The notes beneath the pieces are model-generated. The model was not told where the DNA came from. It ran no database searches and saw nothing but the letters and a program-made list of their open reading frames with translations. From the NCBI GenBank assembly GCA_947650875.1, contig CANSXE010000001.1, forward strand, positions 1 to 64,000: a stretch of DNA of 64,000 nt. Reading direction: 5' to 3'. The translations under genes and the position numbers were made by a program. Source of the DNA: an uncultured Bacillota bacterium (GTDB taxonomy: Bacteria; Bacillota; Clostridia; Oscillospirales; Oscillospiraceae). Below, piece after piece: positions 1 through 64,000 of the stretch (position 1 is the first letter of the stretch; every line of letters begins with the position of its first letter).

Positions 1-5
1 TGGGG

Positions 6-1697
6 ATGACCCGGGTGGTGCTGGGCCGGGAGCTGAGCCGGGACCAGATCGCCTACATCTGCCAGAACGCCCCCATCGAGATTGAGGTCTTCGGCCACGG
101 GGCCCTGTGTATGTGCTGGTCGGGGCAGTGCTTTTTCTCCTCGGTGATCGGGGGACGCAGCGGCAACCGGGGGATGTGCGCCCAGCCCTGCCGGCTGAAC
201 TACGGCTGGAACGGCAGGGCGGACGAGTACCCCCTGTCCCTGAAGGACCTGTCCCTGGCCGGACATTTGAAGGCCCTGCAAAACATGGGGGTGGCCTGTC
301 TCAAGCTGGAGGGCCGGATGAAGCGGCCTGAGTATGTGGCCATTGTCACCGGCATCTACGCCCGGGCCCTGCGGGAGGACCGGGAGCCCACCCCCCAGGA
401 GATTGACACATTAAAGCAGGCCTTCTCCCGCCAGGGCTTTACCGACGGCTACTACATGGGGGAGAAGGGCCCCGATATGTTCGGCACCCGCCAGGAGGAG
501 AAGGAGCCCCGGGAGCTCTACGCCCAGGCCCGGTCCACCTATGAGAACGGGGCGGAGAACCGGAAGGAGCCGGTGCGGATGTATGCCCTCATCCAGGCTG
601 GCCAGCCCGCCCAGGCGGCGGCGGAGGACGCCCTGGGCCATGTGGTTCATGTGGAGGGCCCGGTGCCGGAGGAAGCCCGGAACGTCCCCCTCACCCGGGA
701 GAAGGTGGAGGGACAGCTCTCCCGCACCGGGGGCACCCCTTTCCAGTGCGAGAAGGCCACCGCCAGGGTGGAGGAGGGCCTGTCCCTCCCCCTGTCCGCC
801 CTCAACGACCTGCGGCGGCGGGTGCTGGAGGGGCTGGTGGAGGAGCGGCAGAAGCCGCCCCGGCGGCGGAAGGAGCGGTATCAGCCCGGGGTGCGGTATG
901 AGAATCAGAAGGAGGGGCCGGTGTTCACCGTCTCCCTGCGCGCGGCATCCCAGCTCAGCGCCGAGCTGCTGAAATGCAGGCCCGCCCTGCTCTATCTCCC
1001 TGCGGCCGAGGGGGCCGCCCACCCCGACGCGGTCAAGCGCTGCCGGCAGGCGGGGGTGCCGGTGGCGGCGGTTCTGCCCCGCATCTGCACCGACAGGGAG
1101 CTGCCCCAGCTGGAGAAGGAGCTGACCGTCCTCCGGGAGCTGGGCATCGAGGAGGCCCTGGCCGGTACCTGGGGGATGGTCCGCCGGGCCCGGCAGCTGG
1201 GCTTTGCTGTCCGGGGGGACTACGGCCTGGGGGTATATAACAGCCAGACCATGAAGGAGCTGAAACGGCTGGGGCTTGTGGGGGCCACCGTGTCCTTCGA
1301 GATGAAGTTTCCTCAAATTCGGGACATATCCAAGACTCTCCCCACCGAGTTCATCGCCTACGGCCGCCTGCCCCTGATGATTACCGAGAACTGCATCATC
1401 TATAACCACTGCGGGCGGCACACCTGCAATAATGTAAACCTCCTCACCGACCGGAAGGGGGAGCGGTTCCCTGTGGTGAAGGCCTGGGGGTGCCGGAACG
1501 AGATACTCAACTCCAAAAAGCTGTTTCTGGCCGACAAGCAGAAGGACTGGCAGAAGCTGGGCCTGTGGGGGGCGCGGCTGATGTTCACCACCGAAAACGC
1601 TCTGGAGTGCGCCCAGGTGCTGGAGCGATACATGAATCAGGGCAAATACCAGCCCAACGACTTTACCCGGGGACTGTACTACCGGGACGTGGAGTAG
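6..1697 (+). CDS. U32 family peptidase (probably truncated at 5' end by window edge)
   Basis: Translation contains IEVFGHGALCMCWSGQCFFSSVIGGRSGNRGMCAQPCRLNY, characteristic of peptidase U32/RlhA-like proteins; the open frame runs to the window start. Confidence 0.85.
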   Translation: MTRVVLGRELSRDQIAYICQNAPIEIEVFGHGALCMCWSGQCFFSSVIGGRSGNRGMCAQPCRLNYGWNGRADEYPLSLKDLSLAGHLKALQNMGVACLKLEGRMKRPEYVAIVTGIYARALREDREPTPQEIDTLKQAFSRQGFTDGYYMGEKGPDMFGTRQEEKEPRELYAQARSTYENGAENRKEPVRMYALIQAGQPAQAAAEDALGHVVHVEGPVPEEARNVPLTREKVEGQLSRTGGTPFQCEKATARVEEGLSLPLSALNDLRRRVLEGLVEERQKPPRRRKERYQPGVRYENQKEGPVFTVSLRAASQLSAELLKCRPALLYLPAAEGAAHPDAVKRCRQAGVPVAAVLPRICTDRELPQLEKELTVLRELGIEEALAGTWGMVRRARQLGFAVRGDYGLGVYNSQTMKELKRLGLVGATVSFEMKFPQIRDISKTLPTEFIAYGRLPLMITENCIIYNHCGRHTCNNVNLLTDRKGERFPVVKAWGCRNEILNSKKLFLADKQKDWQKLGLWGARLMFTTENALECAQVLERYMNQGKYQPNDFTRGLYYRDVE

Positions 1698-1701
1698 GCC
1701 T

Positions 1702-2826
1702 ATGCTCAGCCGTCAAAAACTCTTCTGGCTCAGCCGGGTCTACGACCTGCCCGGCTCTGACGCCCGCTTTCTCCGGGCCGTCCGGGACAACTGCGCCTAC
1801 CACATCAGGCACTGCCCGGAGTACCGGACCATCTGCCAGGCGGAGGGCTTTTCCCCCGACTGTCTGCGCACCGTAGACGACCTGGAAAAAATCCCCCTCC
1901 TGCCCACCCTGTTTTTCAAGCGGCACCATGTAAGCTCCATGCCGGGGTGGCGCACCCCCATGAAGGTGACCTCCTCGGGCACCAGCGGCAGCTTCAGCCG
2001 GGTGAGCTTCGACTGGGGCTGTATCTTCGCAGAAATTCCCATGGTCCTCCGGTTGGGCTTTTACCATAAACTGGTCTGCTTTAAACCTGCCCGCTATGTG
2101 ATCCTGGGCTACAGGCCGGGCAGGCAGGACCGGATGGGGGTGGCCCGCACCATGTTCGGCCTGACCCACTTCGCCCCGCCTGTGGGCCGGTTCTACGCAC
2201 TGGAGTGGAAAAACGGGGGCTATGTCCCCAATCTGGACGGGGCAGTAAAAACCCTGGCCCGGTGGGCCCGGGGGAGCCTGCCGGTGCGCATTGTCGCCTT
2301 CCCCTCCTACCTCTGGTTCGGTATGGAGCGGCTGGAGGAGCTGGGGCTGTCAGTACGCCTGCCCAGGGGCTCCAAAATCCTGCTGGCCGGGGGATGGAAA
2401 CAGCACTACGCCCAGGAGGTAGACAAGTCCACCCTCTACGCCCTGGCCAAAAGGGTGCTGGGGGTGGAGGAGGAGAACATCCACGAGTTTTTCGGGGCGG
2501 TGGAGCACCCGATTTTCTTCAACACCTGCAAAAAACACCACTTCCACATCCCCGCCTACGCCCGGGTGATTATCCGGGATGTGCGCACCTTAAAACCCCT
2601 GCCCGTGGGGGAGGTGGGGCTGGTGAATCTCATCACCCCCCTCATTAACGCCACCCCGGTGACCAGCGTGATGACCGATGATCTGGGTTACCTCACCCCC
2701 GGGGAGACCTGCGGCTGCGGATTGAAGTCCCCCTACCTCACCATTCTGGGCCGGGCGGGGCTGAACGACATCACCACCTGCGCCGCCGGCGCGGCGGAGC
2801 TGCTGGGAAAGGGGGAAATGCCATGA
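1702..2826 (+). CDS. LuxE-like acyl-protein synthetase / AMP-dependent acyl-activating enzyme
   Basis: LuxE-type motifs FFKRHH, VTSSGTSGSFSRVSFD, ILLAGGWK, EFFGAVEHPIFF; overlaps the downstream LuxC-like start. Confidence 0.75.
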   Translation: MLSRQKLFWLSRVYDLPGSDARFLRAVRDNCAYHIRHCPEYRTICQAEGFSPDCLRTVDDLEKIPLLPTLFFKRHHVSSMPGWRTPMKVTSSGTSGSFSRVSFDWGCIFAEIPMVLRLGFYHKLVCFKPARYVILGYRPGRQDRMGVARTMFGLTHFAPPVGRFYALEWKNGGYVPNLDGAVKTLARWARGSLPVRIVAFPSYLWFGMERLEELGLSVRLPRGSKILLAGGWKQHYAQEVDKSTLYALAKRVLGVEEENIHEFFGAVEHPIFFNTCKKHHFHIPAYARVIIRDVRTLKPLPVGEVGLVNLITPLINATPVTSVMTDDLGYLTPGETCGCGLKSPYLTILGRAGLNDITTCAAGAAELLGKGEMP

Positions 2827-4121
2827 TTTTCGCCGGCGGAAAAATTCTCCCCGACCCGGAGCTGAACCCCGTCCTGGGGTATCTGGAGGAGGAAATCGCC
2901 CAAACCCTCAGCGGCCCGCCCCTGGAGACGGAGACGGTGCTCAACGCGCTTGACGCCCTGGCCCGGGAGCTGGACAGCGGAGCGCTGGACGGTCTCATTG
3001 CCCAGTACGCCCCGCCCGGGGCCCGGGAGGAGCTGGATCGGGTCCGGCCCCAAATCAACAGAAAAATGCTGGAGAGACGGCTGGAGCTGGAGCTGGGCGG
3101 TCTCGCCGGGCCCCGGCCCTTCGGGAGCTCCCAGGTCCGGCCGTTGGGGGTGCTGCTCCACATCGCGCCGGGGAATATGGCGGGCCTGCCCGCCTTCACC
3201 GCCGTGGAGGGCCTGCTCACCGGCAATATCAACCTGGTGAAGCTGCCCCACGGGGACAAGGGGCTCACCCTTGCGGTGTTCCAGAAGCTGACGGAGCTGG
3301 AACCCCGGCTGGCCCCCTGGCTGTATGCCTTCGACCTGTCCTCCAAATACACCGGGATTATTAAGGCCCTGGCCGCTCTGGCCGACGGAATTGTCACCTG
3401 GGGCGGGGACGGGGCAATCTCCGCCATGCGGAAGCTGGCCCCGCCCGGCTGTAAGCTTATTGAGTGGGGCCACCGGCTCAGCTTTGCCTACCTGTCGGGC
3501 TGGGAAGGCATGGACCTGTTCCCCCTGGCGGAACACATCGTCCGCACCGGCGGGCTGCTGTGCTCCTCCTGTCAGGTGATTTGCCTTGACACCGGCCACC
3601 TGTCCGTGGCGGAGCGGTTCTGCAAGCAGTTTTTGCCGGTTTTGGAAAAAGCTGCCGCGTCCCACTATAAAACCCCCGGCCAGGCGGCTCAGGCCGCCCT
3701 CTACGCCCGGGAGACGGCGCTGGAACAGATTGTGGACCGGGCCAGCTTCGACGACCTGAATTTTCCCGGCCAGTGCTGTTCCCTCACCCTCCGCCGGGAT
3801 ATGGACCTGGAGCTGTCCCACCTCCACGGCAGCGTACTGGTGAAGCGCCTGCCCCGGCAGGAGCTGATTCCCGTCCTGCGCCGGCAGCGGGGCCGGCTCC
3901 AGACGGCGGGGCTGATCTGCCCCGATTCGGAGCGGGAGACCCTCGCCGCCCTGCTGGCCCGGGCAGGGGTGAACCGGATTACCGCCCCGGGACATATGTC
4001 CCATTCCTTCCCCTGCGAAGCCCACGACGGGGAGTACCCCCTGCGGCGGTATGTGCGGGTGGTGGACATGGAAAATCTGCAGGGACGGCCGGAGACCGCC
4101 CCTGAACAAGAAAATTTTTGA
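2823..4121 (+). CDS. LuxC-like acyl-CoA/fatty-acid reductase
   Basis: LHIAPGNMAGLPAFTAVEGLLTGNINLVKLP, TWGGDGAI, LCSSCQVICLD match the LuxC aldehyde dehydrogenase-like family; 4-bp overlap with the LuxE-like gene. Confidence 0.78.
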   Translation: MIFAGGKILPDPELNPVLGYLEEEIAQTLSGPPLETETVLNALDALARELDSGALDGLIAQYAPPGAREELDRVRPQINRKMLERRLELELGGLAGPRPFGSSQVRPLGVLLHIAPGNMAGLPAFTAVEGLLTGNINLVKLPHGDKGLTLAVFQKLTELEPRLAPWLYAFDLSSKYTGIIKALAALADGIVTWGGDGAISAMRKLAPPGCKLIEWGHRLSFAYLSGWEGMDLFPLAEHIVRTGGLLCSSCQVICLDTGHLSVAERFCKQFLPVLEKAAASHYKTPGQAAQAALYARETALEQIVDRASFDDLNFPGQCCSLTLRRDMDLELSHLHGSVLVKRLPRQELIPVLRRQRGRLQTAGLICPDSERETLAALLARAGVNRITAPGHMSHSFPCEAHDGEYPLRRYVRVVDMENLQGRPETAPEQENF

Positions 4122-4133
4122 GGAGTTTACAAT

Positions 4134-4583
4134 ATGGACTTGAAAATCAAAGCGGTTTCCCCTAAAATCGGTAAGGAAATCCCCCTGCCCTTCTACGCCA
4201 CCCCCGGTTCGGCGGCCATGGACCTCCACGCCTGTGTGGACGGTGCAGTCACCATCCCCGCCGGCGGACGGAAAACCATCCCCACCGGCATCGCCATCGC
4301 CCTGCCCTCGGCGGACTATGTAGCCTTGGTATACGCCCGCAGCGGACTGGGCATCAAGCACGGGGTGGCCCCCGCCAACTGCGTGGGGGTGATCGACAGT
4401 GATTACAGGGGTGAAATATTGGTGGGGCTTCAAAACTCCGGGGAATCGGATTTTACCGTCCAGCCCGGCGACCGCATCGCCCAGCTGATGATTGCCCCGG
4501 TGATTCAGGCCAGCATCCAGATGGTGGACGAGCTGGACGACACCGCCCGGGGCGCGGGGGGCTTTGGGTCCACAGGACAATAG
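4134..4583 (+). CDS. dut: dUTP diphosphatase
   Basis: Trimeric dUTPase motifs: PGSAAMDLHA, YARSGLGIKHG, GVIDSDYRGEI, RIAQLMI, GAGGFGSTGQ. Confidence 0.95.
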   Translation: MDLKIKAVSPKIGKEIPLPFYATPGSAAMDLHACVDGAVTIPAGGRKTIPTGIAIALPSADYVALVYARSGLGIKHGVAPANCVGVIDSDYRGEILVGLQNSGESDFTVQPGDRIAQLMIAPVIQASIQMVDELDDTARGAGGFGSTGQ

Positions 4584-4597
4584 GGAGGAAGGCTGCA

Positions 4598-5431
4598 ATG
4601 TTCGGATTTTTCAAAAAGAAAGAGGAACCCGCCTCTGACCCCAGGGAGGAATACAAAAAGAGGTTCCCCAAGCTCCAGGTGGAGTATCAGCCTGAGGAAC
4701 TGACCATCCTGGCGGTCACCGGGGCCAACGGCTTTGGAGGGGGCAAGACCCACGGGGAGGAGCTGTGGACCATCTCCATCGGCCTGACCGCCTGGATGGA
4801 GGAGGACAGCCCCGACATCCACCGGGGGGAGTTTGTCCTGTCCACTGTCGGGGATGAACAGCTATTGGAGGTCCTGCGCCGGCGGACCCGGCCCGACTTC
4901 ATCATCAAGTTCCGGGGCCGGGTGTCGGAGGACGGCAAGCGCCTGCTGCTGCTGGACCTGCCTGAGCCGGGATTTGACCCCGACCTGAAGGCCATTCTGG
5001 AGGAGCAGAAGAAGCCCGTCACCTTCTGGGAGGAGGGGCTGGGCACCTTTGCCCTCAACCGTCAGGTGGACTGGTTCGAGACCGAGGTGGACTGGCTGGG
5101 CGGACAAATCTCCCTGGTCTTCGACGCGGAGGAGGACCGGGCGGAGGTCCTGCAAAGGGCCAAGACCCTGCTGGCCGGGGCGGCAGATTGGGACGAGCGT
5201 ATCCGGGCGTATGCCGCCGATGACCTGCTGGCCTCCGCCAACGACTGGGCCGAGGACGAGGAGATTACCCGGGAGCAGTTTATTCAGCGGATGGAGCTGG
5301 AGTCCATCGAGATCCGGGCGGACGGCTCCTTTGAGTTCTGGTTTGCCGACGGCGATATGTTCTACGGCCACTCCATCCACGTCTCCGGCGACATGGAGAA
5401 CGGCCCGGACGACGCCGCAATGGAGGGCTGA
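4598..5431 (+). CDS. DUF2262-like domain protein
   Basis: C-terminal FEFWFADGDMFYGHSIHVSGDMENG resembles DUF2262; N-terminal half unassigned. Confidence 0.5.
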   Translation: MFGFFKKKEEPASDPREEYKKRFPKLQVEYQPEELTILAVTGANGFGGGKTHGEELWTISIGLTAWMEEDSPDIHRGEFVLSTVGDEQLLEVLRRRTRPDFIIKFRGRVSEDGKRLLLLDLPEPGFDPDLKAILEEQKKPVTFWEEGLGTFALNRQVDWFETEVDWLGGQISLVFDAEEDRAEVLQRAKTLLAGAADWDERIRAYAADDLLASANDWAEDEEITREQFIQRMELESIEIRADGSFEFWFADGDMFYGHSIHVSGDMENGPDDAAMEG

Positions 5432-5434
5432 CCC

Positions 5435-6298
5435 ATGCGGGACAAGTGGATGGCCCCCGAGTGGCTGGCCTGCCCGGAGATTCCCCAGTACTCCATCGGC
5501 TGGCGGATGGGCTACGGCGAGGACTACGGCTGCCGGCTTTGGGCCTGGCTGCAAACCCTCAGCGACAAGGAGCGGGAGGAGTACGACCGCCTGTTTCCCA
5601 TGCCTGTCTTCTGGGACGACGTCTCCGTGATGGAGGACGACGAGGAGGGCGACCCCTCCCTGCTGTACGACGGGGAGGACTACTTCCTGCGCCACTGGCG
5701 GCCCAACGGCGAGCCGGCCTACGACCGGAAATGGCTGGAACGGCAGTATATCGCCGGAAAAAAGCTAAAATGGGTCCACTTCTGGGGCCACACCCCCGAG
5801 CCGGACGGCCGCATCATCGAGACCTGTCTCAGCCAGTGGTGGATGGCGGAGTTTCGGGTGGAGACCCAGCGCTACTGCTGCATGGAGCAGTTTATGATGG
5901 CGGAGAAGGCCCGGCTGTTCGGGGACGAGGAGACGCTGGAAAAGATTATGGAAGCCCGGTCTCAGGGGAAGATCAAGGCCCTGGGCCGAGAGGTGCGGAA
6001 CTTTGACCAGACCGAGTGGGACAAGTGTAAGCACACCATTGTTTTGACGGGGAATTTTCAAAAATTCCTGCAAAATCCCGAATTAAAGGACTTTTTGCTG
6101 CGCACCGGGGATAAAATTCTGGTGGAGGCCAGCCCCCGGGACCGCATCTGGGGCATCGGCATGGGCAAGGCCAACGAAAACGCAGAAAATCCCACCGCGT
6201 GGCGGGGGCGGAACCTGCTGGGCTTCGCCCTGATGGAGGTCCGGGACGAGCTGCGCCGGGTGTGCGCCAACGAGGACAGGATCGACCGAAATCTGTAG
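5435..6298 (+). CDS. NADAR (YbiA/DUF1768) family protein with ~100-aa N-terminal extension
   Basis: YCCMEQFMMAEKARLFGDEETLEKIM..., ILVEASPRDRIWGIGM, WRGRNLLGFALMEVRDEL are NADAR motifs. Confidence 0.8.
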   Translation: MRDKWMAPEWLACPEIPQYSIGWRMGYGEDYGCRLWAWLQTLSDKEREEYDRLFPMPVFWDDVSVMEDDEEGDPSLLYDGEDYFLRHWRPNGEPAYDRKWLERQYIAGKKLKWVHFWGHTPEPDGRIIETCLSQWWMAEFRVETQRYCCMEQFMMAEKARLFGDEETLEKIMEARSQGKIKALGREVRNFDQTEWDKCKHTIVLTGNFQKFLQNPELKDFLLRTGDKILVEASPRDRIWGIGMGKANENAENPTAWRGRNLLGFALMEVRDELRRVCANEDRIDRNL

Positions 6299-6321
6299 GG
6301 GCGGACATTGTCCGCCCGGGT

Positions 6322-6567
6322 TTACCGGAGGGCTTCCAGCATCAGGCGTGCGCCCAGGAGAAAGCCGGAGCGGTAATACTGATAATTCCGCCAGTCCGCC
6401 TGGTCCCCCTCCAGCTCACATAGATTGTCCACAAATTCAGAGCCGAGGACAGCGGCGATTTTGTCCAGCTGGGCCAGGGACGCTTTGGATAATTCCTGTT
6501 GCTTTTTGTCCGGCTTCGGGGTAATATCGTAGTCGCCGCTGAACAATTCATATAAGACGCTTTCCAT
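6322..6567 (-). CDS. DUF6809-like small protein
   Basis: MESVLYELFSGDYDITPKP...FLLGARLMLEALR; start chosen at the internal Met 6567 because the longer ORF reads into the divergent promoter region. Confidence 0.55.
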   Translation of the reverse strand: MESVLYELFSGDYDITPKPDKKQQELSKASLAQLDKIAAVLGSEFVDNLCELEGDQADWRNYQYYRSGFLLGARLMLEALR

Positions 6568-6585
6568 TTTACTCCCTCCAGACCC

Positions 6586-6625
6586 CTCAGTAAAGCTGAG
6601 GTCTATTATACTCAGTTTTGCTGAG
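6586..6625. promoter_or_regulatory. Two tandem 5-5-5 inverted repeats (candidate XRE operators)
   Basis: CTCAGtaaagCTGAG (6586-6600) and CTCAGttttgCTGAG (6611-6625), 25 bp centre-to-centre, between the divergent DUF6809 and XRE genes; a TATTAT -10-like element lies between them. Confidence 0.6.
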
Positions 6626-6644
6626 TTTGTCAAGAGGTGTTTCT

Positions 6645-6887
6645 ATGTTTTCTAAAGAACTTTTTGGCCAACGCGTTCTGGAACAACGGAAAAAACATGG
6701 AGAGACCCAGAAGGAACTGGCGCAGGTTGTGGGCGTTGGAGATACACAGATCATCGGCATTGAGCATGGACGCAATACAACCACCGCCGAGCGTATCGCC
6801 CTGATCTGCCAGCACTACAAGGTCTCCGCCGACTACCTGCTGGGACTTACCGACGACCCGGAGCCAAAATATAAGGTGGACGGTTGA
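6645..6887 (+). CDS. XRE-family helix-turn-helix transcriptional regulator
   Basis: LFGQRVLEQRKKHGETQKELAQVVGVGDTQIIGIEHGRNTTTAERIALICQHYKVSADYLLG; GAGGTG RBS before the ATG at 6645. Confidence 0.85.
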   Translation: MFSKELFGQRVLEQRKKHGETQKELAQVVGVGDTQIIGIEHGRNTTTAERIALICQHYKVSADYLLGLTDDPEPKYKVDG

Positions 6888-6897
6888 GGTCCAGGAA

Positions 6898-7040
6898 AAG
6901 GCCCCCTTGCGAAAGGGGGCTGGCATTCGCGGAGCGAATGACTGGGGGATTCCGTCCTCCGGAGCCTTCCCGAATCAACGGAATCCCCCCGCCACCGGGC
7001 TGCGCCCGGCGGCCCTCCCCCCTTTAACAAGGGGGGCTTC
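6898..7040. repeat. MITE-like multi-hairpin intergenic element with terminal inverted repeats
   Basis: Successive palindromes: GCCCCCTTGCGAAAGGGGGC, ATTCGCGGAGCGAAT, GGGGGATTCCGT...ACGGAATCCCCC, GCCACCGGGCTGCGCCCGGCGGC, CCCCCCTTTAACAAGGGGGG; ends approximate GAAGCCCCCCTTG / its complement. Confidence 0.65.
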
Positions 7041-7063
7041 AGGTGTAGTAACGAGGTGTTTCT

Positions 7064-7663
7064 ATGAATATCATACTGGCCTCCCAATCTCCCCGGCGGC
7101 GGGAGCTGCTGAAGCGGATAGGGATCGAAAATTTCAAGGTGATCCCAGCCCAGGGGGAGGAGCTGGCCACCCGCACCCTCACCCCCGACCAGCTGGTGGA
7201 GGAGCTGTCTCAGCGCAAGTGCGCCGAGGTGGCCGCCGCCCACCCCAAAGACCTGGTTATCGCCGCCGACACCGTGGTGTCCGTCCACAACCGGGTGCTG
7301 GGCAAGCCCCGCAGCGAGGAGGACGCCGCCCGGATGCTGGCCGCCCTGTCGGGCAAGCTGCACCTGGTTTACACCGGCGTGACGGTGGCGAAGGAGGGGC
7401 GGACTCTGACCCAGCACGAGGTGACCTCGGTCCGCTTCCGCACCCTGACCCAGGCGGACATCATCCGCTACATCGCCACCGGCGAGCCCATGGACAAGGC
7501 CGGGGCCTACGGCATCCAGGGCTACGGCTCGGTGCTGGTGGAGGGCATTTCGGGGGATTACTACAACGTGATGGGGCTGCCGGTGTGCCGGCTGGCCCGG
7601 ATGCTGGCCCGGTTCGGGGTGGACACCCTGGCCCTGGCCGCGGAGAAGGAGCAAAAAGCGTGA
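7064..7663 (+). CDS. maf: Maf-family nucleoside triphosphate pyrophosphatase
   Basis: MNIILASQSPRRRELLKRIG, VIAADTVV, YGIQGYGSVLVEGISGDYYNVMGLP. Confidence 0.93.
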   Translation: MNIILASQSPRRRELLKRIGIENFKVIPAQGEELATRTLTPDQLVEELSQRKCAEVAAAHPKDLVIAADTVVSVHNRVLGKPRSEEDAARMLAALSGKLHLVYTGVTVAKEGRTLTQHEVTSVRFRTLTQADIIRYIATGEPMDKAGAYGIQGYGSVLVEGISGDYYNVMGLPVCRLARMLARFGVDTLALAAEKEQKA

Positions 7664-8502
7664 AGGATTTTTTCCGGCAAAACGGAATACTGCTGCTTGT
7701 GATCGCCTTTCTGCTGTCCGTCCTCATTGGAGTGTTCTCCTTTGTGATGGGCGGCCAGGCCGATCCGCTGTCCAACCTGGTCAATACCATTACCGCTCCG
7801 GTGCGGGGCGGCGTATCCGCCGCCGCCGATTGGCTGGAGGGGGCGTACGGCTATGTCTTCCGCTACGGGGAGATGGAGGAGGAGCTGAAGGCCCTCCGGG
7901 CCCAGGTGGGCAAGCTGGAGGAGGAGGTGCGCCAGGGCGAGGAGGCCAGCCGGGAGAACGAGCAGCTGCGCAAGCTGCTGGACCTGAAGGAGCGGCGGCG
8001 TGAGTTCACCTTTGAGACCGCCAAGGTCACCGCCCGGTCCGCCTCCAACTGGGAGTCCACCCTTACGCTGAGCAAGGGCTCCTCCGTCGGCATCGAGGCG
8101 GGGGACTGCGTCATCACCGAAACCGGCGTGCTGGTGGGTATTGTGGCGGAGACGGGAATCAACTGGTCCACCGTGTCCACCATTATCAACACCGACACAG
8201 CGATTGGCGGCATTGTCACCCGCACCTACTCCGCCGGTGTGCTGGAGGGCGACTTCTCCCTGATGAACCAGGGCAAGCTGAAGCTGAACTACCTGCCCGA
8301 GGGGGCCCAGCTGGTGTCGGGAGATGAGGTGCTCACCTCCGGCCGGGGGGATATGTTCCCCTCCGGCCTGCCCGTGGGCCAGGTGGAGGAGGTCTTTACC
8401 GACCCCTCCGGCCAGACCCGATACGCCGTGGTGGTCCCCTCCGTGGCGCTGGACTCCCTCATTGAGGTGTTTGTCATCAAGGATTTTGAAATTGTGGAGT
8501 GA
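7660..8502 (+). CDS. mreC: Rod shape-determining protein MreC
   Basis: GTG start overlapping the maf stop (GTGA); VKDFFRQNGILLLVIAFLL, coiled coil, VTARSASNWESTLTLSKGSSVGIEAGDCVITETGVLVGIV, SGRGDMFPSGLPVGQV. Confidence 0.9.
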   Translation: MKDFFRQNGILLLVIAFLLSVLIGVFSFVMGGQADPLSNLVNTITAPVRGGVSAAADWLEGAYGYVFRYGEMEEELKALRAQVGKLEEEVRQGEEASRENEQLRKLLDLKERRREFTFETAKVTARSASNWESTLTLSKGSSVGIEAGDCVITETGVLVGIVAETGINWSTVSTIINTDTAIGGIVTRTYSAGVLEGDFSLMNQGKLKLNYLPEGAQLVSGDEVLTSGRGDMFPSGLPVGQVEEVFTDPSGQTRYAVVVPSVALDSLIEVFVIKDFEIVE

Positions 8503-9023
8503 CCGCCATGACCCGCCGGGATTTGATTCACAAATGGCTTGCCTATGCCCTGGGACTGCTGCCCGTGTGGCTGTTGGACGCCTATATCCTGCCCCGGGTC
8601 CCCCTGTGGGGGACGGTGGTGCCCATGCTGCTGCCCCTGGCTGCGGCGGCGGTGGCGGTGCTGGAGGGGGCCTACGCCGGCACCGGCTTTGGCATGGCGG
8701 TGGGCCTGCTGTGGGAGCTGGCCTACCCCGGCGGCTTCGGCGGCCAGGTGTTTTTTCTGGCCCTGGCGGGGATGGCAATGGGGGCGGTGTCTCAGTATGC
8801 CCTGAGCCAGTCTTTCCCGGGCTGTCTCATCTGCTCGGCCGGGGTGCTGGGCCTGCTGGACATTCTCCGGGTGGGCCGGATGCTGTTCATCAACGGCGCC
8901 GACCTGCCTGACCTGCTCCAGGTGGCCATTCCCGAGTTCTGTTGGTCCCTGGCCTGGACCCCCCTGGTGTGGCTGCTCTTCCGGTCCGTCTACAACCGGG
9001 TGGGCGGGACAAAGCTGGCGTAA
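8499..9023 (+). CDS. mreD: MreD-like membrane protein
   Basis: Polytopic ~174-aa protein immediately downstream of mreC and upstream of PBP2. Confidence 0.75.
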   Translation: MTAMTRRDLIHKWLAYALGLLPVWLLDAYILPRVPLWGTVVPMLLPLAAAAVAVLEGAYAGTGFGMAVGLLWELAYPGGFGGQVFFLALAGMAMGAVSQYALSQSFPGCLICSAGVLGLLDILRVGRMLFINGADLPDLLQVAIPEFCWSLAWTPLVWLLFRSVYNRVGGTKLA

Positions 9024-9032
9024 CGTTTTGCA

Positions 9033-9100
9033 GCGGGCGCACATCGTGCGCCCGCCGTTGACCCCCCGGGCGGGAAAGGGCGGGCGGACAATGTCCGCCC
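9033..9100. repeat. Two REP-like palindromes
   Basis: GCGGGCGCACATCGTGCGCCCGC (9033-9055) and GGGCGGACAATGTCCGCCC (9082-9100). Confidence 0.7.
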
Positions 9101-9142
9101 CTGCACAGAGACAACTCCGTTTTACAGCATAAAGGAGGCCCA

Positions 9143-11434
9143 ATGAACACCAAACAATTTCATCGCCGGACGTGGGCCATTGTGCTGCTGCTGGCTCTGA
9201 TGGTTACAGCTATGGGCGCCACCCTGTATGACCTGCAAATCAACAACGGCGAAAGCTACCGCCGGCAGACCCAGAAGAAGGTCGCTGAGGAGCAGACCGT
9301 CCCCGCCGCCCGGGGGAATCTCTATGACCGAAACGGCCAGATGCTGGTGTCTAACAAAGTGATTTACGAGGTGCGGCTGGATACCAAGCTGATGGGGAAG
9401 GACCAGAGCGAGCGGAACGCGGTCCTCATGGCCCTGATTCAGGCCGCCCGGGCGGAGGGGGTGGAGTGGACCGACGGCCTGCCCATTACCAAGACTGCCC
9501 CCTTCTCCTTTACCACCAGCGAGCCCTATTTTGTCACCGAACAGGACAACGAGGGCAATGTGGTAAAGACCCTTACCCGGCTGGGCCGGCTGTGTGTGAA
9601 AATGAAGTGGATTGAGGACCCCACAAAGGCCCCGGAGGAGACGAAGGAGAGTCCTCCGCCCAAGGAGCCCGGTTTTCTGGATAAGGCCAAGGCCTTTTTT
9701 GGCTTCGGCAAAAAGGCGGAGGAGCTCCCCCAGACGCCGAAGGCCCCCGAGCCCCTGCCCGACGCCGAGGGGCTGCTGGGCAAGATGTGCGAGAGCTTCA
9801 GCGTCAAGGGCGAAGGGGCGCTGGACCGCAAAAAAGCCGAGAAGAATGGCGAGACCGTCCCCGACCTGAACATCGGCAGCATGTCCAAAGCCGACGCCCG
9901 GGCGATGGCCGGGGTGCTCTATGAGCTGTATCTGCGCTCCAAGGAGGTCTATATTGCCACCGAGTACGTCTTTGCCACCGATGTGGACATCGACTTTATC
10001 TCCCGGGTGAAGGAGCTGGACCTGCCCGGGGTGGACATCCAGCCCACCACCATCCGCCAGTACCATACCAGATATGCCGCCCACCTGCTGGGCCGGGTGG
10101 CCCAGATGGACCGGGACGAGTGGGCCTACTACAAGACGGTGGACGAGGACGGCGACGGTGTGCCCGACTACCAGATGAACAACGTAGTGGGTAAGGAGGG
10201 GGCCGAGCTGGCCTTTGAGAGCTACCTCCGGGGCAAGTCGGGCGTCCGGACGGTGGAGCGGAATACCAAGGGCAAGGTCGTGGCTGAAAATTGGATTACC
10301 GAGCCCGAACCGGGGGATAATGTAATTCTTACGCTGGATATCGGCCTGCAGGCCTATGTGGAGAATTTGCTGGCCGACGCCGTCCCCAAGCTGGAGAGCG
10401 AGGAGACCGAGGGCGCCGCCTGCGTGGTGCTGGACGTGGACACCGCCGAGGTGCTGGTGGCCGCCAACTATCCCACCTTCGACCTGGCCAACTACGCCGC
10501 CGAGCTGAAGGAGAAGGGGGACGACCCCCTCCACCCCTTCCTGAACCGGGCCCTCAGCGGCCTGTACCCTCCGGGTTCCACCTTCAAGATGATTACCGCC
10601 ATTGCCGGGCTGGAGGAGGGGATCATCACCCCCAAGAGCAAAATCAAGGACGAGGGGCGGTATACCTACTGGAGCAATACCAACGCCCCCCAGTGCTGGA
10701 TCTACCGGCAGTATCGGGGTAATCACGGCATGGTAGACGTAGCGAAGGCCATCGAGGTGTCCTGCAACTACTTCATGTTTGAGGTGGGCCGCCAGGTGGG
10801 CATCGAAAAGCTGGATGAGTACGCCGCCCACTTCGGACTGGGGGAGGAGACCGGCGTTGAGCTGGGGGAGAAGACCGGCGTAGTGGCCGGCCCGGAATTC
10901 ACCGAAAGCCAGGGCGGAACCTGGTATGAGGGCAGCATTACCTCTGTGGCCATCGGCCAGGAGAGCACCCAGGTGACCCCCCTCCAGCTGGCCAACTATA
11001 TCGCCACCCTGGTCAACGGCGGCACCCGCCACGCCGCCCACTTTTTGAAGGAGACCAAGTCGGGGGATTTTTCAGAGGTTACCTATCAGTATGAGCCCCA
11101 GGTGCTGGACTCCATTGACATTGAGGACGAAAATCTGGAGGCCGTGAAGGTGGGTATGCTGAAAATGGCCCAGAGCAACCGGGCCTTCCAGGCCCTGCCC
11201 TTTCTGGCCGGAGCAAAGACGGGCTCTGCCCAGGTGAGCGCCCAGACCGAGTCCAACGCCGTTTTTGTCTGCTTCGCCCCTTACGACGACCCGGAAGTTG
11301 TTGTGGCCATTGCGGTGGAGCACGGCGGCAGCGGCGGCGAGCTGGCTTCCATCGCCGCCGACGTATTGAGCTACTACTTCTCCTCCAAGGAGACCCGGGA
11401 GGAGATACCGGCGGAAAATACCTTGATCCGCTAG
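9143..11434 (+). CDS. Penicillin-binding protein 2 (transpeptidase)
   Basis: N-terminal TM, AARGNLYDRNGQMLVSN, STFK (LYPPGSTFKM), SCN, KTGSAQ active-site motifs; mreCD context. Confidence 0.9.
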   Translation: MNTKQFHRRTWAIVLLLALMVTAMGATLYDLQINNGESYRRQTQKKVAEEQTVPAARGNLYDRNGQMLVSNKVIYEVRLDTKLMGKDQSERNAVLMALIQAARAEGVEWTDGLPITKTAPFSFTTSEPYFVTEQDNEGNVVKTLTRLGRLCVKMKWIEDPTKAPEETKESPPPKEPGFLDKAKAFFGFGKKAEELPQTPKAPEPLPDAEGLLGKMCESFSVKGEGALDRKKAEKNGETVPDLNIGSMSKADARAMAGVLYELYLRSKEVYIATEYVFATDVDIDFISRVKELDLPGVDIQPTTIRQYHTRYAAHLLGRVAQMDRDEWAYYKTVDEDGDGVPDYQMNNVVGKEGAELAFESYLRGKSGVRTVERNTKGKVVAENWITEPEPGDNVILTLDIGLQAYVENLLADAVPKLESEETEGAACVVLDVDTAEVLVAANYPTFDLANYAAELKEKGDDPLHPFLNRALSGLYPPGSTFKMITAIAGLEEGIITPKSKIKDEGRYTYWSNTNAPQCWIYRQYRGNHGMVDVAKAIEVSCNYFMFEVGRQVGIEKLDEYAAHFGLGEETGVELGEKTGVVAGPEFTESQGGTWYEGSITSVAIGQESTQVTPLQLANYIATLVNGGTRHAAHFLKETKSGDFSEVTYQYEPQVLDSIDIEDENLEAVKVGMLKMAQSNRAFQALPFLAGAKTGSAQVSAQTESNAVFVCFAPYDDPEVVVAIAVEHGGSGGELASIAADVLSYYFSSKETREEIPAENTLIR

Positions 11435-11502
11435 TCCCGGACGGCCACAGGCCGCCCCTGCAAAATATGTCAATTCTTAATCGACAAGGAGATGTATCAA
11501 TT

Positions 11503-12312
11503 ATGGCAGAATGTACCCACGACTGTTCCAGCTGCTCCGCCGACTGCTCCTCCCGGGACCTGCGGGTCCCGGCCAACGCCATGTCCAGCGTCAAGCGGGT
11601 GATTGCGGTGGTGAGCGGCAAGGGCGGGGTAGGCAAGAGTACCGTTACCGCCTCTCTGGCGGCGGCAATGGCGAAAAAGGGCCGCAAGGTAGCCGTGCTG
11701 GACGCCGACATCACCGGCCCCTCCATCCCCACCGCCTTCGGCATCCACCAGCGGGCCACCGGCTCCGACGCGGGCATCGACCCCGCCGTTACCGCCGGCG
11801 GTGTGGAGCTCATGTCCCTGAACCTCCTCTCCGCCAACGAGACCGACCCGGTGATCTGGCGGGGCCCCGTGATTGCCGGGGTGGTCACCCAGTTCTGGCA
11901 GGAGGTCATCTGGGGGGATGTCGACTACATGTTTGTGGATATGCCCCCCGGCACCGGCGACGTGCCCCTCACCGTCTTCCAGTCCCTCCCGGTGGACGGG
12001 GTGATTGTGGTCACCTCCCCCCAGGACCTGGTGTCTATGATTGTAGCCAAGGCGGTGAACATGGCAAAGATGATGGATATCCCTGTGCTGGGCCTGGTGG
12101 AGAATTACAGCTACTTCCAGTGCCCCGACTGCGGCAAGCAGCACGCCATCTTTGGCGAGAGCCACATCGACAAGGTGGCCGCAGAGCTGGAAGTCCCCGT
12201 CCTGGCCCGCCTGCCCATCGACCCCACCCTGGCCGCCGCCTTCGACGCCGGCAAAATTGAGGACTTCCCCGCCAACTATATGGCGGAGCTGGCAGATCGC
12301 CTGGACAGCTGA
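11503..12312 (+). CDS. mrp: Mrp/NBP35-type P-loop ATPase (Fe-S carrier) with N-terminal Cys cluster
   Basis: VVSGKGGVGKSTVTASLAAAMA, DADITGPSIP, DMPPGTGDVPLTV, FQCPDCGK; N-terminus MAECTHDCSSCSADCSS; AAGGAG RBS before 11503. Confidence 0.87.
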   Translation: MAECTHDCSSCSADCSSRDLRVPANAMSSVKRVIAVVSGKGGVGKSTVTASLAAAMAKKGRKVAVLDADITGPSIPTAFGIHQRATGSDAGIDPAVTAGGVELMSLNLLSANETDPVIWRGPVIAGVVTQFWQEVIWGDVDYMFVDMPPGTGDVPLTVFQSLPVDGVIVVTSPQDLVSMIVAKAVNMAKMMDIPVLGLVENYSYFQCPDCGKQHAIFGESHIDKVAAELEVPVLARLPIDPTLAAAFDAGKIEDFPANYMAELADRLDS

Positions 12313-13038
12313 ATGTTCAAAGCGATTTCCAGCGGCCTTCTCGCCGCCGTCACTGCCTTCTCACTGATGGTCAGCAACTTCCAGTCCCTGATCCCCACAT
12401 ATCCCGTCAGCATTGGGTATGACTATTCCCGGCCTATTCCCGCCAGCGAACAGCGGGGGGACGCGTGGTTTGCCGACAGCGCCTTCATCGGGCACTCCCT
12501 CATCGAGGGATTTGAGGTGTGTGCGGACATTGACGCCAACATCCACTACTTCACCGATACAGGTCTCTCCGCCGCGAGAGCCGTCACTTACAGCCAGTTC
12601 AGTCTGCCGGACGGCGGAACGGGTACACTGGAGGAGGGGCTGAGACAGAAGGCGTTCAGCAAAATCTATATTATGCTGGGCGTCAACGAAATCAGCACCA
12701 CCAGAGAGCGCTTTAAGGAGAATATGGCCGCCCTTGTGGAGACTGTCCGGGCCAATCAGCCCGAAGGAATTCCCATCTATATTCTGGAGCTCACCCCGAC
12801 CACCCAAAAGAAATCGGACGCTACCGCGTTTAACCGGGCGAACGTCCGGAAGCTGAACGAGGTGCTGTCCGAGCTGTGTGAGGAGGAGGAATGCTACCTG
12901 GTGGACCTGTCCGCCTGCTTTGCCGACGGGGATGGATACCTCCCCGCCGAGGTTTCCCGCGACGGAGTACACCTTAAAGCCCCGCAGTACCGGGTCATGG
13001 CCGACTATCTCCTGACCCATACGGTAGAGGAGCGATAA
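12313..13038 (+). CDS. Secreted SGNH/GDSL-type hydrolase
   Basis: Signal-like N-terminus; FIGHSLIEG, IMLGVNEIS, DGVHLKAPQY matching the GDSL/SGNH block layout. Confidence 0.65.
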   Translation: MFKAISSGLLAAVTAFSLMVSNFQSLIPTYPVSIGYDYSRPIPASEQRGDAWFADSAFIGHSLIEGFEVCADIDANIHYFTDTGLSAARAVTYSQFSLPDGGTGTLEEGLRQKAFSKIYIMLGVNEISTTRERFKENMAALVETVRANQPEGIPIYILELTPTTQKKSDATAFNRANVRKLNEVLSELCEEEECYLVDLSACFADGDGYLPAEVSRDGVHLKAPQYRVMADYLLTHTVEER

Positions 13039-13043
13039 AATAT

Positions 13044-13087
13044 ACCCGCCCGGAACGGTTGAAATTTGCTGTTTCAGGCGGGTTTTT
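13044..13087 (+). terminator. Rho-independent terminator
   Basis: ACCCGCC...GGCGGGTTTTTC with internal GAAA/TTTC pairing, directly after the SGNH gene. Confidence 0.65.
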
Positions 13088-13169
13088 CAAATGTTTTACG
13101 CTGTTAAACCACCGGTTGATTGCCAAGCTCCGGTCCTCAGGGTAAAATAGGGACAAAGGAGGGGGAGAG

Positions 13170-14099
13170 ATGGACGCAGTAAAAACAGGCGGGCTGATTG
13201 CCCAGAGACGGAAGGAGAAGGAGTGGACCCAGAAGGACCTGGCGCAGCGGCTGCATGTGTCGGTTCAGGCGGTGAGCAAGTGGGAGCGGGCGCTGAGCTG
13301 CCCCGACATCGCCCTGTTGGAGCCCCTGGCCGAGACGCTGGACCTCACCGTGACCGAGCTGCTCTCCGGCCAGCGGGGTGAGGAGCCGAAAGAGGAGGTC
13401 GTCCGGGATTCCCTGCGCTTCGGACTGGCCCAGCTGGGCCCGAAAATCAGGCGGTGGAGGTGGCTGTTCATTCTGGCGGCCGCTCTGCTTTTGACTATGC
13501 TGGCTGGCCTGGGCTATGTGTGGGTCCGGGACAACACCGAATGGCTGCCCCAGCGGGAGACGGTAATCCGGGAATCGAAAGCCTCCGACCGGGAATATCA
13601 GATCGCCAGTGCCTTGGGCGCATCAGGGTTCGATCTGCACCTGTATGAGGCCACCCTGGCCGACGACTTTGCCGGGTACAGCATTCAGGCCGAGCTGTGG
13701 ACACACGACGGACTGGAACAGACATGGCCGATTATATTGCAGTCGCCTGATGATGCCAATATGGATTTTGGACCGCGCCGGCAGCTTCTGGTGCTGAGTC
13801 TGAAGCCCCATTTTGAGTGGTCCGAGGAGGAAAGCCGGTGTACAGAAGTCTGGTTTGACTATGGGATCAGCTTTGAGGGCTGTTCTTACAGAGGGAGACT
13901 GACGGGTATCACCAGCCCCTATCTGGGCGGCGGCGCCGTTTGGGGTGGGCTGAATGGAACGGCGGTGCTGAATCAGGAGGGGATAGTCCTGTCGGTCATC
14001 TCCCTGGGCGGTCCTAACGGCGGTACCTACGCCCCCGGTGGGCTTCCGCCTGAATATGAGGAGTCCGTCTATTTGGTGGTGCGGATGTACTGCGAGTAG
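13170..14099 (+). CDS. XRE-family HTH regulator with C-terminal membrane/extracytoplasmic domain
   Basis: GGLIAQRRKEKEWTQKDLAQRLHVSVQAVSKWERALSCPDIALLEPLAETLDLTVTELL, then a TM helix WLFILAAALLLTMLAGLGYVW. Confidence 0.85.
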   Translation: MDAVKTGGLIAQRRKEKEWTQKDLAQRLHVSVQAVSKWERALSCPDIALLEPLAETLDLTVTELLSGQRGEEPKEEVVRDSLRFGLAQLGPKIRRWRWLFILAAALLLTMLAGLGYVWVRDNTEWLPQRETVIRESKASDREYQIASALGASGFDLHLYEATLADDFAGYSIQAELWTHDGLEQTWPIILQSPDDANMDFGPRRQLLVLSLKPHFEWSEEESRCTEVWFDYGISFEGCSYRGRLTGITSPYLGGGAVWGGLNGTAVLNQEGIVLSVISLGGPNGGTYAPGGLPPEYEESVYLVVRMYCE

Positions 14100-14122
14100 C
14101 TATTTTGTACAGAAACCCAAAC

Positions 14123-14150
14123 TCCCCGGCTTTGGCCGGGGAATTTTTTT
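14123..14150 (+). terminator. Rho-independent terminator
   Basis: TCCCCGGCtttgGCCGGGGAATTTTTTT. Confidence 0.85.
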
Positions 14151-14259
14151 GCCTGATGGGCACAGTTCCAAAGAAAAACTGCTTGACAATCTGGAAGGTT
14201 TATGGTAAAACTGTGGAAGTAAGTTATGACTAACCAACCAACTAACCAGGAGGAACCAT

Positions 14260-16707
14260 ATGAGCAAAAAAACTTTAGAGGACCTGGCTCCCGGCCAGAG
14301 CGGGACCATCCTGTCAATCGGCAACAAATCCGGAACGGTGAAGCGCCGTCTGGTGGACATGGGTCTCACCCCGGGCACCGAGGTGCGGGTGACCAAGGTC
14401 GCCCCCCTGGGGGACCCCGTTGAGGTGTCCCTGCGGGGGTACGAGCTCTCCCTGCGCAAGGCGGACGCCGCCCAGATTATCATGGGCCAGCCCCGGCCCC
14501 GGAGTACCGGCGCGGCCCGGTGCTGCTCCGGAAAATGCCTGGGTTGCGCCAACGCGGGCAGCTGCACCGCCTTCCATGCTATGACCCGTCCCGACCCGGA
14601 AACTGCCCGCCGCCAGCTCCGGGCCCACGAGCACGAGCTGGAGGAGCACAGCGGGCGCTACGACCCCGCCGAGCACGACCGGCGCACCATGCGCATCGCC
14701 CTGGCCGGCAACCCCAACTGCGGCAAGACCACCCTGTTTAACGCCCTCACCGGCTCCAACCAGTATGTGGGCAACTGGCCCGGCGTGACGGTGGAGAAGA
14801 AGGAGGGCGAGACCCGCATCGGCGACCGGACGGTGACGGTGGTGGACTTGCCCGGCATCTACTCCCTGTCCCCCTACTCCATGGAGGAGATTGTGGCCCG
14901 GGACTTTATCATCGGCGCGGCCCCCGACTGCGTTATCGACATTGTGGACGCCACCAACCTGGAGCGCAACCTGTACCTCACCATCCAGCTGCTGGAGCTG
15001 GAGCGGCCCACGGTGGTGGCCCTCAACTTTATGGACGAGGTGGAGAAGCGGGGGGACAGGATCGACGTGGACCGGCTGTCCAAGGAGCTGGGGGTGCCGG
15101 TAATCCCCATCACCGCCCGCACCGGCGAGGGGGTGGAGGAGTTGATGCACACCGCCCACCGGCAGATGCACCTGGGCGTCACCATCGAGCCCGACGACCT
15201 CTACGACGACTACACCCACGACATCCACCACCGCATGGGCGAGCTGCTCCACGACTACGCCTACGCCGCCAATCTCCCCGCCCACTGGGTCTCCATCAAG
15301 CTGCTGGAGGGGGACAGCCTTGTGGAACAGGCGCTGGCCCTGCCCCCGGAGGTGAAAACCAGGCTGGACGCCCTGGTGGCGGAGTATGAGAACTCCAGCG
15401 ATTTAGGCGACCGGGAGACCCTCATTGCCGACAGCCGGTATCAGTACATACAGCGTGTAGTCTCCGCCTCGGTGGTCCGGGGGGGCGTGCCCGGGGAGCT
15501 GACCCTCAGCGAGAAGATCGACAAGGTGGTCACCCACCGGGTATTCGCCATCCCCCTGTTTCTGTGTACTATGCTGGTGATGTTTGTGGTCACCTTCGGC
15601 CCCTTTGGCTCCTGGCTGTCCGACGGGGTGGGGGCGGCTATGGACGGATTTTCCCAGTGGCTGGCCCCCGCTCTGGAGGGGCTGGGGGTGTCCCATGTGC
15701 TCATCTCCCTTGCCTGCGACGGCATCATTGCCGGTGTGGGGGGCGTGCTCACCTTCCTGCCCCAGATCGCCCTGCTGTTCCTGTTTCTGTCCTTTCTGGA
15801 GGACTCGGGCTATATGTCCCGGGCGGCCTTCATCATGGACCGGGCCCTGCGCCGGTTCGGACTGTCCGGCAAGGCCTTTATCCCCATGCTGATGGGCTTC
15901 GGCTGTTCTGTCCCCGCCATCATGGGCGCCCGGACCATGGAGAACGAGAAGGACCGGAGAATGACCATTCTTCTGGTGCCCTTCATGTCCTGCTCCGCCA
16001 AGCTGCCTGTCTACGGGCTGATCTCCGCCGCCTTTTTCGGCCCCTGGGCGGGGCTGGTGGTCTTCGGGCTGTACATCATCGGGATGATTGTGGGCATCCT
16101 GTCCGGGCTGTTCTTCAAAAAGACCCTGTTCGCCGGGGAGCCCGCACCCTTTGTGCTGGAGCTGCCCCCCTACCGCCTGCCCTCCATTGGGAATATGCTC
16201 ACCCATGTGTGGCAGAAGGTGCGGGGCTTCCTGGTGAAGGCCGGGACGCTGATTTTGCTCATGTCCATGGTGCTCTGGCTGCTCCAGTCCTTCGATTTCT
16301 CCCTCCACATGGTGGACGACCCCACCCACAGCATGCTGGGGGCTCTGGGCAATGTGCTGGCCCCCGTCTTTGCCCCCTGCGGCTTCGGCTTCTGGCAGGC
16401 CGCCGTGGCCCTGCTCACCGGGCTGGTGGCCAAGGAGATGGTGGTGTCCTCCCTGTCCATGTTCTACGGCTTCTCCCTCACCGCCGCCAGCGGGGAGGTA
16501 GCCGCCGCCATGACCGGCTTCACCCCTCTGTCTGCATTCGCCATGCTGGTGTTCATCCTGCTGTATGTCCCCTGCGTGGCGGCGGTGTCCACCCTCTTTA
16601 AGGAGATGCAGAGCCGGAAATGGGCCTGGTTCTCCATCGCCTGGCAGGTGGGCTGCGCCTATGTGATGGCCCTGCTGGTGTATCAGATTGGGAGCTTGTT
16701 CCTATGA
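14260..16707 (+). CDS. feoB: FeoA-FeoB fusion ferrous iron transporter
   Basis: FeoA-like SH3 domain (LEDLAPGQSGTILSI...RRLVDMGLTPGTEVRVTKVAPLGDPVEVSLRGYELSLRKADA), Cys-rich linker, then FeoB G-domain (ALAGNPNCGKTTLFNALTGSNQYVGNWPGVTVEKKEG) and TM core. Confidence 0.95.
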   Translation: MSKKTLEDLAPGQSGTILSIGNKSGTVKRRLVDMGLTPGTEVRVTKVAPLGDPVEVSLRGYELSLRKADAAQIIMGQPRPRSTGAARCCSGKCLGCANAGSCTAFHAMTRPDPETARRQLRAHEHELEEHSGRYDPAEHDRRTMRIALAGNPNCGKTTLFNALTGSNQYVGNWPGVTVEKKEGETRIGDRTVTVVDLPGIYSLSPYSMEEIVARDFIIGAAPDCVIDIVDATNLERNLYLTIQLLELERPTVVALNFMDEVEKRGDRIDVDRLSKELGVPVIPITARTGEGVEELMHTAHRQMHLGVTIEPDDLYDDYTHDIHHRMGELLHDYAYAANLPAHWVSIKLLEGDSLVEQALALPPEVKTRLDALVAEYENSSDLGDRETLIADSRYQYIQRVVSASVVRGGVPGELTLSEKIDKVVTHRVFAIPLFLCTMLVMFVVTFGPFGSWLSDGVGAAMDGFSQWLAPALEGLGVSHVLISLACDGIIAGVGGVLTFLPQIALLFLFLSFLEDSGYMSRAAFIMDRALRRFGLSGKAFIPMLMGFGCSVPAIMGARTMENEKDRRMTILLVPFMSCSAKLPVYGLISAAFFGPWAGLVVFGLYIIGMIVGILSGLFFKKTLFAGEPAPFVLELPPYRLPSIGNMLTHVWQKVRGFLVKAGTLILLMSMVLWLLQSFDFSLHMVDDPTHSMLGALGNVLAPVFAPCGFGFWQAAVALLTGLVAKEMVVSSLSMFYGFSLTAASGEVAAAMTGFTPLSAFAMLVFILLYVPCVAAVSTLFKEMQSRKWAWFSIAWQVGCAYVMALLVYQIGSLFL

Positions 16708-17105
16708 TTGTAAACGTTGCATTTTGGATTTTTGTACTGGCTATGGACCTGCTGATTCCCGGCGTGATGATTGGCTTCGGCAAGGCGTTTATGAAAAATC
16801 CGCCCAGGGAGATCAACCCGGGCTTTGGCTACCGCACACCCAGGTCCTCAAAAAACCAGGACACCTGGGACTTTGCCCAGAGAGAAATGGGCGCAGTCTG
16901 GTATAAATGGGGCAGGATTCTGCTGATTCCCTCCGTCCTGCCCCTGCTCCTGGTGCTGGGGCGGGATGTGGCAACGGTGGGCGTTGTGGGGGCGGCAGTC
17001 TGCTTTTGGCAGCTGATTCCCATGCTGGGCTCTATCGCGGTAGTGGAGTGGGCGCTGAAGAAAAACTTCGACAAACACGGAAAAAGAAAGACAGAAATGG
17101 ACTGA
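16704..17105 (+). CDS. SdpI-family membrane protein
   Basis: NPGFGYRTPRSSKNQDTWDFAQ resembles the SdpI-family signature; ATGA overlap with the feoB stop. Confidence 0.65.
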   Translation: MIVNVAFWIFVLAMDLLIPGVMIGFGKAFMKNPPREINPGFGYRTPRSSKNQDTWDFAQREMGAVWYKWGRILLIPSVLPLLLVLGRDVATVGVVGAAVCFWQLIPMLGSIAVVEWALKKNFDKHGKRKTEMD

Positions 17106-17109
17106 TTTT

Positions 17110-17913
17110 GTGATAAAACTGATTTCTCTGGATCTGGACGGTACGGCCCTCAACCCGGAGGGCCGGCTGAGCGATGCGGTAAAGGCGGCCATTACCAAGG
17201 CTCGGGGCGCGGGGGTGCGGGTGATTTTCAACACCGGCCGGCCCGCCCCGGAGGCCTTTGCCTTCATCCGGGAGGCGGAGGCCGACACCCTGGTGTCCAC
17301 CCTGGGGGGCGCAATGGTGGCCGACTGCGTCTCCGGCCAGACCCTCCGCCGGTGGGACGTGGCCGAGCCCTGGGGGCGGAGAGCGGTGGAGATTTGTCTG
17401 GGCCGGGATGTCAAGCTGATGGTCTTTGCCGGGGAGGAAATTCTGGTAAAGCCCGACTACAAGGCCCTGCTGGAGAAGGTCTACCCCTACCCCGCCTTCC
17501 ACCAGGCGGCTACCGTGACGGAGGACCCCCTGGCCTACATGGAGGAGCGTGGCCTGCCCCTGACGAAAATCCACGCCGATGGCAGGCCGGAGGACTTCCC
17601 TCTGGCGGAGCTGGCAGCCCTGGAGGGGCTGACCCTCACCTCCTCCAACCCCCACGACTTCGAGGTGGTGGGGGATGGGGTGGACAAGGGCCGGTCTCTG
17701 GCCCTGGTGGCCGCCCTGTACGGCGTGCCGCTGGAGCAGTGCGCCGCCGTGGGGGACAGCGACAACGACCTGGCCGCCCTCCGGGCGGCGGGGCTGTCCA
17801 TCGCCATGGGCAGCGCCCCGAAGAATGTGAAGGATGCCGCCGCCCGCATCGCCCCCTCCAACGCGGAGGACGGCGCAGCCTGGGCGATTTTAAGCTGCCT
17901 GCCGGAATGTTGA
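17110..17913 (+). CDS. Cof-type HAD-superfamily hydrolase
   Basis: SLDLDGTALNPEGRLS, NTGRP, VGDSDNDLAALRAAGLSIAMGSAPKNVKDAA; GTG start. Confidence 0.9.
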   Translation: MIKLISLDLDGTALNPEGRLSDAVKAAITKARGAGVRVIFNTGRPAPEAFAFIREAEADTLVSTLGGAMVADCVSGQTLRRWDVAEPWGRRAVEICLGRDVKLMVFAGEEILVKPDYKALLEKVYPYPAFHQAATVTEDPLAYMEERGLPLTKIHADGRPEDFPLAELAALEGLTLTSSNPHDFEVVGDGVDKGRSLALVAALYGVPLEQCAAVGDSDNDLAALRAAGLSIAMGSAPKNVKDAAARIAPSNAEDGAAWAILSCLPEC

Positions 17914-17972
17914 CAGGCAAATGGGGACCGCGAAAGCGGTCCCCATGTTCTGTATCCGGCACATTGGCTGCT

Positions 17973-19052
17973 TCAGCTTTGGTCTGACCCTTGGGTCACT
18001 TGTCCGACTGGGACCCCGGCCGCAGACCAGACAGGCTGGGCGGACACATACTCCTCATAGGTGATTCCCTGCTCCATACAGACCTTGGCGGCGTCTTGAC
18101 CCACATAGCGGTAGTGCCAGGGCTCAAAGCGGTAGCCTGTGATAGAGTCCTTCCCCAGGTCGTAGCGGAGAATAAAGCCGTATTCGGCGCAGTGGGCCTT
18201 CAGCCAGGCAAAGGCCGGGGTGTTCTCAAAGTGGGCCTGGCTGCTGGCCACATTGATGTCCAGAGCCAGACCGGTCTGATGCTCCGAGTGGCCGGGCCGG
18301 GCGGAGAAGGTGTCCACCGTGCTCTGCTGATACTGCCGCAGATAGCGGTTATATGTACTTGTCTGCTGCTTGTAAGAGCGGTAGGCGGACACGCTGCGCA
18401 GTACCACGCCGTCCGCCCGGGCGGCGTCCGCCATGGCGCGGAAGGCCTGGGCCGCTTCCGGCCGCAGGAAGCCGGACCCGTAGTTCTTGCCCAGGGCTTC
18501 CAGCTCCGGGACATAGCCTGCGGGCAGCGTGTAGTGCTTATTGACCAGTACCGTCAGACTGGAAGGGTCTGCTACCTCCCAAATCAGGCTGTAAAAGGCC
18601 TGGTCCTGGTCCATGTTCACCTGAAGGACTGCGGCTTCCGCCGTGTCCTCGGGGTGGCTGGCTGACCAGGCGGCGTAGCGGTCCAGCCGGTCGGTCCGGC
18701 TGTTGGGCAGGGCCAGATAGACCAGGTCCGTCTGGCTCAGGGTCCCCTGCTCCAGCCGCTCCAGCAGCAGGGCGTCCGCCCCCATGCGGCCGGACAGCGA
18801 CTCCCGCTGTCCCGGGGTCAGACCTTTTTGGGACAGCAGGGTGTCCGCCCGTTTCCACCGGGCCGCGGCTTCCGCCGCAGATATGACCTCATCCTTGGGG
18901 GTGAGGGGCTCGGGGAAGACGGCGGACGGCGCTGCCGGGGGAATCTCCGGGCTGACCGCCCAGTCGGCCGCTCCGGTGGTGGACAGTGTACACAGGCAGA
19001 GCCCTGTGGTCAGCACCAGGCAGAGACAGCGCCGAATGGTTATATTACGCAT
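17973..19052 (-). CDS. VanY-type D-Ala-D-Ala carboxypeptidase, secreted
   Basis: Signal peptide MRNITIRRCLCLVLTTG..., RSVSAYRSYKQQTSTYNRYL, SARPGHSEHQTGLALDIN, EPWHYRYVG. Confidence 0.9.
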   Translation of the reverse strand: MRNITIRRCLCLVLTTGLCLCTLSTTGAADWAVSPEIPPAAPSAVFPEPLTPKDEVISAAEAAARWKRADTLLSQKGLTPGQRESLSGRMGADALLLERLEQGTLSQTDLVYLALPNSRTDRLDRYAAWSASHPEDTAEAAVLQVNMDQDQAFYSLIWEVADPSSLTVLVNKHYTLPAGYVPELEALGKNYGSGFLRPEAAQAFRAMADAARADGVVLRSVSAYRSYKQQTSTYNRYLRQYQQSTVDTFSARPGHSEHQTGLALDINVASSQAHFENTPAFAWLKAHCAEYGFILRYDLGKDSITGYRFEPWHYRYVGQDAAKVCMEQGITYEEYVSAQPVWSAAGVPVGQVTQGSDQS

Positions 19053-19773
19053 GTTGTGGGTCCTTTCTTGATGTATATTCTGTGGTAATGTCCCGCCGTA
19101 TGGGGAAAGACTGATCCTCCCCGCGGCAGAGACCCAGGAACCAGGCAAAGAGGGCGGCGCCGTCCACGGTATCCAGCCTGCGGCGGCCAAAGGACATCCG
19201 TTCCGGGTGGAACTGGACCCCCATAAGGGGATAGCCGGGCAGCTCCGCCGCTTCGGCAAGGCCGCTCTCCGACCAGGCCGTGACCCGCAGATCCCGGCCC
19301 AGGCCGCCCAGCGCCTGGTGGTGGGCGCTGTTGACCGGAAATACAGGGCCGTAGAGCCTGTGGAGGACCGAGTCCTCCGCACTGTGTACCGGATGGACCA
19401 TGTCCGCCTTGCCGCTGTGGAACGGCCGCTGCGTCGAAGGCAGGTCCTGAATCAGATCGCCTCCCAGGGCTACGTTGATCAGCTGCATGCCGCGGCAGAT
19501 GCCCAAAATGGGCTTGCCCGCCTGATAAAAGGCGCGGAAGAGGGCCAGCTCCGCCCGGTCACGGTCCCGGTCCGGCGGCAGGGAGCCCCGGTTGTCCTGG
19601 CCGTAGAGGGAGCTGTCAATGTCGCCGCCGCCGCACAGCAGCAGGCCGGCGCAGGTCAAATCGGGGGCGGGACAGTAGCCGGCCACCGGACTGCCCCCGG
19701 CGCCCCGGAGGGCGGTGCAGTAGTTGTCCATATGTCCGATTTCGCCGGATACCTGTATGTTCAGCCGCTCCAT
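19045..19773 (-). CDS. Gamma-glutamyl-gamma-aminobutyrate hydrolase family (class I GATase-like, PuuD type)
   Basis: LLCGGGDIDSSLYG, PILGICRGMQLINVALGGDLIQDL, NSAHHQAL, GVQFHPER. Confidence 0.85.
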   Translation of the reverse strand: MERLNIQVSGEIGHMDNYCTALRGAGGSPVAGYCPAPDLTCAGLLLCGGGDIDSSLYGQDNRGSLPPDRDRDRAELALFRAFYQAGKPILGICRGMQLINVALGGDLIQDLPSTQRPFHSGKADMVHPVHSAEDSVLHRLYGPVFPVNSAHHQALGGLGRDLRVTAWSESGLAEAAELPGYPLMGVQFHPERMSFGRRRLDTVDGAALFAWFLGLCRGEDQSFPIRRDITTEYTSRKDPQHA

Positions 19774-19774
19774 A

Positions 19775-20401
19775 TTACAGCTCGTCCTGAGCCGCCCGGG
19801 CCTTGACCAGGGCGATAATCAGGTTCACAGCGCCCTCCACCCCGACGATGCCGGAGTTCAGGGTCAAATCATACCGCCGCATATCGCCCCAGATATGGCC
19901 GGTATAGTAGTTGTAGTAGTTAGCCCGGCCCCTGTCCATCTGAACAATGCGCCGCGCCATGTCGTCGGAGGGGATGTGGTACTCCTCCACACACCGCTCC
20001 ACCCGGCTGTTCAGGTCGGCGTGGACAAAGACCTTCAGGCATTCGGGCCGCTCCCCCAGCACATAGTCAGAGCACCGGCCCACAATCACACAGGGCCCCT
20101 CGCCGGCCAGCTCCCGGATAACCTCCGCCTGGGCGAAGAAGGCCTGATGGCTTACGGGCACCCCCTGGTGGGCCAGGGAGGGGATTCCAACGCCTACAGG
20201 GGTGATGGACAGATGGAAGCGGCTGCGGGCCCGCTCCTCTGCCCGGGCAATAAAGTCGGGGGACAGTCCGCTTTTTTCTGAGGTTTTCTGAATGATGGTT
20301 CGGTCGTAGCACGGAATGCCCAGCTGGGCGGCGAGACGCTTGCCAATGAGACGGCCGCCGCTGCCGAACTCGCGGCTGATGGAGATTACATAGTTGCTCA
20401 T
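19775..20401 (-). CDS. Cytidylate kinase-like family protein
   Basis: MSNYVISISREFGSGGRLIGKRLAAQLGIPCYDRTII, VIVGRCSDYVL, NYYTGHIWGDMRRYDLTLNSG. Confidence 0.85.
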   Translation of the reverse strand: MSNYVISISREFGSGGRLIGKRLAAQLGIPCYDRTIIQKTSEKSGLSPDFIARAEERARSRFHLSITPVGVGIPSLAHQGVPVSHQAFFAQAEVIRELAGEGPCVIVGRCSDYVLGERPECLKVFVHADLNSRVERCVEEYHIPSDDMARRIVQMDRGRANYYNYYTGHIWGDMRRYDLTLNSGIVGVEGAVNLIIALVKARAAQDEL

Positions 20402-20730
20402 GAACACACCTCCTTGTGAGATGGGACGGACCGGCGATGAAGCGGGTCCGCGCAGAAGCACGGTTCCTTCTATATATAGTATAATACTTTTTTGGGAAAA
20501 AGACAACGGTAATCTGATTTGGGATGAAGGACCGGGAAAAACCTGGGGGATATTGGACATTTTCTCCAAAAACAGGGCGGTTTTAAAGGGGCAAATTCCG
20601 CTTGAAATTTCAGAGGAATATGGTATCATACTACTCAAGACGGGTGGAAAGGTTACCCAAAAGAGCGCTTTCCTCCGAACAAACGCTTGTGCTTTGTGGA
20701 GCAAAATGTTATAGGAAAGGGGATTCTACC

Positions 20731-22239
20731 GTGAGAAAAGCAGGCATTCTGATGCCGATCTCTTCCCTGCCTTCTCCCTGCGGGATCGGGACCCTGGGGG
20801 CGGAAGCGCGGAAATTTGTTGATTTTTTGGCGGCGGGGGGCCAGTCCTGCTGGCAGGTTCTGCCTCTGGGCCCCACCAGCTACGGCGACTCCCCCTATCA
20901 GTCCTTCTCCTCCTTTGCCGGCAACCCCTACTTCATTGATCTGGATGTTCTGGCCGAGTGGGGGCTTCTGGAGCCCGGAGAGTATCAAAATGTCAACTGG
21001 GGGGATGACCCGTCGCGGGTCAATTACGAGGTCCTCTATCAAAACCGCTTTGACGTTCTGCGTCTGGCCTGTGCCCGTCTGACCCGGGGGGACAAGTTTG
21101 AGATGCGGGGCACCCTCTGGGGCGCGGACTGGCTGGAGGACTATGCCCTGTTCATGGCCCTGAAAGACAGATACGGCGGAATTCCCTGGCTGGAGTGGCC
21201 GGAGGAAATCCGCCTGCGGCAGCCCCAGGCGATGGAACAGGCCCGGAAAGAGCTCCGGGAGGAGGTGGATTTCTGGCGGTGGGTGCAGCACCTCTTTTAT
21301 GCCCAGTGGTGGGACCTGAAGGAGTACGCCAACCAGAAGGGGGTTTCCATCATTGGGGACCTGCCCATCTATGTGGCCCTGGACAGCGCTGACGTGTGGG
21401 CCAATCCCGACCAGTTCCAGCTGGATGAGAACGGGCGGCCCACCGAGGTTGCAGGCTGCCCCCCCGACGGCTTTACCGCCGACGGTCAGCTGTGGGGCAA
21501 CCCCCTGTTCAACTGGGAGCGGATGAAGGAGGACGGCTATGCCTGGTGGCTGCGGCGCATCGCCTGGCAGTTCCAGCTCTACGACACCCTGCGCATTGAC
21601 CACTTCCGGGGCTTCGACTCCTATTATGCCATCCCTTACGGGGACAAGACGGCAAAAAACGGCGTCTGGAAGCCCGGTCCGGGCATTGCGTTTTTTAAGA
21701 CGGTGAATCGCAGCCTGGGGAAAAAGGACATTATCGCCGAGGACCTGGGTTTCCTCACCCCCTCGGTGCGAAAGCTGCTCCGCGACTCAGGCTACCCCGG
21801 CATGAAGGTGCTGGAGTTTGCCTTTGATAACCGGTATTCCGACAGCGACTACCTGCCCCACCGCTGCCCCGTCCACTGTGTTGTGTATGCCGGCACCCAC
21901 GACAACGACACCATCCAGGGCTGGCTGACCTCTGTCCCCAAAAAGACGGCGTCCTACGCAAAGGCCTACCTGCGCCTGAGCAAGCGGGAGGGCTACCACT
22001 GGGGGATGATGCGCGCCGCCTGGGCCTCCCCCGCCGACCTGGCGGTGATGCAGCTCCAGGATATTCTCGGCCTGGGCAGCGAGGCAAGAATGAATACCCC
22101 GTCCACACTTGGGAATAATTGGCAGTGGCGGGCCCTTCCCGGTTCCTTCGACGAGAAGCTGTCGAAACGGCTGTATCGGGAGATGAAGGTGTATCAGCGG
22201 CTGCCCAAGGGGAAACTGAAGAACAAGGAGAAACATTGA
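20731..22239 (+). CDS. malQ: 4-alpha-glucanotransferase
   Basis: GTG start; [86 protein letters not shown]. Confidence 0.95.
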
Positions 22240-22240
22240 T

Positions 22241-24520
22241 ATGCAACTGAAAGAACAACTTTTTCAAACGACTCAGTCGCGTTTTGGCTGCGCCCCGGAC
22301 CAGTGTGATGACCGCCAGCTCTATGAGGCACTGCTGATTCTCACCGGCCGCCTGGCCCAGAACCGCCCCGCCCCCAAGGGGGAGCGGAAGCTCTACTATT
22401 TCTCTGCCGAGTTCCTCATGGGCAAGCTGCTGAGCAACAACCTGCTGGCCCTGGGGCTCCACGACGAGGTGCGCGCCCTGCTGGCTGACCTGGGCCGGGA
22501 CCTGGGGGTTATCGAGTCTATGGAGCCCGAGCCCTCTCTGGGCAACGGAGGCCTGGGCCGCCTGGCCGCCTGCTTTCTGGACTCCATCGCCGCCTTGAAC
22601 CTGCCCGGCGACGGTGTGGGCCTGAATTACCACTACGGCCTGTTCCGGCAGAAATTTGCCCAGAACCGCCAGACCGAGATTCCCGACCCCTGGATGGATA
22701 CGGACAGCTGGCTTATTCCCACGGGGATGTCCTTTGACGTGCCCTTCGGCGGCTTCAGCCTGAAGGCGGTGCTCTATGATATTGCCATTCCCGGGGCCAA
22801 CAACGGCTGTGCCAACCGCCTGCACCTCTTCGACGTGACTGAGCCCGCCGGCGCCCCCTGGGTGGGCATCGACTTTGACAAGGGGGATATCCCCCACCGG
22901 CTGACCTCTTTCCTCTACCCCGACGACAGCGACGAGGCGGGCCGGCTGCTCCGGGTATATCAGCAGTACTTTATGGTGTCCGCCGGCGCCCAGCTCATCC
23001 TCTCTGAGCTGGAGACCAGGGGCTTTGCCCCGGAGACTCTGGCTGACCATGTGGTGGTTCAGATCAACGACACTCACCCCTCTATGGTCATTCCTGAGCT
23101 CATCCGTCTGCTGATTGAAAAGGGTATGACCTTCGACAGCGCCCTGGACCAGGTGCGCCGCACCTGCGCCTACACCAACCACACCATCCTGGCCGAAGCC
23201 CTGGAGAAGTGGCCCCTGTCCTTCATTGAGAAGGTGGCCCCCCAGCTGGTGCCCGTCATTCAGGAGCTGGACCGGCGGATGAAGCAGGCCCATCCCGACC
23301 CCCGGGTGGCCATTTTGGACGAGCAGAACCGGGTCCACATGGCCCACATGGATATCCACTGCGGCTTCTCGGTCAACGGCGTGGCCGCCCTTCACACGGA
23401 GATTTTGAAAAATGCCGAGCTGAAACCCTTCTATGACCTCTACCCGGAAAAGTTCAACAACAAGACCAACGGCGTTACCCTCCGCCGCTGGCTGGAGGTC
23501 TGCAATCCGGAGCTGACCTCCCTCATAGACGGCTGCATCGGCCCCGACTGGCGGCAGGACGCCAAGAAACTGGAAAAGCTGCTGGACTTCCAGGAGGACA
23601 GCGCCGTTCTGGACCGCCTGCTGGAGGTCAAGCAGCACAATAAGAATGAGCTGTGCCGGATTCTCTGGGCCACCCAGCACATCGAGCTGGACCCCAAGTC
23701 CGTCTTTGACATCCAGGTGAAACGGCTCCACGAGTACAAGCGGCAGCAGATGAACGCCCTGTATATCATTCAAAAGTACCTGGAAATCAAAGCCGGCAAG
23801 CTGCCGGAGCAGCCGGTGACCGTTCTGTTTGGCGCCAAGGCCGCCCCCGCCTATATCATGGCCAAACGGATCATCCACCTGATTCTCTGCCTGCAGCAGC
23901 TCATCGACCGGGACCCCCAGGTCCGCCCCTGGCTGCGGGTGGCCATGGTGGAGAACTACAACGTCACCTGGGCCGAGCGGCTGATTCCCGCCTGCGACAT
24001 CTCCGAGCAGATCTCCCTGGCCTCCAAGGAGGCCAGCGGTACCGGCAACATGAAGTTCATGGCCAACGGCGCGGTTACGCTGGGCACCCTGGACGGCGCC
24101 AATGTGGAGATTGCCCAGCTGGTGGGGGAGGACAATATCTACACCTTCGGCGCCCACAGCGACACGGTAATCGGCCTGTACAAGGGGGATGAGCCCGACG
24201 GCCGGGCCTACCGCCCCTTGGACTACTACCACCGTCCGGCGGTGGAGCGGCTGGTAGACTTTATTGTATCCCCCGAACTGCTGGCCATCGGTGACCCGGC
24301 GGAGCTGTCCGCCCTCTGGAAGGACATGAAGAACAAGGATTGGTTTATGGCCCTGCTGGATGTGGAGGACTACATCGCAGCTAAGGACCGGTGCCTGCGG
24401 GACTATGGCGACCGCCGCGCCTGGGCCAGGAGAATGCTGGTTAATATCGCTAAGTCGGGGTATTTCTCCTCCGACCGGACGATTGCCCAGTACAATCAGG
24501 ATATCTGGAAGCTGAAATAG
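22241..24520 (+). CDS. glgP: Glycogen/starch/alpha-glucan phosphorylase
   Basis: [73 protein letters not shown] (PLP site). Confidence 0.97.
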
Positions 24521-24533
24521 AGGTCTGTTTGAA

Positions 24534-24565
24534 AGGGCGCATCCCAAATCATCGGGGTGCGCCCT
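24534..24565 (+). terminator. Hairpin downstream of glgP (weak U-tract)
   Basis: AGGGCGCATCCC-aaatcatc-GGGGTGCGCCCT. Confidence 0.4.
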
Positions 24566-24677
24566 CAAGCCGTAGATAAAGCGGAACACCGCACGCCCGG
24601 GGAAGGGAAAAGTCCGTTTTATGGGACATAAGCCCCGCTATACTGGGGCGTGAAACCCGGAAAGGAGGAGACCACCT

Positions 24678-25676
24678 GTGTCAAAAAGTACCAATCAGAA
24701 GACCAAGCTGCTCCATCTGTGCCGCATCCTTCTGTTGCGGACCGATGAGGAGCACCCCCTCACCGTCCCACAGCTTATTGAGGAGCTGGCCCGGCAGGAC
24801 ATCAAGGCCGAGCGCAAAAGCATCTACGACGACCTGGAGGCCCTGCGCCTGTTCGGGCTGGACATCCAGTCCCGGAAGGGAAAGACCCCCGGCTGGTTTG
24901 TGGGGGGCCGGGAGTTTCAACTGCCCGAGGTGAAGCTGCTCATGGATGCGGTGCAGTCCTCCCGTTTCATCACCCAGAAAAAGAGCGACGCCCTGATCCG
25001 CAAGCTGGAGGGGCTGGCCAGCATACACCAGGCGGGCCAGCTTCAGCGGCAGGTCTATGTGTCGGGCCGAATCAAGGTGATGAATGAGAGCATCTACTAC
25101 AATGTGGACAAGCTTCACGCCGCCATTGCCGGCCAGAAGGCGATTTCCTTTAAATATTTCGACTACGATATCGGCCGGAAAAAGGTCTTTCATCACGACG
25201 GAAAGCGGTATGTGGTATCCCCCTACGGCCTGATCTGGAACAGCGAGAACTACTACCTGGTGGCCTTTGACCACTGCCATCAGGAGCTGCGCCACTACCG
25301 GGTGGACAAGATGACCGAGATTGTCGTCACCAGCCTGGACCGGGAGGGGCGGGAGCAGTATCCCGATTTTCAGCTGGCTGAGTACGGCCAGAAGCACTTT
25401 GGCATGTACGGCGGCCAGGAGGTGAAGGTCACCCTTCGGGGCCGGCGGGACAAGGCCGGCCTGGTGTGGGACCGGTTTGGCCAGGACGTGATTTTGGTGC
25501 CCGACGGGGCGGAGCACTTTACTGTCACCCTGCCGGTGGTCATCAGCCCTCAGTTTTTCGGCTGGCTGCTGGGGCTGGACGGCAGCATTACGCTGATCGG
25601 GCCGAAAGAGGCGGTGGCTGCCTACCGCCGCCGGCTGTCCGCCACCCTGGAGGAGCTGTCTCAGCCCCCCTGTTGA
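24678..25676 (+). CDS. WYL-domain helix-turn-helix transcriptional regulator
   Basis: N-terminal HTH (LTVPQLIEELARQDIKAERKSIYDDLEALRLFGLDI), central YVVSPYGLIWNSENYYLVAFDHCHQELRHYRVDKM WYL region. Confidence 0.88.
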   Translation: MSKSTNQKTKLLHLCRILLLRTDEEHPLTVPQLIEELARQDIKAERKSIYDDLEALRLFGLDIQSRKGKTPGWFVGGREFQLPEVKLLMDAVQSSRFITQKKSDALIRKLEGLASIHQAGQLQRQVYVSGRIKVMNESIYYNVDKLHAAIAGQKAISFKYFDYDIGRKKVFHHDGKRYVVSPYGLIWNSENYYLVAFDHCHQELRHYRVDKMTEIVVTSLDREGREQYPDFQLAEYGQKHFGMYGGQEVKVTLRGRRDKAGLVWDRFGQDVILVPDGAEHFTVTLPVVISPQFFGWLLGLDGSITLIGPKEAVAAYRRRLSATLEELSQPPC

Positions 25677-25771
25677 CATATAGATTAAAATCCGCTTAAA
25701 AAATCTGCCAACATAGTGGTAATTTTCACGATGCTGTGATATGATAAGCGTGAGGAACTGTAACCACCCAT

Positions 25772-26212
25772 TTGAAAGGAGGAATTGCTATGACGATTTT
25801 TTGGCTGGCCGCATTCATTGTCTTTGCCATCGGCGAGGCGGTGACAGTGGGGTTGGTCTCCGTTTGGTTTGCTGTGGGGGCACTGGCAGCGCTGTTTGCT
25901 ACCGCTCTTGGAGCGGGACTCTGGCTGCAAATCACGGTATTTTTGGGGGTGTCGGCCCTGGCGTTAGCTCTGTTTAAGCCGCTGAGCAGCAAATTCCTCA
26001 AGCCCAGGGTGTCCGCCACCAATGCCGACCGGGTGATCGGCTCTGCCGCTCTGGTCACTGAGACCATCGACAACACCCAGGCCAAAGGCCAGGTGAAGGT
26101 CAATGGGCAGGTCTGGTCGGCCCGCTCCGCCCAGGATATCGTGATCCCCGCCGGGACCGATGTGAAGGTGCTGCGCATTGAGGGCGTAAAGGTTATTGTG
26201 GAGACCGCGTAA
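25772..26212 (+). CDS. NfeD-family membrane protein
   Basis: Three TM segments then an OB-fold tail (VTETIDNTQAKGQVKVNGQVWSARSAQDIVIPAGTDVKVLRIEGVKVIVE); next to an SPFH gene. Confidence 0.85.
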   Translation: MKGGIAMTIFWLAAFIVFAIGEAVTVGLVSVWFAVGALAALFATALGAGLWLQITVFLGVSALALALFKPLSSKFLKPRVSATNADRVIGSAALVTETIDNTQAKGQVKVNGQVWSARSAQDIVIPAGTDVKVLRIEGVKVIVETA

Positions 26213-26254
26213 GAGAGAGTACACATTGTAATAAATGAAGGAGGAATCAACAAA

Positions 26255-27229
26255 ATGGAATATCTTATCCCCACCCTGATCGTTATTGTCATTGCCATCG
26301 TTGTCTTTTCCCTGCTGGCCAGCATTGTGCGCATTGTGCCCCAGTCCCGGGCCTACGTCATCACCTGGCTGGGCACCTTCCGCACCGTATGGGGCGCTGG
26401 CGTCCACTTCAAGGTGCCCATTGTGGAGCGCATTGTAAAGAATGTGTCTCTGAAGGAGCAGGTGGTGGATTTCGCCCCCCAGCCCGTCATCACCAAGGAC
26501 AACGTGACCATGCAGATCGACTCGGTGGTCTACTTCCAGATCACCGACCCCAAGCTCTATACCTACGGCATTGAAAACCCCATGTCCGCCATTGAGAACC
26601 TCACCGCCACCACCCTGCGGAACATCATCGGCGACCTGGAGCTGGACCAGACCCTCACCAGCCGGGACCACATCAACACCAAGATGCGGGCCCTGCTGGA
26701 CGAGGCCACCGACCCCTGGGGCATCAAGGTCAACCGGGTGGAGCTGAAAAACATCATGCCTCCCCGGGACATTCAGGAGTCCATGGAGAAGCAGATGCGG
26801 GCCGAGCGGGAGCGCCGGGAGGCCATCCTCCAGGCCGAGGGCCAGAAGCAGTCCCAGATCCTGGTGGCCGAGGGCGAGAAGCAGTCCGCCATCCTCCGGG
26901 CCGACGCCGCCAAGCAGGCGGCCATCCTCCAGGCCGAGGGCGCCAAGCAGGCCAAGATTCTGGAAGCCGAGGCCGAGGCCGAAGCCATTATGAAGGTGCA
27001 GCAGGCCACCGCCGACGCCATCCGGCTCATCAACGAGGCAGCTCCCGGACAGGGTGTGCTCACCATCAAGGCCCTGGAGGCGTTCCAGGCCGCCGCCAAC
27101 GGCAAGGCCACCAAGATCATCATCCCCTCCGAGCTCCAGGGCATCGCCGGCCTGGCCGCCGCCGCCAAGACCGTCTTCGACACTGAGGACCCCAAGGCTA
27201 CCATTACCAAAACTGTGCCGAAGCAGTAA
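26255..27229 (+). CDS. SPFH/Band 7 (paraslipin, QmcA-like) protein
   Basis: IVPQSRAYVITWLGTFRTVWGAGVHFKVPIVERIV, DNVTMQIDSVVYFQITDPKLYTYGIENP, VELKNIMPPRDIQESMEKQMRAERERREAILQAEG. Confidence 0.93.
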   Translation: MEYLIPTLIVIVIAIVVFSLLASIVRIVPQSRAYVITWLGTFRTVWGAGVHFKVPIVERIVKNVSLKEQVVDFAPQPVITKDNVTMQIDSVVYFQITDPKLYTYGIENPMSAIENLTATTLRNIIGDLELDQTLTSRDHINTKMRALLDEATDPWGIKVNRVELKNIMPPRDIQESMEKQMRAERERREAILQAEGQKQSQILVAEGEKQSAILRADAAKQAAILQAEGAKQAKILEAEAEAEAIMKVQQATADAIRLINEAAPGQGVLTIKALEAFQAAANGKATKIIIPSELQGIAGLAAAAKTVFDTEDPKATITKTVPKQ

Positions 27230-27286
27230 GGCGGAAGCAAAACCCCGCTGAGGAAGTAATACTTTTATTCCGCTTGATTCAATACA

Positions 27287-27320
27287 CATCCCCGTGTACA
27301 GACAGTACACGGGGATGTTT
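27287..27320 (+). terminator. Rho-independent terminator
   Basis: CATCCCCGTGTAC-agaca-GTACACGGGGATG-TTTTCG, perfect 13-bp stem. Confidence 0.75.
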
Positions 27321-27460
27321 TCGTCTGCGCAGGATAGCAAACCGGGAAATATTCGGTCATCTGGCGGCAGGAGTGTTTTATAATATAGACAAGGTTACTT
27401 CGGCTCAAAGGACTGTCTCAGGAGGTTTATAATCGGGGGCAATATCATAAGAATGGCGTC

Positions 27461-29113
27461 CTAAAAAATCAATCCATATTTTCGAATTCGGTATTGCAGG
27501 CTCTGGCGGAGGATGCCCAGGGTCTGGGCGGTGCGGGAGATGTTGTAGCCGCAGTGGTCCAGGGCCTGGGCGATGACCTGCTTCTCATAGCCGTCCATAA
27601 GCCCTTGCAGGGTTTCCAGGGAAAAGTCGATGGCCGGGAGGGGGGCAGCGGGCTCGCTGCGGTGTTTCAGCAGGTAGGGGGGCAGGTGGCGCACCTCCAT
27701 CACCTGGGAGTCGGTAACATTCTGGGCATAGTCCAGCACATGGAACAGCTCCCGCACGTTGCCCGGCCAGTGGTAGGCCCGCAGGACGGCGAGGACCTCC
27801 GGGTCAAGCCGGGTAACGGCGTGGACAAACTGGTAGGCGGTGGCCTCCAGGTGGTAGCGGATCAGCTCCTCCAGGTCCTCCAGGTGCTCCCGGAGTGGGG
27901 GGAGTTCAAGCATCACGGTGGACAGCCGATAGAACAGGTCGCGACGGAAGGTGTTTTCCGCCACCGCCTTGAAGGGGTCCTCGTTGCAGGAGGAGATCAC
28001 CCGCACATCCAGCCGAATATCCTGACTGCCCCCCACCCGGCGGAAGGTCTTTTCCTGGAGGACCCGCAGAATCTTGGACTGCATGGCCAGGCTCATGGAG
28101 TTGAGCTCGTCCAGGAACAGGGTGCCCCCGGCGGCCTCCTCCAGGTAGCCCGCCTTGTCCTCGCTGCCGGTGAAGCTGCCCTTTCTGGTGCCGAAGAGAA
28201 GGCTCTCGATGAGGGTCTCCGGGACGGCGGCGCAGTTGATGGCCAGAAACTTCCCGCTCCGGCGGCGGCTGGAGCGGTGGATGCTCTGGGCAAAGATCTC
28301 CTTGCCCGTTCCCGTCTCCCCCACCAGGAGGATGGGGCTGTCCTGAGGGGCCACCCGCCGGGCCAGCTCCACCGCCGAACGCAGTTTGGGACAGCTGCCG
28401 ATCACATTGTCGAAGGTGTAGCCCGAAAAGCTGATTTTTGGCGGCTTGTTCTGGAAGGAGCTGAGGGCTCGGCGGGTGTCCTCCAGCTTTTTGATGTTTT
28501 TCTCCACAAGCTCCGCCGTCTGCTCAAAGACCACCGCCCCCAGCAGCTCCCCCTCCCGGAAGATGGGGTAGGAGGTGTTGGCCGAAGCGATGGGGGCGGT
28601 GCTGAAGTCATTGGCCCGGAAGCTGTCCACCCGGTCGATCACCGGGGCCTGGGTCTGGAGGGCGGTCATGGTGGTGCTGATGGTCTCGTCCAGGTTGTAC
28701 AGGTCCAGCAGGTGCCGCCCCTCTACGCTCACCCCGCTGGGAATGCGGGAGATGCCCCGGCTGGCCCGGTTGAAGTAGACCGCGCAGGCGTTTTTGTCAT
28801 AAATCTGCACCCCGTCGGTGACCTGGTCCAGGGCCCGGGCCAGGAGATAGGGCCGGTTGTCCTCCCGCTTGAGCAGCAGCCAGCGCCCGCCCTCGGGGGC
28901 GGGGAGGAGCTGAAAATGAAAGGTGTTCTCCTCCCAGATCAGTTCCCCGCTGTCCCCCTCCCGGGGCAGGTCAAAGGCGTCCCGGGCCGGCCGCCGGGCG
29001 GCGGCCCAGCTCTCAAAGAGGTCCCGGTACAGGTCCTCCGCTTCCCGGCTGCCCCAGGCCACCCCACAGAAGCAGTCTGAGGGGTCCAGCGTAAACAGAA
29101 TGTCATAGAGCAT
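27461..29113 (-). CDS. Sigma-54-dependent transcriptional activator (PAS + AAA+ + Fis HTH)
   Basis: VGETGTGKEIFAQSIH, GSFTGSEDKAGYLEEAAGGTLFLDELNSM, RRDLFYRLSTVMLELPPLREH, YHWPGNVREL, C-terminal ISRTAQTLGILRQSLQYRIRKYGL; N-terminal PAS-like region. Confidence 0.93.
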   Translation of the reverse strand: MLYDILFTLDPSDCFCGVAWGSREAEDLYRDLFESWAAARRPARDAFDLPREGDSGELIWEENTFHFQLLPAPEGGRWLLLKREDNRPYLLARALDQVTDGVQIYDKNACAVYFNRASRGISRIPSGVSVEGRHLLDLYNLDETISTTMTALQTQAPVIDRVDSFRANDFSTAPIASANTSYPIFREGELLGAVVFEQTAELVEKNIKKLEDTRRALSSFQNKPPKISFSGYTFDNVIGSCPKLRSAVELARRVAPQDSPILLVGETGTGKEIFAQSIHRSSRRRSGKFLAINCAAVPETLIESLLFGTRKGSFTGSEDKAGYLEEAAGGTLFLDELNSMSLAMQSKILRVLQEKTFRRVGGSQDIRLDVRVISSCNEDPFKAVAENTFRRDLFYRLSTVMLELPPLREHLEDLEELIRYHLEATAYQFVHAVTRLDPEVLAVLRAYHWPGNVRELFHVLDYAQNVTDSQVMEVRHLPPYLLKHRSEPAAPLPAIDFSLETLQGLMDGYEKQVIAQALDHCGYNISRTAQTLGILRQSLQYRIRKYGLIF

Positions 29114-29157
29114 GGAAAGCTTCCCCTTTCGCTGTTGTTTCGCCCGCCGGGCGGGAC

Positions 29158-29237
29158 GGACGCATCGTGATGCGTCCCTACAGAGTGCTCAAAACCTCCG
29201 CAGCAGAAGACCCGTAGGGACGCTTCATGAAGCGTCC
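29158..29237. repeat. Pair of REP-like palindromes in inverted orientation
   Basis: GGACGCATCGTGATGCGTCCCTAC (29158-29181) and GTAGGGACGCTTCATGAAGCGTCC (29214-29237). Confidence 0.75.
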
Positions 29238-29307
29238 GCATTAACAAGGCTGATTTCCAAGGCGTCCCTGCCAGTGTACCGGAATCCCGGGCCGCTGTCA
29301 ATCCATA

Positions 29308-29343
29308 TGCAATAAAAATTTGCAGATCGCAAAATTATTTTGC
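29308..29343. promoter_or_regulatory. Overlapping inverted repeats, candidate enhancer (UAS) for the sigma-54 activator
   Basis: TGCAAtaaaaaTTTGCagatcGCAAAAttaTTTTGC: four alternating GCAAA/TTTGC half-sites ~150-190 bp upstream of the -24/-12 element. Confidence 0.5.
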
Positions 29344-29493
29344 TTCTGCGCCGCTAAAATCATGCCCATCTCCCCAAATGTCCCCGAAGCCCCAAGGCAC
29401 TTCCCGGTTGTTTTGCATAAATCAGACGCATTAGACGCATTATATTCGTGCAGGTGACACAAAGTTTCGGGAATTTTCTTCGATTTCCTCTCT

Positions 29494-29510
29494 TTGGCCC
29501 GGCAGTTGCT
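29494..29510 (+). promoter_or_regulatory. Sigma-54 (-24/-12) promoter
   Basis: TTGGCCCGGCAGTTGCT: GG at 29496-7, GC at 29508-9, exact N10 spacing; close to the TTGGCACG-N4-TTGCT consensus. Confidence 0.85.
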
Positions 29511-29575
29511 TTATAAAAAGACAGACTGTAAAGAAAGGAGAGTATGCGGCCCTTTCGCCGCATACGGAGAGAAAC

Positions 29576-31153
29576 ATGAAACATGAGAACAAGCCGATCC
29601 GCTGGGATGTATTCATCCCCTGCTTTGTGGTCATCGGCGGCGCGGCCCTGCTGGGCATCGTCAACAACAGCTGGCTGACCAGCGTGACCTACACCATGTT
29701 CGACTGGTCGCTGAGCACCTTTGGCTGGCTGTACCAGATCGTGGCCATGGTCACCCTGCTGCTGGCCGCCCTGCTGCTGTTCACCAAGGTGGGCAAGATT
29801 CGCTTCGGCGGCCCGGAGGCCAAGGCCAAGCACTCCTTTGGCTCCTGGTTCGCCATGACCCTCACCGGCGGCATCGCCACCGGCCTGATTACCTACGGCG
29901 TCAATGAGGTGCTCATCTACTACGGCAACATCTACGGCGAGCTGGACGGCTACGGCATCACCCCTCTGACCCAGGAGGCGGAGCTGTTCGCCATGGGCCG
30001 CTGCTTCTATAACTGGACCTTCATCCCCTACGCCATGTACGCCCTGTCCGGCGTGCTCATCGCCTATATGTATTTCAACCGCAAAAAACAACTCTCTGTA
30101 GCGGCCTCCCTCACCCCCATCTTTGGGGAGAAGGTGACCCAGGGCATCTGGGTGGTGCTGGTGGACGTGCTGTCCGTACTGGCCATCGCCCTGGGCCTGG
30201 CCTCCTCTCTGGGCGCCGGTCTGGCCCTCATCGGCTCCGGTCTCTACTCCGCCTACGGCGTGGAGCAGGGCCCCATCGTGTGGATGGCCCTCACCGCCAT
30301 TATCACTATCACCTTTACCATCGCCTCGGTCACCGGCATCGACAAGGGCATCAAGTGGCTGGCCGGCCTGACCTCCAAAATCTTCTATGTGCTGCTTATC
30401 CTGCTGTTTGTAATCGGTCCCACCATCTACATCCTGAATATGGCCAATGTGGGCTTGGGCTACTGGCTGGACCGGTTCTGGATGTGGGGCTTCGACCCCT
30501 ACACCGTGGGCGGCTCCGCCCTGGTCACCTGGTGGACCATGTATGACTGGGCCATCTGGATCGCCTACGCCCCCCTGATGGGCATTTTCTTCGCCATCAT
30601 CGCCTACGGCCGCACCGTGCGCCAGTTCCTCATCGTCAACTGGATTCTGCCCGCCTCCTTCGGCTTTGTGTGGTTCTCCGTGTGGGGCTCCACCGCCCTG
30701 GAGTGGCAAAAGAGCGGCAGCGCCGACATCATCTCCGCCATTCAGGCGGGCGGAGCCACCACCGGCCTGTGGGAGTTCCTCAAGAACGTCCCCCTGGGCA
30801 TGATTATCATTCCCGTGATTATCCTGGCCCTGATTGCCGCCTTCTCCACCACGGCGGACACCATGTCCACCACCATCGCCGCCCTGTGCACCAGCGGAGC
30901 CCGCCACGACGAGGAGCCCGCCATCTGGCAGAAAATCGTCTGGGGCGTGTCCATCGGCGTGATCGCCTGCGTCATGGTGGCCTTTGGCGGCGGCGCCCAG
31001 GGCGTGGACGGCGTGAAGTACCTGGCGGCCTGCGGCGGCTTTGTGGTGCTGGTGGTGTTCATCTTCCAGGTGGCGGCCGCCTTCAAGGTGTTCTTCTTCG
31101 ATCCCGAGACCAAGAAGGATATTGTGGACAGTGTGGACCAGATTGAAGCATAA
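29576..31153 (+). CDS. BCCT-family (betaine/carnitine/choline-type) transporter
   Basis: GGIATGLITYGVNEVLIYYG, TWWTMYDWAIWIAYAPLMGIFFAIIAYGRTVRQF, about 12 TM helices. Confidence 0.88.
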   Translation: MKHENKPIRWDVFIPCFVVIGGAALLGIVNNSWLTSVTYTMFDWSLSTFGWLYQIVAMVTLLLAALLLFTKVGKIRFGGPEAKAKHSFGSWFAMTLTGGIATGLITYGVNEVLIYYGNIYGELDGYGITPLTQEAELFAMGRCFYNWTFIPYAMYALSGVLIAYMYFNRKKQLSVAASLTPIFGEKVTQGIWVVLVDVLSVLAIALGLASSLGAGLALIGSGLYSAYGVEQGPIVWMALTAIITITFTIASVTGIDKGIKWLAGLTSKIFYVLLILLFVIGPTIYILNMANVGLGYWLDRFWMWGFDPYTVGGSALVTWWTMYDWAIWIAYAPLMGIFFAIIAYGRTVRQFLIVNWILPASFGFVWFSVWGSTALEWQKSGSADIISAIQAGGATTGLWEFLKNVPLGMIIIPVIILALIAAFSTTADTMSTTIAALCTSGARHDEEPAIWQKIVWGVSIGVIACVMVAFGGGAQGVDGVKYLAACGGFVVLVVFIFQVAAAFKVFFFDPETKKDIVDSVDQIEA

Positions 31154-31168
31154 ACGAGGTGTTTTGAG

Positions 31169-32701
31169 ATGGAAGAGATGAAAACGCTTGTACTGGGCGA
31201 GCCCATCACCCTGGAGGACTTCGTCTCCGTGGCCCGGTTCGGGCGGAAGGTGGCATTTTCCCCGGAATACATAGCCCGTGTAAACCGCTCCCGGGCCCTG
31301 GTGGAGCAGTGGGTGGAGGAGGAGCGGGTGATGTACGGCGTCACCACCGGCTTCGGGGCGCTGTGTACCAAGGCCATCGACAAGGAGGCCACCGCCCAGC
31401 TTCAGGAGAACATCATCCTGTCCCACTCCGTCTCGGTGGGCGAGCCCCTGAGCGTGGAGCGGGTGCGGGGCATTATGCTCATGGTGCTGCAAAACATCGG
31501 CCAGGGCTACAGCGGCGTGCGGATGTGTGTGCTGGAAAAGTACCGGGACTTCCTCAACGCCGGCCTGACCCCCTACGCCCCCGGGGACGGCAGCGTGGGC
31601 TACCTCTCCCCCGAGGCCCACATGGCCCTGGTGCTGCTGGGCCGCGGTAAGGCCTACTACCAGGGTGAGCTGCTGGAAGGCGGGGAAGCCCTGAAACGGG
31701 CCGGGCTGGAGCCCATGGTTCTCTCCTCCAAGGAGGGGCTGGCCCTGGTGTCGGGCACCACCTCCGCCACCGCCATGGCCGCCCTGGCCCTCTATGACAT
31801 GCTCAACGCCGCCAAGTCCGCCGACATCGTGGGGGCCATGTCTCTGGAGGCCATGAAGGGGGTCATCAACGCCTTCGACCCCCGGGTGATGGCTGTCCGG
31901 CCCCACCCCGACCAGCTCAACGCCTCGGAGAATGTCCGCCGGATACTGAAGGGCTCGGGCATCATGGAGAAATACCGGGGCAGCCGGGTGCAGGACGCCC
32001 TGTCCCTGCGGTGCATCCCCCAGCTCCACGGCGCGGCCCGGAAGACCCTGGAGGACGCGAAAAAGACCATCGAGATCGAGATGAACTCCTGCTGTGACAA
32101 CCCCATTATCTGGCCCGAGACGGGCAACGAGGACGTGATTTCCGCCTGCAACGCCGATTCCGCCTATGTGGGCATGGAGATGGACAGCGCCTGTATCGCC
32201 GCCGTGGGGCTGGCCAAGATGTCCGAGCGGCGGAACAACCGCATCGTGGACGGCTCCCTGTCGGGCTACCCCTACTTCTGCATCAAAAACCCGGGGCTGA
32301 ACTCCGGGCTGATGATCCCCCAGTACGTCCAGGCCGGTCTCCTCAACGAGATGCGGATGCTGGCCACCCCCTCCACCATCGACAACACCCCCACCTGCGG
32401 CAACCAGGAGGACTATGTGGCCATGGGGTACAACGCCTGCAAGAAGGCAGGCCCCATGGCGGAGAAGCTGGAGTACATGCTGGCCATCGAGCTGCTCAGC
32501 GTGTATGAGGTGCAGCAGTTTGTGGACCCGGACGTGGCCCGCGCCCCTGCCACAGCGGCGGTGCTGGCCGAGATTGGCAGGACGGTGCCGGTGATGGAGA
32601 AGGACATGTTCCTCCACCCCTACATCGAGTATTTGAAGGACTTTATCCACTCGGGCGGACTGATCCGGGTGGCCGAACAGGTGACAGGAGCGCTGAGCTG
32701 A
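31169..32701 (+). CDS. HAL/PAL-family aromatic amino acid lyase homologue lacking the MIO Ala-Ser-Gly motif; candidate ergothionase/betaine lyase
   Basis: MYGVTTGFGALC, GSVGYLSPEAHMALVLLGRGKAYY (canonical GSVGASGDLAP... shortened by 3 aa), DALSLRCIPQLHGA, TPTCGNQEDYVAMG. Confidence 0.8.
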   Translation: MEEMKTLVLGEPITLEDFVSVARFGRKVAFSPEYIARVNRSRALVEQWVEEERVMYGVTTGFGALCTKAIDKEATAQLQENIILSHSVSVGEPLSVERVRGIMLMVLQNIGQGYSGVRMCVLEKYRDFLNAGLTPYAPGDGSVGYLSPEAHMALVLLGRGKAYYQGELLEGGEALKRAGLEPMVLSSKEGLALVSGTTSATAMAALALYDMLNAAKSADIVGAMSLEAMKGVINAFDPRVMAVRPHPDQLNASENVRRILKGSGIMEKYRGSRVQDALSLRCIPQLHGAARKTLEDAKKTIEIEMNSCCDNPIIWPETGNEDVISACNADSAYVGMEMDSACIAAVGLAKMSERRNNRIVDGSLSGYPYFCIKNPGLNSGLMIPQYVQAGLLNEMRMLATPSTIDNTPTCGNQEDYVAMGYNACKKAGPMAEKLEYMLAIELLSVYEVQQFVDPDVARAPATAAVLAEIGRTVPVMEKDMFLHPYIEYLKDFIHSGGLIRVAEQVTGALS

Positions 32702-32702
32702 T

Positions 32703-32969
32703 ATGAAAAAAGAAGTTGTCCGCGTGGAGATGGACCTGAAAAAGATTTTCCTCACCCCTCCCAACACCCGCCGGGAGCAGATCACCCTGCTGGTGATGAT
32801 GGTGGTCCTCTTTATCATGTTCTTCGGCCCCATCTGCTTCACCGAAATCCATCCGGTGAAGGCCATCCTCCTCTCCTGCCTGCCCGCCCTGTCGGTCTCC
32901 TGGGGGTGGATCGTTCTGCTGCGGTCTCTGTTCCGCAAATCGGAGTTCTGCCAGCAGGTAAAAGATTGA
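32703..32969 (+). CDS. Small (88 aa) two-TM membrane protein
   Basis: Starts 1 bp after the lyase stop; ITLLVMMVVLFIMFFGPICF and ILLSCLPALSVSWGWIVLL hydrophobic segments. Confidence 0.6.
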   Translation: MKKEVVRVEMDLKKIFLTPPNTRREQITLLVMMVVLFIMFFGPICFTEIHPVKAILLSCLPALSVSWGWIVLLRSLFRKSEFCQQVKD

Positions 32970-33019
32970 TTTGCACTGCGCCCTGTGGCAAGGGGGGGGC
33001 AACCCTCAGTCCCCATAAG

Positions 33020-33061
33020 TAAAAGCCGTCGTTTTCGTCTGGAAACGGCGGCTTTTGTTTT
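33020..33061 (+). terminator. Rho-independent terminator closing the BCCT-lyase operon
   Basis: AAAAGCCGTCGTTTTC-gtctg-GAAACGGCGGCTTTTGTTTTG. Confidence 0.8.
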
Positions 33062-33214
33062 GAAAAAGCTGCGGGTCGCTTTTGCGATGCTTATCCGGCG
33101 CCCGCTTGTCCATGTACACCGGACAGCGCAAAAAATATTGCCATTGACAGGCACATATGGTAGAATATAACTGTGGTTTTGATGCGGGCATAAACCATAA
33201 TATTGTGAAAGAAG

Positions 33215-33424
33215 GTGAATGGGTTGGCAGGACAGATTCAGAGAATGATTGAGACAGTCATTGCACAAAAGGCCAAGGGGAATGCAGTCATTGCGAACTC
33301 CATACGGACGAAGCTGTATCTGAAAGGGGTCGCTGTGGATAAGTTTACGGCGGCGTCTCCGGACGATCCGGCTGTTATGCAGAAGGTCCGGGAAATCGCC
33401 AAGGAATTTGGCGTCATCGTCTAA
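33215..33424 (+). CDS. Small conserved-looking protein (69 aa; alternative TTG start 33224)
   Basis: AGQIQRMIETVIAQKAKGNAVIANSIRTKLYLKGVAVDKF...; RBS GAAGG; immediately upstream of the FIST gene. Confidence 0.55.
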   Translation: MNGLAGQIQRMIETVIAQKAKGNAVIANSIRTKLYLKGVAVDKFTAASPDDPAVMQKVREIAKEFGVIV

Positions 33425-33459
33425 TGTACATCAAAATATATTGAAAAGGCGGGATAACA

Positions 33460-34557
33460 TTGTCAATTAAAACACTTTCTATCAAAGGCACCGACAGCCG
33501 GGATGTGGCCCGGCAGGCGCGGGAAGCCTTGGCGGATTTTCAGACAAAGCTGATGCTGTTTTTTGCATCCAGCGATTATGAAAATCCGGAGGCGGCCTTG
33601 GCGGAGACGTTCCCTGACGCTGAAATCATTGGCTCATCCGCGCACAGCGAATACTGCAATGCCGGTTATACAAGTGGTTCGGTCAGCATCATGGCGATGG
33701 ATGCCGGCAGTGTGGAGGATGTGTGCGTACAGGTCGTGGAAAATATCGGTGCGGAGCTGGAGCTGCGGGACGTTCTGAACGGAATGCACGCCCACTTCGG
33801 CGGTGCAGACGAAATTCTTGCGAATTTTGAACGTTATGTCGGCATTGTCCTCTTCGAGTCCAGCGCAAAGGCAGAGGAAATCTTCATGGACCGCCTGGGC
33901 ACCGCTACCGACCTTCTCTTTGTGGGCGGCTCCTCCTCCGCGGCGGACGGCGGCAAGTCTCTGGTCTATGCAAACGGCAGGAGCTACACCGGCGCGGCGG
34001 TACTGGCCATCCTGAAGACAACCAACGGCTACGACGTATTGAAGACCCAAAGCGCCCATATCTTCTCGGAGCGCAAGCTGGCAGTGACAAAATCCGACCT
34101 GCACAACCGCATCCTCTATGAATTTGACCACCGTCCCTGCGGCGAAGTATACGCGGAGGTGCTGGGAGTCGGACAGGATGAGATTCAGAATTACTTTGTG
34201 TGCAACCCTCTGGGGGTTGTGGCCGGAGACGAGATTTTTGTGCGCACCTTTAACCAGATTCAGGACGGCGGTATTACCCTGCACTGCGGTTTGCCGGAGG
34301 GAACGGAGATCAACGTTCTGAAAATTGGCGACATTGTGGACGACACCCGTAAGGCCCTGGACGAAGCAATCTCCTATGAGCCCGCCGGCGTGATTAACTT
34401 CAACTGCCTGTATCGGACGCTGGAGATTTTGAACAAAGACCAGGTAGAGCCCTATTGCGCGCTGTTTGGCCGGTACCCCAGCATCGGATTTTCCACCAAC
34501 GGCGAGGCGTTTTTTGGACACATCAACGAGACATCCACAGTTTTGGTGATTAAGTAA
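33460..34557 (+). CDS. FIST-domain protein
   Basis: FFASSDYENPEAALAETFPDAEIIGSSAHSEYC, LLFVGGSSSAADGG, GFSTNGEAFFGHINETSTVLVI; TTG start. Confidence 0.8.
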   Translation: MSIKTLSIKGTDSRDVARQAREALADFQTKLMLFFASSDYENPEAALAETFPDAEIIGSSAHSEYCNAGYTSGSVSIMAMDAGSVEDVCVQVVENIGAELELRDVLNGMHAHFGGADEILANFERYVGIVLFESSAKAEEIFMDRLGTATDLLFVGGSSSAADGGKSLVYANGRSYTGAAVLAILKTTNGYDVLKTQSAHIFSERKLAVTKSDLHNRILYEFDHRPCGEVYAEVLGVGQDEIQNYFVCNPLGVVAGDEIFVRTFNQIQDGGITLHCGLPEGTEINVLKIGDIVDDTRKALDEAISYEPAGVINFNCLYRTLEILNKDQVEPYCALFGRYPSIGFSTNGEAFFGHINETSTVLVIK

Positions 34558-34583
34558 GCGCTTTTATACAAGAAAGCGGACAT

Positions 34584-34615
34584 AGCCGGAGAGATTTTCA
34601 CAAATCTCTCCGGCT
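34584..34615. terminator. Perfect 14-bp hairpin after the FIST gene (no U-tract)
   Basis: AGCCGGAGAGATTT-tcac-AAATCTCTCCGGCT. Confidence 0.45.
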
Positions 34616-34717
34616 ATTACTGCTTATCAATGGAAATTTCGGCAAGAAAGGGCTGATGAGAAAACGCGGAGCAAGGTGAGGGCAGCGGCCACAGAGGGCG
34701 CGGCCGGCTCCGTTTGT

Positions 34718-35557
34718 TCAGCCGCCGATGAAAAAGATGGTGTCCCCGTCCTGCTTGCTGACCACCTCTACCTCCTCGGTGAGGGGGATGAGGGCCATAG
34801 TCCGGTACAGCTGCTTGCCGGTGACCTGCCAGCTGGACATGGTACACAGGTAGTTCAAGATGTCCTCAGGCGGAAGCTCAGGGGCGAAGAAGCCCAGCTC
34901 AGGCAGACCGAACTCCGCCAGGCCCTGGGTCTGGACGGTGGGCTTGTCCTCCTGAAGACCCCGGTAGAACCAGATCCACAGGGTAACCGGGAAGTAATCC
35001 GGGTCCCTCCAATCCATCTCCCTCATCCGGGCACAATGGGTCAGGTAGTGCTCCCGGCTCACCAGCAGGGCGGTGTTGGTGACGGACACCCCCACGCTCC
35101 CCTCCACTTCCAGCAGGGCGGCGCACAGCAGGCTGAAATCCCAGCAGGCCCGGCGCTTGCCCTCCAGCGTCTTCCCGCCCCCCTTCTGGGCCACCACCCA
35201 GAAGGATTTGTGATGGACAAAGGCCTCCTGCTCCTGGGGATTGAGAAACAGGTTGTACTGTGCCATGGCAGGGATATCCCGCTCCTCCCCGGGCACCGGC
35301 ATGGGCAGATAGGAGCACCAGAACTCCAGCCCGTCCACCGTGACGATGAAGGCGGGCACCCTGGGGTGGCTGCGGTCGATATCGCTCACCGCCCCCTTGC
35401 CAAAGGCCGTTTGCAGGTGCTGGATTACCGGGTCAATGTCCTCCAGCACCCGGTCCATGAGCAGCAGGGCCATGGTGTCCTCTTTTGGGGGCTTGGGCCA
35501 CTCGCTTTTCGGGGCGGGCTCGGGGGCTTTCTTCTTGAAACGGTCAAACAGTCCCAT
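34718..35557 (-). CDS. DUF4261-like domain protein
   Basis: MGLFDRFKKKAPEPAPK...; KSFWVVAQKGGGKTLEGKRRACWDFSLLCAALLEVEGSVGVSVTNTALLVS resembles DUF4261 proteins. Confidence 0.5.
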   Translation of the reverse strand: MGLFDRFKKKAPEPAPKSEWPKPPKEDTMALLLMDRVLEDIDPVIQHLQTAFGKGAVSDIDRSHPRVPAFIVTVDGLEFWCSYLPMPVPGEERDIPAMAQYNLFLNPQEQEAFVHHKSFWVVAQKGGGKTLEGKRRACWDFSLLCAALLEVEGSVGVSVTNTALLVSREHYLTHCARMREMDWRDPDYFPVTLWIWFYRGLQEDKPTVQTQGLAEFGLPELGFFAPELPPEDILNYLCTMSSWQVTGKQLYRTMALIPLTEEVEVVSKQDGDTIFFIGG

Positions 35558-35570
35558 AGTTTTTTCTCCT

Positions 35571-36632
35571 TTATGACAGTGCCCCGTCGCAGAAGGCACA
35601 GCAGTCCACGCCGCCGTTTTTCTTTACCAGGGGGGGCAGGTAGTGCTCGGTCTGAGTGATGCACCGGGGGTTGCGGCAGACGGGCCTTGTCCCGATCTCC
35701 ACCGTCTCGGTGCGGTCCAGCCGGGGCTGGTTGGCCAGGTCGGCCAGCAGAGACATCCGGGCGAACATGCCGTAGCGGGCCTGCTCAAAGTACGCCGCCC
35801 GGGGGTCGTCGTCCACATCCACCGTGATCTCGTCCACCCGGGGCAGGGGGTGCATGACCAGCATGCGCTCCTTGGCCCGCTCCAGTTTCCGGCGGGTGAG
35901 GATGTAAATCCCCTTGTTCCGCTCATACTCCAGGGGGTCTACAAACCGCTCCCGTTGGATGCGGGTCATGTAGAGCACATCCAGCTGGGGGATCACCGCT
36001 TCCAGGCCGGTGACCTCGGTGAAGCGCATATCCTTCTCCAGCATGAAGGTGCGCATATAGTCAGGGATGGCCAGCTCCCGGGGGGAGATGAGGAAAAAGC
36101 GGATGTCCTCAAACTTGGCCAGGGCCTTGACGAGGGAGTGGACGGTGCGGCCGTTCTTCAAGTCGCCGCACAACCCCACCGACAGGCCGTCCACCTTTCC
36201 CAACAGGCGGGTAATGGTGGTCAGGTCGGCGGTGGTCTGGGTGGGGTGCATATGGCCGCCGTCTCCGGCGTTGACCACAGGCACATGGGAGTACAGCGAC
36301 GCCGCCTTGGCCGCCCCCTCCCAGGGGGTGCGCATCACCACCACGTCGGCGTAGCCCGACACCATTTTGACGGTGTCCTTCAGGGTCTCCCCCTTGGCCA
36401 CCGACGAGGAGTTGGGGTCGGCAAAGCCGAATACCGTCCCCCCCAGGCGGAGCATGGCGGTTTGGAAGGAGAAGTTGGTGCGGGTGGAGGGCTCATAAAA
36501 CAGAGAAGCCATCACCCGTCCCCGGCAGGCGTCGATATACCGGCTTGGGTCGTCCATTATGCTGCTGGCCCGGGCATAGAGCTCGTCCCACTCCTGACGC
36601 GTCAGGTCTCCAAAGTCAATCAAATGCCGCAT
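35571..36632 (-). CDS. pyrB: Aspartate carbamoyltransferase catalytic chain with C-terminal PyrI-like zinc domain
   Basis: FYEPSTRTNFSFQTAMLRLGG, NAGDGGHMHPTQTTADL, MHPLPRVDEI; tail CRNPRCITQTEHYLPPLVKKNGGVDCCAFC resembles the PyrI Zn ribbon. Confidence 0.9.
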   Translation of the reverse strand: MRHLIDFGDLTRQEWDELYARASSIMDDPSRYIDACRGRVMASLFYEPSTRTNFSFQTAMLRLGGTVFGFADPNSSSVAKGETLKDTVKMVSGYADVVVMRTPWEGAAKAASLYSHVPVVNAGDGGHMHPTQTTADLTTITRLLGKVDGLSVGLCGDLKNGRTVHSLVKALAKFEDIRFFLISPRELAIPDYMRTFMLEKDMRFTEVTGLEAVIPQLDVLYMTRIQRERFVDPLEYERNKGIYILTRRKLERAKERMLVMHPLPRVDEITVDVDDDPRAAYFEQARYGMFARMSLLADLANQPRLDRTETVEIGTRPVCRNPRCITQTEHYLPPLVKKNGGVDCCAFCDGALS

Positions 36633-36795
36633 TCTGTCTTCCCCTCTCTGTTTCTCACGTTATCCTATCATAAAGCGGTGGCTTGCGCAAGGAGGGAAGT
36701 CACGAAATAGGGCTCAATTTAATAAAAATCCTTTTGGGCAGTGAGTTTAAATGCCGGGATACAAGCCATACTAACCATCACTAATCGACGGAAGG

Positions 36796-39165
36796 ATGGC
36801 GAAGCGTTTGAAGGCAGTCATTATGGCGGGGGGCGAGGGTACCCGTCTGCGGCCCCTGTCGCTGGGCAGTCCCAAACCCATGACCCCGCTGCTGGGCCGG
36901 CCGGTGATGGAGCACATCATCAATCTGCTGAAGGTCCACGGGATAGACGATATCTGCGTCACCCTGTTCTATAAGCCCCAGGCGGTAATGGATTACTTTG
37001 GCGGCGGGGACAGGCTGGGGGTGCGGCTGACCTATTTCATTGAAGACGAACCCCTGGGGACGGCGGGAAGCGTGAAAAACTGCATGGACCACATCGGAGG
37101 GGAGGACTTTCTGGTCATCAGCGGGGACTGCGTATGCGATCTGGACCTGACCGCCCTGATGGACTTCCACCGGAAGCGGGGGGCGGAGGCCACCCTGGGG
37201 CTCTACCGCCACAAGACGCCCCTGGAGTATGGCCTGGTCCTCACCGATGAGGAGGGCCGGATTGAGCGCTTTGTGGAAAAGCCGGCCTGGGGCCAGGTGT
37301 TTACAGACCAGATCAACACCGGAATTTACCTCCTCTCCCCCGCCGCCATGGACCGGGTGCCCCCCAATACGGCGTGGGACTTCGGCAAGGACCTGTTTCC
37401 CGCCCTGCTCCGGGAGGGGGCGCCCCTCTACGGCCTGCCCCTGGAGGGCTACTGGTGTGACATGGGGGGATGCAGCGCCTATCTGGACTGCACCTGCGAT
37501 GCGCTGTCCGGCAAGGTGCGCCTGGACATGGGCCTGCCCCGCCTGAAGGCGGGGGTGTGGTCGGCCCAGCCCCTGCCCCAGGGGCTCAATCTGGTCCCCC
37601 CCTGCTGGATCGGCCCCGGGGTGCGCCTGGGGGAGGGCTGTCTCATAGGCCCCCACACCGTTCTGGACAAGGGGGCCGTGGTGGGGGAGCGGAGCATGGT
37701 CCAGCGGTCCATCCTGCTGGAAAACGCCGCCGCCGGGGACCGGACTACCCTCTACGGGGCCGTTCTGTGCAGAGACGCTTCCGCCCGGCGGGGCGCCGTC
37801 CTCAACGAGAGAGTGGTACTGGGAGAGAATGCCCTGGCCGAGGAGGGGGCTGCCCTGCTGGAGCGGGTGTGTCTCTGGCCGGGCCAGACCGCCCCCGCCG
37901 GCTGCCGTCTGGCCCGGTCCATTACCAGCGGAAGCCAGAAGGGAGTGCTGCGCTTTGGGGACAGCGGCGCCATCCGGGGCGTTTTGGGGGAAGACATAGG
38001 CCCGGAGGCCCTGCTCACGCTGGGCAGTATTTTGGGGACGGAGGGCCCGGTAGGACTGGGCTGCTCCCCCACCCCCGGGGCCGGGATGCTGGCCCGGGCG
38101 GCGGCGGTGGGGGCGGCGGCAGCGGGGAGCGAAGTGCTTACCCACGCCCTCCACAGCCCCGTTCAGGGGGCGGGACTGGCCGCCCTGCGTCAAATACCCG
38201 TCTCTCTCTTTGTGGAGGAGAGCGGAAATATTGTCTACCTCCACCTTTTTGATCAGAACGGTCTGCCCCTGGGGCGGGCCCGGGAGCGAAAGCTGGAGCA
38301 TGCGCTGCTTCAGGGGGAGGTGCGCCGGACCAGAGGGGACAGGGTGGGCCAGCTCCAGCGGCTGGATTTTACCCCGGAGCAGTGGGGGCGCCGGGTGGTA
38401 GAGAACGCCGGTCTCCGCCGGCCCGCGCTGCGCCGCGTCACTGCGGCGGTGGGGAGCACTACCCCGGAGGACTGCGCCCTCAGGGCGGCGCTGACTGCGC
38501 TGGGCTGTAAGCTGGAGGAGGAGTGGCGGCCCGGAATCGTGGCCTTCCGCGCCCAGCGGGGCGGATTTTCCCTCACCGCCCAGGATGAGCGGGGCGCTAT
38601 GGTGGACTCAGGTCAGCTGCTCGCCCTGGTTGCCCTGATTGAAATGGAGAATGGCTCGGGCAAGGTGGCTGTCCCCGCCGGAGCCAGTGCGGCGGTGGAG
38701 CTGGTGGCCGCCGGCTACGGAGGGACCGTCCTCCGTCTGGACCGGGACGGAGAACAGGCCGCTGCCCTCTACGCATCCCAGCCCTGGATACGGCAGGCCC
38801 CGGCGGCGGCGGTACGCATCTGCTCCCGGATGGCCGTCTCCGGCCAGAAGCTGGAGACCCTGGTGGCCAAGACGCCCAGATTCTCCTCCTGGCGGCGGGA
38901 GGTGCCCCTCGTCTCCGACCGGGGTCAGGTGATGCAGGCCCTGGCCCGGGAGCACGCCCGCCAGCCCACCGGGGAGGGGCTGCGGATGCGCACCGGCAGC
39001 GGCTGGGTATACCTCACCCCCATCGCCCGCCGCTCTGCCCTGCGGGTGATCGCTGAGGGTCCCGACCTGGAGCTGGCCGCCGAGCTGTGTGACTTCTACG
39101 CCGGCCGGGCGGCGGAGGTGGATCGGTCCATTTCTGAGCATTGTGTACAAGAGGAGGACAAATAA
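36796..39165 (+). CDS. Sugar-phosphate nucleotidyltransferase fused to a degenerate phosphomutase-like domain
   Basis: KAVIMAGGEGTRLRPLSLGSPKPMTPLLGRPVMEHII, EDEPLGTAGSVKN, left-handed beta-helix region, then a PMM-like C-terminal half without TASHNP. Confidence 0.8.
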   Translation: MAKRLKAVIMAGGEGTRLRPLSLGSPKPMTPLLGRPVMEHIINLLKVHGIDDICVTLFYKPQAVMDYFGGGDRLGVRLTYFIEDEPLGTAGSVKNCMDHIGGEDFLVISGDCVCDLDLTALMDFHRKRGAEATLGLYRHKTPLEYGLVLTDEEGRIERFVEKPAWGQVFTDQINTGIYLLSPAAMDRVPPNTAWDFGKDLFPALLREGAPLYGLPLEGYWCDMGGCSAYLDCTCDALSGKVRLDMGLPRLKAGVWSAQPLPQGLNLVPPCWIGPGVRLGEGCLIGPHTVLDKGAVVGERSMVQRSILLENAAAGDRTTLYGAVLCRDASARRGAVLNERVVLGENALAEEGAALLERVCLWPGQTAPAGCRLARSITSGSQKGVLRFGDSGAIRGVLGEDIGPEALLTLGSILGTEGPVGLGCSPTPGAGMLARAAAVGAAAAGSEVLTHALHSPVQGAGLAALRQIPVSLFVEESGNIVYLHLFDQNGLPLGRARERKLEHALLQGEVRRTRGDRVGQLQRLDFTPEQWGRRVVENAGLRRPALRRVTAAVGSTTPEDCALRAALTALGCKLEEEWRPGIVAFRAQRGGFSLTAQDERGAMVDSGQLLALVALIEMENGSGKVAVPAGASAAVELVAAGYGGTVLRLDRDGEQAAALYASQPWIRQAPAAAVRICSRMAVSGQKLETLVAKTPRFSSWRREVPLVSDRGQVMQALAREHARQPTGEGLRMRTGSGWVYLTPIARRSALRVIAEGPDLELAAELCDFYAGRAAEVDRSISEHCVQEEDK

Positions 39166-39262
39166 CCACATATCTGTTCTCCTGAAAGCATAGTATACTT
39201 TTCAGGGAAAGTGTGGTAAACTAGATGTGTCTATTTTGTCCTGCGAACGCCTTGCGGCGCCT

Positions 39263-39323
39263 GTAGGGGCGCTTTACAAGGCGTCCGGACATGCGGGACG
39301 GACGCATCGTGATGCGTCTCTAC
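39263..39323. repeat. Pair of REP-like palindromes
   Basis: GTAGGGGCGCTTTACAAGGCGTCC (39263-39286) and GGACGCATCGTGATGCGTCTCTAC (39300-39323). Confidence 0.7.
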
Positions 39324-39382
39324 CATTGATTTAAACGCCAAGGGGCAGGGAGAACCCACCCGCCCCGGCGTCTAAATATATT

Positions 39383-39520
39383 CCCCAGCCCCGAACCGTA
39401 GGACAGGCGGGAACGGACTGAGGAGCAAAAACGACAGAAGCTCCATCATCAGGCGAAGGGATCGCGCACCCCGACCGGCGAGGCAGGGCCGGAAGGGGAC
39501 GGTCCTTCGTCTGGTTGCTG
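39383..39520 (+). ncRNA. Candidate structured leader/ncRNA upstream of RNase J (unclassified)
   Basis: CCGT/ACGG (39396-39416), GGAGC/GCTCC (39422-39444), and nested CGAAGG/CCTTCG enclosing CCCC/GGGG and CCGGC/GCCGG (39454-39509). Confidence 0.35.
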
Positions 39521-39569
39521 TGGAGTGTTCTGTCAGGATACATCAATTTTGAATGAAAAAGGAGTTATC

Positions 39570-41228
39570 ATGGCAGAAAAACTGAAAATCATTTCCCTTG
39601 GCGGTCTCAACGAGATTGGCAAGAACCTCACCGTTTACGAGTACGGCGGCGACATTATCGTGGTAGACTGCGGCATGGGCTTCCCCGACGACGACATGTA
39701 CGGTATCGACGTGGTCATCCCCGATGTCAGCTACCTGATTAAGAACCAGAGTAAGATCCGGGGCATCTTCATCACCCACGGCCACGAGGACCACATCGGG
39801 GCTCTGCCCTATGTGCTGCGGTCCCTCAACGCCCCCATCTACGCCACCCGCATGTCGGCGGGGCTCATCAAGCTGAAGCTGGAGGAGCACCGCCTGCTGG
39901 ACCGGACCAAGCTCATCACCTGCGAGGCGGGCCAGGTCGTCAAGGCGGGAAAATTCACCGTGGAGTTCATCCATGTGAACCACTCCATTGCCGACGCGGT
40001 GGCCTTCGCCATCAAGTGCCCGGTGGGCACCTGCGTCCACACCGGCGACTTCAAAATCGACGCCACCCCCATCCAGGGGGGGATGATGGACCTGGCCCGG
40101 CTGGGCGAGCTGGGCAAGGAGGGGGTGCTCACCCTGCTGGCCGACTCCACCAACGTGGAGCGCCCGGGCTACACCCGGTCCGAGCGCAGTGTGGGGGCCT
40201 CCTTCGACGGGCTGTTCCGGGGCTGTGAGGAGCGCATTATCGTCACCACCTTCGCCTCCAACGTGGACCGCATCCAGCAGGTGATTGACGTGGCCGCCCG
40301 GTACGGGCGCAAGGTGGCCGTTACCGGCCGGTCCATGGAGAATGTGATGAAGGTGTCCGCCGAGCTGGGGTATATGAATATCCCCGACGGCATCCTGATG
40401 GACCTGAATCACATCAAATCCCTGCCCAAGCACAAGGTCTGCATCATCACCACCGGCAGTCAGGGCGAGACCATGTCCGCCCTCACCCGCATGGCCTTCA
40501 ACACCCACCGGCAGGTGGACCTGCTCCCCGGCGACCGGGTAATCATCTCCGCCTCCGCCATCCCGGGCAACGAGAACGCCATCGGCAACGTGGTCAACGA
40601 GCTGTACCGCAAGGGGGTGGAGGTGCTCAACGAGCGGGAGCTGACCCTCCATGTGTCGGGCCACGCCTGCCAGGAGGAGCTGAAGATCGTCCACGCCCTG
40701 GTAAAGCCCAAATTTTTCGTCCCCGTCCACGGGGAGCAGCGGATGCTGCAAATCCATGGAAAGTTGGCCCGGCAGATGGGGATGGACCCCAACCACATCC
40801 TCATCAGCGACATCGGCCGGGTGATGGAGTTCACCCCCAACTCGGCCAAGCTCACCGGCACCGTCACTGCCGGGCAGGTCTTTGTGGACGGCTACGGCGT
40901 GGGCGACGTGGGTAGCGTGGTGCTGCGGGACCGCCGCCACCTGGCCGAGGATGGCATGATTGTGGTGGCCCTGTCCATGTCCGGGGAGGACGGCGCTCTG
41001 GTGTCCGGCCCGGATATCATCACCCGGGGCTTCGTCTATGTGAAGGAGTCCGAGGGCCTGCTGGAGGAGCTGCGCAAGGTGGCCCTGGAGGCCATCCAGA
41101 GCGTGGATACCCGGTATAACACCGACTGGTCCGCTATCAAGGGGGCTATCAAGGGCGACCTGTCCGGCTACCTGTATAAGAAGACCAAGCGCTCCCCCAT
41201 GATCCTGCCTGTTATCATGGAGGTGTGA
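39570..41228 (+). CDS. rnj: Ribonuclease J
   Basis: MAEKLKIISLGGLNEIGKNLTVYEYGGDIIVVDCGMGFP, THGHEDHIGALPYVL, HTGDFKID, HVSGHACQEELK; GGAG RBS at the ATG 39570. Confidence 0.96.
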   Translation: MAEKLKIISLGGLNEIGKNLTVYEYGGDIIVVDCGMGFPDDDMYGIDVVIPDVSYLIKNQSKIRGIFITHGHEDHIGALPYVLRSLNAPIYATRMSAGLIKLKLEEHRLLDRTKLITCEAGQVVKAGKFTVEFIHVNHSIADAVAFAIKCPVGTCVHTGDFKIDATPIQGGMMDLARLGELGKEGVLTLLADSTNVERPGYTRSERSVGASFDGLFRGCEERIIVTTFASNVDRIQQVIDVAARYGRKVAVTGRSMENVMKVSAELGYMNIPDGILMDLNHIKSLPKHKVCIITTGSQGETMSALTRMAFNTHRQVDLLPGDRVIISASAIPGNENAIGNVVNELYRKGVEVLNERELTLHVSGHACQEELKIVHALVKPKFFVPVHGEQRMLQIHGKLARQMGMDPNHILISDIGRVMEFTPNSAKLTGTVTAGQVFVDGYGVGDVGSVVLRDRRHLAEDGMIVVALSMSGEDGALVSGPDIITRGFVYVKESEGLLEELRKVALEAIQSVDTRYNTDWSAIKGAIKGDLSGYLYKKTKRSPMILPVIMEV

Positions 41229-41319
41229 AAAAACAGCGCCCACTCCGTTTCGATGGAGCGGGCGCTGTCTGCTCTATAACGGTATAGAAACAGCCCCCGG
41301 CATTACACCGGAGGGCTGT
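41229..41319 (-). terminator. Two tandem hairpins between convergent genes
   Basis: CAGCGCCCACTCCgtttcgatGGAGCGGGCGCTG (41234-41267, A6 on the left = U-tract for the minus strand) and ACAGCCCCCGGcattacaCCGGAGGGCTGT (41290-41319). Confidence 0.8.
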
Positions 41320-41326
41320 GGATGGT

Positions 41327-42415
41327 TTATTCGCTGTAAGGCTTATCCGTTTGGATAAAGACGCCGGCTTCTTGGCTCCAGCCCACATAGAAGTCCAGCG
41401 CCTTACCCAGGTCGCGGAGCTTAAAGTAGTTAGAGCCGTCAATCTTGTAGACTTCGGCGGTAATCTTCTCGCCGTTGATATAGATGGCGTCGTTGCTGGG
41501 GTCGCCGGTTTTTTGGCCGCCGGCGGGTGCGCCGGCCAGGTCGCCGGGCTGCTTTTCATAACCCTGGCCGGTGGTGGCGGTGACGGAGCTCAAAGCGGCG
41601 TCGTAGCCCACAGAGAACTGTTTCTCCGTGCCGTTGAGGATGGCGGCCAAGTCACGGATTTTAAAATAGTTGCTGCCGTTAATCTTATACACGGTGGGGC
41701 TTTGGAGCGTTCCGTTGCAGGTCAGGGTGTCGTTGGTGGGAGCGGCAGGGGCGGGGACAACGGGAGAGGGTGTAGGTTCGGTGGGCTGCTCCGGTTCAGG
41801 GTCTCCGTTGGAGAGATTTACCGCTTCGCCGCCGGCAAAGGCCGCTTTTAGAAGGTCCTCGGTGTCGTTCCGGCTAATGTCAACCCCCCAATCCTCTAGG
41901 TCGACGGCCTGAATGACCCCTTTATTGTACAGGACCTCCACATCCGCGCAAATCCAGGCGGGAGCATGAAAGCGCGCCTGCATTTTTTCGGTCCACTCCA
42001 GCATCAGGCGGGTATTTTCTTCCATTTCCTGATCGGTTGCCGGCCGGTCCAGCGGCAGCTTGGGCATGGTTGAGGACTCCTGCTCCGGGTCTAATATCCG
42101 GGCGATTACAGGTATCGCAGAGCTGTAGGAGACGGTTTCGTCCGGCAGGAAATTCCCCTCGCCGTCTCCATACATCCAGCCTGCGCCGAGCACCGTAGTT
42201 ACGATGTCCTTGTCCTCCTTACTCAAACCGGCACAGTCGGAGGGCAGCTCCTCTGTGTCTTCGCCCTCGGGCTTGACGTACTGGACCAGCAGCCTGGCAA
42301 ACCCGAGACGGGTCAGCGATTCCTCAGCGGCCAGCGCGGGGACGGCAAGGCTCAGGCACATCGCCAGGGCCATCGCCAGGGACAGAGCTCTCTTTTTCAT
42401 AAAATCATTCCTCAT
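41327..42415 (-). CDS. Secreted protein with SLH-like N-terminal region and copper amine oxidase N-terminal-like (stalk) repeats
   Basis: Signal peptide MKKRALSLAMALAMCLSLAVPALA; GWMYGDGEGNFLPDETVSYSSAIPVIARIL; two VYKI(N/D)GSNYFK(I/L)RDL repeats. Confidence 0.7.
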   Translation of the reverse strand: MRNDFMKKRALSLAMALAMCLSLAVPALAAEESLTRLGFARLLVQYVKPEGEDTEELPSDCAGLSKEDKDIVTTVLGAGWMYGDGEGNFLPDETVSYSSAIPVIARILDPEQESSTMPKLPLDRPATDQEMEENTRLMLEWTEKMQARFHAPAWICADVEVLYNKGVIQAVDLEDWGVDISRNDTEDLLKAAFAGGEAVNLSNGDPEPEQPTEPTPSPVVPAPAAPTNDTLTCNGTLQSPTVYKINGSNYFKIRDLAAILNGTEKQFSVGYDAALSSVTATTGQGYEKQPGDLAGAPAGGQKTGDPSNDAIYINGEKITAEVYKIDGSNYFKLRDLGKALDFYVGWSQEAGVFIQTDKPYSE

Positions 42416-42849
42416 TCCTTTTCAATTTCCATCATCAGTCCAACCCGGCGTTGGTGGCGGCCGCCTTCAAATTCAGTGGACAGGAAGACGTCCACAATCC
42501 GCTCGGCCAGCATGGGCCCGGTGATGCCCGCCCCCAGGGCCAGCATATTGGCGTTGTTGTGCCGGCGGGTGAGCTCAGCGGAGAGCACGTCGCCGCACAG
42601 GGCGCAGCGGATGCCGTGCACCTTGTTGGCCGTGATGGAGATGCCGATGCCCGTGGTGCAGATAATGATGCCCTTTTCGCACCGGCCCTCCGCCACCGCC
42701 CGGGCGGCGGCCTTGCCGAAGATGGGGTAGTCGCAGCTGTCGGTGCTGTCGGTGCCGAAGTCCTGGCAGGTGACTCCCTTGGCGGCCAGATAGGCCTTGA
42801 GGTGCTCCTTGAGCTGGTAGCCGCCGTGGTCAGACGCAATGGCGATCAT
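42412..42849 (-). CDS. rpiB: Ribose-5-phosphate isomerase B
   Basis: MIAIASDHGGYQLKEHLKAYL, CDYPIFGKAAARAV, GIIICTTGIGISITANKVHGIRCALC, NNANMLALGAGI. Confidence 0.96.
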   Translation of the reverse strand: MIAIASDHGGYQLKEHLKAYLAAKGVTCQDFGTDSTDSCDYPIFGKAAARAVAEGRCEKGIIICTTGIGISITANKVHGIRCALCGDVLSAELTRRHNNANMLALGAGITGPMLAERIVDVFLSTEFEGGRHQRRVGLMMEIEKE

Positions 42850-42997
42850 AAACAGTTCCTCCTCTAAAGGCCCGGCGGGGCCGTTTTCCGTTCCATTGTA
42901 CCCCCTTTCCCGTAATTTTGCAAGAGGGATGAAATTTTTTGCCTGCCATGTATAACCGCCCCGCTGCCTGTCCACAATAGGCTTCGGAGGTGGTTTT

Positions 42998-43744
42998 TTG
43001 AAAAACCGGAGCTTTTTGAATAAGCTGGGCGATTTCGCCATGGGAAAGGGCTTTTACATAGTCCTGTTCCTGTGCATCGCCACCATAGGAATTTCGGGCT
43101 ATTATCTGCTGAAAACTGTAGTCAACGACACCCGCGCTACCGCGCCCGTTGGGGGCGACGCCTCGGTGACCATTCCGGACCAGAGCGTGGCCAGACCCAC
43201 GACCCCCAAGCCGCCGGAGACCACACCGGCCAAACCCAGCGTCCCCAACAACAAACCCGCCGCCCAGCCGGACGACCCCGAGCCGGTAAAGGACGACACC
43301 CCCCAGCCGGACACCCAGCCCAGCAAGGAGACCCTGTCCAAGGTGTTCACCTGGCCGGTGCAGGGGACCGTTTTGCGGGACTACAGCGTGGAGACCCTGT
43401 CCCTGGACCCCACCCTGGGTGACTGGCGCACCCACGGCGGCCTGGACATCGCCGCCGCCCAGGGGGTAAAGGTGCTGTCCATCAGCGCCGGCACCGTGGA
43501 GCAGGTGTACACCGACGGCCTGATGGGCACCACCGTAGTGGTGGACCACGGCGGCGGATTACAGTCCTGGTACTGCAATCTGGCCGATGAGGTGCTGGTG
43601 GAGACGGGCGACACCGTGGACATCGGCAGCGAGCTGGGCATTGTGGGCTCCTCCGCCATTGCCGAGGTGGGGGTGGGCTCCCACGTCCACCTGGAGACCC
43701 TTCTCAACGGCCAGCCCGTGGACCCCAGAGAGTATTTGAAATAA
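42998..43744 (+). CDS. M23/LytM-domain membrane protein (SpoIIQ-like)
   Basis: Single N-terminal TM, Pro/Thr-rich linker, THGGLDIAAAQG and SHVHLETLLNG; TTG start after GGAGGTGG. Confidence 0.75.
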   Translation: MKNRSFLNKLGDFAMGKGFYIVLFLCIATIGISGYYLLKTVVNDTRATAPVGGDASVTIPDQSVARPTTPKPPETTPAKPSVPNNKPAAQPDDPEPVKDDTPQPDTQPSKETLSKVFTWPVQGTVLRDYSVETLSLDPTLGDWRTHGGLDIAAAQGVKVLSISAGTVEQVYTDGLMGTTVVVDHGGGLQSWYCNLADEVLVETGDTVDIGSELGIVGSSAIAEVGVGSHVHLETLLNGQPVDPREYLK

Positions 43745-43873
43745 AGCTTGCGGACCCCTGCCAGCCGGCGGGGGTCCGGCTTTTGCTTTTTTTCCAAAAA
43801 AGGGCTATACTGGCGTGACCAATCCCCTCCCACAGCCGTAATTAAAGACAGAGAGACAAAGGAGGTGGCACGG

Positions 43874-44341
43874 ATGGACCCGACTGAGACCCTGTTTGAG
43901 CAGGTGTATGAGACCTACGGTCCGTCGCTGTACCGGTTCTGCCTGCTGCAAATGAAAAACCCGGCGGACGCGGAGGACGTGTTGCAGGACGTCCTGATCA
44001 AACGCCTGTATCAGGCCCCCAGGTTCAAATCGCCGGAGCACGAGCGGAACTGGCTGTTTCAGGTGGCCCTGAACCTGTGCCGGGACGAGTGGCGGCGGCA
44101 CAGGCGGTCGGAGCTGCCCCTGGAGACGGTGGCCGGGGTGGCCCTGCCCCCGGAGGAGCTGTCCCTGCTGGAGCAGACCGCCGGCCTGCCCGAAAAACAG
44201 CGCACCGCCCTGCATCTCTACTACTACGAGGGGTACTCCGTCCGGGAGATCGCGCGGCTGCTGGGCGTGACGGTGCCCACGGTAAAAATGCGACTGAAGC
44301 GGGGCCGGGAGGCCCTGCGGAAAGAGTGGGTGGAACCATGA
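43874..44341 (+). CDS. RNA polymerase sigma factor (sigma-70/ECF type)
   Basis: YGPSLYRFCLLQMKNPADAEDVLQDVLIK; LPEKQRTALHLYYYEGYSVREIARLLGVTVPTVKMRLKRGREALRK. Confidence 0.93.
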   Translation: MDPTETLFEQVYETYGPSLYRFCLLQMKNPADAEDVLQDVLIKRLYQAPRFKSPEHERNWLFQVALNLCRDEWRRHRRSELPLETVAGVALPPEELSLLEQTAGLPEKQRTALHLYYYEGYSVREIARLLGVTVPTVKMRLKRGREALRKEWVEP

Positions 44342-45408
44342 ATCTGTATCACGACACAATGGAAAGCTGCGCCCCGCCCGAGGGTATGCGGGAGCGCCTG
44401 AAGGAAAACGTCCTGTCCGCCCGGCCGGGAGGGGCCAGAACCTACCGGCCCCGAAAAAAACGGAGGGCGGCCCTGCTGCTGGCGGCGGTGCTGCTGCTGG
44501 GCACCAGCGCCACCACCATCTGGGACCCCCTGTTTGTCCGCCGCTTCGGCCCCCAGGCGGCCCTGTCCGCCCTGGGCGGGGCGGTGTTCCAGGAGGTAAA
44601 CCTCACCTCCGTCTGCGACGACGTGTCCCTCACCGTCACCCAGGCCCTGTGCAGCGACAAGAATATCCACTTTATTCTGGAGTACAAGCTGCCCGAGGGC
44701 GCCCCCCAGGGGCACTATAACTTCCCTCAGCTCTACTACTACGGCACCGGGAGCTATACCTGGGAGGAGCTGCGGGACGCCTGCCGGGAGGACTGGGACA
44801 AACAGGACTGGTCGAACTGGCAGTCATTCAGCTCAGACTATATGCAGAGTGAAGCAAACCCCCTGTGGCCCTCCCGGCTGAGTAAGGACGGCAGCTCCGG
44901 CTCCTTCAGCGGTGAGCCGGAGGACGGTGTACTGACCTTCTGCTTCAGCGTCGATTTTCAGGCGGACGTGGACCTGACCGCCCAGCCCCTCACCATCCTG
45001 GCAACGCCCCCCTGCTTCGAGGGGGAGGACGGAACCCGGATTGCCGTCACCGACCACCCGGCCATCATCACCTTCCAGCCCGTCTATAACGGCCCCCAGG
45101 CCCTCAGCGCCGTGCTGGACGAGGGGGATGTGAAGATTGCCGCCACCCTGTCCCCCTTCTCCCTGACGCTGGAGACCGAGGGCATGGGCTATCCCGGCTA
45201 TGAGGACATGGTAAAGGACGCCCGTCTGGTCACCAGAGACGGCGGGGAGAAGAAGGTGAGCCTGATGGGTCTCACCAACGGCGGCAGCAGCTTCGGCCCC
45301 GAGGGCCAGCCGCTGGAGGTCAGCACCACCGTCCACTTCCTGCTCATCACCGACATCAGCGAGTTTACCGCCCTGCGCATGGGGGACTATACGGTTCCTT
45401 TGGAGTAA
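44338..45408 (+). CDS. Probable anti-sigma/DUF4179-like membrane protein cognate to the upstream sigma factor
   Basis: 4-bp ATG overlap with the sigma gene stop; single TM (RRAALLLAAVLLLGTSATTIW) and extracytoplasmic domain. Confidence 0.65.
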   Translation: MNLYHDTMESCAPPEGMRERLKENVLSARPGGARTYRPRKKRRAALLLAAVLLLGTSATTIWDPLFVRRFGPQAALSALGGAVFQEVNLTSVCDDVSLTVTQALCSDKNIHFILEYKLPEGAPQGHYNFPQLYYYGTGSYTWEELRDACREDWDKQDWSNWQSFSSDYMQSEANPLWPSRLSKDGSSGSFSGEPEDGVLTFCFSVDFQADVDLTAQPLTILATPPCFEGEDGTRIAVTDHPAIITFQPVYNGPQALSAVLDEGDVKIAATLSPFSLTLETEGMGYPGYEDMVKDARLVTRDGGEKKVSLMGLTNGGSSFGPEGQPLEVSTTVHFLLITDISEFTALRMGDYTVPLE

Positions 45409-45411
45409 ACG

Positions 45412-45446
45412 AAAACCGCCGCAGAAGCAATTCTGCGGCGGTTTTT
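45412..45446. terminator. Bidirectional rho-independent terminator
   Basis: AAAACCGCCGCAGAA-gcaa-TTCTGCGGCGGTTTTT. Confidence 0.85.
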
Positions 45447-45526
45447 CAGAGACACAGGGTGTCCAGAATGTTTTGGGCGAAGCCCTCCAGCCGCCCTTGG
45501 ATGCCGGGGAGGGCCAGAGTTTCCCG
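45446..45526 (-). pseudogene. Orphan C-terminal remnant of the flavodoxin-like gene at 46770-47828
   Basis: Minus-strand frame reads ...ADPRETLALPGIQGRLEGFAQNILDTLCL*, near-identical to ...NSPGQALALPGIQGRLENFAQNILDTLCM* of the downstream gene. Confidence 0.8.
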
Positions 45527-45546
45527 GGGGTCCGCGCTTTTATGGC

Positions 45547-46749
45547 TTAGTTCAGCTGCCAGATGTCCAGGAACTGCTGGTACTGCTCCTGGCTGAAGTG
45601 CAGGCCCTCACAGCTCCACACCCCCATCCGGGCGGTGGCGCTGAGCACTCCGTCCCGCCGGTCCAGCCGGGCCAGGAGGAGCGGGACCTCCCGGCGGAGA
45701 AGCCGGGAATCTTTTTTTGAGAAAACCTTATATTTGTCCACAGTCTGGCCGTGAAAGACGGTCTTTTCCAGATCCTTGATGTCCACATTCATATAGGTGT
45801 TCCGGTCGGCCACAAGGTAGTAGAGGGTGGGCTGCTGGCCGTCCAGCAGCAGGCACATGCACCGCCCCTTCTCCCAAATCAGCTCCAGGGTGAGCCGGAA
45901 GGGTTGATACACCGTCTTTTTCAGGCGGCGGATATAGGTCCCCGCCCCGCTCAGGGAAAACTCCAGCTCCAGCCGCTCCAGTTTTCCAGCGTAAAATCTC
46001 TTCAGAGTCTCCTCCAGCTCCCGGATGGTCCAGCCCTCAAAGGGGACCGTCTCCGGGGCGGGGCGCTTTTGCGGGAGGAGGGCATACAGCAGGGACAAGG
46101 GGAAGGGCCAGCCCCGGCGGAGGGCTTTTACCCCGGTGAGGAAGGGCAGACAGGTCTCCGGCCCGGGCTCCTTCTCCGGCGGGCGCTGTCGCATCTCCCA
46201 GTCGGGGGCGTTTACCTTCGGGGAGGAGGTGTCGGGTACCGGCGGGACAGGGGCGGGGGCCAGCTGTCCGGCGGAAAGGGTCTCCCAGGCCCAGGGGGCG
46301 AGCTCACGGAGGAAGCCCTCCAGCGGTTCGCTGCCCGCTCCGGCTCCCTGTGTCAGCCAGGGCAGCAGCTTCTCCCGGTCGGCCCGAAACCGCCGGATCA
46401 GCCGGGCGGCGTGCTGCTCCGGCGGGGTGGCGTCCGAGGTCTCTCCGGCTGCAAACGTGTCCTCCACCGAACCCCGGAAGCACAGCTGATAGCCCCAGCC
46501 GCCCCCCTCCCGGAGGTAGAGCAGCAGGGCGGCACAGTCCAGCTTGGCGGAGGGAATGCGGGCCGCCATCTCGGGACAGACACCCCCCTCAAAGCGGGCA
46601 AGGGTCCCCTCCCGGCGCTCCGCCCAACGCAGCGCGGACATGTCCTGCCCGTACAGCCGCATAACAGCGTCGGCCAGCCCGTCCACCGCGGGCTGGAGAT
46701 GCCGGAGCCGCTGGTGGGGATAGATCAATATGGTAAAAGAGTCGCTCAT
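45547..46749 (-). CDS. Hypothetical protein (~400 aa)
   Basis: Long ORF with plausible coding composition; start set at MSDSFTILIYP; no family recognised. Confidence 0.6.
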   Translation of the reverse strand: MSDSFTILIYPHQRLRHLQPAVDGLADAVMRLYGQDMSALRWAERREGTLARFEGGVCPEMAARIPSAKLDCAALLLYLREGGGWGYQLCFRGSVEDTFAAGETSDATPPEQHAARLIRRFRADREKLLPWLTQGAGAGSEPLEGFLRELAPWAWETLSAGQLAPAPVPPVPDTSSPKVNAPDWEMRQRPPEKEPGPETCLPFLTGVKALRRGWPFPLSLLYALLPQKRPAPETVPFEGWTIRELEETLKRFYAGKLERLELEFSLSGAGTYIRRLKKTVYQPFRLTLELIWEKGRCMCLLLDGQQPTLYYLVADRNTYMNVDIKDLEKTVFHGQTVDKYKVFSKKDSRLLRREVPLLLARLDRRDGVLSATARMGVWSCEGLHFSQEQYQQFLDIWQLN

Positions 46750-46769
46750 AATCAGCATCTGCCTTTCTG

Positions 46770-47828
46770 TCACATACACAGGGTATCCAGAATGTTTTGG
46801 GCGAAGTTCTCCAGTCTCCCCTGAATTCCAGGCAGGGCCAGGGCCTGGCCGGGGCTGTTGGCCGTCTCGATAAGGGCAAAGTTTTGGGGGAGATAAAAGG
46901 ACTTGTTCATATTCATGGCCGCCACCACCTGCCGGGCCACCGTGTCCCCCCCGGAGTAGCCGGAGACCACGATGGCAAACACCGCCTTGTCATAGAACCG
47001 GGTCTGCCGGAACAGGGCGGTAAGGCGGTTGATAAAGGCGGTGAGGTTGGCGGACAGGGCGTCGTTGTAGTTGGGGCACAGCAGCACCAGGGCGTCCGCC
47101 GCCCGGACGGCGGGGTAGACTTCATCCTGCATCACGCCGCCGTAGAAGCACCCCCCCTGCTCCCCGAAGTGGAGACACATGGTGTAGGGACAGCCGGAGC
47201 AGTCGGACAGGGTTCCGTTGCGCAGGCCGATCTCCCGGAGGTCACACCGCCCCTCCACCCGCTCCCGCACCCGGGACCACAGGGCGATGGTATTGGAGGT
47301 GTGGTGGCTGGAGGCGTGGAGGACCAGCACCTGGGGCCGCTCCTTTTTGAGAAAGACCTCTCCCTCCACCCGCTCCACCAGCTCGGCGGCGGCGGCGCGG
47401 TAGGCCCCCATCAGGCTCGTACCCAGATTCCCGGCCTGGACGGCGAAATTGGCCAGCGACCCGGTGCCCTCCACCAGGGGCCGACCCACCAGGGCGCACC
47501 CCGCCAGGTTCAGAGCCAGGGCCCCCTCGGCGGCGGCGGATTTGGTGTACAGCTCCCCCGCCCCATCCACAATGAGCCCGCCGGTACACCCGGCCAGCAG
47601 GCCGGGCTCCTTCCGCAGCCGGGCCAGCAGGTGCATGTACTCCACATTGACCCCCGTGTCACCCAGGGGCAGGGCGAGTATCAGCCGCTGATTCTCCAGC
47701 CCGGACAGCTCCTCCGCCCGGCGCACCGTGCGGACCTCCCGGCCCGTCAGGGCGTGCTTCAAAATGCCGTCCAGCCGCTGTCCCGCCCAGCCGGTGTCGG
47801 GGGCGGGGTGGATCAGGGTAATGGACAT
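46770..47828 (-). CDS. Flavodoxin-like/NAD(P)H-dependent FMN reductase with ~170-aa N-terminal extension
   Basis: C-terminal VLVLHASSHHTSNTIALWSRV, DCSGCPYTMCLHFGEQGGCFYGG, ALVLLCPNYNDALSANLTAFINRL, VSGYSGGDTVARQVV. Confidence 0.7.
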   Translation of the reverse strand: MSITLIHPAPDTGWAGQRLDGILKHALTGREVRTVRRAEELSGLENQRLILALPLGDTGVNVEYMHLLARLRKEPGLLAGCTGGLIVDGAGELYTKSAAAEGALALNLAGCALVGRPLVEGTGSLANFAVQAGNLGTSLMGAYRAAAAELVERVEGEVFLKKERPQVLVLHASSHHTSNTIALWSRVRERVEGRCDLREIGLRNGTLSDCSGCPYTMCLHFGEQGGCFYGGVMQDEVYPAVRAADALVLLCPNYNDALSANLTAFINRLTALFRQTRFYDKAVFAIVVSGYSGGDTVARQVVAAMNMNKSFYLPQNFALIETANSPGQALALPGIQGRLENFAQNILDTLCM

Positions 47829-47841
47829 GGTTTCCACCTTC

Positions 47842-49131
47842 TTAAATAATGCTCTTGAGATGCTCCGCCGCTTCCCGGATGTGACCGAACAACTGGTCCG
47901 GGATGTGGGGCAGCAGCTCGGTCTCAATCCCGGCGGGGGTGTAGCGGTTTTTCACGCCCATATAGATGCCGTCCAGAAAGACCGACCCGCAGTGCCACTC
48001 CCCCCGGAGGGTGAGCAGCAGTGACAGCGCCCCGGAGGACAGGGCGGGGGCCACATAGGGCTTGAAGCCAATCTCACGCATTTTCAGGTTGGCGGTGACG
48101 GTGAGCTGAGTCAATTCCCGGGAAATATTCTCGTCATAGTGGGCGATGGAGTTGGCGATGAACAGCCCGGTGCCGTGGGGGCCGAAGGACCGGCCCTCGG
48201 TGAGGAAGGAGGAGAATTTGGGGTTCCGCTTGGCGAAGTAGGCCGCCCGGGCGTTCATCACCCCCAGGCCGAAGCCCTGAATCTGTTCAGGCCGCAGACC
48301 CCGGCCGTCGAACACGCCGTTTTCGTCCCTGTTGCTCTCCAGATAGGCGGTCTTGGCCAGGGGGTCCACTGGGTCGGACACGGCGCACCACAGGCCCTGA
48401 AATCCCTTTTCCCGGGCCATTTTGGCGTAGTGGGCCACGATTTTGGCGTTGTTCTCAAACTGATACATGCGTACGTCCTTCACCTGGGAACCCACCGGCG
48501 GGATGCCCTTGGAGGCCACAAAGACGAACATATCGCAGTCGAAGAGGTTTTCCGGGGAAACGACCTCCACCTCGGGGAACATGTCGTACTGCCAGGGCAG
48601 GCTGACCTGGCCCATCTCAAACTCCCACCGGGCAGTGATCTGGTCGGACAGGTCGCAGATGCCGATGGAGGAGATCACGTCTCCCCCCAGCAGCTTCAGG
48701 CCGGTGAGGAGGGTGGAGCCTACGTCACCGATGGCCAGGATGTTTACCCGCTTTTTGTTGGAGTGGTAGGACTTGCGCAGAAGCTCCTCCCAGCCGGGGC
48801 GGGCAGTGTTCACGGCGGTAAGACGGCCGTCGTCAATGGCCTGCCGGACATTTTCGTCCAGCTCCAGGGGGATGGTCGTTCCGTCAGCGAGCACGGCGCT
48901 GGCGGGGCCGCTGTCAAAATCGGGCAGGCGGGAGGTGTCCAATACCTCCAGGCCGTGGCCGGCCAGCAGCTGGCCGGGGTGGGTCACCTTAAAGGACCCC
49001 CGGCCCAGCACCGGGTCGCCGGGGACGGCGGCGAACAGCCGCCAGCTTTGGGTGGGCTCCACCTGGGGGCCGAAGCCCTCCAGCGGGGTGAGAGAGACCA
49101 GGGTCGCGCCGTTGACGTTGTAATAATACAT
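47842..49131 (-). CDS. Lactate/malate dehydrogenase-like Rossmann protein
   Basis: NILAIGDVGSTLLTGLKLLGGDVISSIGICDLSD nucleotide-binding fold; GLWCAVSDPVDPLAKTAY, ALSSGALSLLLTLRGEWHCGSVFLDGIYMGVKNRY. Confidence 0.6.
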   Translation of the reverse strand: MYYYNVNGATLVSLTPLEGFGPQVEPTQSWRLFAAVPGDPVLGRGSFKVTHPGQLLAGHGLEVLDTSRLPDFDSGPASAVLADGTTIPLELDENVRQAIDDGRLTAVNTARPGWEELLRKSYHSNKKRVNILAIGDVGSTLLTGLKLLGGDVISSIGICDLSDQITARWEFEMGQVSLPWQYDMFPEVEVVSPENLFDCDMFVFVASKGIPPVGSQVKDVRMYQFENNAKIVAHYAKMAREKGFQGLWCAVSDPVDPLAKTAYLESNRDENGVFDGRGLRPEQIQGFGLGVMNARAAYFAKRNPKFSSFLTEGRSFGPHGTGLFIANSIAHYDENISRELTQLTVTANLKMREIGFKPYVAPALSSGALSLLLTLRGEWHCGSVFLDGIYMGVKNRYTPAGIETELLPHIPDQLFGHIREAAEHLKSII

Positions 49132-49151
49132 GATGATATCACTTCCAGTAT

Positions 49152-49238
49152 TGATTGCAGGGACGCATCACGATGCGTCCGTCTCGATTTGCGGGGCATT
49201 TGCCGGGGGGCGGCGGACGCTTCATGAAGCGTCCCTAC
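49152..49238. repeat. Composite REP-like unit, copy 1 (~85 bp)
   Basis: GCAGGGACGCATCACGATGCGTCC (49157-49180) + spacer + GGACGCTTCATGAAGCGTCCCTAC (49215-49238), near-identical to 50341-50424. Confidence 0.85.
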
Positions 49239-49245
49239 ATTTGCT

Positions 49246-50325
49246 CTACGGGTCGAAGAAGGTCTGCGCGAAGGCTTCAAAGGTGGGGCGGGGATACGGA
49301 GCGATTCGGGTATTCGCCGGGTCATAACAGCGGACCCAGGTGACCCAATTGCCATAGTTCCGGCCGTGCCGTCCATAGAGCCGGTCATAAAACCGTTTCA
49401 CATCCGGATTTGTGGAGAGCGGACGCAGCAGATGGTGTTCGTCGTAGTGGATATAAAGGCTCTTGCTCTTGGTGGACAGTTCCGCCGGGTCCGGGATGGC
49501 GTTGAGCAGTTTGACCACCCCGCTCCAGTCCTGGGCCCGGACGGCGGCAATAAAGTCCCGGGCCTGGGCACGTTCCCGCTGGAATTTTTGGCGTTTCTCA
49601 GCGGAGAGATTTTTACATACATCCTCGGTGCGGTTTACATAGCCCATGAAGTAATCAGCGAAGGTGTTTTTGAGCCACCTGTCCCGATAAGCGGCAAAGG
49701 TGCGGGGCTCTGGAAAGGCCAAATCGGGGTCGCAGTCGGTGGTGGCACAGTGGATATAGCCCCGGTGGGAGCCATTGAGGATGATGTAGATGTCCCCTGA
49801 GCAGCCCTCGTTGGTGATCTGATGCTGTCCATGCTCGGTCAAAGGGAAGTCGATGTTCTCGTCGATCAGCCGGTCCAGCTCATCCCCCCATTCCTTCCTG
49901 TGCTCGTTCTGCCACCTCTGGTCCTTCCAGGCGGGTGTATCAGGAAAGTAGTCCAAATACAAGGACCAGTCGTCGTCAAAGTCATTCCAGCGGATAAAGC
50001 GCCAGACCACGTCCTGAAATTTCTCCTCCTGGTCCTCGCTGTAGATGCAGGGCTGCCGGAGGAGCTGGGCGAACTCGTCCCTGGGCAGGGAGAGGGGGAA
50101 CAGCCCATAGGCCGGACCGGCCCCGCCGTTGCCCAGCTGGGTGAGGTAGGCCCGGTAGTCCTCCGGGAGTGTGACCTTTGCCAGCTCCTCCCAGGCTGCC
50201 AGCTCCTCCAGGGGGAGGACCGGGTTGAACAGGTGGGCGTGGCTCCAGCAGGCGAACTGGGCCAGGTCCATATCCCACCGGCAGGCAGTGTCCAGCACGG
50301 CGCGGATTTTAGGGATGTCAAGCAT
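49246..50325 (-). CDS. SUKH (SMI1/KNR4)-like domain protein
   Basis: Start MLDIPKIRAVLDT with GGAGG RBS; LPLEELAAWEELAKVTLPEDYRAYLTQLGNGGAGPAYGLFPLS is SUKH-like; the longer 637-aa ORF upstream reads through a repeat and antisense of the next gene. Confidence 0.75.
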   Translation of the reverse strand: MLDIPKIRAVLDTACRWDMDLAQFACWSHAHLFNPVLPLEELAAWEELAKVTLPEDYRAYLTQLGNGGAGPAYGLFPLSLPRDEFAQLLRQPCIYSEDQEEKFQDVVWRFIRWNDFDDDWSLYLDYFPDTPAWKDQRWQNEHRKEWGDELDRLIDENIDFPLTEHGQHQITNEGCSGDIYIILNGSHRGYIHCATTDCDPDLAFPEPRTFAAYRDRWLKNTFADYFMGYVNRTEDVCKNLSAEKRQKFQRERAQARDFIAAVRAQDWSGVVKLLNAIPDPAELSTKSKSLYIHYDEHHLLRPLSTNPDVKRFYDRLYGRHGRNYGNWVTWVRCYDPANTRIAPYPRPTFEAFAQTFFDP

Positions 50326-50340
50326 GGGGATGCCTCCTAT

Positions 50341-50424
50341 TGATTGCAGGGACGCATCACGATGCGTCCGTCTCGATTTGCGGGGTATTTGTCGGGGGGC
50401 AGACGCTTCATGAAGCGTTCCTAC
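50341..50424. repeat. Composite REP-like unit, copy 2
   Basis: GCAGGGACGCATCACGATGCGTCC (50346-50369) + spacer + AGACGCTTCATGAAGCGTTCCTAC (50401-50424); overlaps the stop codon of the 1598-aa gene. Confidence 0.85.
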
Positions 50425-53400
50425 TGATTCTGCCGCAGCAGCTGTTCCAGGTCGTTCTCCAGGTAGACGGAGGCGGACAGGGTGGGGTCGTAGTGCAGGC
50501 AGGTGCCCTTGTCGGGGCACAGGGGGAGGATCACCGCCTCGGGCAGCCGGGCCAGGGTGAGGTTGCGGCCGTAGAGGATGCGGTACTCCTGTTCCAGGGT
50601 GCGGATCACGTCCAGCGCCCCCTCCAGGCAGGTGCGGGACAGGTGGAACACCGTCTCCCGGGCGCAGGGCTCCTGATAGACGGGCTGGGCGTAGGGCAGG
50701 ATGTGGTTGATGCCGGGCAGCAGCCCGGGCACCGGCGAGCTGGACCGGCGGACGGTGTTGCCCCCGATGAAGGGGTAGAGGGTGGCCTCGATGAACCACT
50801 GCCGCAGGGTGGGCAGGTAATACACCGCGTCCACCGGCCGCTCCCAGTGGTCCATCAGGTCCTTGCCGTAGCCGGACAGCACCCCCACCAGCACCATGCG
50901 GATGGGCACCCCCTCCTGCCGCAGGATGGGGTCCAGGGCCTTGAAGCGGAAGCCGGGGTGCATCAGGTCGTCCACCAGAATCACCGGCCGGTCGAAGGAC
51001 TTGATGGTGCGGATCTGGCTGGGGATGGGGGCGTAGTAGGGGAAGGGCTCCATCACGCTCTCCGACAGGTCGGGGGAGTAGACCCGGTCGGTGTGGATGG
51101 TCTTGGTGACGGTGTTGGGCACCGTCTTGCCCCGGAGGAGCTTTCCGTAGGGGACGCACATGTTCTCCCCCAGCACCCGGGGGACGGTGGGCACGGCGGG
51201 GACGTTGTTGTAGGCGGTGATCTTCTCCAGCAGCCGCTGGTGGATGATGTCGGCGGACAGGGTGAGCAGCAGGGAGCCGGGGTAGAGCCGGGCCAGGGCC
51301 CGCTGAAGGCTCTGGTGGCTGCGGCGGATGGCGGCCAGCACCCGGGGATTCTGGGCCAGGGGCTCCTGGATGGTGGTCTCCAGATTCTGGATCAGGGTGG
51401 CGGGGGCGTGCATGTCGGTCTCCCGGATGGGGCGGTCCCCCTCCCGGGCCAGGAAGCCGGTGCGCAGGAGCACGTCCTCCAGCTGGCTGTCCAGCCGGCC
51501 GTCATGGGGGCAGAACACCCCGTAAATGCACCCCTCCTCCAGGGCCCGGGCCAGCAGCTCGCACAGAAGGAGCTGGTGGTAGTCCTTAAAGCTCTGGTTT
51601 CCACCGGCGGCCAGGGCGGTGATGAGCAGGGTCTTGCCCGCCGCCCGCAGGCGGATGCGGTTGGCCAGCTCGGTGTCTCCCAGGGCGGTGAAGAGCTGGG
51701 AGGTGGTGAGGGAGCGGTAGGCGATATAGCCCAGGATGTCCCCGCTCCCCGCCCGGCGGAGGAGGAGCACCCGGTCCCCTTGGTCGGTGATGGCGGAGCG
51801 CACGATTTCCCGGTCTGGCTGGCCGGCAGTGAGGGTGTCCAGCAGCAGGGGGTCGGGCTGGCCCGCCCACTGGAACTCCAGGTCGCCGGCGCCCAGCATG
51901 GGTTTCTCCTGGCTGTCCCGGAGGTACAGGCCGTTCTGATAGATAAAGTCCTGAATCACCGGGTCGATGAAGTTGGAGATGTCCCGGTTCAGGTCCACGT
52001 TCTCCCGGATGCGGGTGGAGCTGATGTCCTCCAGGTGGGGGGGCAGCTGGAGCTGGATTACCTGGCCGGTAATGGGCAGGGGGGCGGGCAGCTCGGTTTC
52101 TCCCGCCCGGCGGAAGATGACATGGTTCATCTGGTGGATGGAGAAGGGCCGGGGCTCCGCCTTGTAGGAGGATGCGTTGGCCACCACGTCGCTGCCCGCC
52201 ACGATGTACACCTGCTGTCCGGGAAACAGCTCCACCAGCCGCCGCAGGTCGGCGGGGTTGGCGATGTTCACCGGGATGTCGTCGGGGAAGAGGTGGACGT
52301 GGAAGTCCCCCGCCACCGACAGGTTGACGATCTGCCGGCGGATCAGGTGGGGCTGGGCCTTCTTGGACCAGGAGAACTCGTCCACCGCCAGGTAGACCTC
52401 AAAGCCCAGGTCCCGGATGGCGTGGACGATGCCCTTGTGGGACAGGGTGAAGGGGTCGAAGGTGCCGGGGAAGAAGGCGATCTTCCGGGGCTTTTCAAAG
52501 GTGAAGGGGCCGTGGTCCAGCCGCCGCAGGGCGATAAAGCGGTTGATGTGGGCCAGGGCGGCCGCCCGGTAGAAGAAGGTGAGACCGTCCTGCCGGGAGG
52601 AGGACTCCTGGGTGAGGAAGAGCAGCTTCCGGTAGCTGAGGGAGAACAGCCGGGACTTCTCCTCCATGGTCAGCAGGGGACTTTCGAAGAGCAGCCTGCC
52701 GGTGACCAGCAGGGCCTCCTGGCGCACCGTCTCCCGGTAGTGGGCCAGGCCCTGGAGGAGCAGGCCCAGCAGCTCCTGCCGCCGCGCTTCGTAGATGTGC
52801 TGCCGCTCGGGAAAACGCTGCTGATAGGCGGGGTAGTGCTGGAGGAGGACGGCAATGGTGTTCAGCGCCCCCGCCACGGCGGAGTCGTTGGGGGAGCCCA
52901 GCAGGGTCTTGAGCCACAGCACCTGTTCGTCCAGCTCACTGGGGTGGAGGTAGAGGGCGGCTTCCCCCAGATATTGGGGGATGTATTTGGAAATCTCATA
53001 CTGGCCCATCTCCAGCCCCTTGCCCAGCTCCACCACCACCTCGTTGCGCTGTTCCCGGCGCAGGAGAGACAGGGTGTGCACCAGGGCGGAGCCGGCGGTG
53101 TGCCGCACCACCACCCGCTCTGACACCTTTACCAGGTTGGAGAAGTGGGTGGCGATGTGGAGAATATGCGTCTCCGCCCCGTGCTCCACCTGGTCCCGGA
53201 GCAGCTCCACGCCGGCCACCTTCACCACCCAGGGGGTGGCGATTTTCAGGTTGTCCAGAAAGACCTCGCTGGTGATGTCGGTGTGGTACAGGGTGCGCTC
53301 CAGGGCGGATACATCCCGCCCCGCCCGGCGCAGGATGCGGCACTTGAGGAACACGGTGGTCAGCTGCGGGGAGGGGACTCCCTCCGCCAGGTCAGCGATG

Positions 53401-55217
53401 CGGGCCATCTGGGGGTGGCTGCGGGGGATGTTGCGCACCGTCTCCCGGAGGAACTGGAGGGCGGCGGTCACCAGCCGCAGGTCCTCCGAGGCGGCGAAGT
53501 GGGCGGCAAAGTCCACCAGCTTCTCCCGGGTCTCCTCCCCGTAGTGCTTGGGGGGGAGGTAGCGGGCGGCATCGAGGAGGGTAAAGGCGGTGTCGTCGTC
53601 GGTGTGGGCGGGGTCGTTGAAGTAGCGCAGCAGGGCGTCCAGAAAGCGGGGGATATCCCCCGGCCGGGCGTGGTGCAGCATGGACTCCACCACCAGCTTC
53701 AGGGTGTAGCTGATGTGGGAGCGCTGCTGGGGGGTGGTTTTGTGGTCGGGGAAGATAATCATGTCCAGATACTGGCTCCAAAGGGTGAAGGGCACCTCCT
53801 CCGCCGGGTCGTTCTGGGCGTGGCTGGGCACCTCCTTGCGGTAAACCAGGTGGAACCGGGCGATGATCTGGCCGATGAGGGCGCCGGCCTGACGGCGGAT
53901 GTCGCCCTCGCGGTGCATCAGCAGCTCATAGAGAAAGCTCAAAGCCTGGGTCTTCTGCCGCACCGACAGATAGGTGAAGTATTCACCGAAGACATTGAGG
54001 TAGGCCCGCAGCTGCTGCCAGCTCTTGGTGGAACGGGCGGCTTCAATGATGTTGCCGAACTTCTGCTCGTTAGACAGCATGTGCATCAATTGCAGGTTGT
54101 GCTCCACCGACAGGAGGATGAGCCCGTTCAGCGTCTCCTCCTGGCCGATAAGGGCGGGGTCCTTCACCGGGACGGTCTCCTGCCGCCGGCCGGTGAGGTC
54201 CACGTCCACCCCCAGCCGGCGCATGTAGTCCTCAAAGTCGTGGAGCTTGCCATAGACAAACTCATACCGCCGCCGCTTCTTCCGGTCCACGTTGTCCAGC
54301 TTGGACAAAATCACCTGGAAGGACTGGTCCAGGGGGTAGAGGACCACGATCTCGTTGCCCTCCCTGTCCCGCTCCGACTTGGAGCGGAAGTCGGCGTAGA
54401 TGAGCAGCAGGGACTCCACCGACAGGGACTCCAGCTCCAGGTCCCAGGTGGAGTGGTTGGAGGCGATGTGGCTGATGTCCTCCATCTTCCGGTCCAGCAG
54501 CCACTGGTCGGTGTAGTAGTAGTGCAGATAGGGCACCCGCTCCCCGGGGCGGCAGCCGAATTTGCCCACGTCGTGGGCGGCGGCGGCGGCGGAGATCAGG
54601 GCCAGGTCCACCTCCACCCCGGCCCGGGCCAGCCCCCGGGCGGCGGTCATGGCGATGTGGTGGACGCCGGCGATGTGGCTCAGGGTCTTAAAGGGGGTGA
54701 ACTCCATCCCCAGCCGCATCAGCTCATAGAGGAACTCCCCCCGCCAGGCGGCCAGAAAGCGGCGGTACTCCCGGGCCTTGTCGCACGGCTCATACTCCTC
54801 CTCCGAGAGGAAGCGGAAGTCCAGCATGGGGTCGAAGGGCAGGGCAGAGCGCTCGTGGTCCAGCAGAACCTGGAGCACAGTGAGGTAAAACTCCGCCCCC
54901 GCCCCGCACCGGTCCGCTTCGGGGGCAAAGCCGCCCTCCGGGAACATGATGTGGCACACATATTGGTAGGTGAAGGGCCCCCAGCCCTTTTTGGGGGGAG
55001 CGGGGCACAGATGATCTAGCATGGGGGCGCACAGCTCCAGGATACGGGCGCAGCTCAGCCGCTCCCGAATGGGGAACAGGGCGGAAAGACCCTCGTCCCA
55101 GGCGGGAGCCTTCATCAGGTCCTGGAGCGTCCGCCGGTTGGTCAGTCCCCCCCCTGGATACCGGGCGGCCAGGGAATCAAGAATATCGCGGTTCAGCTGA
55201 CGGATCATTTTGTTCAT
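50421..55217 (-). CDS. 1598-aa multidomain protein: HD domain, helical/HEAT-like repeats, NadD-like nucleotidyltransferase, GNAT-like, phosphoribosyltransferase-like
   Basis: HIAGVHHIAMTAARGLARAGVEVDLALISAAAAAHDVGKFG (HD); KIAFFPGTFDPFTLSHKGIVHAI and ISSTRIRENVDLNRDISNFIDPVIQDFIYQNGLYLR (NadD); GDRVLLLRRAGSGDILGYIAYRSL (GNAT-like); RPVILVDDLMHPGFRFKALDPIL (PRTase PRPP loop). Confidence 0.85.
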   Translation of the reverse strand: MNKMIRQLNRDILDSLAARYPGGGLTNRRTLQDLMKAPAWDEGLSALFPIRERLSCARILELCAPMLDHLCPAPPKKGWGPFTYQYVCHIMFPEGGFAPEADRCGAGAEFYLTVLQVLLDHERSALPFDPMLDFRFLSEEEYEPCDKAREYRRFLAAWRGEFLYELMRLGMEFTPFKTLSHIAGVHHIAMTAARGLARAGVEVDLALISAAAAAHDVGKFGCRPGERVPYLHYYYTDQWLLDRKMEDISHIASNHSTWDLELESLSVESLLLIYADFRSKSERDREGNEIVVLYPLDQSFQVILSKLDNVDRKKRRRYEFVYGKLHDFEDYMRRLGVDVDLTGRRQETVPVKDPALIGQEETLNGLILLSVEHNLQLMHMLSNEQKFGNIIEAARSTKSWQQLRAYLNVFGEYFTYLSVRQKTQALSFLYELLMHREGDIRRQAGALIGQIIARFHLVYRKEVPSHAQNDPAEEVPFTLWSQYLDMIIFPDHKTTPQQRSHISYTLKLVVESMLHHARPGDIPRFLDALLRYFNDPAHTDDDTAFTLLDAARYLPPKHYGEETREKLVDFAAHFAASEDLRLVTAALQFLRETVRNIPRSHPQMARIADLAEGVPSPQLTTVFLKCRILRRAGRDVSALERTLYHTDITSEVFLDNLKIATPWVVKVAGVELLRDQVEHGAETHILHIATHFSNLVKVSERVVVRHTAGSALVHTLSLLRREQRNEVVVELGKGLEMGQYEISKYIPQYLGEAALYLHPSELDEQVLWLKTLLGSPNDSAVAGALNTIAVLLQHYPAYQQRFPERQHIYEARRQELLGLLLQGLAHYRETVRQEALLVTGRLLFESPLLTMEEKSRLFSLSYRKLLFLTQESSSRQDGLTFFYRAAALAHINRFIALRRLDHGPFTFEKPRKIAFFPGTFDPFTLSHKGIVHAIRDLGFEVYLAVDEFSWSKKAQPHLIRRQIVNLSVAGDFHVHLFPDDIPVNIANPADLRRLVELFPGQQVYIVAGSDVVANASSYKAEPRPFSIHQMNHVIFRRAGETELPAPLPITGQVIQLQLPPHLEDISSTRIRENVDLNRDISNFIDPVIQDFIYQNGLYLRDSQEKPMLGAGDLEFQWAGQPDPLLLDTLTAGQPDREIVRSAITDQGDRVLLLRRAGSGDILGYIAYRSLTTSQLFTALGDTELANRIRLRAAGKTLLITALAAGGNQSFKDYHQLLLCELLARALEEGCIYGVFCPHDGRLDSQLEDVLLRTGFLAREGDRPIRETDMHAPATLIQNLETTIQEPLAQNPRVLAAIRRSHQSLQRALARLYPGSLLLTLSADIIHQRLLEKITAYNNVPAVPTVPRVLGENMCVPYGKLLRGKTVPNTVTKTIHTDRVYSPDLSESVMEPFPYYAPIPSQIRTIKSFDRPVILVDDLMHPGFRFKALDPILRQEGVPIRMVLVGVLSGYGKDLMDHWERPVDAVYYLPTLRQWFIEATLYPFIGGNTVRRSSSPVPGLLPGINHILPYAQPVYQEPCARETVFHLSRTCLEGALDVIRTLEQEYRILYGRNLTLARLPEAVILPLCPDKGTCLHYDPTLSASVYLENDLEQLLRQNQ

Positions 55218-55308
55218 ACTGTCACCCCATCAGCCGCCCCAGCGGCGGAGCGGCGAAATTTTCTCAGAATAAGCATAGCACATTTTTTCGAATTTGAAAA
55301 GAGAGAAG

Positions 55309-55350
55309 ACAGTAAAAAGGGGCGGCCCTTGGGCCGCCCCTTTTTACTGT
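55309..55350. terminator. Bidirectional terminator, near-perfect ~20-bp stem
   Basis: ACAGTAAAAAGGGGCGGCCCTTGGGCCGCCCCTTTTTACTGT. Confidence 0.9.
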
Positions 55351-55370
55351 TGAATCAACGTGTGATCCTG

Positions 55371-55577
55371 CTATTTCTTTTCCTTCATCTGTCTAATTGT
55401 CAGGCAGAGCAGAATCGTTACAATTGCAACGGTTAAAAGGACAAACAATACAAAAGGAATCCCAGACAAATTATGAACCACAACAACGCGAATGCCCAGA
55501 AGAATTATAACAGCACATATGAATAGGCATCGGATGAATGTTAAATTTGCAGAAACAAATTTTAGGATAGTTTTCAT
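55371..55577 (-). CDS. Small (68 aa) two-TM membrane protein
   Basis: MKTILKFVSANLTFIRCLFICAVIILLGIRVVVVHNLSGIPFVLFVLLTVAIVTILLCLTIRQMKEKK; AT-rich, directly downstream of the 201-aa gene. Confidence 0.65.
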   Translation of the reverse strand: MKTILKFVSANLTFIRCLFICAVIILLGIRVVVVHNLSGIPFVLFVLLTVAIVTILLCLTIRQMKEKK

Positions 55578-55588
55578 AATTCATTGAG

Positions 55589-56194
55589 TCATCGAGAACC
55601 AGTCATTGTCCGTGTATAGAGTGGGGCATCACTGGCATCTGCTTTCAAGTGGAAAGATTCTGTAAGCCTATATCCAACTTTTGTTCCGTAATCAACATAA
55701 TTAAATTGAGTAACTGATTTAACATATAAAAAACCACTTCCCCCAATTACAAGGCCAGCAATATATGTAGCCTTGTCTGAAGGAATCCCATACTTCAAAT
55801 TCAAATAGCCAATAATTGCAGTAGCCGCAAATGCACCAAGTGATAGCGATATTATGTTAGTTTGTGGGGTTGTCCAATTGTCTTCAGAGGAGACCGAGTG
55901 AACGGCTGGCGAATAAATGTAGGTGGTGTTTACAATTGGGGAAAAAACTTCTCCATTAATAGTAGTAACACCCGTCTCGTCATTGATAGAAACAACATCT
56001 ACTGTCCCTTTATTTAAGTCTGTCACAACAGCGGTTCTTGTATTCCCTTTTTTCTCTATAGCTATATCAAAATTATTAGCTACATTAACGACTACTTCTG
56101 TTTGCTCATTATAAGCAACACTGGGAACAATGAAAACAGTTAACACCATCGAAAAAACCAGAACTAAAGATGTAATTTTTTTCATATTCACCAT
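55589..56194 (-). CDS. Secreted/exported protein of unknown function with hydrophobic Gly-rich segment
   Basis: Signal peptide MKKITSLVLVFSMVLTVFIVPSVAYNEQ; internal IISLSLGAFAATAIIGYLNLKYG...YIAGLVIGGSGFLYV. Confidence 0.7.
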   Translation of the reverse strand: MVNMKKITSLVLVFSMVLTVFIVPSVAYNEQTEVVVNVANNFDIAIEKKGNTRTAVVTDLNKGTVDVVSINDETGVTTINGEVFSPIVNTTYIYSPAVHSVSSEDNWTTPQTNIISLSLGAFAATAIIGYLNLKYGIPSDKATYIAGLVIGGSGFLYVKSVTQFNYVDYGTKVGYRLTESFHLKADASDAPLYTRTMTGSR

Positions 56195-56237
56195 CCTTTC
56201 AAGTAAATTCTTATACCACCAAGTATCTATGCTTAAT

Positions 56238-56267
56238 ATTATACATTAAAACCCAAAAAACTGTCAA
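56238..56267 (-). promoter_or_regulatory. Consensus sigma-A promoter of the AT-rich cassette
   Basis: Minus strand TTGACA-N18-TATAAT (TTGACAGTTTTTTGGGTTTTAATGTATAAT). Confidence 0.85.
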
Positions 56268-56341
56268 GTAGTTTTGTCTAATTTATCTAAATTTTTAAAT
56301 CATTTTCACATTTTGGTAAACATAAAATGAGAAGGTAACAT

Positions 56342-57196
56342 TTATTGCATCGTCCGGTTTTCCAGCACCCTTCCCACCACCGCCCCCAGCAGCAGCAGAT
56401 TGCCGCACAGGTAGAGCCACACCAGCAGGATAATCAGGGAGGCCAGCGACCCATAGACCAGGGCATAGCGGGAGGACATCCCGATAAACCAGGAAAACAG
56501 CACCGACGCCCCCACAATGGCCACGGCGGCCAGCAGGGAGGACAGCAGCACCACCTGCCGGCGCACAGCGCCCCGGGGCGTCCCCGCCCGGTAGACGATA
56601 AGCACCAGCATCAGCACAAAGCAGAACAGCAGCAGGTAGCGCATCCACCGCCACAGCCCGGACAGGGCGGACAGGGGGATGTGCTCGATCATATACCGGG
56701 GCAGCTGTTCCTCCAGCAGCCAGAAAAACCACTCGCCGGTGAAGATGACCACCACCGACAGATAGACGGTGAGGAGGAACAGGGCGGACAGGCCCACACT
56801 GAGCGCCGCCCGCCGGAAGGGCCGGGGGTCAGAAGCGCCGTGGAGCTCGTCCATGGCGGCCAGCAGGGTGCGCAGCCCCGCCGAGGCGGAGATGAGTATG
56901 GTAATCAGACTGGCCAGCAGCAGGGCGTCTGACTGGCTGTTCGCCACATAGCTGAGATAGTCCTGTATCACCGCCAGCGCTTCGGCGGGCAGAATCTGGT
57001 CCAGCGACTGGAGGAGGTTTTCCAGGTCCAGGTGGAACAGGCCGATGAAGTAGTTGACGCATACCAGCAGAGGGAAGAGGGTCAAAATGAGAAAGTAGGA
57101 CAGCGCCGCCGCCGCCCGGGCCGCCCCCACCCGCAGGTAGAGCTCCGCCGTCTCCACCACAAAGGAGACCGGGGGGAGAGAGAGGAATTTTTTCAT
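56342..57196 (-). CDS. YihY/BrkB-family inner membrane protein
   Basis: AARAAAALSYFLILTLFPLLVCVNYFIG, FLLTVYLSVVVIFTGEWFF, YALVYGSLASLIILLVWLYLCGNLLLLGAVVGR. Confidence 0.9.
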   Translation of the reverse strand: MKKFLSLPPVSFVVETAELYLRVGAARAAAALSYFLILTLFPLLVCVNYFIGLFHLDLENLLQSLDQILPAEALAVIQDYLSYVANSQSDALLLASLITILISASAGLRTLLAAMDELHGASDPRPFRRAALSVGLSALFLLTVYLSVVVIFTGEWFFWLLEEQLPRYMIEHIPLSALSGLWRWMRYLLLFCFVLMLVLIVYRAGTPRGAVRRQVVLLSSLLAAVAIVGASVLFSWFIGMSSRYALVYGSLASLIILLVWLYLCGNLLLLGAVVGRVLENRTMQ

Positions 57197-57231
57197 TGTC
57201 GGGCCTCCTTTCATCGGTTTAAGGTCCGCCG

Positions 57232-57363
57232 GTAGGGACGCTTCACGAAGCGTCCGTCCTTCCATTGGCACGCTTTATAGGGGCGCAGAGTGCGCCCGCA
57301 GGCGGACAATGTCCGTCCCTGCATAAAATCTGCGAAAGCGGACGCATCGTGATGCGTCCCTAC
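57232..57363. repeat. Cluster of four REP-like palindromes
   Basis: GTAGGGACGCTTCACGAAGCGTCC (57232-57255); ATAGGGGCGCAGAGTGCGCCC (57278-57298); GGCGGACAATGTCCGTCCCTGCA (57301-57323); GGACGCATCGTGATGCGTCCCTAC (57340-57363). Confidence 0.8.
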
Positions 57364-57413
57364 ATGATGGGGTCCGCCGGTTATTCTACCACACATCCCC
57401 GCAAAAACAAATA

Positions 57414-57445
57414 CGAAAAAAGCCGCCTGTTGTCAGACGGCTTTG
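57414..57445 (-). terminator. Terminator of rpsT
   Basis: Minus strand AAAGCCGTCTGacaaCAGGCGGCTTTTTTCG. Confidence 0.75.
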
Positions 57446-57458
57446 CTTTCGTGCATAC

Positions 57459-57722
57459 TCAACCCAGCTTGCTCAGCTTGAGAGTCATTTTGCTCTTCTT
57501 GTTGGCAGCGTTGTTCCGGTGCAGCAGACCCCGGGCAGCGGCCTTGTCCACCGCCTTGACGGCCACCTTGTAAGCGACATCGGCCTCGCTGCGGTTGCCT
57601 TCCGCCACTGCGGCCTCAAACTTCTTGAGCTCGGTCTTCAGCGCGGACTTCGCGGCTTTGTTCTGAGCGGCCTTGGTCTGAGACACCAGAACGCGCTTTT
57701 TAGCAGACTTAATATTCGGCAA
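57459..57722 (-). CDS. rpsT: 30S ribosomal protein S20
   Basis: (M)PNIKSAKKRVLVSQTKAAQNKAAKSALKTELKKFE; TTG start at 57722 preceded by GGAGGAGGTG. Confidence 0.95.
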   Translation of the reverse strand: MPNIKSAKKRVLVSQTKAAQNKAAKSALKTELKKFEAAVAEGNRSEADVAYKVAVKAVDKAAARGLLHRNNAANKKSKMTLKLSKLG

Positions 57723-57923
57723 ACCAAACACCTCCTCCGATTTTCATCTTTAATTTGGGCGGCAATACACCCACGCAGATTTGTATTGTACCATCCTCCA
57801 GACAAAAAATCAACTGTTTTTTTGATTTTTTTTGCCGGTGCGGGATAGTTTTTCAAAAGCCGCAAAAACTAGGGCGGCAAGGAAAATGATTCCACAACAT
57901 ATTGCATAAGGGGGAAGACAGCC

Positions 57924-58814
57924 ATGCGCATGAGAAGGACCGACCTGGCCCTGGAGGCCAGGGAGCTGTGGCAGGAGCGGTCGGGGGCCGCCTCCGCCCT
58001 GCCGGGGGTGGAGGCCTGGGACAGCTTTCGGGAGGGCATTTTGGTAAATACCGTCCGTGTGCTGGACGGGCAGGGGGAGACGGCCCTGGGCAAGCCCCGG
58101 GGCAGCTACGTCACCCTTACCCTTGAGGGGCTGGCCAGCCGGGAGGAGGGCATTTTCCAGCGCGCGGTCCGGGCGGTGGCCGGCGAAATCGGACAGCTGC
58201 TCCGGGAGGTTCCCCCCGCCGGTCTGGTGCTGGTGGCTGGCCTGGGCAACCGGGCCATCACCCCCGACGCCGTGGGCCCCAAGGTCCACCAGAACACCCT
58301 GGTCACCCGTCACCTGATTCGTCAGATGCCCGAGCACTTTGGCGCCCTGCGGCCGGTGGCTTCCGTCACGGCGGAGGTGATGGGCAACACCGGGATGGAG
58401 AGCGGCGAGCTGGTGCGGGCGGTGTGCGAAAAGATCAAGCCCGCCTGTGTGGTGGCGGTGGACGCCCTGGCGTCCCGGTCGCTGAAGCGGCTGTGCAAAA
58501 CCGTTCAGATTGCCGACACCGGCATCACCCCCGGCTCCGGCGTGGGCAATCACCGTATGGGTCTCACCCGGGACACCCTGGGGGTGCCTGTAATCGCCCT
58601 GGGGGTGCCCACCGTGGTGGACGGGGCCACCCTGGCCGCCGACCTGCTGGGCGCCGACGAGCCCCCCGACCTGAACGAGGGCCGGGACCTGCTTGTCACC
58701 CCCAAGGACATCGACAGCCAGGTGGACGATCTGTCTAAGGTGATTGGCTATGGGCTGAGCATGGCCCTCCAGCCGGGCATCTCTCTGGAGGAGCTGGAGC
58801 TGCTGCTGAGTTAG
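57924..58814 (+). CDS. gpr: GPR germination protease
   Basis: RTDLALEARELW, VAGLGNRAITPDAVGPKV, TGMESGELVRAVCEKIKPACVVAVDALASRSLKRLCKTVQIADTGITPGSGVGNHR; divergent from rpsT. Confidence 0.95.
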   Translation: MRMRRTDLALEARELWQERSGAASALPGVEAWDSFREGILVNTVRVLDGQGETALGKPRGSYVTLTLEGLASREEGIFQRAVRAVAGEIGQLLREVPPAGLVLVAGLGNRAITPDAVGPKVHQNTLVTRHLIRQMPEHFGALRPVASVTAEVMGNTGMESGELVRAVCEKIKPACVVAVDALASRSLKRLCKTVQIADTGITPGSGVGNHRMGLTRDTLGVPVIALGVPTVVDGATLAADLLGADEPPDLNEGRDLLVTPKDIDSQVDDLSKVIGYGLSMALQPGISLEELELLLS

Positions 58815-58874
58815 GAATAATGTTCCAGAATTGGGGCAGACTAGAGGAAAACACGGAAAAGGGATGTGGTTATT

Positions 58875-59150
58875 ATGGTGAAGGGTATCACCCGGCAGGT
58901 GATTCTGGTAAAGTCCCCCGACCCCCGGCTCTTTGAGGAGGCCATTTTTATTGTCAAAGAGGAGGCCCTGGCCCGGGAGGGGGTGAGCGCCGACCGGGTG
59001 CTGCGGGAGGCCCGTCAGGCCGCTGACGGCTACCTCAAGCAGGGGAAGGCATGGAACCGGCGGCTGGAGCGTCTTCCCTCCCTGGCCTGGGGGGCGCTGG
59101 GGGCGGCGGTGGCTTCGGCAGGCTGGGCGGCCTGGCTGTTTTTGCTGTGA
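58875..59150 (+). CDS. Small hypothetical membrane-anchored protein
   Basis: MVKGITRQVILVKSPDPRLFEEAIFIVKEEAL...; C-terminal hydrophobic segment; just downstream of gpr. Confidence 0.65.
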   Translation: MVKGITRQVILVKSPDPRLFEEAIFIVKEEALAREGVSADRVLREARQAADGYLKQGKAWNRRLERLPSLAWGALGAAVASAGWAAWLFLL

Positions 59151-59304
59151 CCATCCTCCGCCGGAGACATAGTATGGACTGAGGGGACTGGCGGCAGGTC
59201 CCCGTCTCAGACGCCGGACGGCATTTTGACCAAGGATAAGAGGTTTTCTTCTTTTTCCTCCTGAAGCACTGGCGGCCCGGCGGGAAGTCCACCGGGCCGC
59301 TTTG

Positions 59305-60426
59305 TTATGCCTTTTTTCGCTCCGCCGCCAGCAGGACGGCCAGAATAGCCGCCCCTCCTGCCGCCAGAACCAGCCCGTCCCCCCAGGAACCGCCGCAGGC
59401 GCGGAGGTAGAGGGTAATGGGCGTCCAGCGGATCAGGGGGCCCAGAGCGGGGAACAGCAGGGAGAGGTCCAACAGCACCGGGGACAGGAGCAGGGCCAGC
59501 ACCGGAACGGAGGGGAGCACAGCGGGCAGGGCGCTCCACAGAGGGCGCAGCCGGGCCAGGGCCAGGGCGGCCGCCCCCCAGAACAGCAGGTAGGGGATGA
59601 GTGCCAGCATACAGGCAGGCGCCATCCCCGCCGCCAGCAGGGCCAGGGCTCCGGAGCACAAAATGGGCGCCAGCGACGCCCCCAGCCGGGGCAGGAGGAG
59701 GGGCAGCGTCCCGCGGAGAGGGGCCAGCCGCTGGGCGAAGGGGGAGTCCAGCCAGCGCCCCAGGTCCATGGCGGTGAGCAGCGTCCAAATCAGCAGCAGG
59801 ATGGCTGTCAGCCCGGACAGCAGGCTGGATACCCCGCTGTCCGCCAGGACGAGGGGGTCCAGGGGCCGCCCGTCTGCCGTCTCCATGGAGATGAGCACGC
59901 GATCCTGTTCCGGCAGGACCTCATTCAGCCGGGGGAGCATACTGTCGGACCCGCCGGCGATGCCGCTGTCCAAAAGATAGCGTTCCGCTATGCCGGGGGA
60001 GATGCACTCGGCCACGCAGGCGGATACCGTCTCCCGCACCATGGGGTATACGGTGGAGCCGGGGCCGGTAAGCAGAGTAAAGAGCTGGTAGGTGTCCTGC
60101 CGGGACAGGCGCAGGGAAAAGTCCTCGGGAAGGACCAGGGCGCAGTCCCACTGGCCCGTGGCCACCTGACGCCGGGCCTGGTCGAGACCGGTCTCATAAA
60201 ACGTGACGACAAGGCCGCTGCGGCTGTTCAGGCGGGACCAGAATTCCTCGCCGCCGGTTTCCGGAAGCACCACACCCACCTGGACGGGGGTGGACATCTC
60301 CTGAGCGGGGAGGAGGGTCCGGGTCCCGAAGATCATCAGGGGCAGGAGAAACAGCAGGGCCCAGGTACGCAGGCGGCCCGCCTGGGTGCGCAGGCCGCTT
60401 TGAAACAACGCCAGGAAAAAGCTCAT
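59305..60426 (-). CDS. ABC-2-type transporter permease
   Basis: N-terminal TM, large extracytoplasmic loop, multiple C-terminal TMs; 4-bp overlap with the upstream permease; ATPase gene nearby. Confidence 0.75.
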   Translation of the reverse strand: MSFFLALFQSGLRTQAGRLRTWALLFLLPLMIFGTRTLLPAQEMSTPVQVGVVLPETGGEEFWSRLNSRSGLVVTFYETGLDQARRQVATGQWDCALVLPEDFSLRLSRQDTYQLFTLLTGPGSTVYPMVRETVSACVAECISPGIAERYLLDSGIAGGSDSMLPRLNEVLPEQDRVLISMETADGRPLDPLVLADSGVSSLLSGLTAILLLIWTLLTAMDLGRWLDSPFAQRLAPLRGTLPLLLPRLGASLAPILCSGALALLAAGMAPACMLALIPYLLFWGAAALALARLRPLWSALPAVLPSVPVLALLLSPVLLDLSLLFPALGPLIRWTPITLYLRACGGSWGDGLVLAAGGAAILAVLLAAERKKA

Positions 60427-61631
60427 ACCGCCACCTCCTGACAATCCACCCGCCGGCGGTAGAGGGCCAGGGCCAGGGCGGCCATTCCCGCCGTGGAGAG
60501 TGCCGGGCAAAGCCAGGCCGTCAGGGGCAGTTCATACCCCATAGGCCAGGCGGCAAGCCGGAGCAGCCAGGTCACCGGAGACAGTCCGCTCAGCTGCCGC
60601 ACCGGTCCGGGCAGAAGTACGGCCGGGACGATTCCCCCTGCCAGGGCCAGGGAGAGGAGGGAGACCGCGAAGGCCGCCACGCCGCACCCGGCGGCGCTCC
60701 CCGTGGCCAGGCAGCACAGGGAGCAGAATACCGAGCAGAATATGGACATCAGCAGCGCAGCGCCCAGCAGAGGAAGGGGCCTTCCCGCTCCGGTTATCAG
60801 CAGGGCGGGGTAGAGCAGCAGAAGCAGCGCCGGAATCCCGGCAAACACGCCGCTGAAGTAGCCGGCGGATACCCCGCGGCCCACGCAGCGCAGCCTGCGC
60901 TGGAAGCGGAGCCAGTCCCCGCTGTAAACAGGGACAAACACCGGGGCGGCGGCCAGGGCAAAGTAGGCGGCCAGGGCCAGGGTGTAATGCAGAGAGATGG
61001 GCAGCGTCTGGGTGGCCAGAACGGTCTCGGGCCGGAACATATGGGACCGGCCGGTGGCCAGGGAGATGTAGCGCAGGTTGATGTCAAGGACGACCTGGTC
61101 CCGGGTGAGACCGGGGGGCGGGTTCTCCTCGTAGAGGTCCAGCACGGCGTACACCCCGCTCTGAAAGGCGGACAGAATGTCGCTGGCGCTCTGGCCCACC
61201 CACAGCAGCAGCAGGGACTCCAGCGGCCGGTCTCCGGCCACCACCAGCCGCAGGTCCGGGTTCTCCCCCCACATCACCCCTTGGATAAAGTGCTCCGGCA
61301 GCATCAGTACGGCGGTAATCTCACCCCGGCGCAGGGCGTCCAGCGCCGTCTCCCCGTCCATGGATACGATTTTGCAGTACTGGGCGATGTCCTCCATCTC
61401 CCCCATGTACTGTTCCAGCAGCTGGGGCACATTGTCCCCCTCCGGCGCGGTGACAGCCAGCGTCACACCGGAGAACTCCACCCCCCGGGAGAGCAGGTGG
61501 CCGGCCGCCTGGCCCGCTCCCAGGGGCAAAAGAAGGCACAAAAGGACAAGCCCTGCCAACAGCCAACGCTGTTGGCAGAGCTTCCCCAGAGTCAGACAGG
61601 TAAATTTTCCATAAAAGCGCAGTCTGCTCAT
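60423..61631 (-). CDS. ABC-2-type transporter permease
   Basis: Same topology as the 59305-60426 protein; contiguous with ABC ATPase operon. Confidence 0.75.
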   Translation of the reverse strand: MSRLRFYGKFTCLTLGKLCQQRWLLAGLVLLCLLLPLGAGQAAGHLLSRGVEFSGVTLAVTAPEGDNVPQLLEQYMGEMEDIAQYCKIVSMDGETALDALRRGEITAVLMLPEHFIQGVMWGENPDLRLVVAGDRPLESLLLLWVGQSASDILSAFQSGVYAVLDLYEENPPPGLTRDQVVLDINLRYISLATGRSHMFRPETVLATQTLPISLHYTLALAAYFALAAAPVFVPVYSGDWLRFQRRLRCVGRGVSAGYFSGVFAGIPALLLLLYPALLITGAGRPLPLLGAALLMSIFCSVFCSLCCLATGSAAGCGVAAFAVSLLSLALAGGIVPAVLLPGPVRQLSGLSPVTWLLRLAAWPMGYELPLTAWLCPALSTAGMAALALALYRRRVDCQEVAV

Positions 61632-61640
61632 CTCACATTA

Positions 61641-63419
61641 TCAAAAGGCGTACATCAGCTGCCACAGCAGCGCCTCAGAGAGCCGGGAACCCAATAAATT
61701 CTGCATGTCATAAGCCCAGTCCTCGGCATTATCCTCAATATCGCTAATCAGCTCCATCGCGTCATACTCATCCATATCGGCGATCATCATGGGAGATTTT
61801 ACCTTGATATCCATTCCGTCACAGGGACCGGCATAGTATTCTACGCCCAGAGACAGTACCTTCAGGCCCATGACATGTACCGACACGTCGTCCAGCTTCA
61901 GGTCCAGAGAGTTTTTGCTGGTGGTCAGCCGGCCCTCCATTTTAACGGCGCCGTTGGCGCCGTTGGCGCCGGGGGCGTCCACGTCAATGGTCCACTGGAA
62001 ATTGTCGCCCTTGCCCTTGGGTTCATACTCCATGTCGGAGGTCAGGCGGAACATGGGGCTTTTGCTGCCGCCCTCCAAAAGGCTGAGGGTGGTTTCGTCG
62101 GTGTAGCTGCCGCCCTTGCCGGTGTGGTTGCCGCTGGACGCTACCACCAGCTTGTCACCCTCAATTTCGATCTCCAGGCTCAGGTTGTCCACATACTGGT
62201 CGCCCTTTTCGCCGCCGCCCAGGTACAGACCGATCTCTACCTCGGTGCCCTGGATTGTTTCCTTGTAGATGACGGCGGAGATATGGCCCTGGCTGACATA
62301 GACCTCCAGGTCTAGGTCGCCCAGCTCGTCCAGCGCATACCGGATACCGTCGAACAGCTCGCCATAGATATCCAGGTCCTCCAGGTCAGCCATCATATAG
62401 TCGATATCATCCTGGGGGATGCCCATGGCCTTGAACAGTCTCTCATACATGTCCACATAGTCCACTGCGGACAGAGCGTCCTCCAGGGTTTCCACATAGT
62501 CCTCCAGGGCATCCTGGGGGATGGTCACGTTGTAGAGGGTGGCTTTTATGTCGGCGCCGTTGACCTCAATCTCCTCGGTGCCGTCCTTCTCCGCCTCGAT
62601 CTGGTCCATGAGGGTCTTATTGGCATCGTGAATGGCTTTCTCGAAGTCCTCGCCGCTCTCTGTGCTCATGATGATGTCCATCAGCTCAAAGATATTGAAG
62701 CTGATGTCTTCAACCGAGCTGTCTCCTGTCATCTCGGCCAGGTCGGCGCCCAGAGTTTCGGTGTTCATGCCGATAAAGGTGTCGCCGGTGAATTGGGGGG
62801 AGCCGAAATACAGCTTGGCCCCGTCGGCCAGCATCTGGAGGGCGGCGATGTCCTCGTCGTCCCAGAAGGCGGACAGCTGCGCATCCATTTTGCGGGCGCT
62901 GCCGTCGTAGTTGGTGCTCATCCGCACGCCCAGGCCGTAGAGGTCAGACAGGTCATAACCCACCAGCTGGCTGTTGATATCCTTGAGCTCCACGCTGGCT
63001 CTCACGCTGACGGATTTATCCTCCCACAGCTGCTTCATGTCGGGCATTTCCAGGCCCTTATTCACATCGCTGTATGCAGACATGGTTTTAGAGACCGCCT
63101 TGTCCACCCGGCTTTTGGGAGAGGTAAACAGGCCGCTGACCGTTACCACCAGCAGGGCGATTACTGCCACGGCGGCAACACCTCCGCCAATCATCAGGCC
63201 AAGGCCCCGCCGGCTTTGCTTGCCGCCGTCAGCCGGACTGTCGCCGCCGGTCTGGGTCTGGGACTGGGGCGGGGTGTTCCAGCCCTGACCGCCTGAGCTG
63301 GACCAGACCGGCCCTGAGGTGCCGTCGGGCTCTCCGGCGGCAGAGCTGTTCAGCGTGCCGCAGTTGGGACAAAACTTTGCGTCATCCCGCATTTCACTTC
63401 CACAATTTCGACAAAACAT
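61641..63419 (-). CDS. Zinc-ribbon membrane-anchored protein with large extracytoplasmic domain
   Basis: MFCRNCGSEMRDDAKFCPNCGTLN, TM GLGLMIGGGVAAVAVIALLVVTVSGLF, acidic extracytoplasmic region. Confidence 0.8.
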   Translation of the reverse strand: MFCRNCGSEMRDDAKFCPNCGTLNSSAAGEPDGTSGPVWSSSGGQGWNTPPQSQTQTGGDSPADGGKQSRRGLGLMIGGGVAAVAVIALLVVTVSGLFTSPKSRVDKAVSKTMSAYSDVNKGLEMPDMKQLWEDKSVSVRASVELKDINSQLVGYDLSDLYGLGVRMSTNYDGSARKMDAQLSAFWDDEDIAALQMLADGAKLYFGSPQFTGDTFIGMNTETLGADLAEMTGDSSVEDISFNIFELMDIIMSTESGEDFEKAIHDANKTLMDQIEAEKDGTEEIEVNGADIKATLYNVTIPQDALEDYVETLEDALSAVDYVDMYERLFKAMGIPQDDIDYMMADLEDLDIYGELFDGIRYALDELGDLDLEVYVSQGHISAVIYKETIQGTEVEIGLYLGGGEKGDQYVDNLSLEIEIEGDKLVVASSGNHTGKGGSYTDETTLSLLEGGSKSPMFRLTSDMEYEPKGKGDNFQWTIDVDAPGANGANGAVKMEGRLTTSKNSLDLKLDDVSVHVMGLKVLSLGVEYYAGPCDGMDIKVKSPMMIADMDEYDAMELISDIEDNAEDWAYDMQNLLGSRLSEALLWQLMYAF

Positions 63420-63444
63420 GTGCATCCTCCATTTTTTCCAAAAA

Positions 63445-64000
63445 TTATGAAATCAATTTCCCGTCTGCCAATCGTAGGACTGCGCCGCACAGCCGGTCCA
63501 GCTCTGCCGGGTGGTGGCTGCACCACACAAGGCTGCCGCCGCCGGCCACATAGCGCTCCAGCCAGTCCAGCAGCCGGGGGACGTACTCCTGGTCAAGGCC
63601 GGAGGTGGCCTCGTCCATCAGCAGCACCCGGGGGCGGGACAGCAGCGCCATGGCGATGCTCACCCGCTGGGCCATCCCTCCGGACAGAGCCCGAACTGGC
63701 ATGGGCAGAAGGGGCTCCAGCCCCAGCAGCTCCAGAATGTCGGGAGACAGGGGACCGGAGAGGTCACAGGCGCTCTGCCACAGGGCGAGCTGCTGACGGA
63801 CCGTCAGCTCCCGGGCCAGCTGGCTGCTCTGGGGGACGTAGCCCAGCTGGCGGCGCAGGAAGGAGCGGTCGCCCATAACGCTGCGGCCCTGAAACAGGAT
63901 ATCTCCGCTGTCCGGCCGCTGAATCTGGGCAATCAGCCGGAGCAGGGTGGACTTCCCGGAGCCGTTGCTCCCCGCCAGGCCCAGGCACTGGCCGGGCGGG
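63445..64000 (-). CDS. ABC transporter ATP-binding protein (5' end truncated by window edge)
   Basis: Reverse frame to the window end reads PPGQCLGLAGSNGSGKSTLLRLIAQIQRPDSGDILFQGRSVMGD (Walker A); then LSGGMAQRVSIAMALLSRPRVLLMDEATSGLD. Confidence 0.93.
   Translation of the reverse strand, partial: PPGQCLGLAGSNGSGKSTLLRLIAQIQRPDSGDILFQGRSVMGDRSFLRRQLGYVPQSSQLARELTVRQQLALWQSACDLSGPLSPDILELLGLEPLLPMPVRALSGGMAQRVSIAMALLSRPRVLLMDEATSGLDQEYVPRLLDWLERYVAGGGSLVWCSHHPAELDRLCGAVLRLADGKLIS

Follow-up and report, generated by a model that had tools for sequence, protein, structure and literature searches.

A predicted sigma-54 switch in front of a BCCT transporter and a MIO-less member of the histidine ammonia-lyase family in an Oscillospiraceae bacterium

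AAA+ activators drive the sigma-54 polymerase at -24/-12 promoters, and the MIO cofactor of histidine ammonia-lyase (HAL, HutH) forms from an Ala-Ser-Gly triad. Sigma-54 promoters are known, as are activators with PAS domains and importers of the BCCT type, and one lyase without MIO, ergothionase, has been described before. The regulators closest to the one described here are the PrdR-like PAS-AAA+-Fis sigma-54 systems. They resemble the locus in the window (the whole stretch of 64,000 nucleotides analysed here) in their -24/-12 element, upstream palindromes, Walker A motif and G-x-F-T-G-x loop, but they have other target genes, and the loop of the window activator reads GSFTGS instead of GAFTGA. 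PrdR is the activator's best NCBIfam match, at 345 bits against a cut-off of 795, and no named equivalog is reached.

Three known protein groups bear on the structural genes. The ergothionase of Treponema denticola (PDB 6s7j) is HAL-like and, like the window lyase, lacks MIO, as given in PMC13405746; it also has changes of the N195-to-S and Y280-to-L type, and the ergothionase of a congeneric genome (G007, locus L057) has a BCCT neighbour, as the window lyase does. It differs in reading GSIGE-GDI where the window clade has GSVGY---L and in belonging to a separate clade, and the window lyase scores better against HALs. HutH, which matches PF00221 throughout, is about 40% identical (genus HutH) to the window lyase and likely shares its product, urocanate; unlike HutH, the window lyase has no Ala-Ser-Gly, stays below the hutH cut-offs and travels with a BCCT gene. 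Finally, BetP, DddT and the trimethylamine transporter 8zw8 match PF02028 over their full length, as does the window BCCT (360 bits, residues 12-504), which lies under the cut-off of every named NCBIfam substrate group (300 bits against 650 for betaine_BCCT). The features of the locus are these:

27461 to 29113, minus strand: sigma-54 activator, 550 aa (Pfam, motifs, AlphaFold2 model)
29273 to 29301, minus strand: the activator's sigma-70-like promoter, TTGACA-17-TACACT, 10/12 (TGTCAA block in most of the genus alignment)
29308 to 29324, no strand: palindrome 1, TGCAATAAAAATTTGCA, predicted activator site (conservation)
29328 to 29344, no strand: palindrome 2, CGCAAAATTATTTTGCT, predicted activator site (conservation)
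29494 to 29510, plus strand: predicted -24/-12 (sigma-54) promoter, TTGGCCCGGCAGTTGCT (spacing, conservation, activator co-occurrence, window scoring)
29542 to 29565, plus strand: leader hairpin, GTATGCGGC..GCCGCATAC (in 8 aligned genus leaders)
29576 to 31153, plus strand: BCCT-family transporter, 525 aa, predicted betaine importer (PF02028)
31169 to 32701, plus strand: aromatic-amino-acid-lyase-fold enzyme, 510 aa, predicted trimethylamine lyase (PF00221, alignments, tree)
32703 to 32969, plus strand: small hydrophobic protein, 88 aa (orthologues adjoin the lyase)
about 33020 to 33057, plus strand: intrinsic terminator (-24.1 kcal/mol, z -6.1)

A sequence-only reading of this DNA had described the promoter site, the divergent activator and a strong terminator at 33020-33061, which is found at nearly those coordinates; the third gene at 32703-32969, the palindromes, the activator's sigma-70-like promoter, the leader hairpin and the loss of MIO go beyond it. 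It had also called the locus a closed, inducible catabolic unit. The anatomy fits that description, and for its inducer and activity we propose the following.

Building on the site, palindromes, activator motifs, MIO loss, clade and neighbours seen in the sequence, we read the locus, with some confidence in the reading as a whole, as a substrate-inducible sigma-54 operon for the import of hercynine and the elimination of trimethylamine from it to give urocanate. The activator would be made from its own sigma-70-like promoter, would bind the twin palindromes at 29308-29344, as their conservation suggests, and may sense the substrate through its PAS region. Its AAA+ ring would act on sigma-54 polymerase waiting at 29494-29510, and a transcript expected to start at about 29520-29521, some 12 nt past the GC, and to end at about 33057 would carry the BCCT importer, the lyase and the small membrane protein. 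The importer's substrate would be an amino acid bearing a trimethylammonium group, with hercynine (N,N,N-trimethylhistidine, histidine betaine) the most likely one, and the lyase would beta-eliminate trimethylamine to leave urocanate, with the conserved Y145, at the MIO position, having a presumed catalytic role. On chemical reasoning, such an enzyme could do without MIO, since trimethylamine leaves readily as it is and ammonia does not; ergothionase, itself MIO-less, supports this.

The window lyase matches PF00221 over its whole length (544 bits), which places it at superfamily level. The HAL stretch GSVGASGDLAPLAH is replaced by GSVGY---LSPEAH (141-151), so the Ala-Ser-Gly triad is deleted, and in the PDB alignment the MIO residue has Y145 as its counterpart. 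GSVGY is invariant in 11 of the 11 rows of alignment A1, and none of the 43 rows in the GSVGY clade, the branch of which has an SH-aLRT of 100, contains Ala-Ser-Gly. In a quick tree with a midpoint root, these 43 rows and seven ergothionase-type rows fall into separate groups, each with an SH-aLRT of 100, with the caution that the ergothionase rows attach to a long branch; 22 rows keep MIO. Judging by record titles, members of the GSVGY clade come from Bacillota, Pseudomonadota, Thermodesulfobacteriota, Myxococcota and Synergistota. Alignment and tree thus put the window lyase in a MIO-less lineage distinct from ergothionase: it is without the ergothionase signature GE-(G/A)DI at the MIO site and falls outside the 6s7j clade. 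A structure model of the lyase was poor (pLDDT 54) and was set aside.

The neighbours of such lyases were compared across 80 loci, 32 of them MIO-less, 46 MIO-bearing and two unclassified fragments (L091, L097). A BCCT gene lies near 15 of the 32 MIO-less loci and none of the 46 MIO-bearing ones, and the activator near 13 and one, respectively. Only seven of the 32 have a hut or formiminoglutamate gene nearby, and a few of these genes could be part of ordinary hut operons. The order BCCT-lyase-HutU-HutI-HutG is unbroken in Halobacillus (L093); Bacillus (L086) has one gene between BCCT-lyase and HutU-HutI-HutG, and in Brevibacillus and Acinetobacter the MIO-less lyase occurs with HutU/I/G. For the HutU proteins of L086, L089, L093 and L096, the urocanate hydratase family gives 985-1020 bits (cut-off 375) and the two families of thiourocanate hydratase give 688-736 (cut-offs 880 and 930); HutG is over its cut-off in L089 only. 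It tells against the hercynine reading that the window locus has no hut genes and that urocanase was not found in the window's own assembly (G000, 77.3% complete), though it is present in five of the five genus lyase carriers that are at least 90% complete. It is the combination of MIO-less lyase, betaine-type importer and urocanate hydratase that leads us to a hercynine trimethylamine-lyase. We regard a trimethylammonium substrate as probable, and lean, by a modest degree, towards hercynine as its identity. Since hercynine is a main metabolite of ergothioneine in people, according to PMC7653990, a supply of it in the gut is plausible.

The alternative that survives best keeps the same switch and makes the lyase a second type of ergothionase, converting ergothioneine to trimethylamine and thiourocanate. 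A BCCT transporter suits a betaine, ergothioneine-degrading gut bacteria are reported in PMC13405746, and 6s7j is also MIO-less with the same N-to-S and Y-to-L changes, which correspond to S195 and L278 of the window lyase and are not diagnostic, as several clade members keep N195. We nevertheless find this unlikely. The clade stands apart with full support, its deletion differs (GY--- versus GE-), and the window lyase scores closest to HALs, ahead of 6s7j. Within the genus, G007 has a clear ergothionase orthologue (L057; 6s7j E 3e-197) that is accompanied by a BCCT gene, ergothionase-type genes adjoin clade members in L072 and L077, and the neighbouring hydratases score as urocanate hydratase.

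We would give rather less weight to the possibility that the lyase acts on another aromatic betaine (of tryptophan, tyrosine or phenylalanine) or on an oxidised ergothioneine derivative. The Hut neighbours indicate an imidazole product, and H86 and E414, at the HAL positions for imidazole binding, are invariant in alignment A1. What speaks for it is the diversity around the enzyme: there are MttB-like neighbours, several paralogous MIO-less branches that differ in their transporter (BCCT or SSS-like), and clusters holding two or three lyases (L070, L071, L072, L085, L095), so that substrates probably differ among them.

Some of these other loci deserve mention on their own account. In L051, L052 and L060, paralogous MIO-less lyases that are 42-44% identical stand beside a related activator (in L060 from ORF reading), with an SSS-type symporter, labelled from its sequence, in L051 and L052; this is probably a sister system with a different substrate. 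The ergothionase-type lyases of L056 and L057 adjoin molybdenum-hydroxylase-like (XDH) genes, and L057 also has a BCCT-like gene; these are likely ergothioneine breakdown clusters within the same genus. In L088 and L098, the MIO-less lyase is followed by an MttB-like methyltransferase (trimeth_pyl at about 300 bits, cut-off 525), a hint that freed trimethylamine or a betaine is demethylated.

The switch proposed for the hercynine operon starts from the promoter site. The earlier claim of a near-consensus -24/-12 element with exact GG-N10-GC spacing holds: TTGGCCCGGCAGTTGCT occupies 29494-29510 on the plus strand, with GG at 29496-29497, GC at 29508-29509 and 10 bases between, and it has a single mismatch, A to C, to the sigma-54 consensus TGGCAC-N5-TTGC. 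It ends 65 nt upstream of the BCCT ATG at 29576, where about 66 bp had been given. It is worth pointing out that the letters of the match by themselves are little proof, being within chance: TGGCNCNNNNNTTGCW occurs once in the 64-kb window versus 0.40 expected and at least once in 34 of 100 shuffles, and genome-wide, with up to one mismatch allowed, its 66 sites are not above the 63 of the reversed pattern. The site is taken as real because of its placement and conservation. A score as high is reached in a fraction of 0.007 of 400 random windows of equal length. TTGGC-N7-TTGCT is retained in nine of 10 aligned orthologous intergenic regions (genus, Lawsonibacter group); the tenth, G049, lacks the BCCT gene at that place and has only a degenerate site of 5.2 bits, while G019 keeps the site before a different BCCT (32% identical). 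A search for a sigma-70-like site on the plus strand of the 462-base activator-BCCT intergenic region found none.

The activator described as divergent and upstream is indeed there. It has the PF00158 sigma-54 interaction domain (210 bits), an AAA+ lid and a Fis-type HTH by Pfam, with PAS-like regions at about 1-80 and 82-200, the AAA+ domain at 238-402 and the HTH at 510-546; its Walker A reads GETGTGKE, and no receiver domain was found in it. An AlphaFold2 model of residues 1-234 (pLDDT 87.9) finds PAS domains as its best PDB matches (Z 12-15). For residues 82-200, PAS chains come first (Z 15.0, rmsd 1.9, 107 aligned), and the first PAS-like half is assigned only from rows with tandem PAS domains (MmoS and DosP among them), which cover 1-200. 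From the model, the protein looks like a one-component sensor-activator. Upstream of the -24 element by about 160-180 bp lie two palindromes of 17 bp each, 20 bp apart, and their consensus, YGCAAAA-N3-TTTTGCR, is found as a regular expression in 15 of 19 upstream regions versus 0.01-0.17 expected in each. The misses are L070, L071, L082 and L098, of which L098 holds the near copy TGCCAAAAATTTTGCA. These palindromes are likely the activator's binding site; as they abut its own sigma-70-like promoter, lying directly upstream of it, autoregulation is possible.

Site and activator occur together across lyase loci. The scan covered 420 nt ending just past the first gene's start, at the window locus and 22 of the 32 MIO-less loci. 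With a threshold of 11 bits, chosen after the scores were known, 12 of 14 loci with the activator reach at least that score, with the site 64-129 nt before the start and the loci spanning several phyla, as against none of nine without it (Fisher 7e-5; with close relatives merged, 8/10 versus 0/7, 0.002); L068 is apparently the G003 contig, so genus rows of the alignment and the scan overlap. None of the other 10 MIO-less loci has the activator: L079, L080, L090 and L099 are without DNA upstream of the first gene, and in the remaining six the main lyase or first gene scores at most 10.1 bits (L072, overlapping the start codon). L072 also has an 11.6-bit match before its second lyase, within coding DNA. 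In L098, a miss of the scan, TGGCACAAGCCTTGCT is present 565 nt before position 6001, outside the scanned stretch.

The other of the two misses, [Clostridium] aminophilum (L078, 4181-6010), shows a different arrangement. Here the Walker A of the activator homologue has become GEEGTETE, the GAFTGA loop is gone, and a search of the genome for rpoN found none. In place of the -24/-12 element there is a sigma-70-like promoter, TTGACA-17-TATATT; two palindromes are kept, one of them between this promoter and the gene. The switch would seem to have been released from sigma-54, with the activator perhaps now a repressor. With rpoN, the motor of the activator and the -24/-12 site all gone together, the species offers a usable example of the rewiring of a sigma-54 switch.

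Against this evidence, it is improbable that the window's -24/-12 match is a chance or relic sequence and that the genes are read from another promoter. The 0.4 matches expected per 64 kb and the failure to find rpoN in the 77.3%-complete assembly would agree with that; conservation and activator co-occurrence, which rule out chance alone, the want of a sigma-70-like plus-strand site between the genes, and the loss pattern in L078 argue the other way. We thus hold with high confidence that a sigma-54 promoter precedes the BCCT-lyase genes under the divergent activator, as the sequence-only reading had it.

That reading had also proposed looking in the genome for rpoN and for similar sites, with a divided outcome: rpoN is not found in G000, which formally goes against that reading, while near-consensus sites do stand beside activators. 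Neither two Pfam domains nor a genus rpoN protein as query, the latter in a search without a positive control, found rpoN there. It is present in nine of the 11 genus genomes carrying the lyase, and the exceptions, G000 and G024, are 77% and 75% complete. In G007, G014, L067 and L070, rpoN comes next after the activator in the same orientation, and in G049 and G019 it is just past the lyase. The rpoN segment of G048, a near relative, is largely missing from G000, together with ATP synthase genes; placing rpoN by synteny was tried and settles nothing, as contig 27 of G000 carries different sequence where the similarity ends. Three strong sigma-54 activators are present in G000, as are four exact matches to TTGGCNCNNNNNTTGCW, three of which are at or within about 10 kb of a sigma-54 activator. 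One site is 43 nt before a pxpA-like gene, beside a response-regulator activator with GAFTGA, and another precedes a thiolase-like gene, the activator on that contig having GSFTGA (both gene names read from translations). Since genus carriers hold rpoN, G000 is incomplete and activators with sites are present, the window species very probably has sigma-54. In the genome of L071, a MAG, no rpoN was found despite a near-perfect site.

Between the promoter and the transporter, the leader hairpin comes after a strong AAAGGAG (29534) and ahead of the BCCT start codon, has an internal ATG and could influence translation. RNAalifold gives eight pairs for the eight genus leaders, none of them changed on both sides, so that the pairing is putative. 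In most of these leaders the hairpin ATG opens, by eye, a short frame overlapping the BCCT start. A short leader peptide was considered and dropped because the frame is inconsistent, stopping after three codons in G003 and running in frame with BCCT in G007; only the hairpin is retained. At the other end of the operon, the 88-residue protein has no family match in Pfam or NCBIfam; it accompanies the BCCT-lyase pair, its gene coming after that of the lyase in several genera, and is a possible BCCT partner.

The MIO-less lyases are easily given the wrong name. An orthologue in L072 (2368-3891) lies above the NCBIfam PRK09367 cut-off (538.9 versus 524) and would therefore be misnamed by automatic annotation. 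That the window holds nothing more than a HutH operon whose BCCT protein imports histidine would be in keeping with PF00221, with hutH as the best named NCBIfam family and with that L072 score, but it is highly improbable and was rejected on the deleted MIO-forming triad, the window protein being below both hutH cut-offs as well (498.4 versus 539.15; 518.1 versus 524 for PRK09367) and MIO-bearing HutH occurring elsewhere in seven of the seven carrier genomes checked, so that MIO-less lyases are not mere replacements of HutH.

Gut bacterial trimethylamine becomes TMAO. If the hercynine reading is true, the gut pools of urocanate and trimethylamine have an unlisted source. A wider proposal, which we put forward tentatively and only as a whole, is that there is a widespread cofactor-free trimethylamine lyase family, arisen in the HAL family independently of ergothionase through deletion of the MIO triad and gain of a tyrosine; that its window member converts hercynine to urocanate and trimethylamine, a gut trimethylamine source going by the name of histidine ammonia-lyase; and that where rpoN was lost, as in [Clostridium] aminophilum, the activator was decoupled from sigma-54, perhaps as a repressor. 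In PMC13405746, a similarity search for ergothionase gave only ammonia-lyases, and the activity was concluded not to be widespread; as the MIO-less clade scores as histidine ammonia-lyase, surveys by ergothionase similarity would overlook it. Within an open-access library, we found neither a hercynine lyase or sigma-54-controlled betaine lyase nor the GSVGY clade and the [Clostridium] aminophilum rewiring, and the novelty of the clade, its sigma-54 control and the rewiring is provisional to that extent.

Two minor observations concern the flanks. The activator leader contains an inverted-repeat element (GTAGGGACGC..., 29157-29238) that is shared with G048 and absent from the other aligned genus regions; GTAGGGACGC has five copies in the window versus 0.09 expected. 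Just past the terminator, on the same strand, 33460-34557 encodes a FIST-domain protein that is NosP-like, under the cut-off.

Follow-up and report, generated by a model that had tools for sequence, protein, structure and literature searches.

Histidine ammonia-lyase (HAL, the product of hutH) needs the MIO cofactor, formed from an Ala-Ser-Gly triad, to activate ammonia. Ergothionase, another enzyme of the HAL fold, works without MIO (PMC13405746), and a recent survey found it to be rare in gut microbes, with divergent homologues falling outside the survey's coverage (PMC13405746). The ergothionases and the lyases with a GSVGYL loop that are described here are such divergent homologues. In Pseudomonas, a review describes an insertion of five genes between hutU and hutH, and the HutH1 protein is reported to be dispensable for growth on histidine. 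Here, a locus encoding a HAL-fold lyase without the MIO triad is compared with these systems.

The window, by which is meant the whole stretch of DNA analysed (64,000 nucleotides from an uncultured Bacillota bacterium), carries a conserved operon at 29495-32969 that consists of a sigma-54 promoter, a BCCT-family transporter gene (29576-31153, + strand; 525 aa; PF02028 at 360 bits over residues 12-504, the full length), a HAL-fold lyase gene of the GSVGYL clade (31169-32701, + strand; 510 aa; PF00221 at 544 bits, full length), and a gene for a small membrane protein (32703-32969, + strand; 88 aa, with two hydrophobic stretches predicted to lie in the membrane). The coordinates of these three reading frames are exactly those given in the original prediction. 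The BCCT stop and the lyase start are 15 bp apart, and the 88-aa frame adjoins the lyase closely, at 1 bp from its stop. A profile search matched the 88-aa protein to no Pfam or NCBIfam family; homologues with 49-92% identity are encoded in L115, L036, L116, L117, L040, and L039, in the last of which the gene lies on the opposite strand, adjoining lyases. The order regulator-BCCT-lyase-small protein is kept in L036, L115, L116, and L117 as well as in Clostridium mobile (L040; 36-64% identity), and the gene immediately 5' of this lyase encodes a BCCT ortholog (58-64%) in Bacillus, Alkalihalobacillus, and Clostridium mobile. Of the solved structures, the trimethylamine transporter 8zw8 and BetP come nearest in sequence to the transporter of the operon. 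The protein scores 300 bits where the glycine betaine equivalog requires 650, and its substrate is therefore probably a compound other than glycine betaine; import of a histidine betaine is predicted.

Divergent from the operon lies a gene for a sigma-54-dependent activator (27461-29113, - strand) with a sensor-like N-terminus, an AAA+ domain (PF00158, 210 bits), and a Fis-type HTH (PF02954). Its top NCBIfam match is PrdR-like, under the cut-off of that family. Orthologs (36-86% identity) are found beside the same operon in seven loci (L036, L115, L116, L117, L118, L037, and L040), and the activator is the probable regulator of the BCCT-lyase operon. The candidate -24/-12 promoter (TGGCCCGGCAGTTGCT; 29495-29510, + strand) is situated 81 bp 5' of the BCCT start. 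In the 64-kb window the strict sigma-54 pattern is matched nine times, always on the + strand; because each of 11 related loci has a match to the pattern 74-113 bp 5' of its BCCT or lyase gene, this assignment, made by motif, is considered well founded. A dispersed palindrome, GTAGGGACGCWTCRTGAWGCGTCC, was also observed in the window (29154-29241, 39296-39323, 49157-49238, 50346-50424, and 57232-57363), with 15 matches against 0 expected by chance, mostly as pairs about 60-110 bp apart in a REP/BIME-like arrangement; one such pair lies in the intergenic region that separates the regulator from the BCCT transporter. Elsewhere in the window, a 33-bp tandem repeat of 3.9 copies (26822-26950) lies within a Band 7 (SPFH) gene.

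The MIO-forming Ala-Ser-Gly had been noted to be missing from the lyase, and this is borne out both in the window protein and in 40 of 40 members of its clade. At 31589-31621 the loop sequence is GSVGYLSPEAH, against GSVGASGDLAPLAH in Pseudomonas HAL, so that A142-S143-G144-D145 (P. putida numbering) is represented by a single Tyr in the GSVGYL motif itself (31589-31606, + strand), a net loss of three residues. Among 159 aligned relatives, 115 have the MIO triad, 40 have the GSVGYL state (a count that takes in GSLGYL and GSVGYI variants), and 4 have the ergothionase-type loop GS[IV]GE[GA]D; rhizobial copies carry GSAGYL. The clade has members in Clostridia, Bacillus, Paenibacillus, and Pseudomonas. 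Because the loop is kept in many relatives from separate genomes, at 96, 95, 83, 77, 63, 62, 58, 51, 41, and 38% identity to the window lyase, it is not the product of a sequencing error or a frameshift. As read from its sequence, then, the window lyase is unable to form MIO. That it might nonetheless be an ordinary histidine ammonia-lyase, acting without MIO or with MIO made elsewhere, would fit the high scores of the clade against NCBIfam hutH and PRK09367, which in some members exceed the cut-off; the window protein, however, falls under both curated cut-offs (scoring 498 bits against a threshold of 539, and 518 against 524), holds no Ala-Ser-Gly to cyclise at residues 142-145, and belongs to a clade whose members share a cluster or genome with an MIO-type HutH, making this reading the hardest of all to credit.

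Loss of the electrophile, together with the reported dispensability of HutH1, could also indicate an inactive paralogue, for example a regulatory protein or a decayed duplicate. This is very improbable given that dN/dS is about 0.05-0.2 against three orthologs, a value indicative of purifying selection, that the base and substrate residues are invariant, that the lyase has its own promoter motif and transporter, and that 47 of the 60 Pseudomonas genomes sampled retain a close relative of the L062 lyase. A pseudogene is ruled out by dN/dS and synteny.

In an alignment with HAL numbering, Tyr53, His83, and Glu414 are invariant throughout the GSVGYL clade, as are Gln277 and Arg283 in all 39 rows having those columns. 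By analogy with HAL, we take these residues to supply the base (Tyr53), the ring-binding pair (His83 and Glu414), and the carboxylate anchor. Two other positions have changed. Tyr280, present in every one of the 115 MIO enzymes, is replaced by Leu in the window lyase, as it is in 36 of the 39 clade members and all 4 ergothionase-type proteins; Phe329, equally invariant in the 115, gives way to Pro, Ala, or Cys in 35 of the 40 clade members. The block DALSLRCIPQ, which had been listed among the kept motifs, is thus itself altered, the canonical enzymes reading DxYSLRC. We interpret these changes as loosened constraint on positions that serve MIO, the substrate frame being retained. An AF2 model of the lyase (pLDDT 92.7) matches HAL 1b8f best (TM 0.93), with ergothionase slightly lower; the model is of a monomer, and its loop block 141-150 has a pLDDT of about 70. 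HAL active sites are built from several subunits.

The same positions bear on the question of whether the substrate could be another aromatic betaine (of tyrosine, phenylalanine, or tryptophan) or a mono- or dimethylated histidine. The range of quaternary amines carried by BCCT transporters is wide, and the Clostridial subclades are diverse: genome G039 alone carries three paralogs (83, 58, and 43% identity to the window lyase), which may have diversified in substrate; the subclade with L027 and L037b retains Tyr280; and residues 195, 329, and 330 differ among subclades, so that substrates may differ as well. Against this, the ring-binding pair of the HAL type (His83 and Glu414) does not vary, and several branches that are separate from one another have hut genes alongside; such a substrate for the window lyase is considered unlikely. 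Beside one GSVGY subclade, similar-looking proteins of 178-181 aa are encoded (L026:1764-2309 and L167:9477-10013), that of L167 without a Pfam match; in L167 an SSF symporter takes the place of the transporter.

Phylogenetically, the 40 GSVGYL proteins form one clade (support 99/96) that survives removal of the loop and the 277-283 block (SH-aLRT 96), and the ergothionase-type rows form a clade of their own (100/100). Aligned with both the Treponema denticola ergothionase and HutH, the window lyase proves far closer to HAL (E ~1e-87) than to ergothionase 6s7j (E 5e-52). A sister genome (G257) carries, as a distinct gene, an ergothionase ortholog (L124:5745-7262) with the loop GSIGEGD, an E value of 3e-183 to T. 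denticola 6s7j, and its own adjoining BCCT and Mo-hydroxylase-type genes. The E values, the separate clades, and this distinct gene rule out the window lyase as a direct ergothionase ortholog, and the ergothionase-like lineage that had been proposed for it is not upheld. Ergothionase-type genes are also present in G269 and Clostridium mobile, both of which carry the window-type operon too, and two separate BCCT-lyase systems within one genome argue for different substrates.

The idea of a second ergothionase-like enzyme, which would convert ergothioneine to thiourocanate and trimethylamine, draws on the shared fold, the lack of MIO, the BCCT neighbour, and the Tyr280 to Leu change common to both types; an AU test in which the ergothionase and GSVGYL clades were held together (p-AU 0.656) rejects neither a sister relationship of the two clades nor a single MIO loss in place of the two independent losses that had been expected. 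By alignment, the catalytic residues of ergothionase may be only partly present: the Tyr53 and Glu411 equivalents are kept in the window lyase, but a Lys of the ergothionase lineage, found within VKTIAFGTIQK in 3 of the 4 members here, is Tyr in all 40 GSVGYL members. Further, the partner urocanases of the clade are canonical: five neighbouring HutU proteins tested scored 987-1020 bits against TIGR01228 and fell under the thiourocanate hydratase cut-off, and no protein exceeded that cut-off in any of the 16 genomes carrying the clade. With genuine ergothionase encoded by a different gene of the same genus, ergothioneine as the substrate of the GSVGYL lyase is doubtful.

Several associations of lyases with Mo-hydroxylase genes were noted. 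Candidate ergothioneine-catabolic clusters of gut-type Clostridia (L124:2039-8931 in G257 and L165:5875-12832 in Clostridium mobile) combine an ergothionase ortholog, a BCCT gene, and Mo-hydroxylase-type (xanthine dehydrogenase-like) genes. In the genome from which the window derives, contig C28 (L001:1471-3084) encodes a HAL-like lyase with the triad Ala-Cys-Gly in place of Ala-Ser-Gly beside a gene for a 2Fe-2S Mo-hydroxylase subunit, and a similar pair is present in G253 (L159). Mutually similar genes that begin like MSTMILTQEQQDMLDGKYGKGTAYAMKIQVAIGE and appear by eye to be aconitase-X-like (L043:1591-4966, L118:305-1519, and L172:7521-8723) stand beside both types of MIO-less lyase.

The strongest clue to the likely substrate is provided by gene neighbourhoods. 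Lyases of the clade occur with hut genes in Bacillus, Alkalihalobacillus, Paenibacillus, Pseudomonas, Rhizobium, and Klebsiella plasmids, the partners being a canonical urocanase, HutI, and often HutC plus a normal MIO-type HutH. In Alkalihalobacillus (L042), hutU-hutI-hutG is followed by a window-type BCCT and lyase on one strand, as one apparent operon, and in Bacillus FJAT-14578 (L041) the BCCT and lyase genes lie just 5' of hutU-hutI-hutG. Elsewhere, the lyase gene is located between an OpuAC-type ABC transporter and either hutU-hutI (Paenibacillus eucommiae, L052, where the transporter is of the glycine-betaine type), the true hutH (Pseudomonas, L062), or hutD-hutC (a Klebsiella conjugative plasmid, with hutU nearby), and on R. 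etli p42e it stands beside a complete hut cluster. HutC, the urocanate-responsive repressor, is encoded next to the lyase in Rhizobium and Burkholderia and close by on the Klebsiella plasmid. A separate MIO-type HutH adjoins the lyase in Pseudomonas and R. etli and is also present in the Bacillus and Alkalihalobacillus genomes; histidine is therefore already served. A urocanase was found in 14 of 16 clade-carrying genomes and, among 20 sampled relatives, in 8. Flanks of about 8 kb contain a BCCT or OpuAC substrate-binding gene at 10 of the 15 clade loci but at none of the 64 MIO-type loci (Fisher p=2e-9, in a test that treats related loci as independent), in agreement with the earlier suggestion that the BCCT partner indicates a quaternary ammonium substrate.

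The conjugative Klebsiella plasmid p4253-2 (L188:458-10331) brings together a GSVGYL lyase, hutU, hutC, hutD, formimidoylglutamate deiminase, and an OpuAC-type ABC transporter. Similar lyase matches were obtained on many further Klebsiella plasmids, and Fusobacterium and Priestia plasmid matches were also noted.

From the genes present, the missing triad, its conservation, the promoter motif, the neighbourhoods, and the phylogeny, we infer with moderate confidence that the lyase is a hercynine trimethylamine-lyase that yields urocanate and trimethylamine, is supplied by BCCT uptake, and feeds the hut pathway. An elimination from a quaternary amine that gives urocanate, in genomes that already have a histidase, points to a histidine betaine, and this reasoning extends to the window because its lyase and transporter are directly related to the two Bacillus proteins (59-62% identity). 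In the proposed mechanism, hercynine (histidine betaine, N-alpha-trimethyl-histidine) would be imported by the BCCT transporter once the sigma-54 activator has turned the operon on, and the lyase would eliminate trimethylamine to form urocanate, which would enter the ordinary hut pathway. With a leaving group as good as trimethylamine, the lyase could dispense with MIO. Tyr56 (HAL Tyr53) is the putative catalytic base, acting at C-beta; the carboxylate would be held by Arg281 and the imidazole by His86 and Glu414, while the conserved Tyr of the shortened loop perhaps makes room for, or contacts, the trimethylammonium group. The notion of an MIO-less betaine lyase with trimethylamine as its natural leaving group, present in the original prediction, is supported, and the residues presumed to hold imidazole and carboxylate are retained; of the two substrates it had named, ergothioneine is disfavoured and hercynine is the better supported, given the canonical urocanase, HutI, and HutC partners and the lack of any thiourocanate hydratase above cut-off in the 16 genomes. 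Weighing against hercynine, no urocanase was found in the window's own genome (an assembly 77% complete), no betaine transporter was seen at 5 of 15 clade loci, some of them on short contigs, and the Erwinia, Rhizobium, and Burkholderia copies accompany an amino-acid-type ABC transporter.

Hercynine is a betaine produced by fungi, actinobacteria, and cyanobacteria (PMC3826126), and no report of a hercynine lyase was found in a full-text search confined to an open-access library. Annotation pipelines label GSVGYL genes as histidine ammonia-lyase, a reaction that they should not manage without MIO. The chances are somewhat better than even that these genes represent a widespread, unrecognised family of hercynine trimethylamine-lyases, borne by gut Clostridia, Bacilli, pseudomonads, rhizobia, and Klebsiella plasmids, that connects a histidine betaine with urocanate and the hut pathway, explaining HutH1 and adding a microbial source of trimethylamine. 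If so, HutH1 would gain a function, a fate for hercynine could be named, and gut bacteria would have a route to trimethylamine beyond choline, carnitine, betaine, and ergothioneine. The HAL fold would also offer a second MIO-less type in which to study how the cofactor became dispensable.

Among described systems, HutH (P. putida 1b8f; T. acidophilum 7tqr) is nearest to the window lyase in both sequence and fold, and the two share Tyr53, His83, Gln277, Arg283, and Glu414; the window lyase lacks the Ala-Ser-Gly-Asp, Tyr280, and Phe329 of HutH, and hence MIO, and, unlike HutH, the GSVGYL lyase is a second, transporter-linked gene beside the true HutH. Ergothionase (T. denticola, 6s7j/6s7q) resembles the window lyase in being MIO-less, in the Leu at position 280, and, in Clostridia, in its BCCT neighbour, but differs in its loop and in keeping Phe329, and it constitutes a separate clade on a long branch with Mo-hydroxylase rather than hut genes as neighbours. 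For Pseudomonas HutH1 (the hutTu-hutXWV-hutH1 module of SBW25), the gene order in L062 (hutU, permease, OpuAC-type ABC transporter, GSVGYL lyase, HutH) agrees with that of the module and puts the GSVGYL lyase in the hutH1 position, an identification made by synteny only. This lyase belongs to the same GSVGYL clade as the window protein (38% identity) and is partnered by an ABC system rather than a BCCT transporter; a HutH1 without MIO would explain why it is dispensable for growth on histidine.
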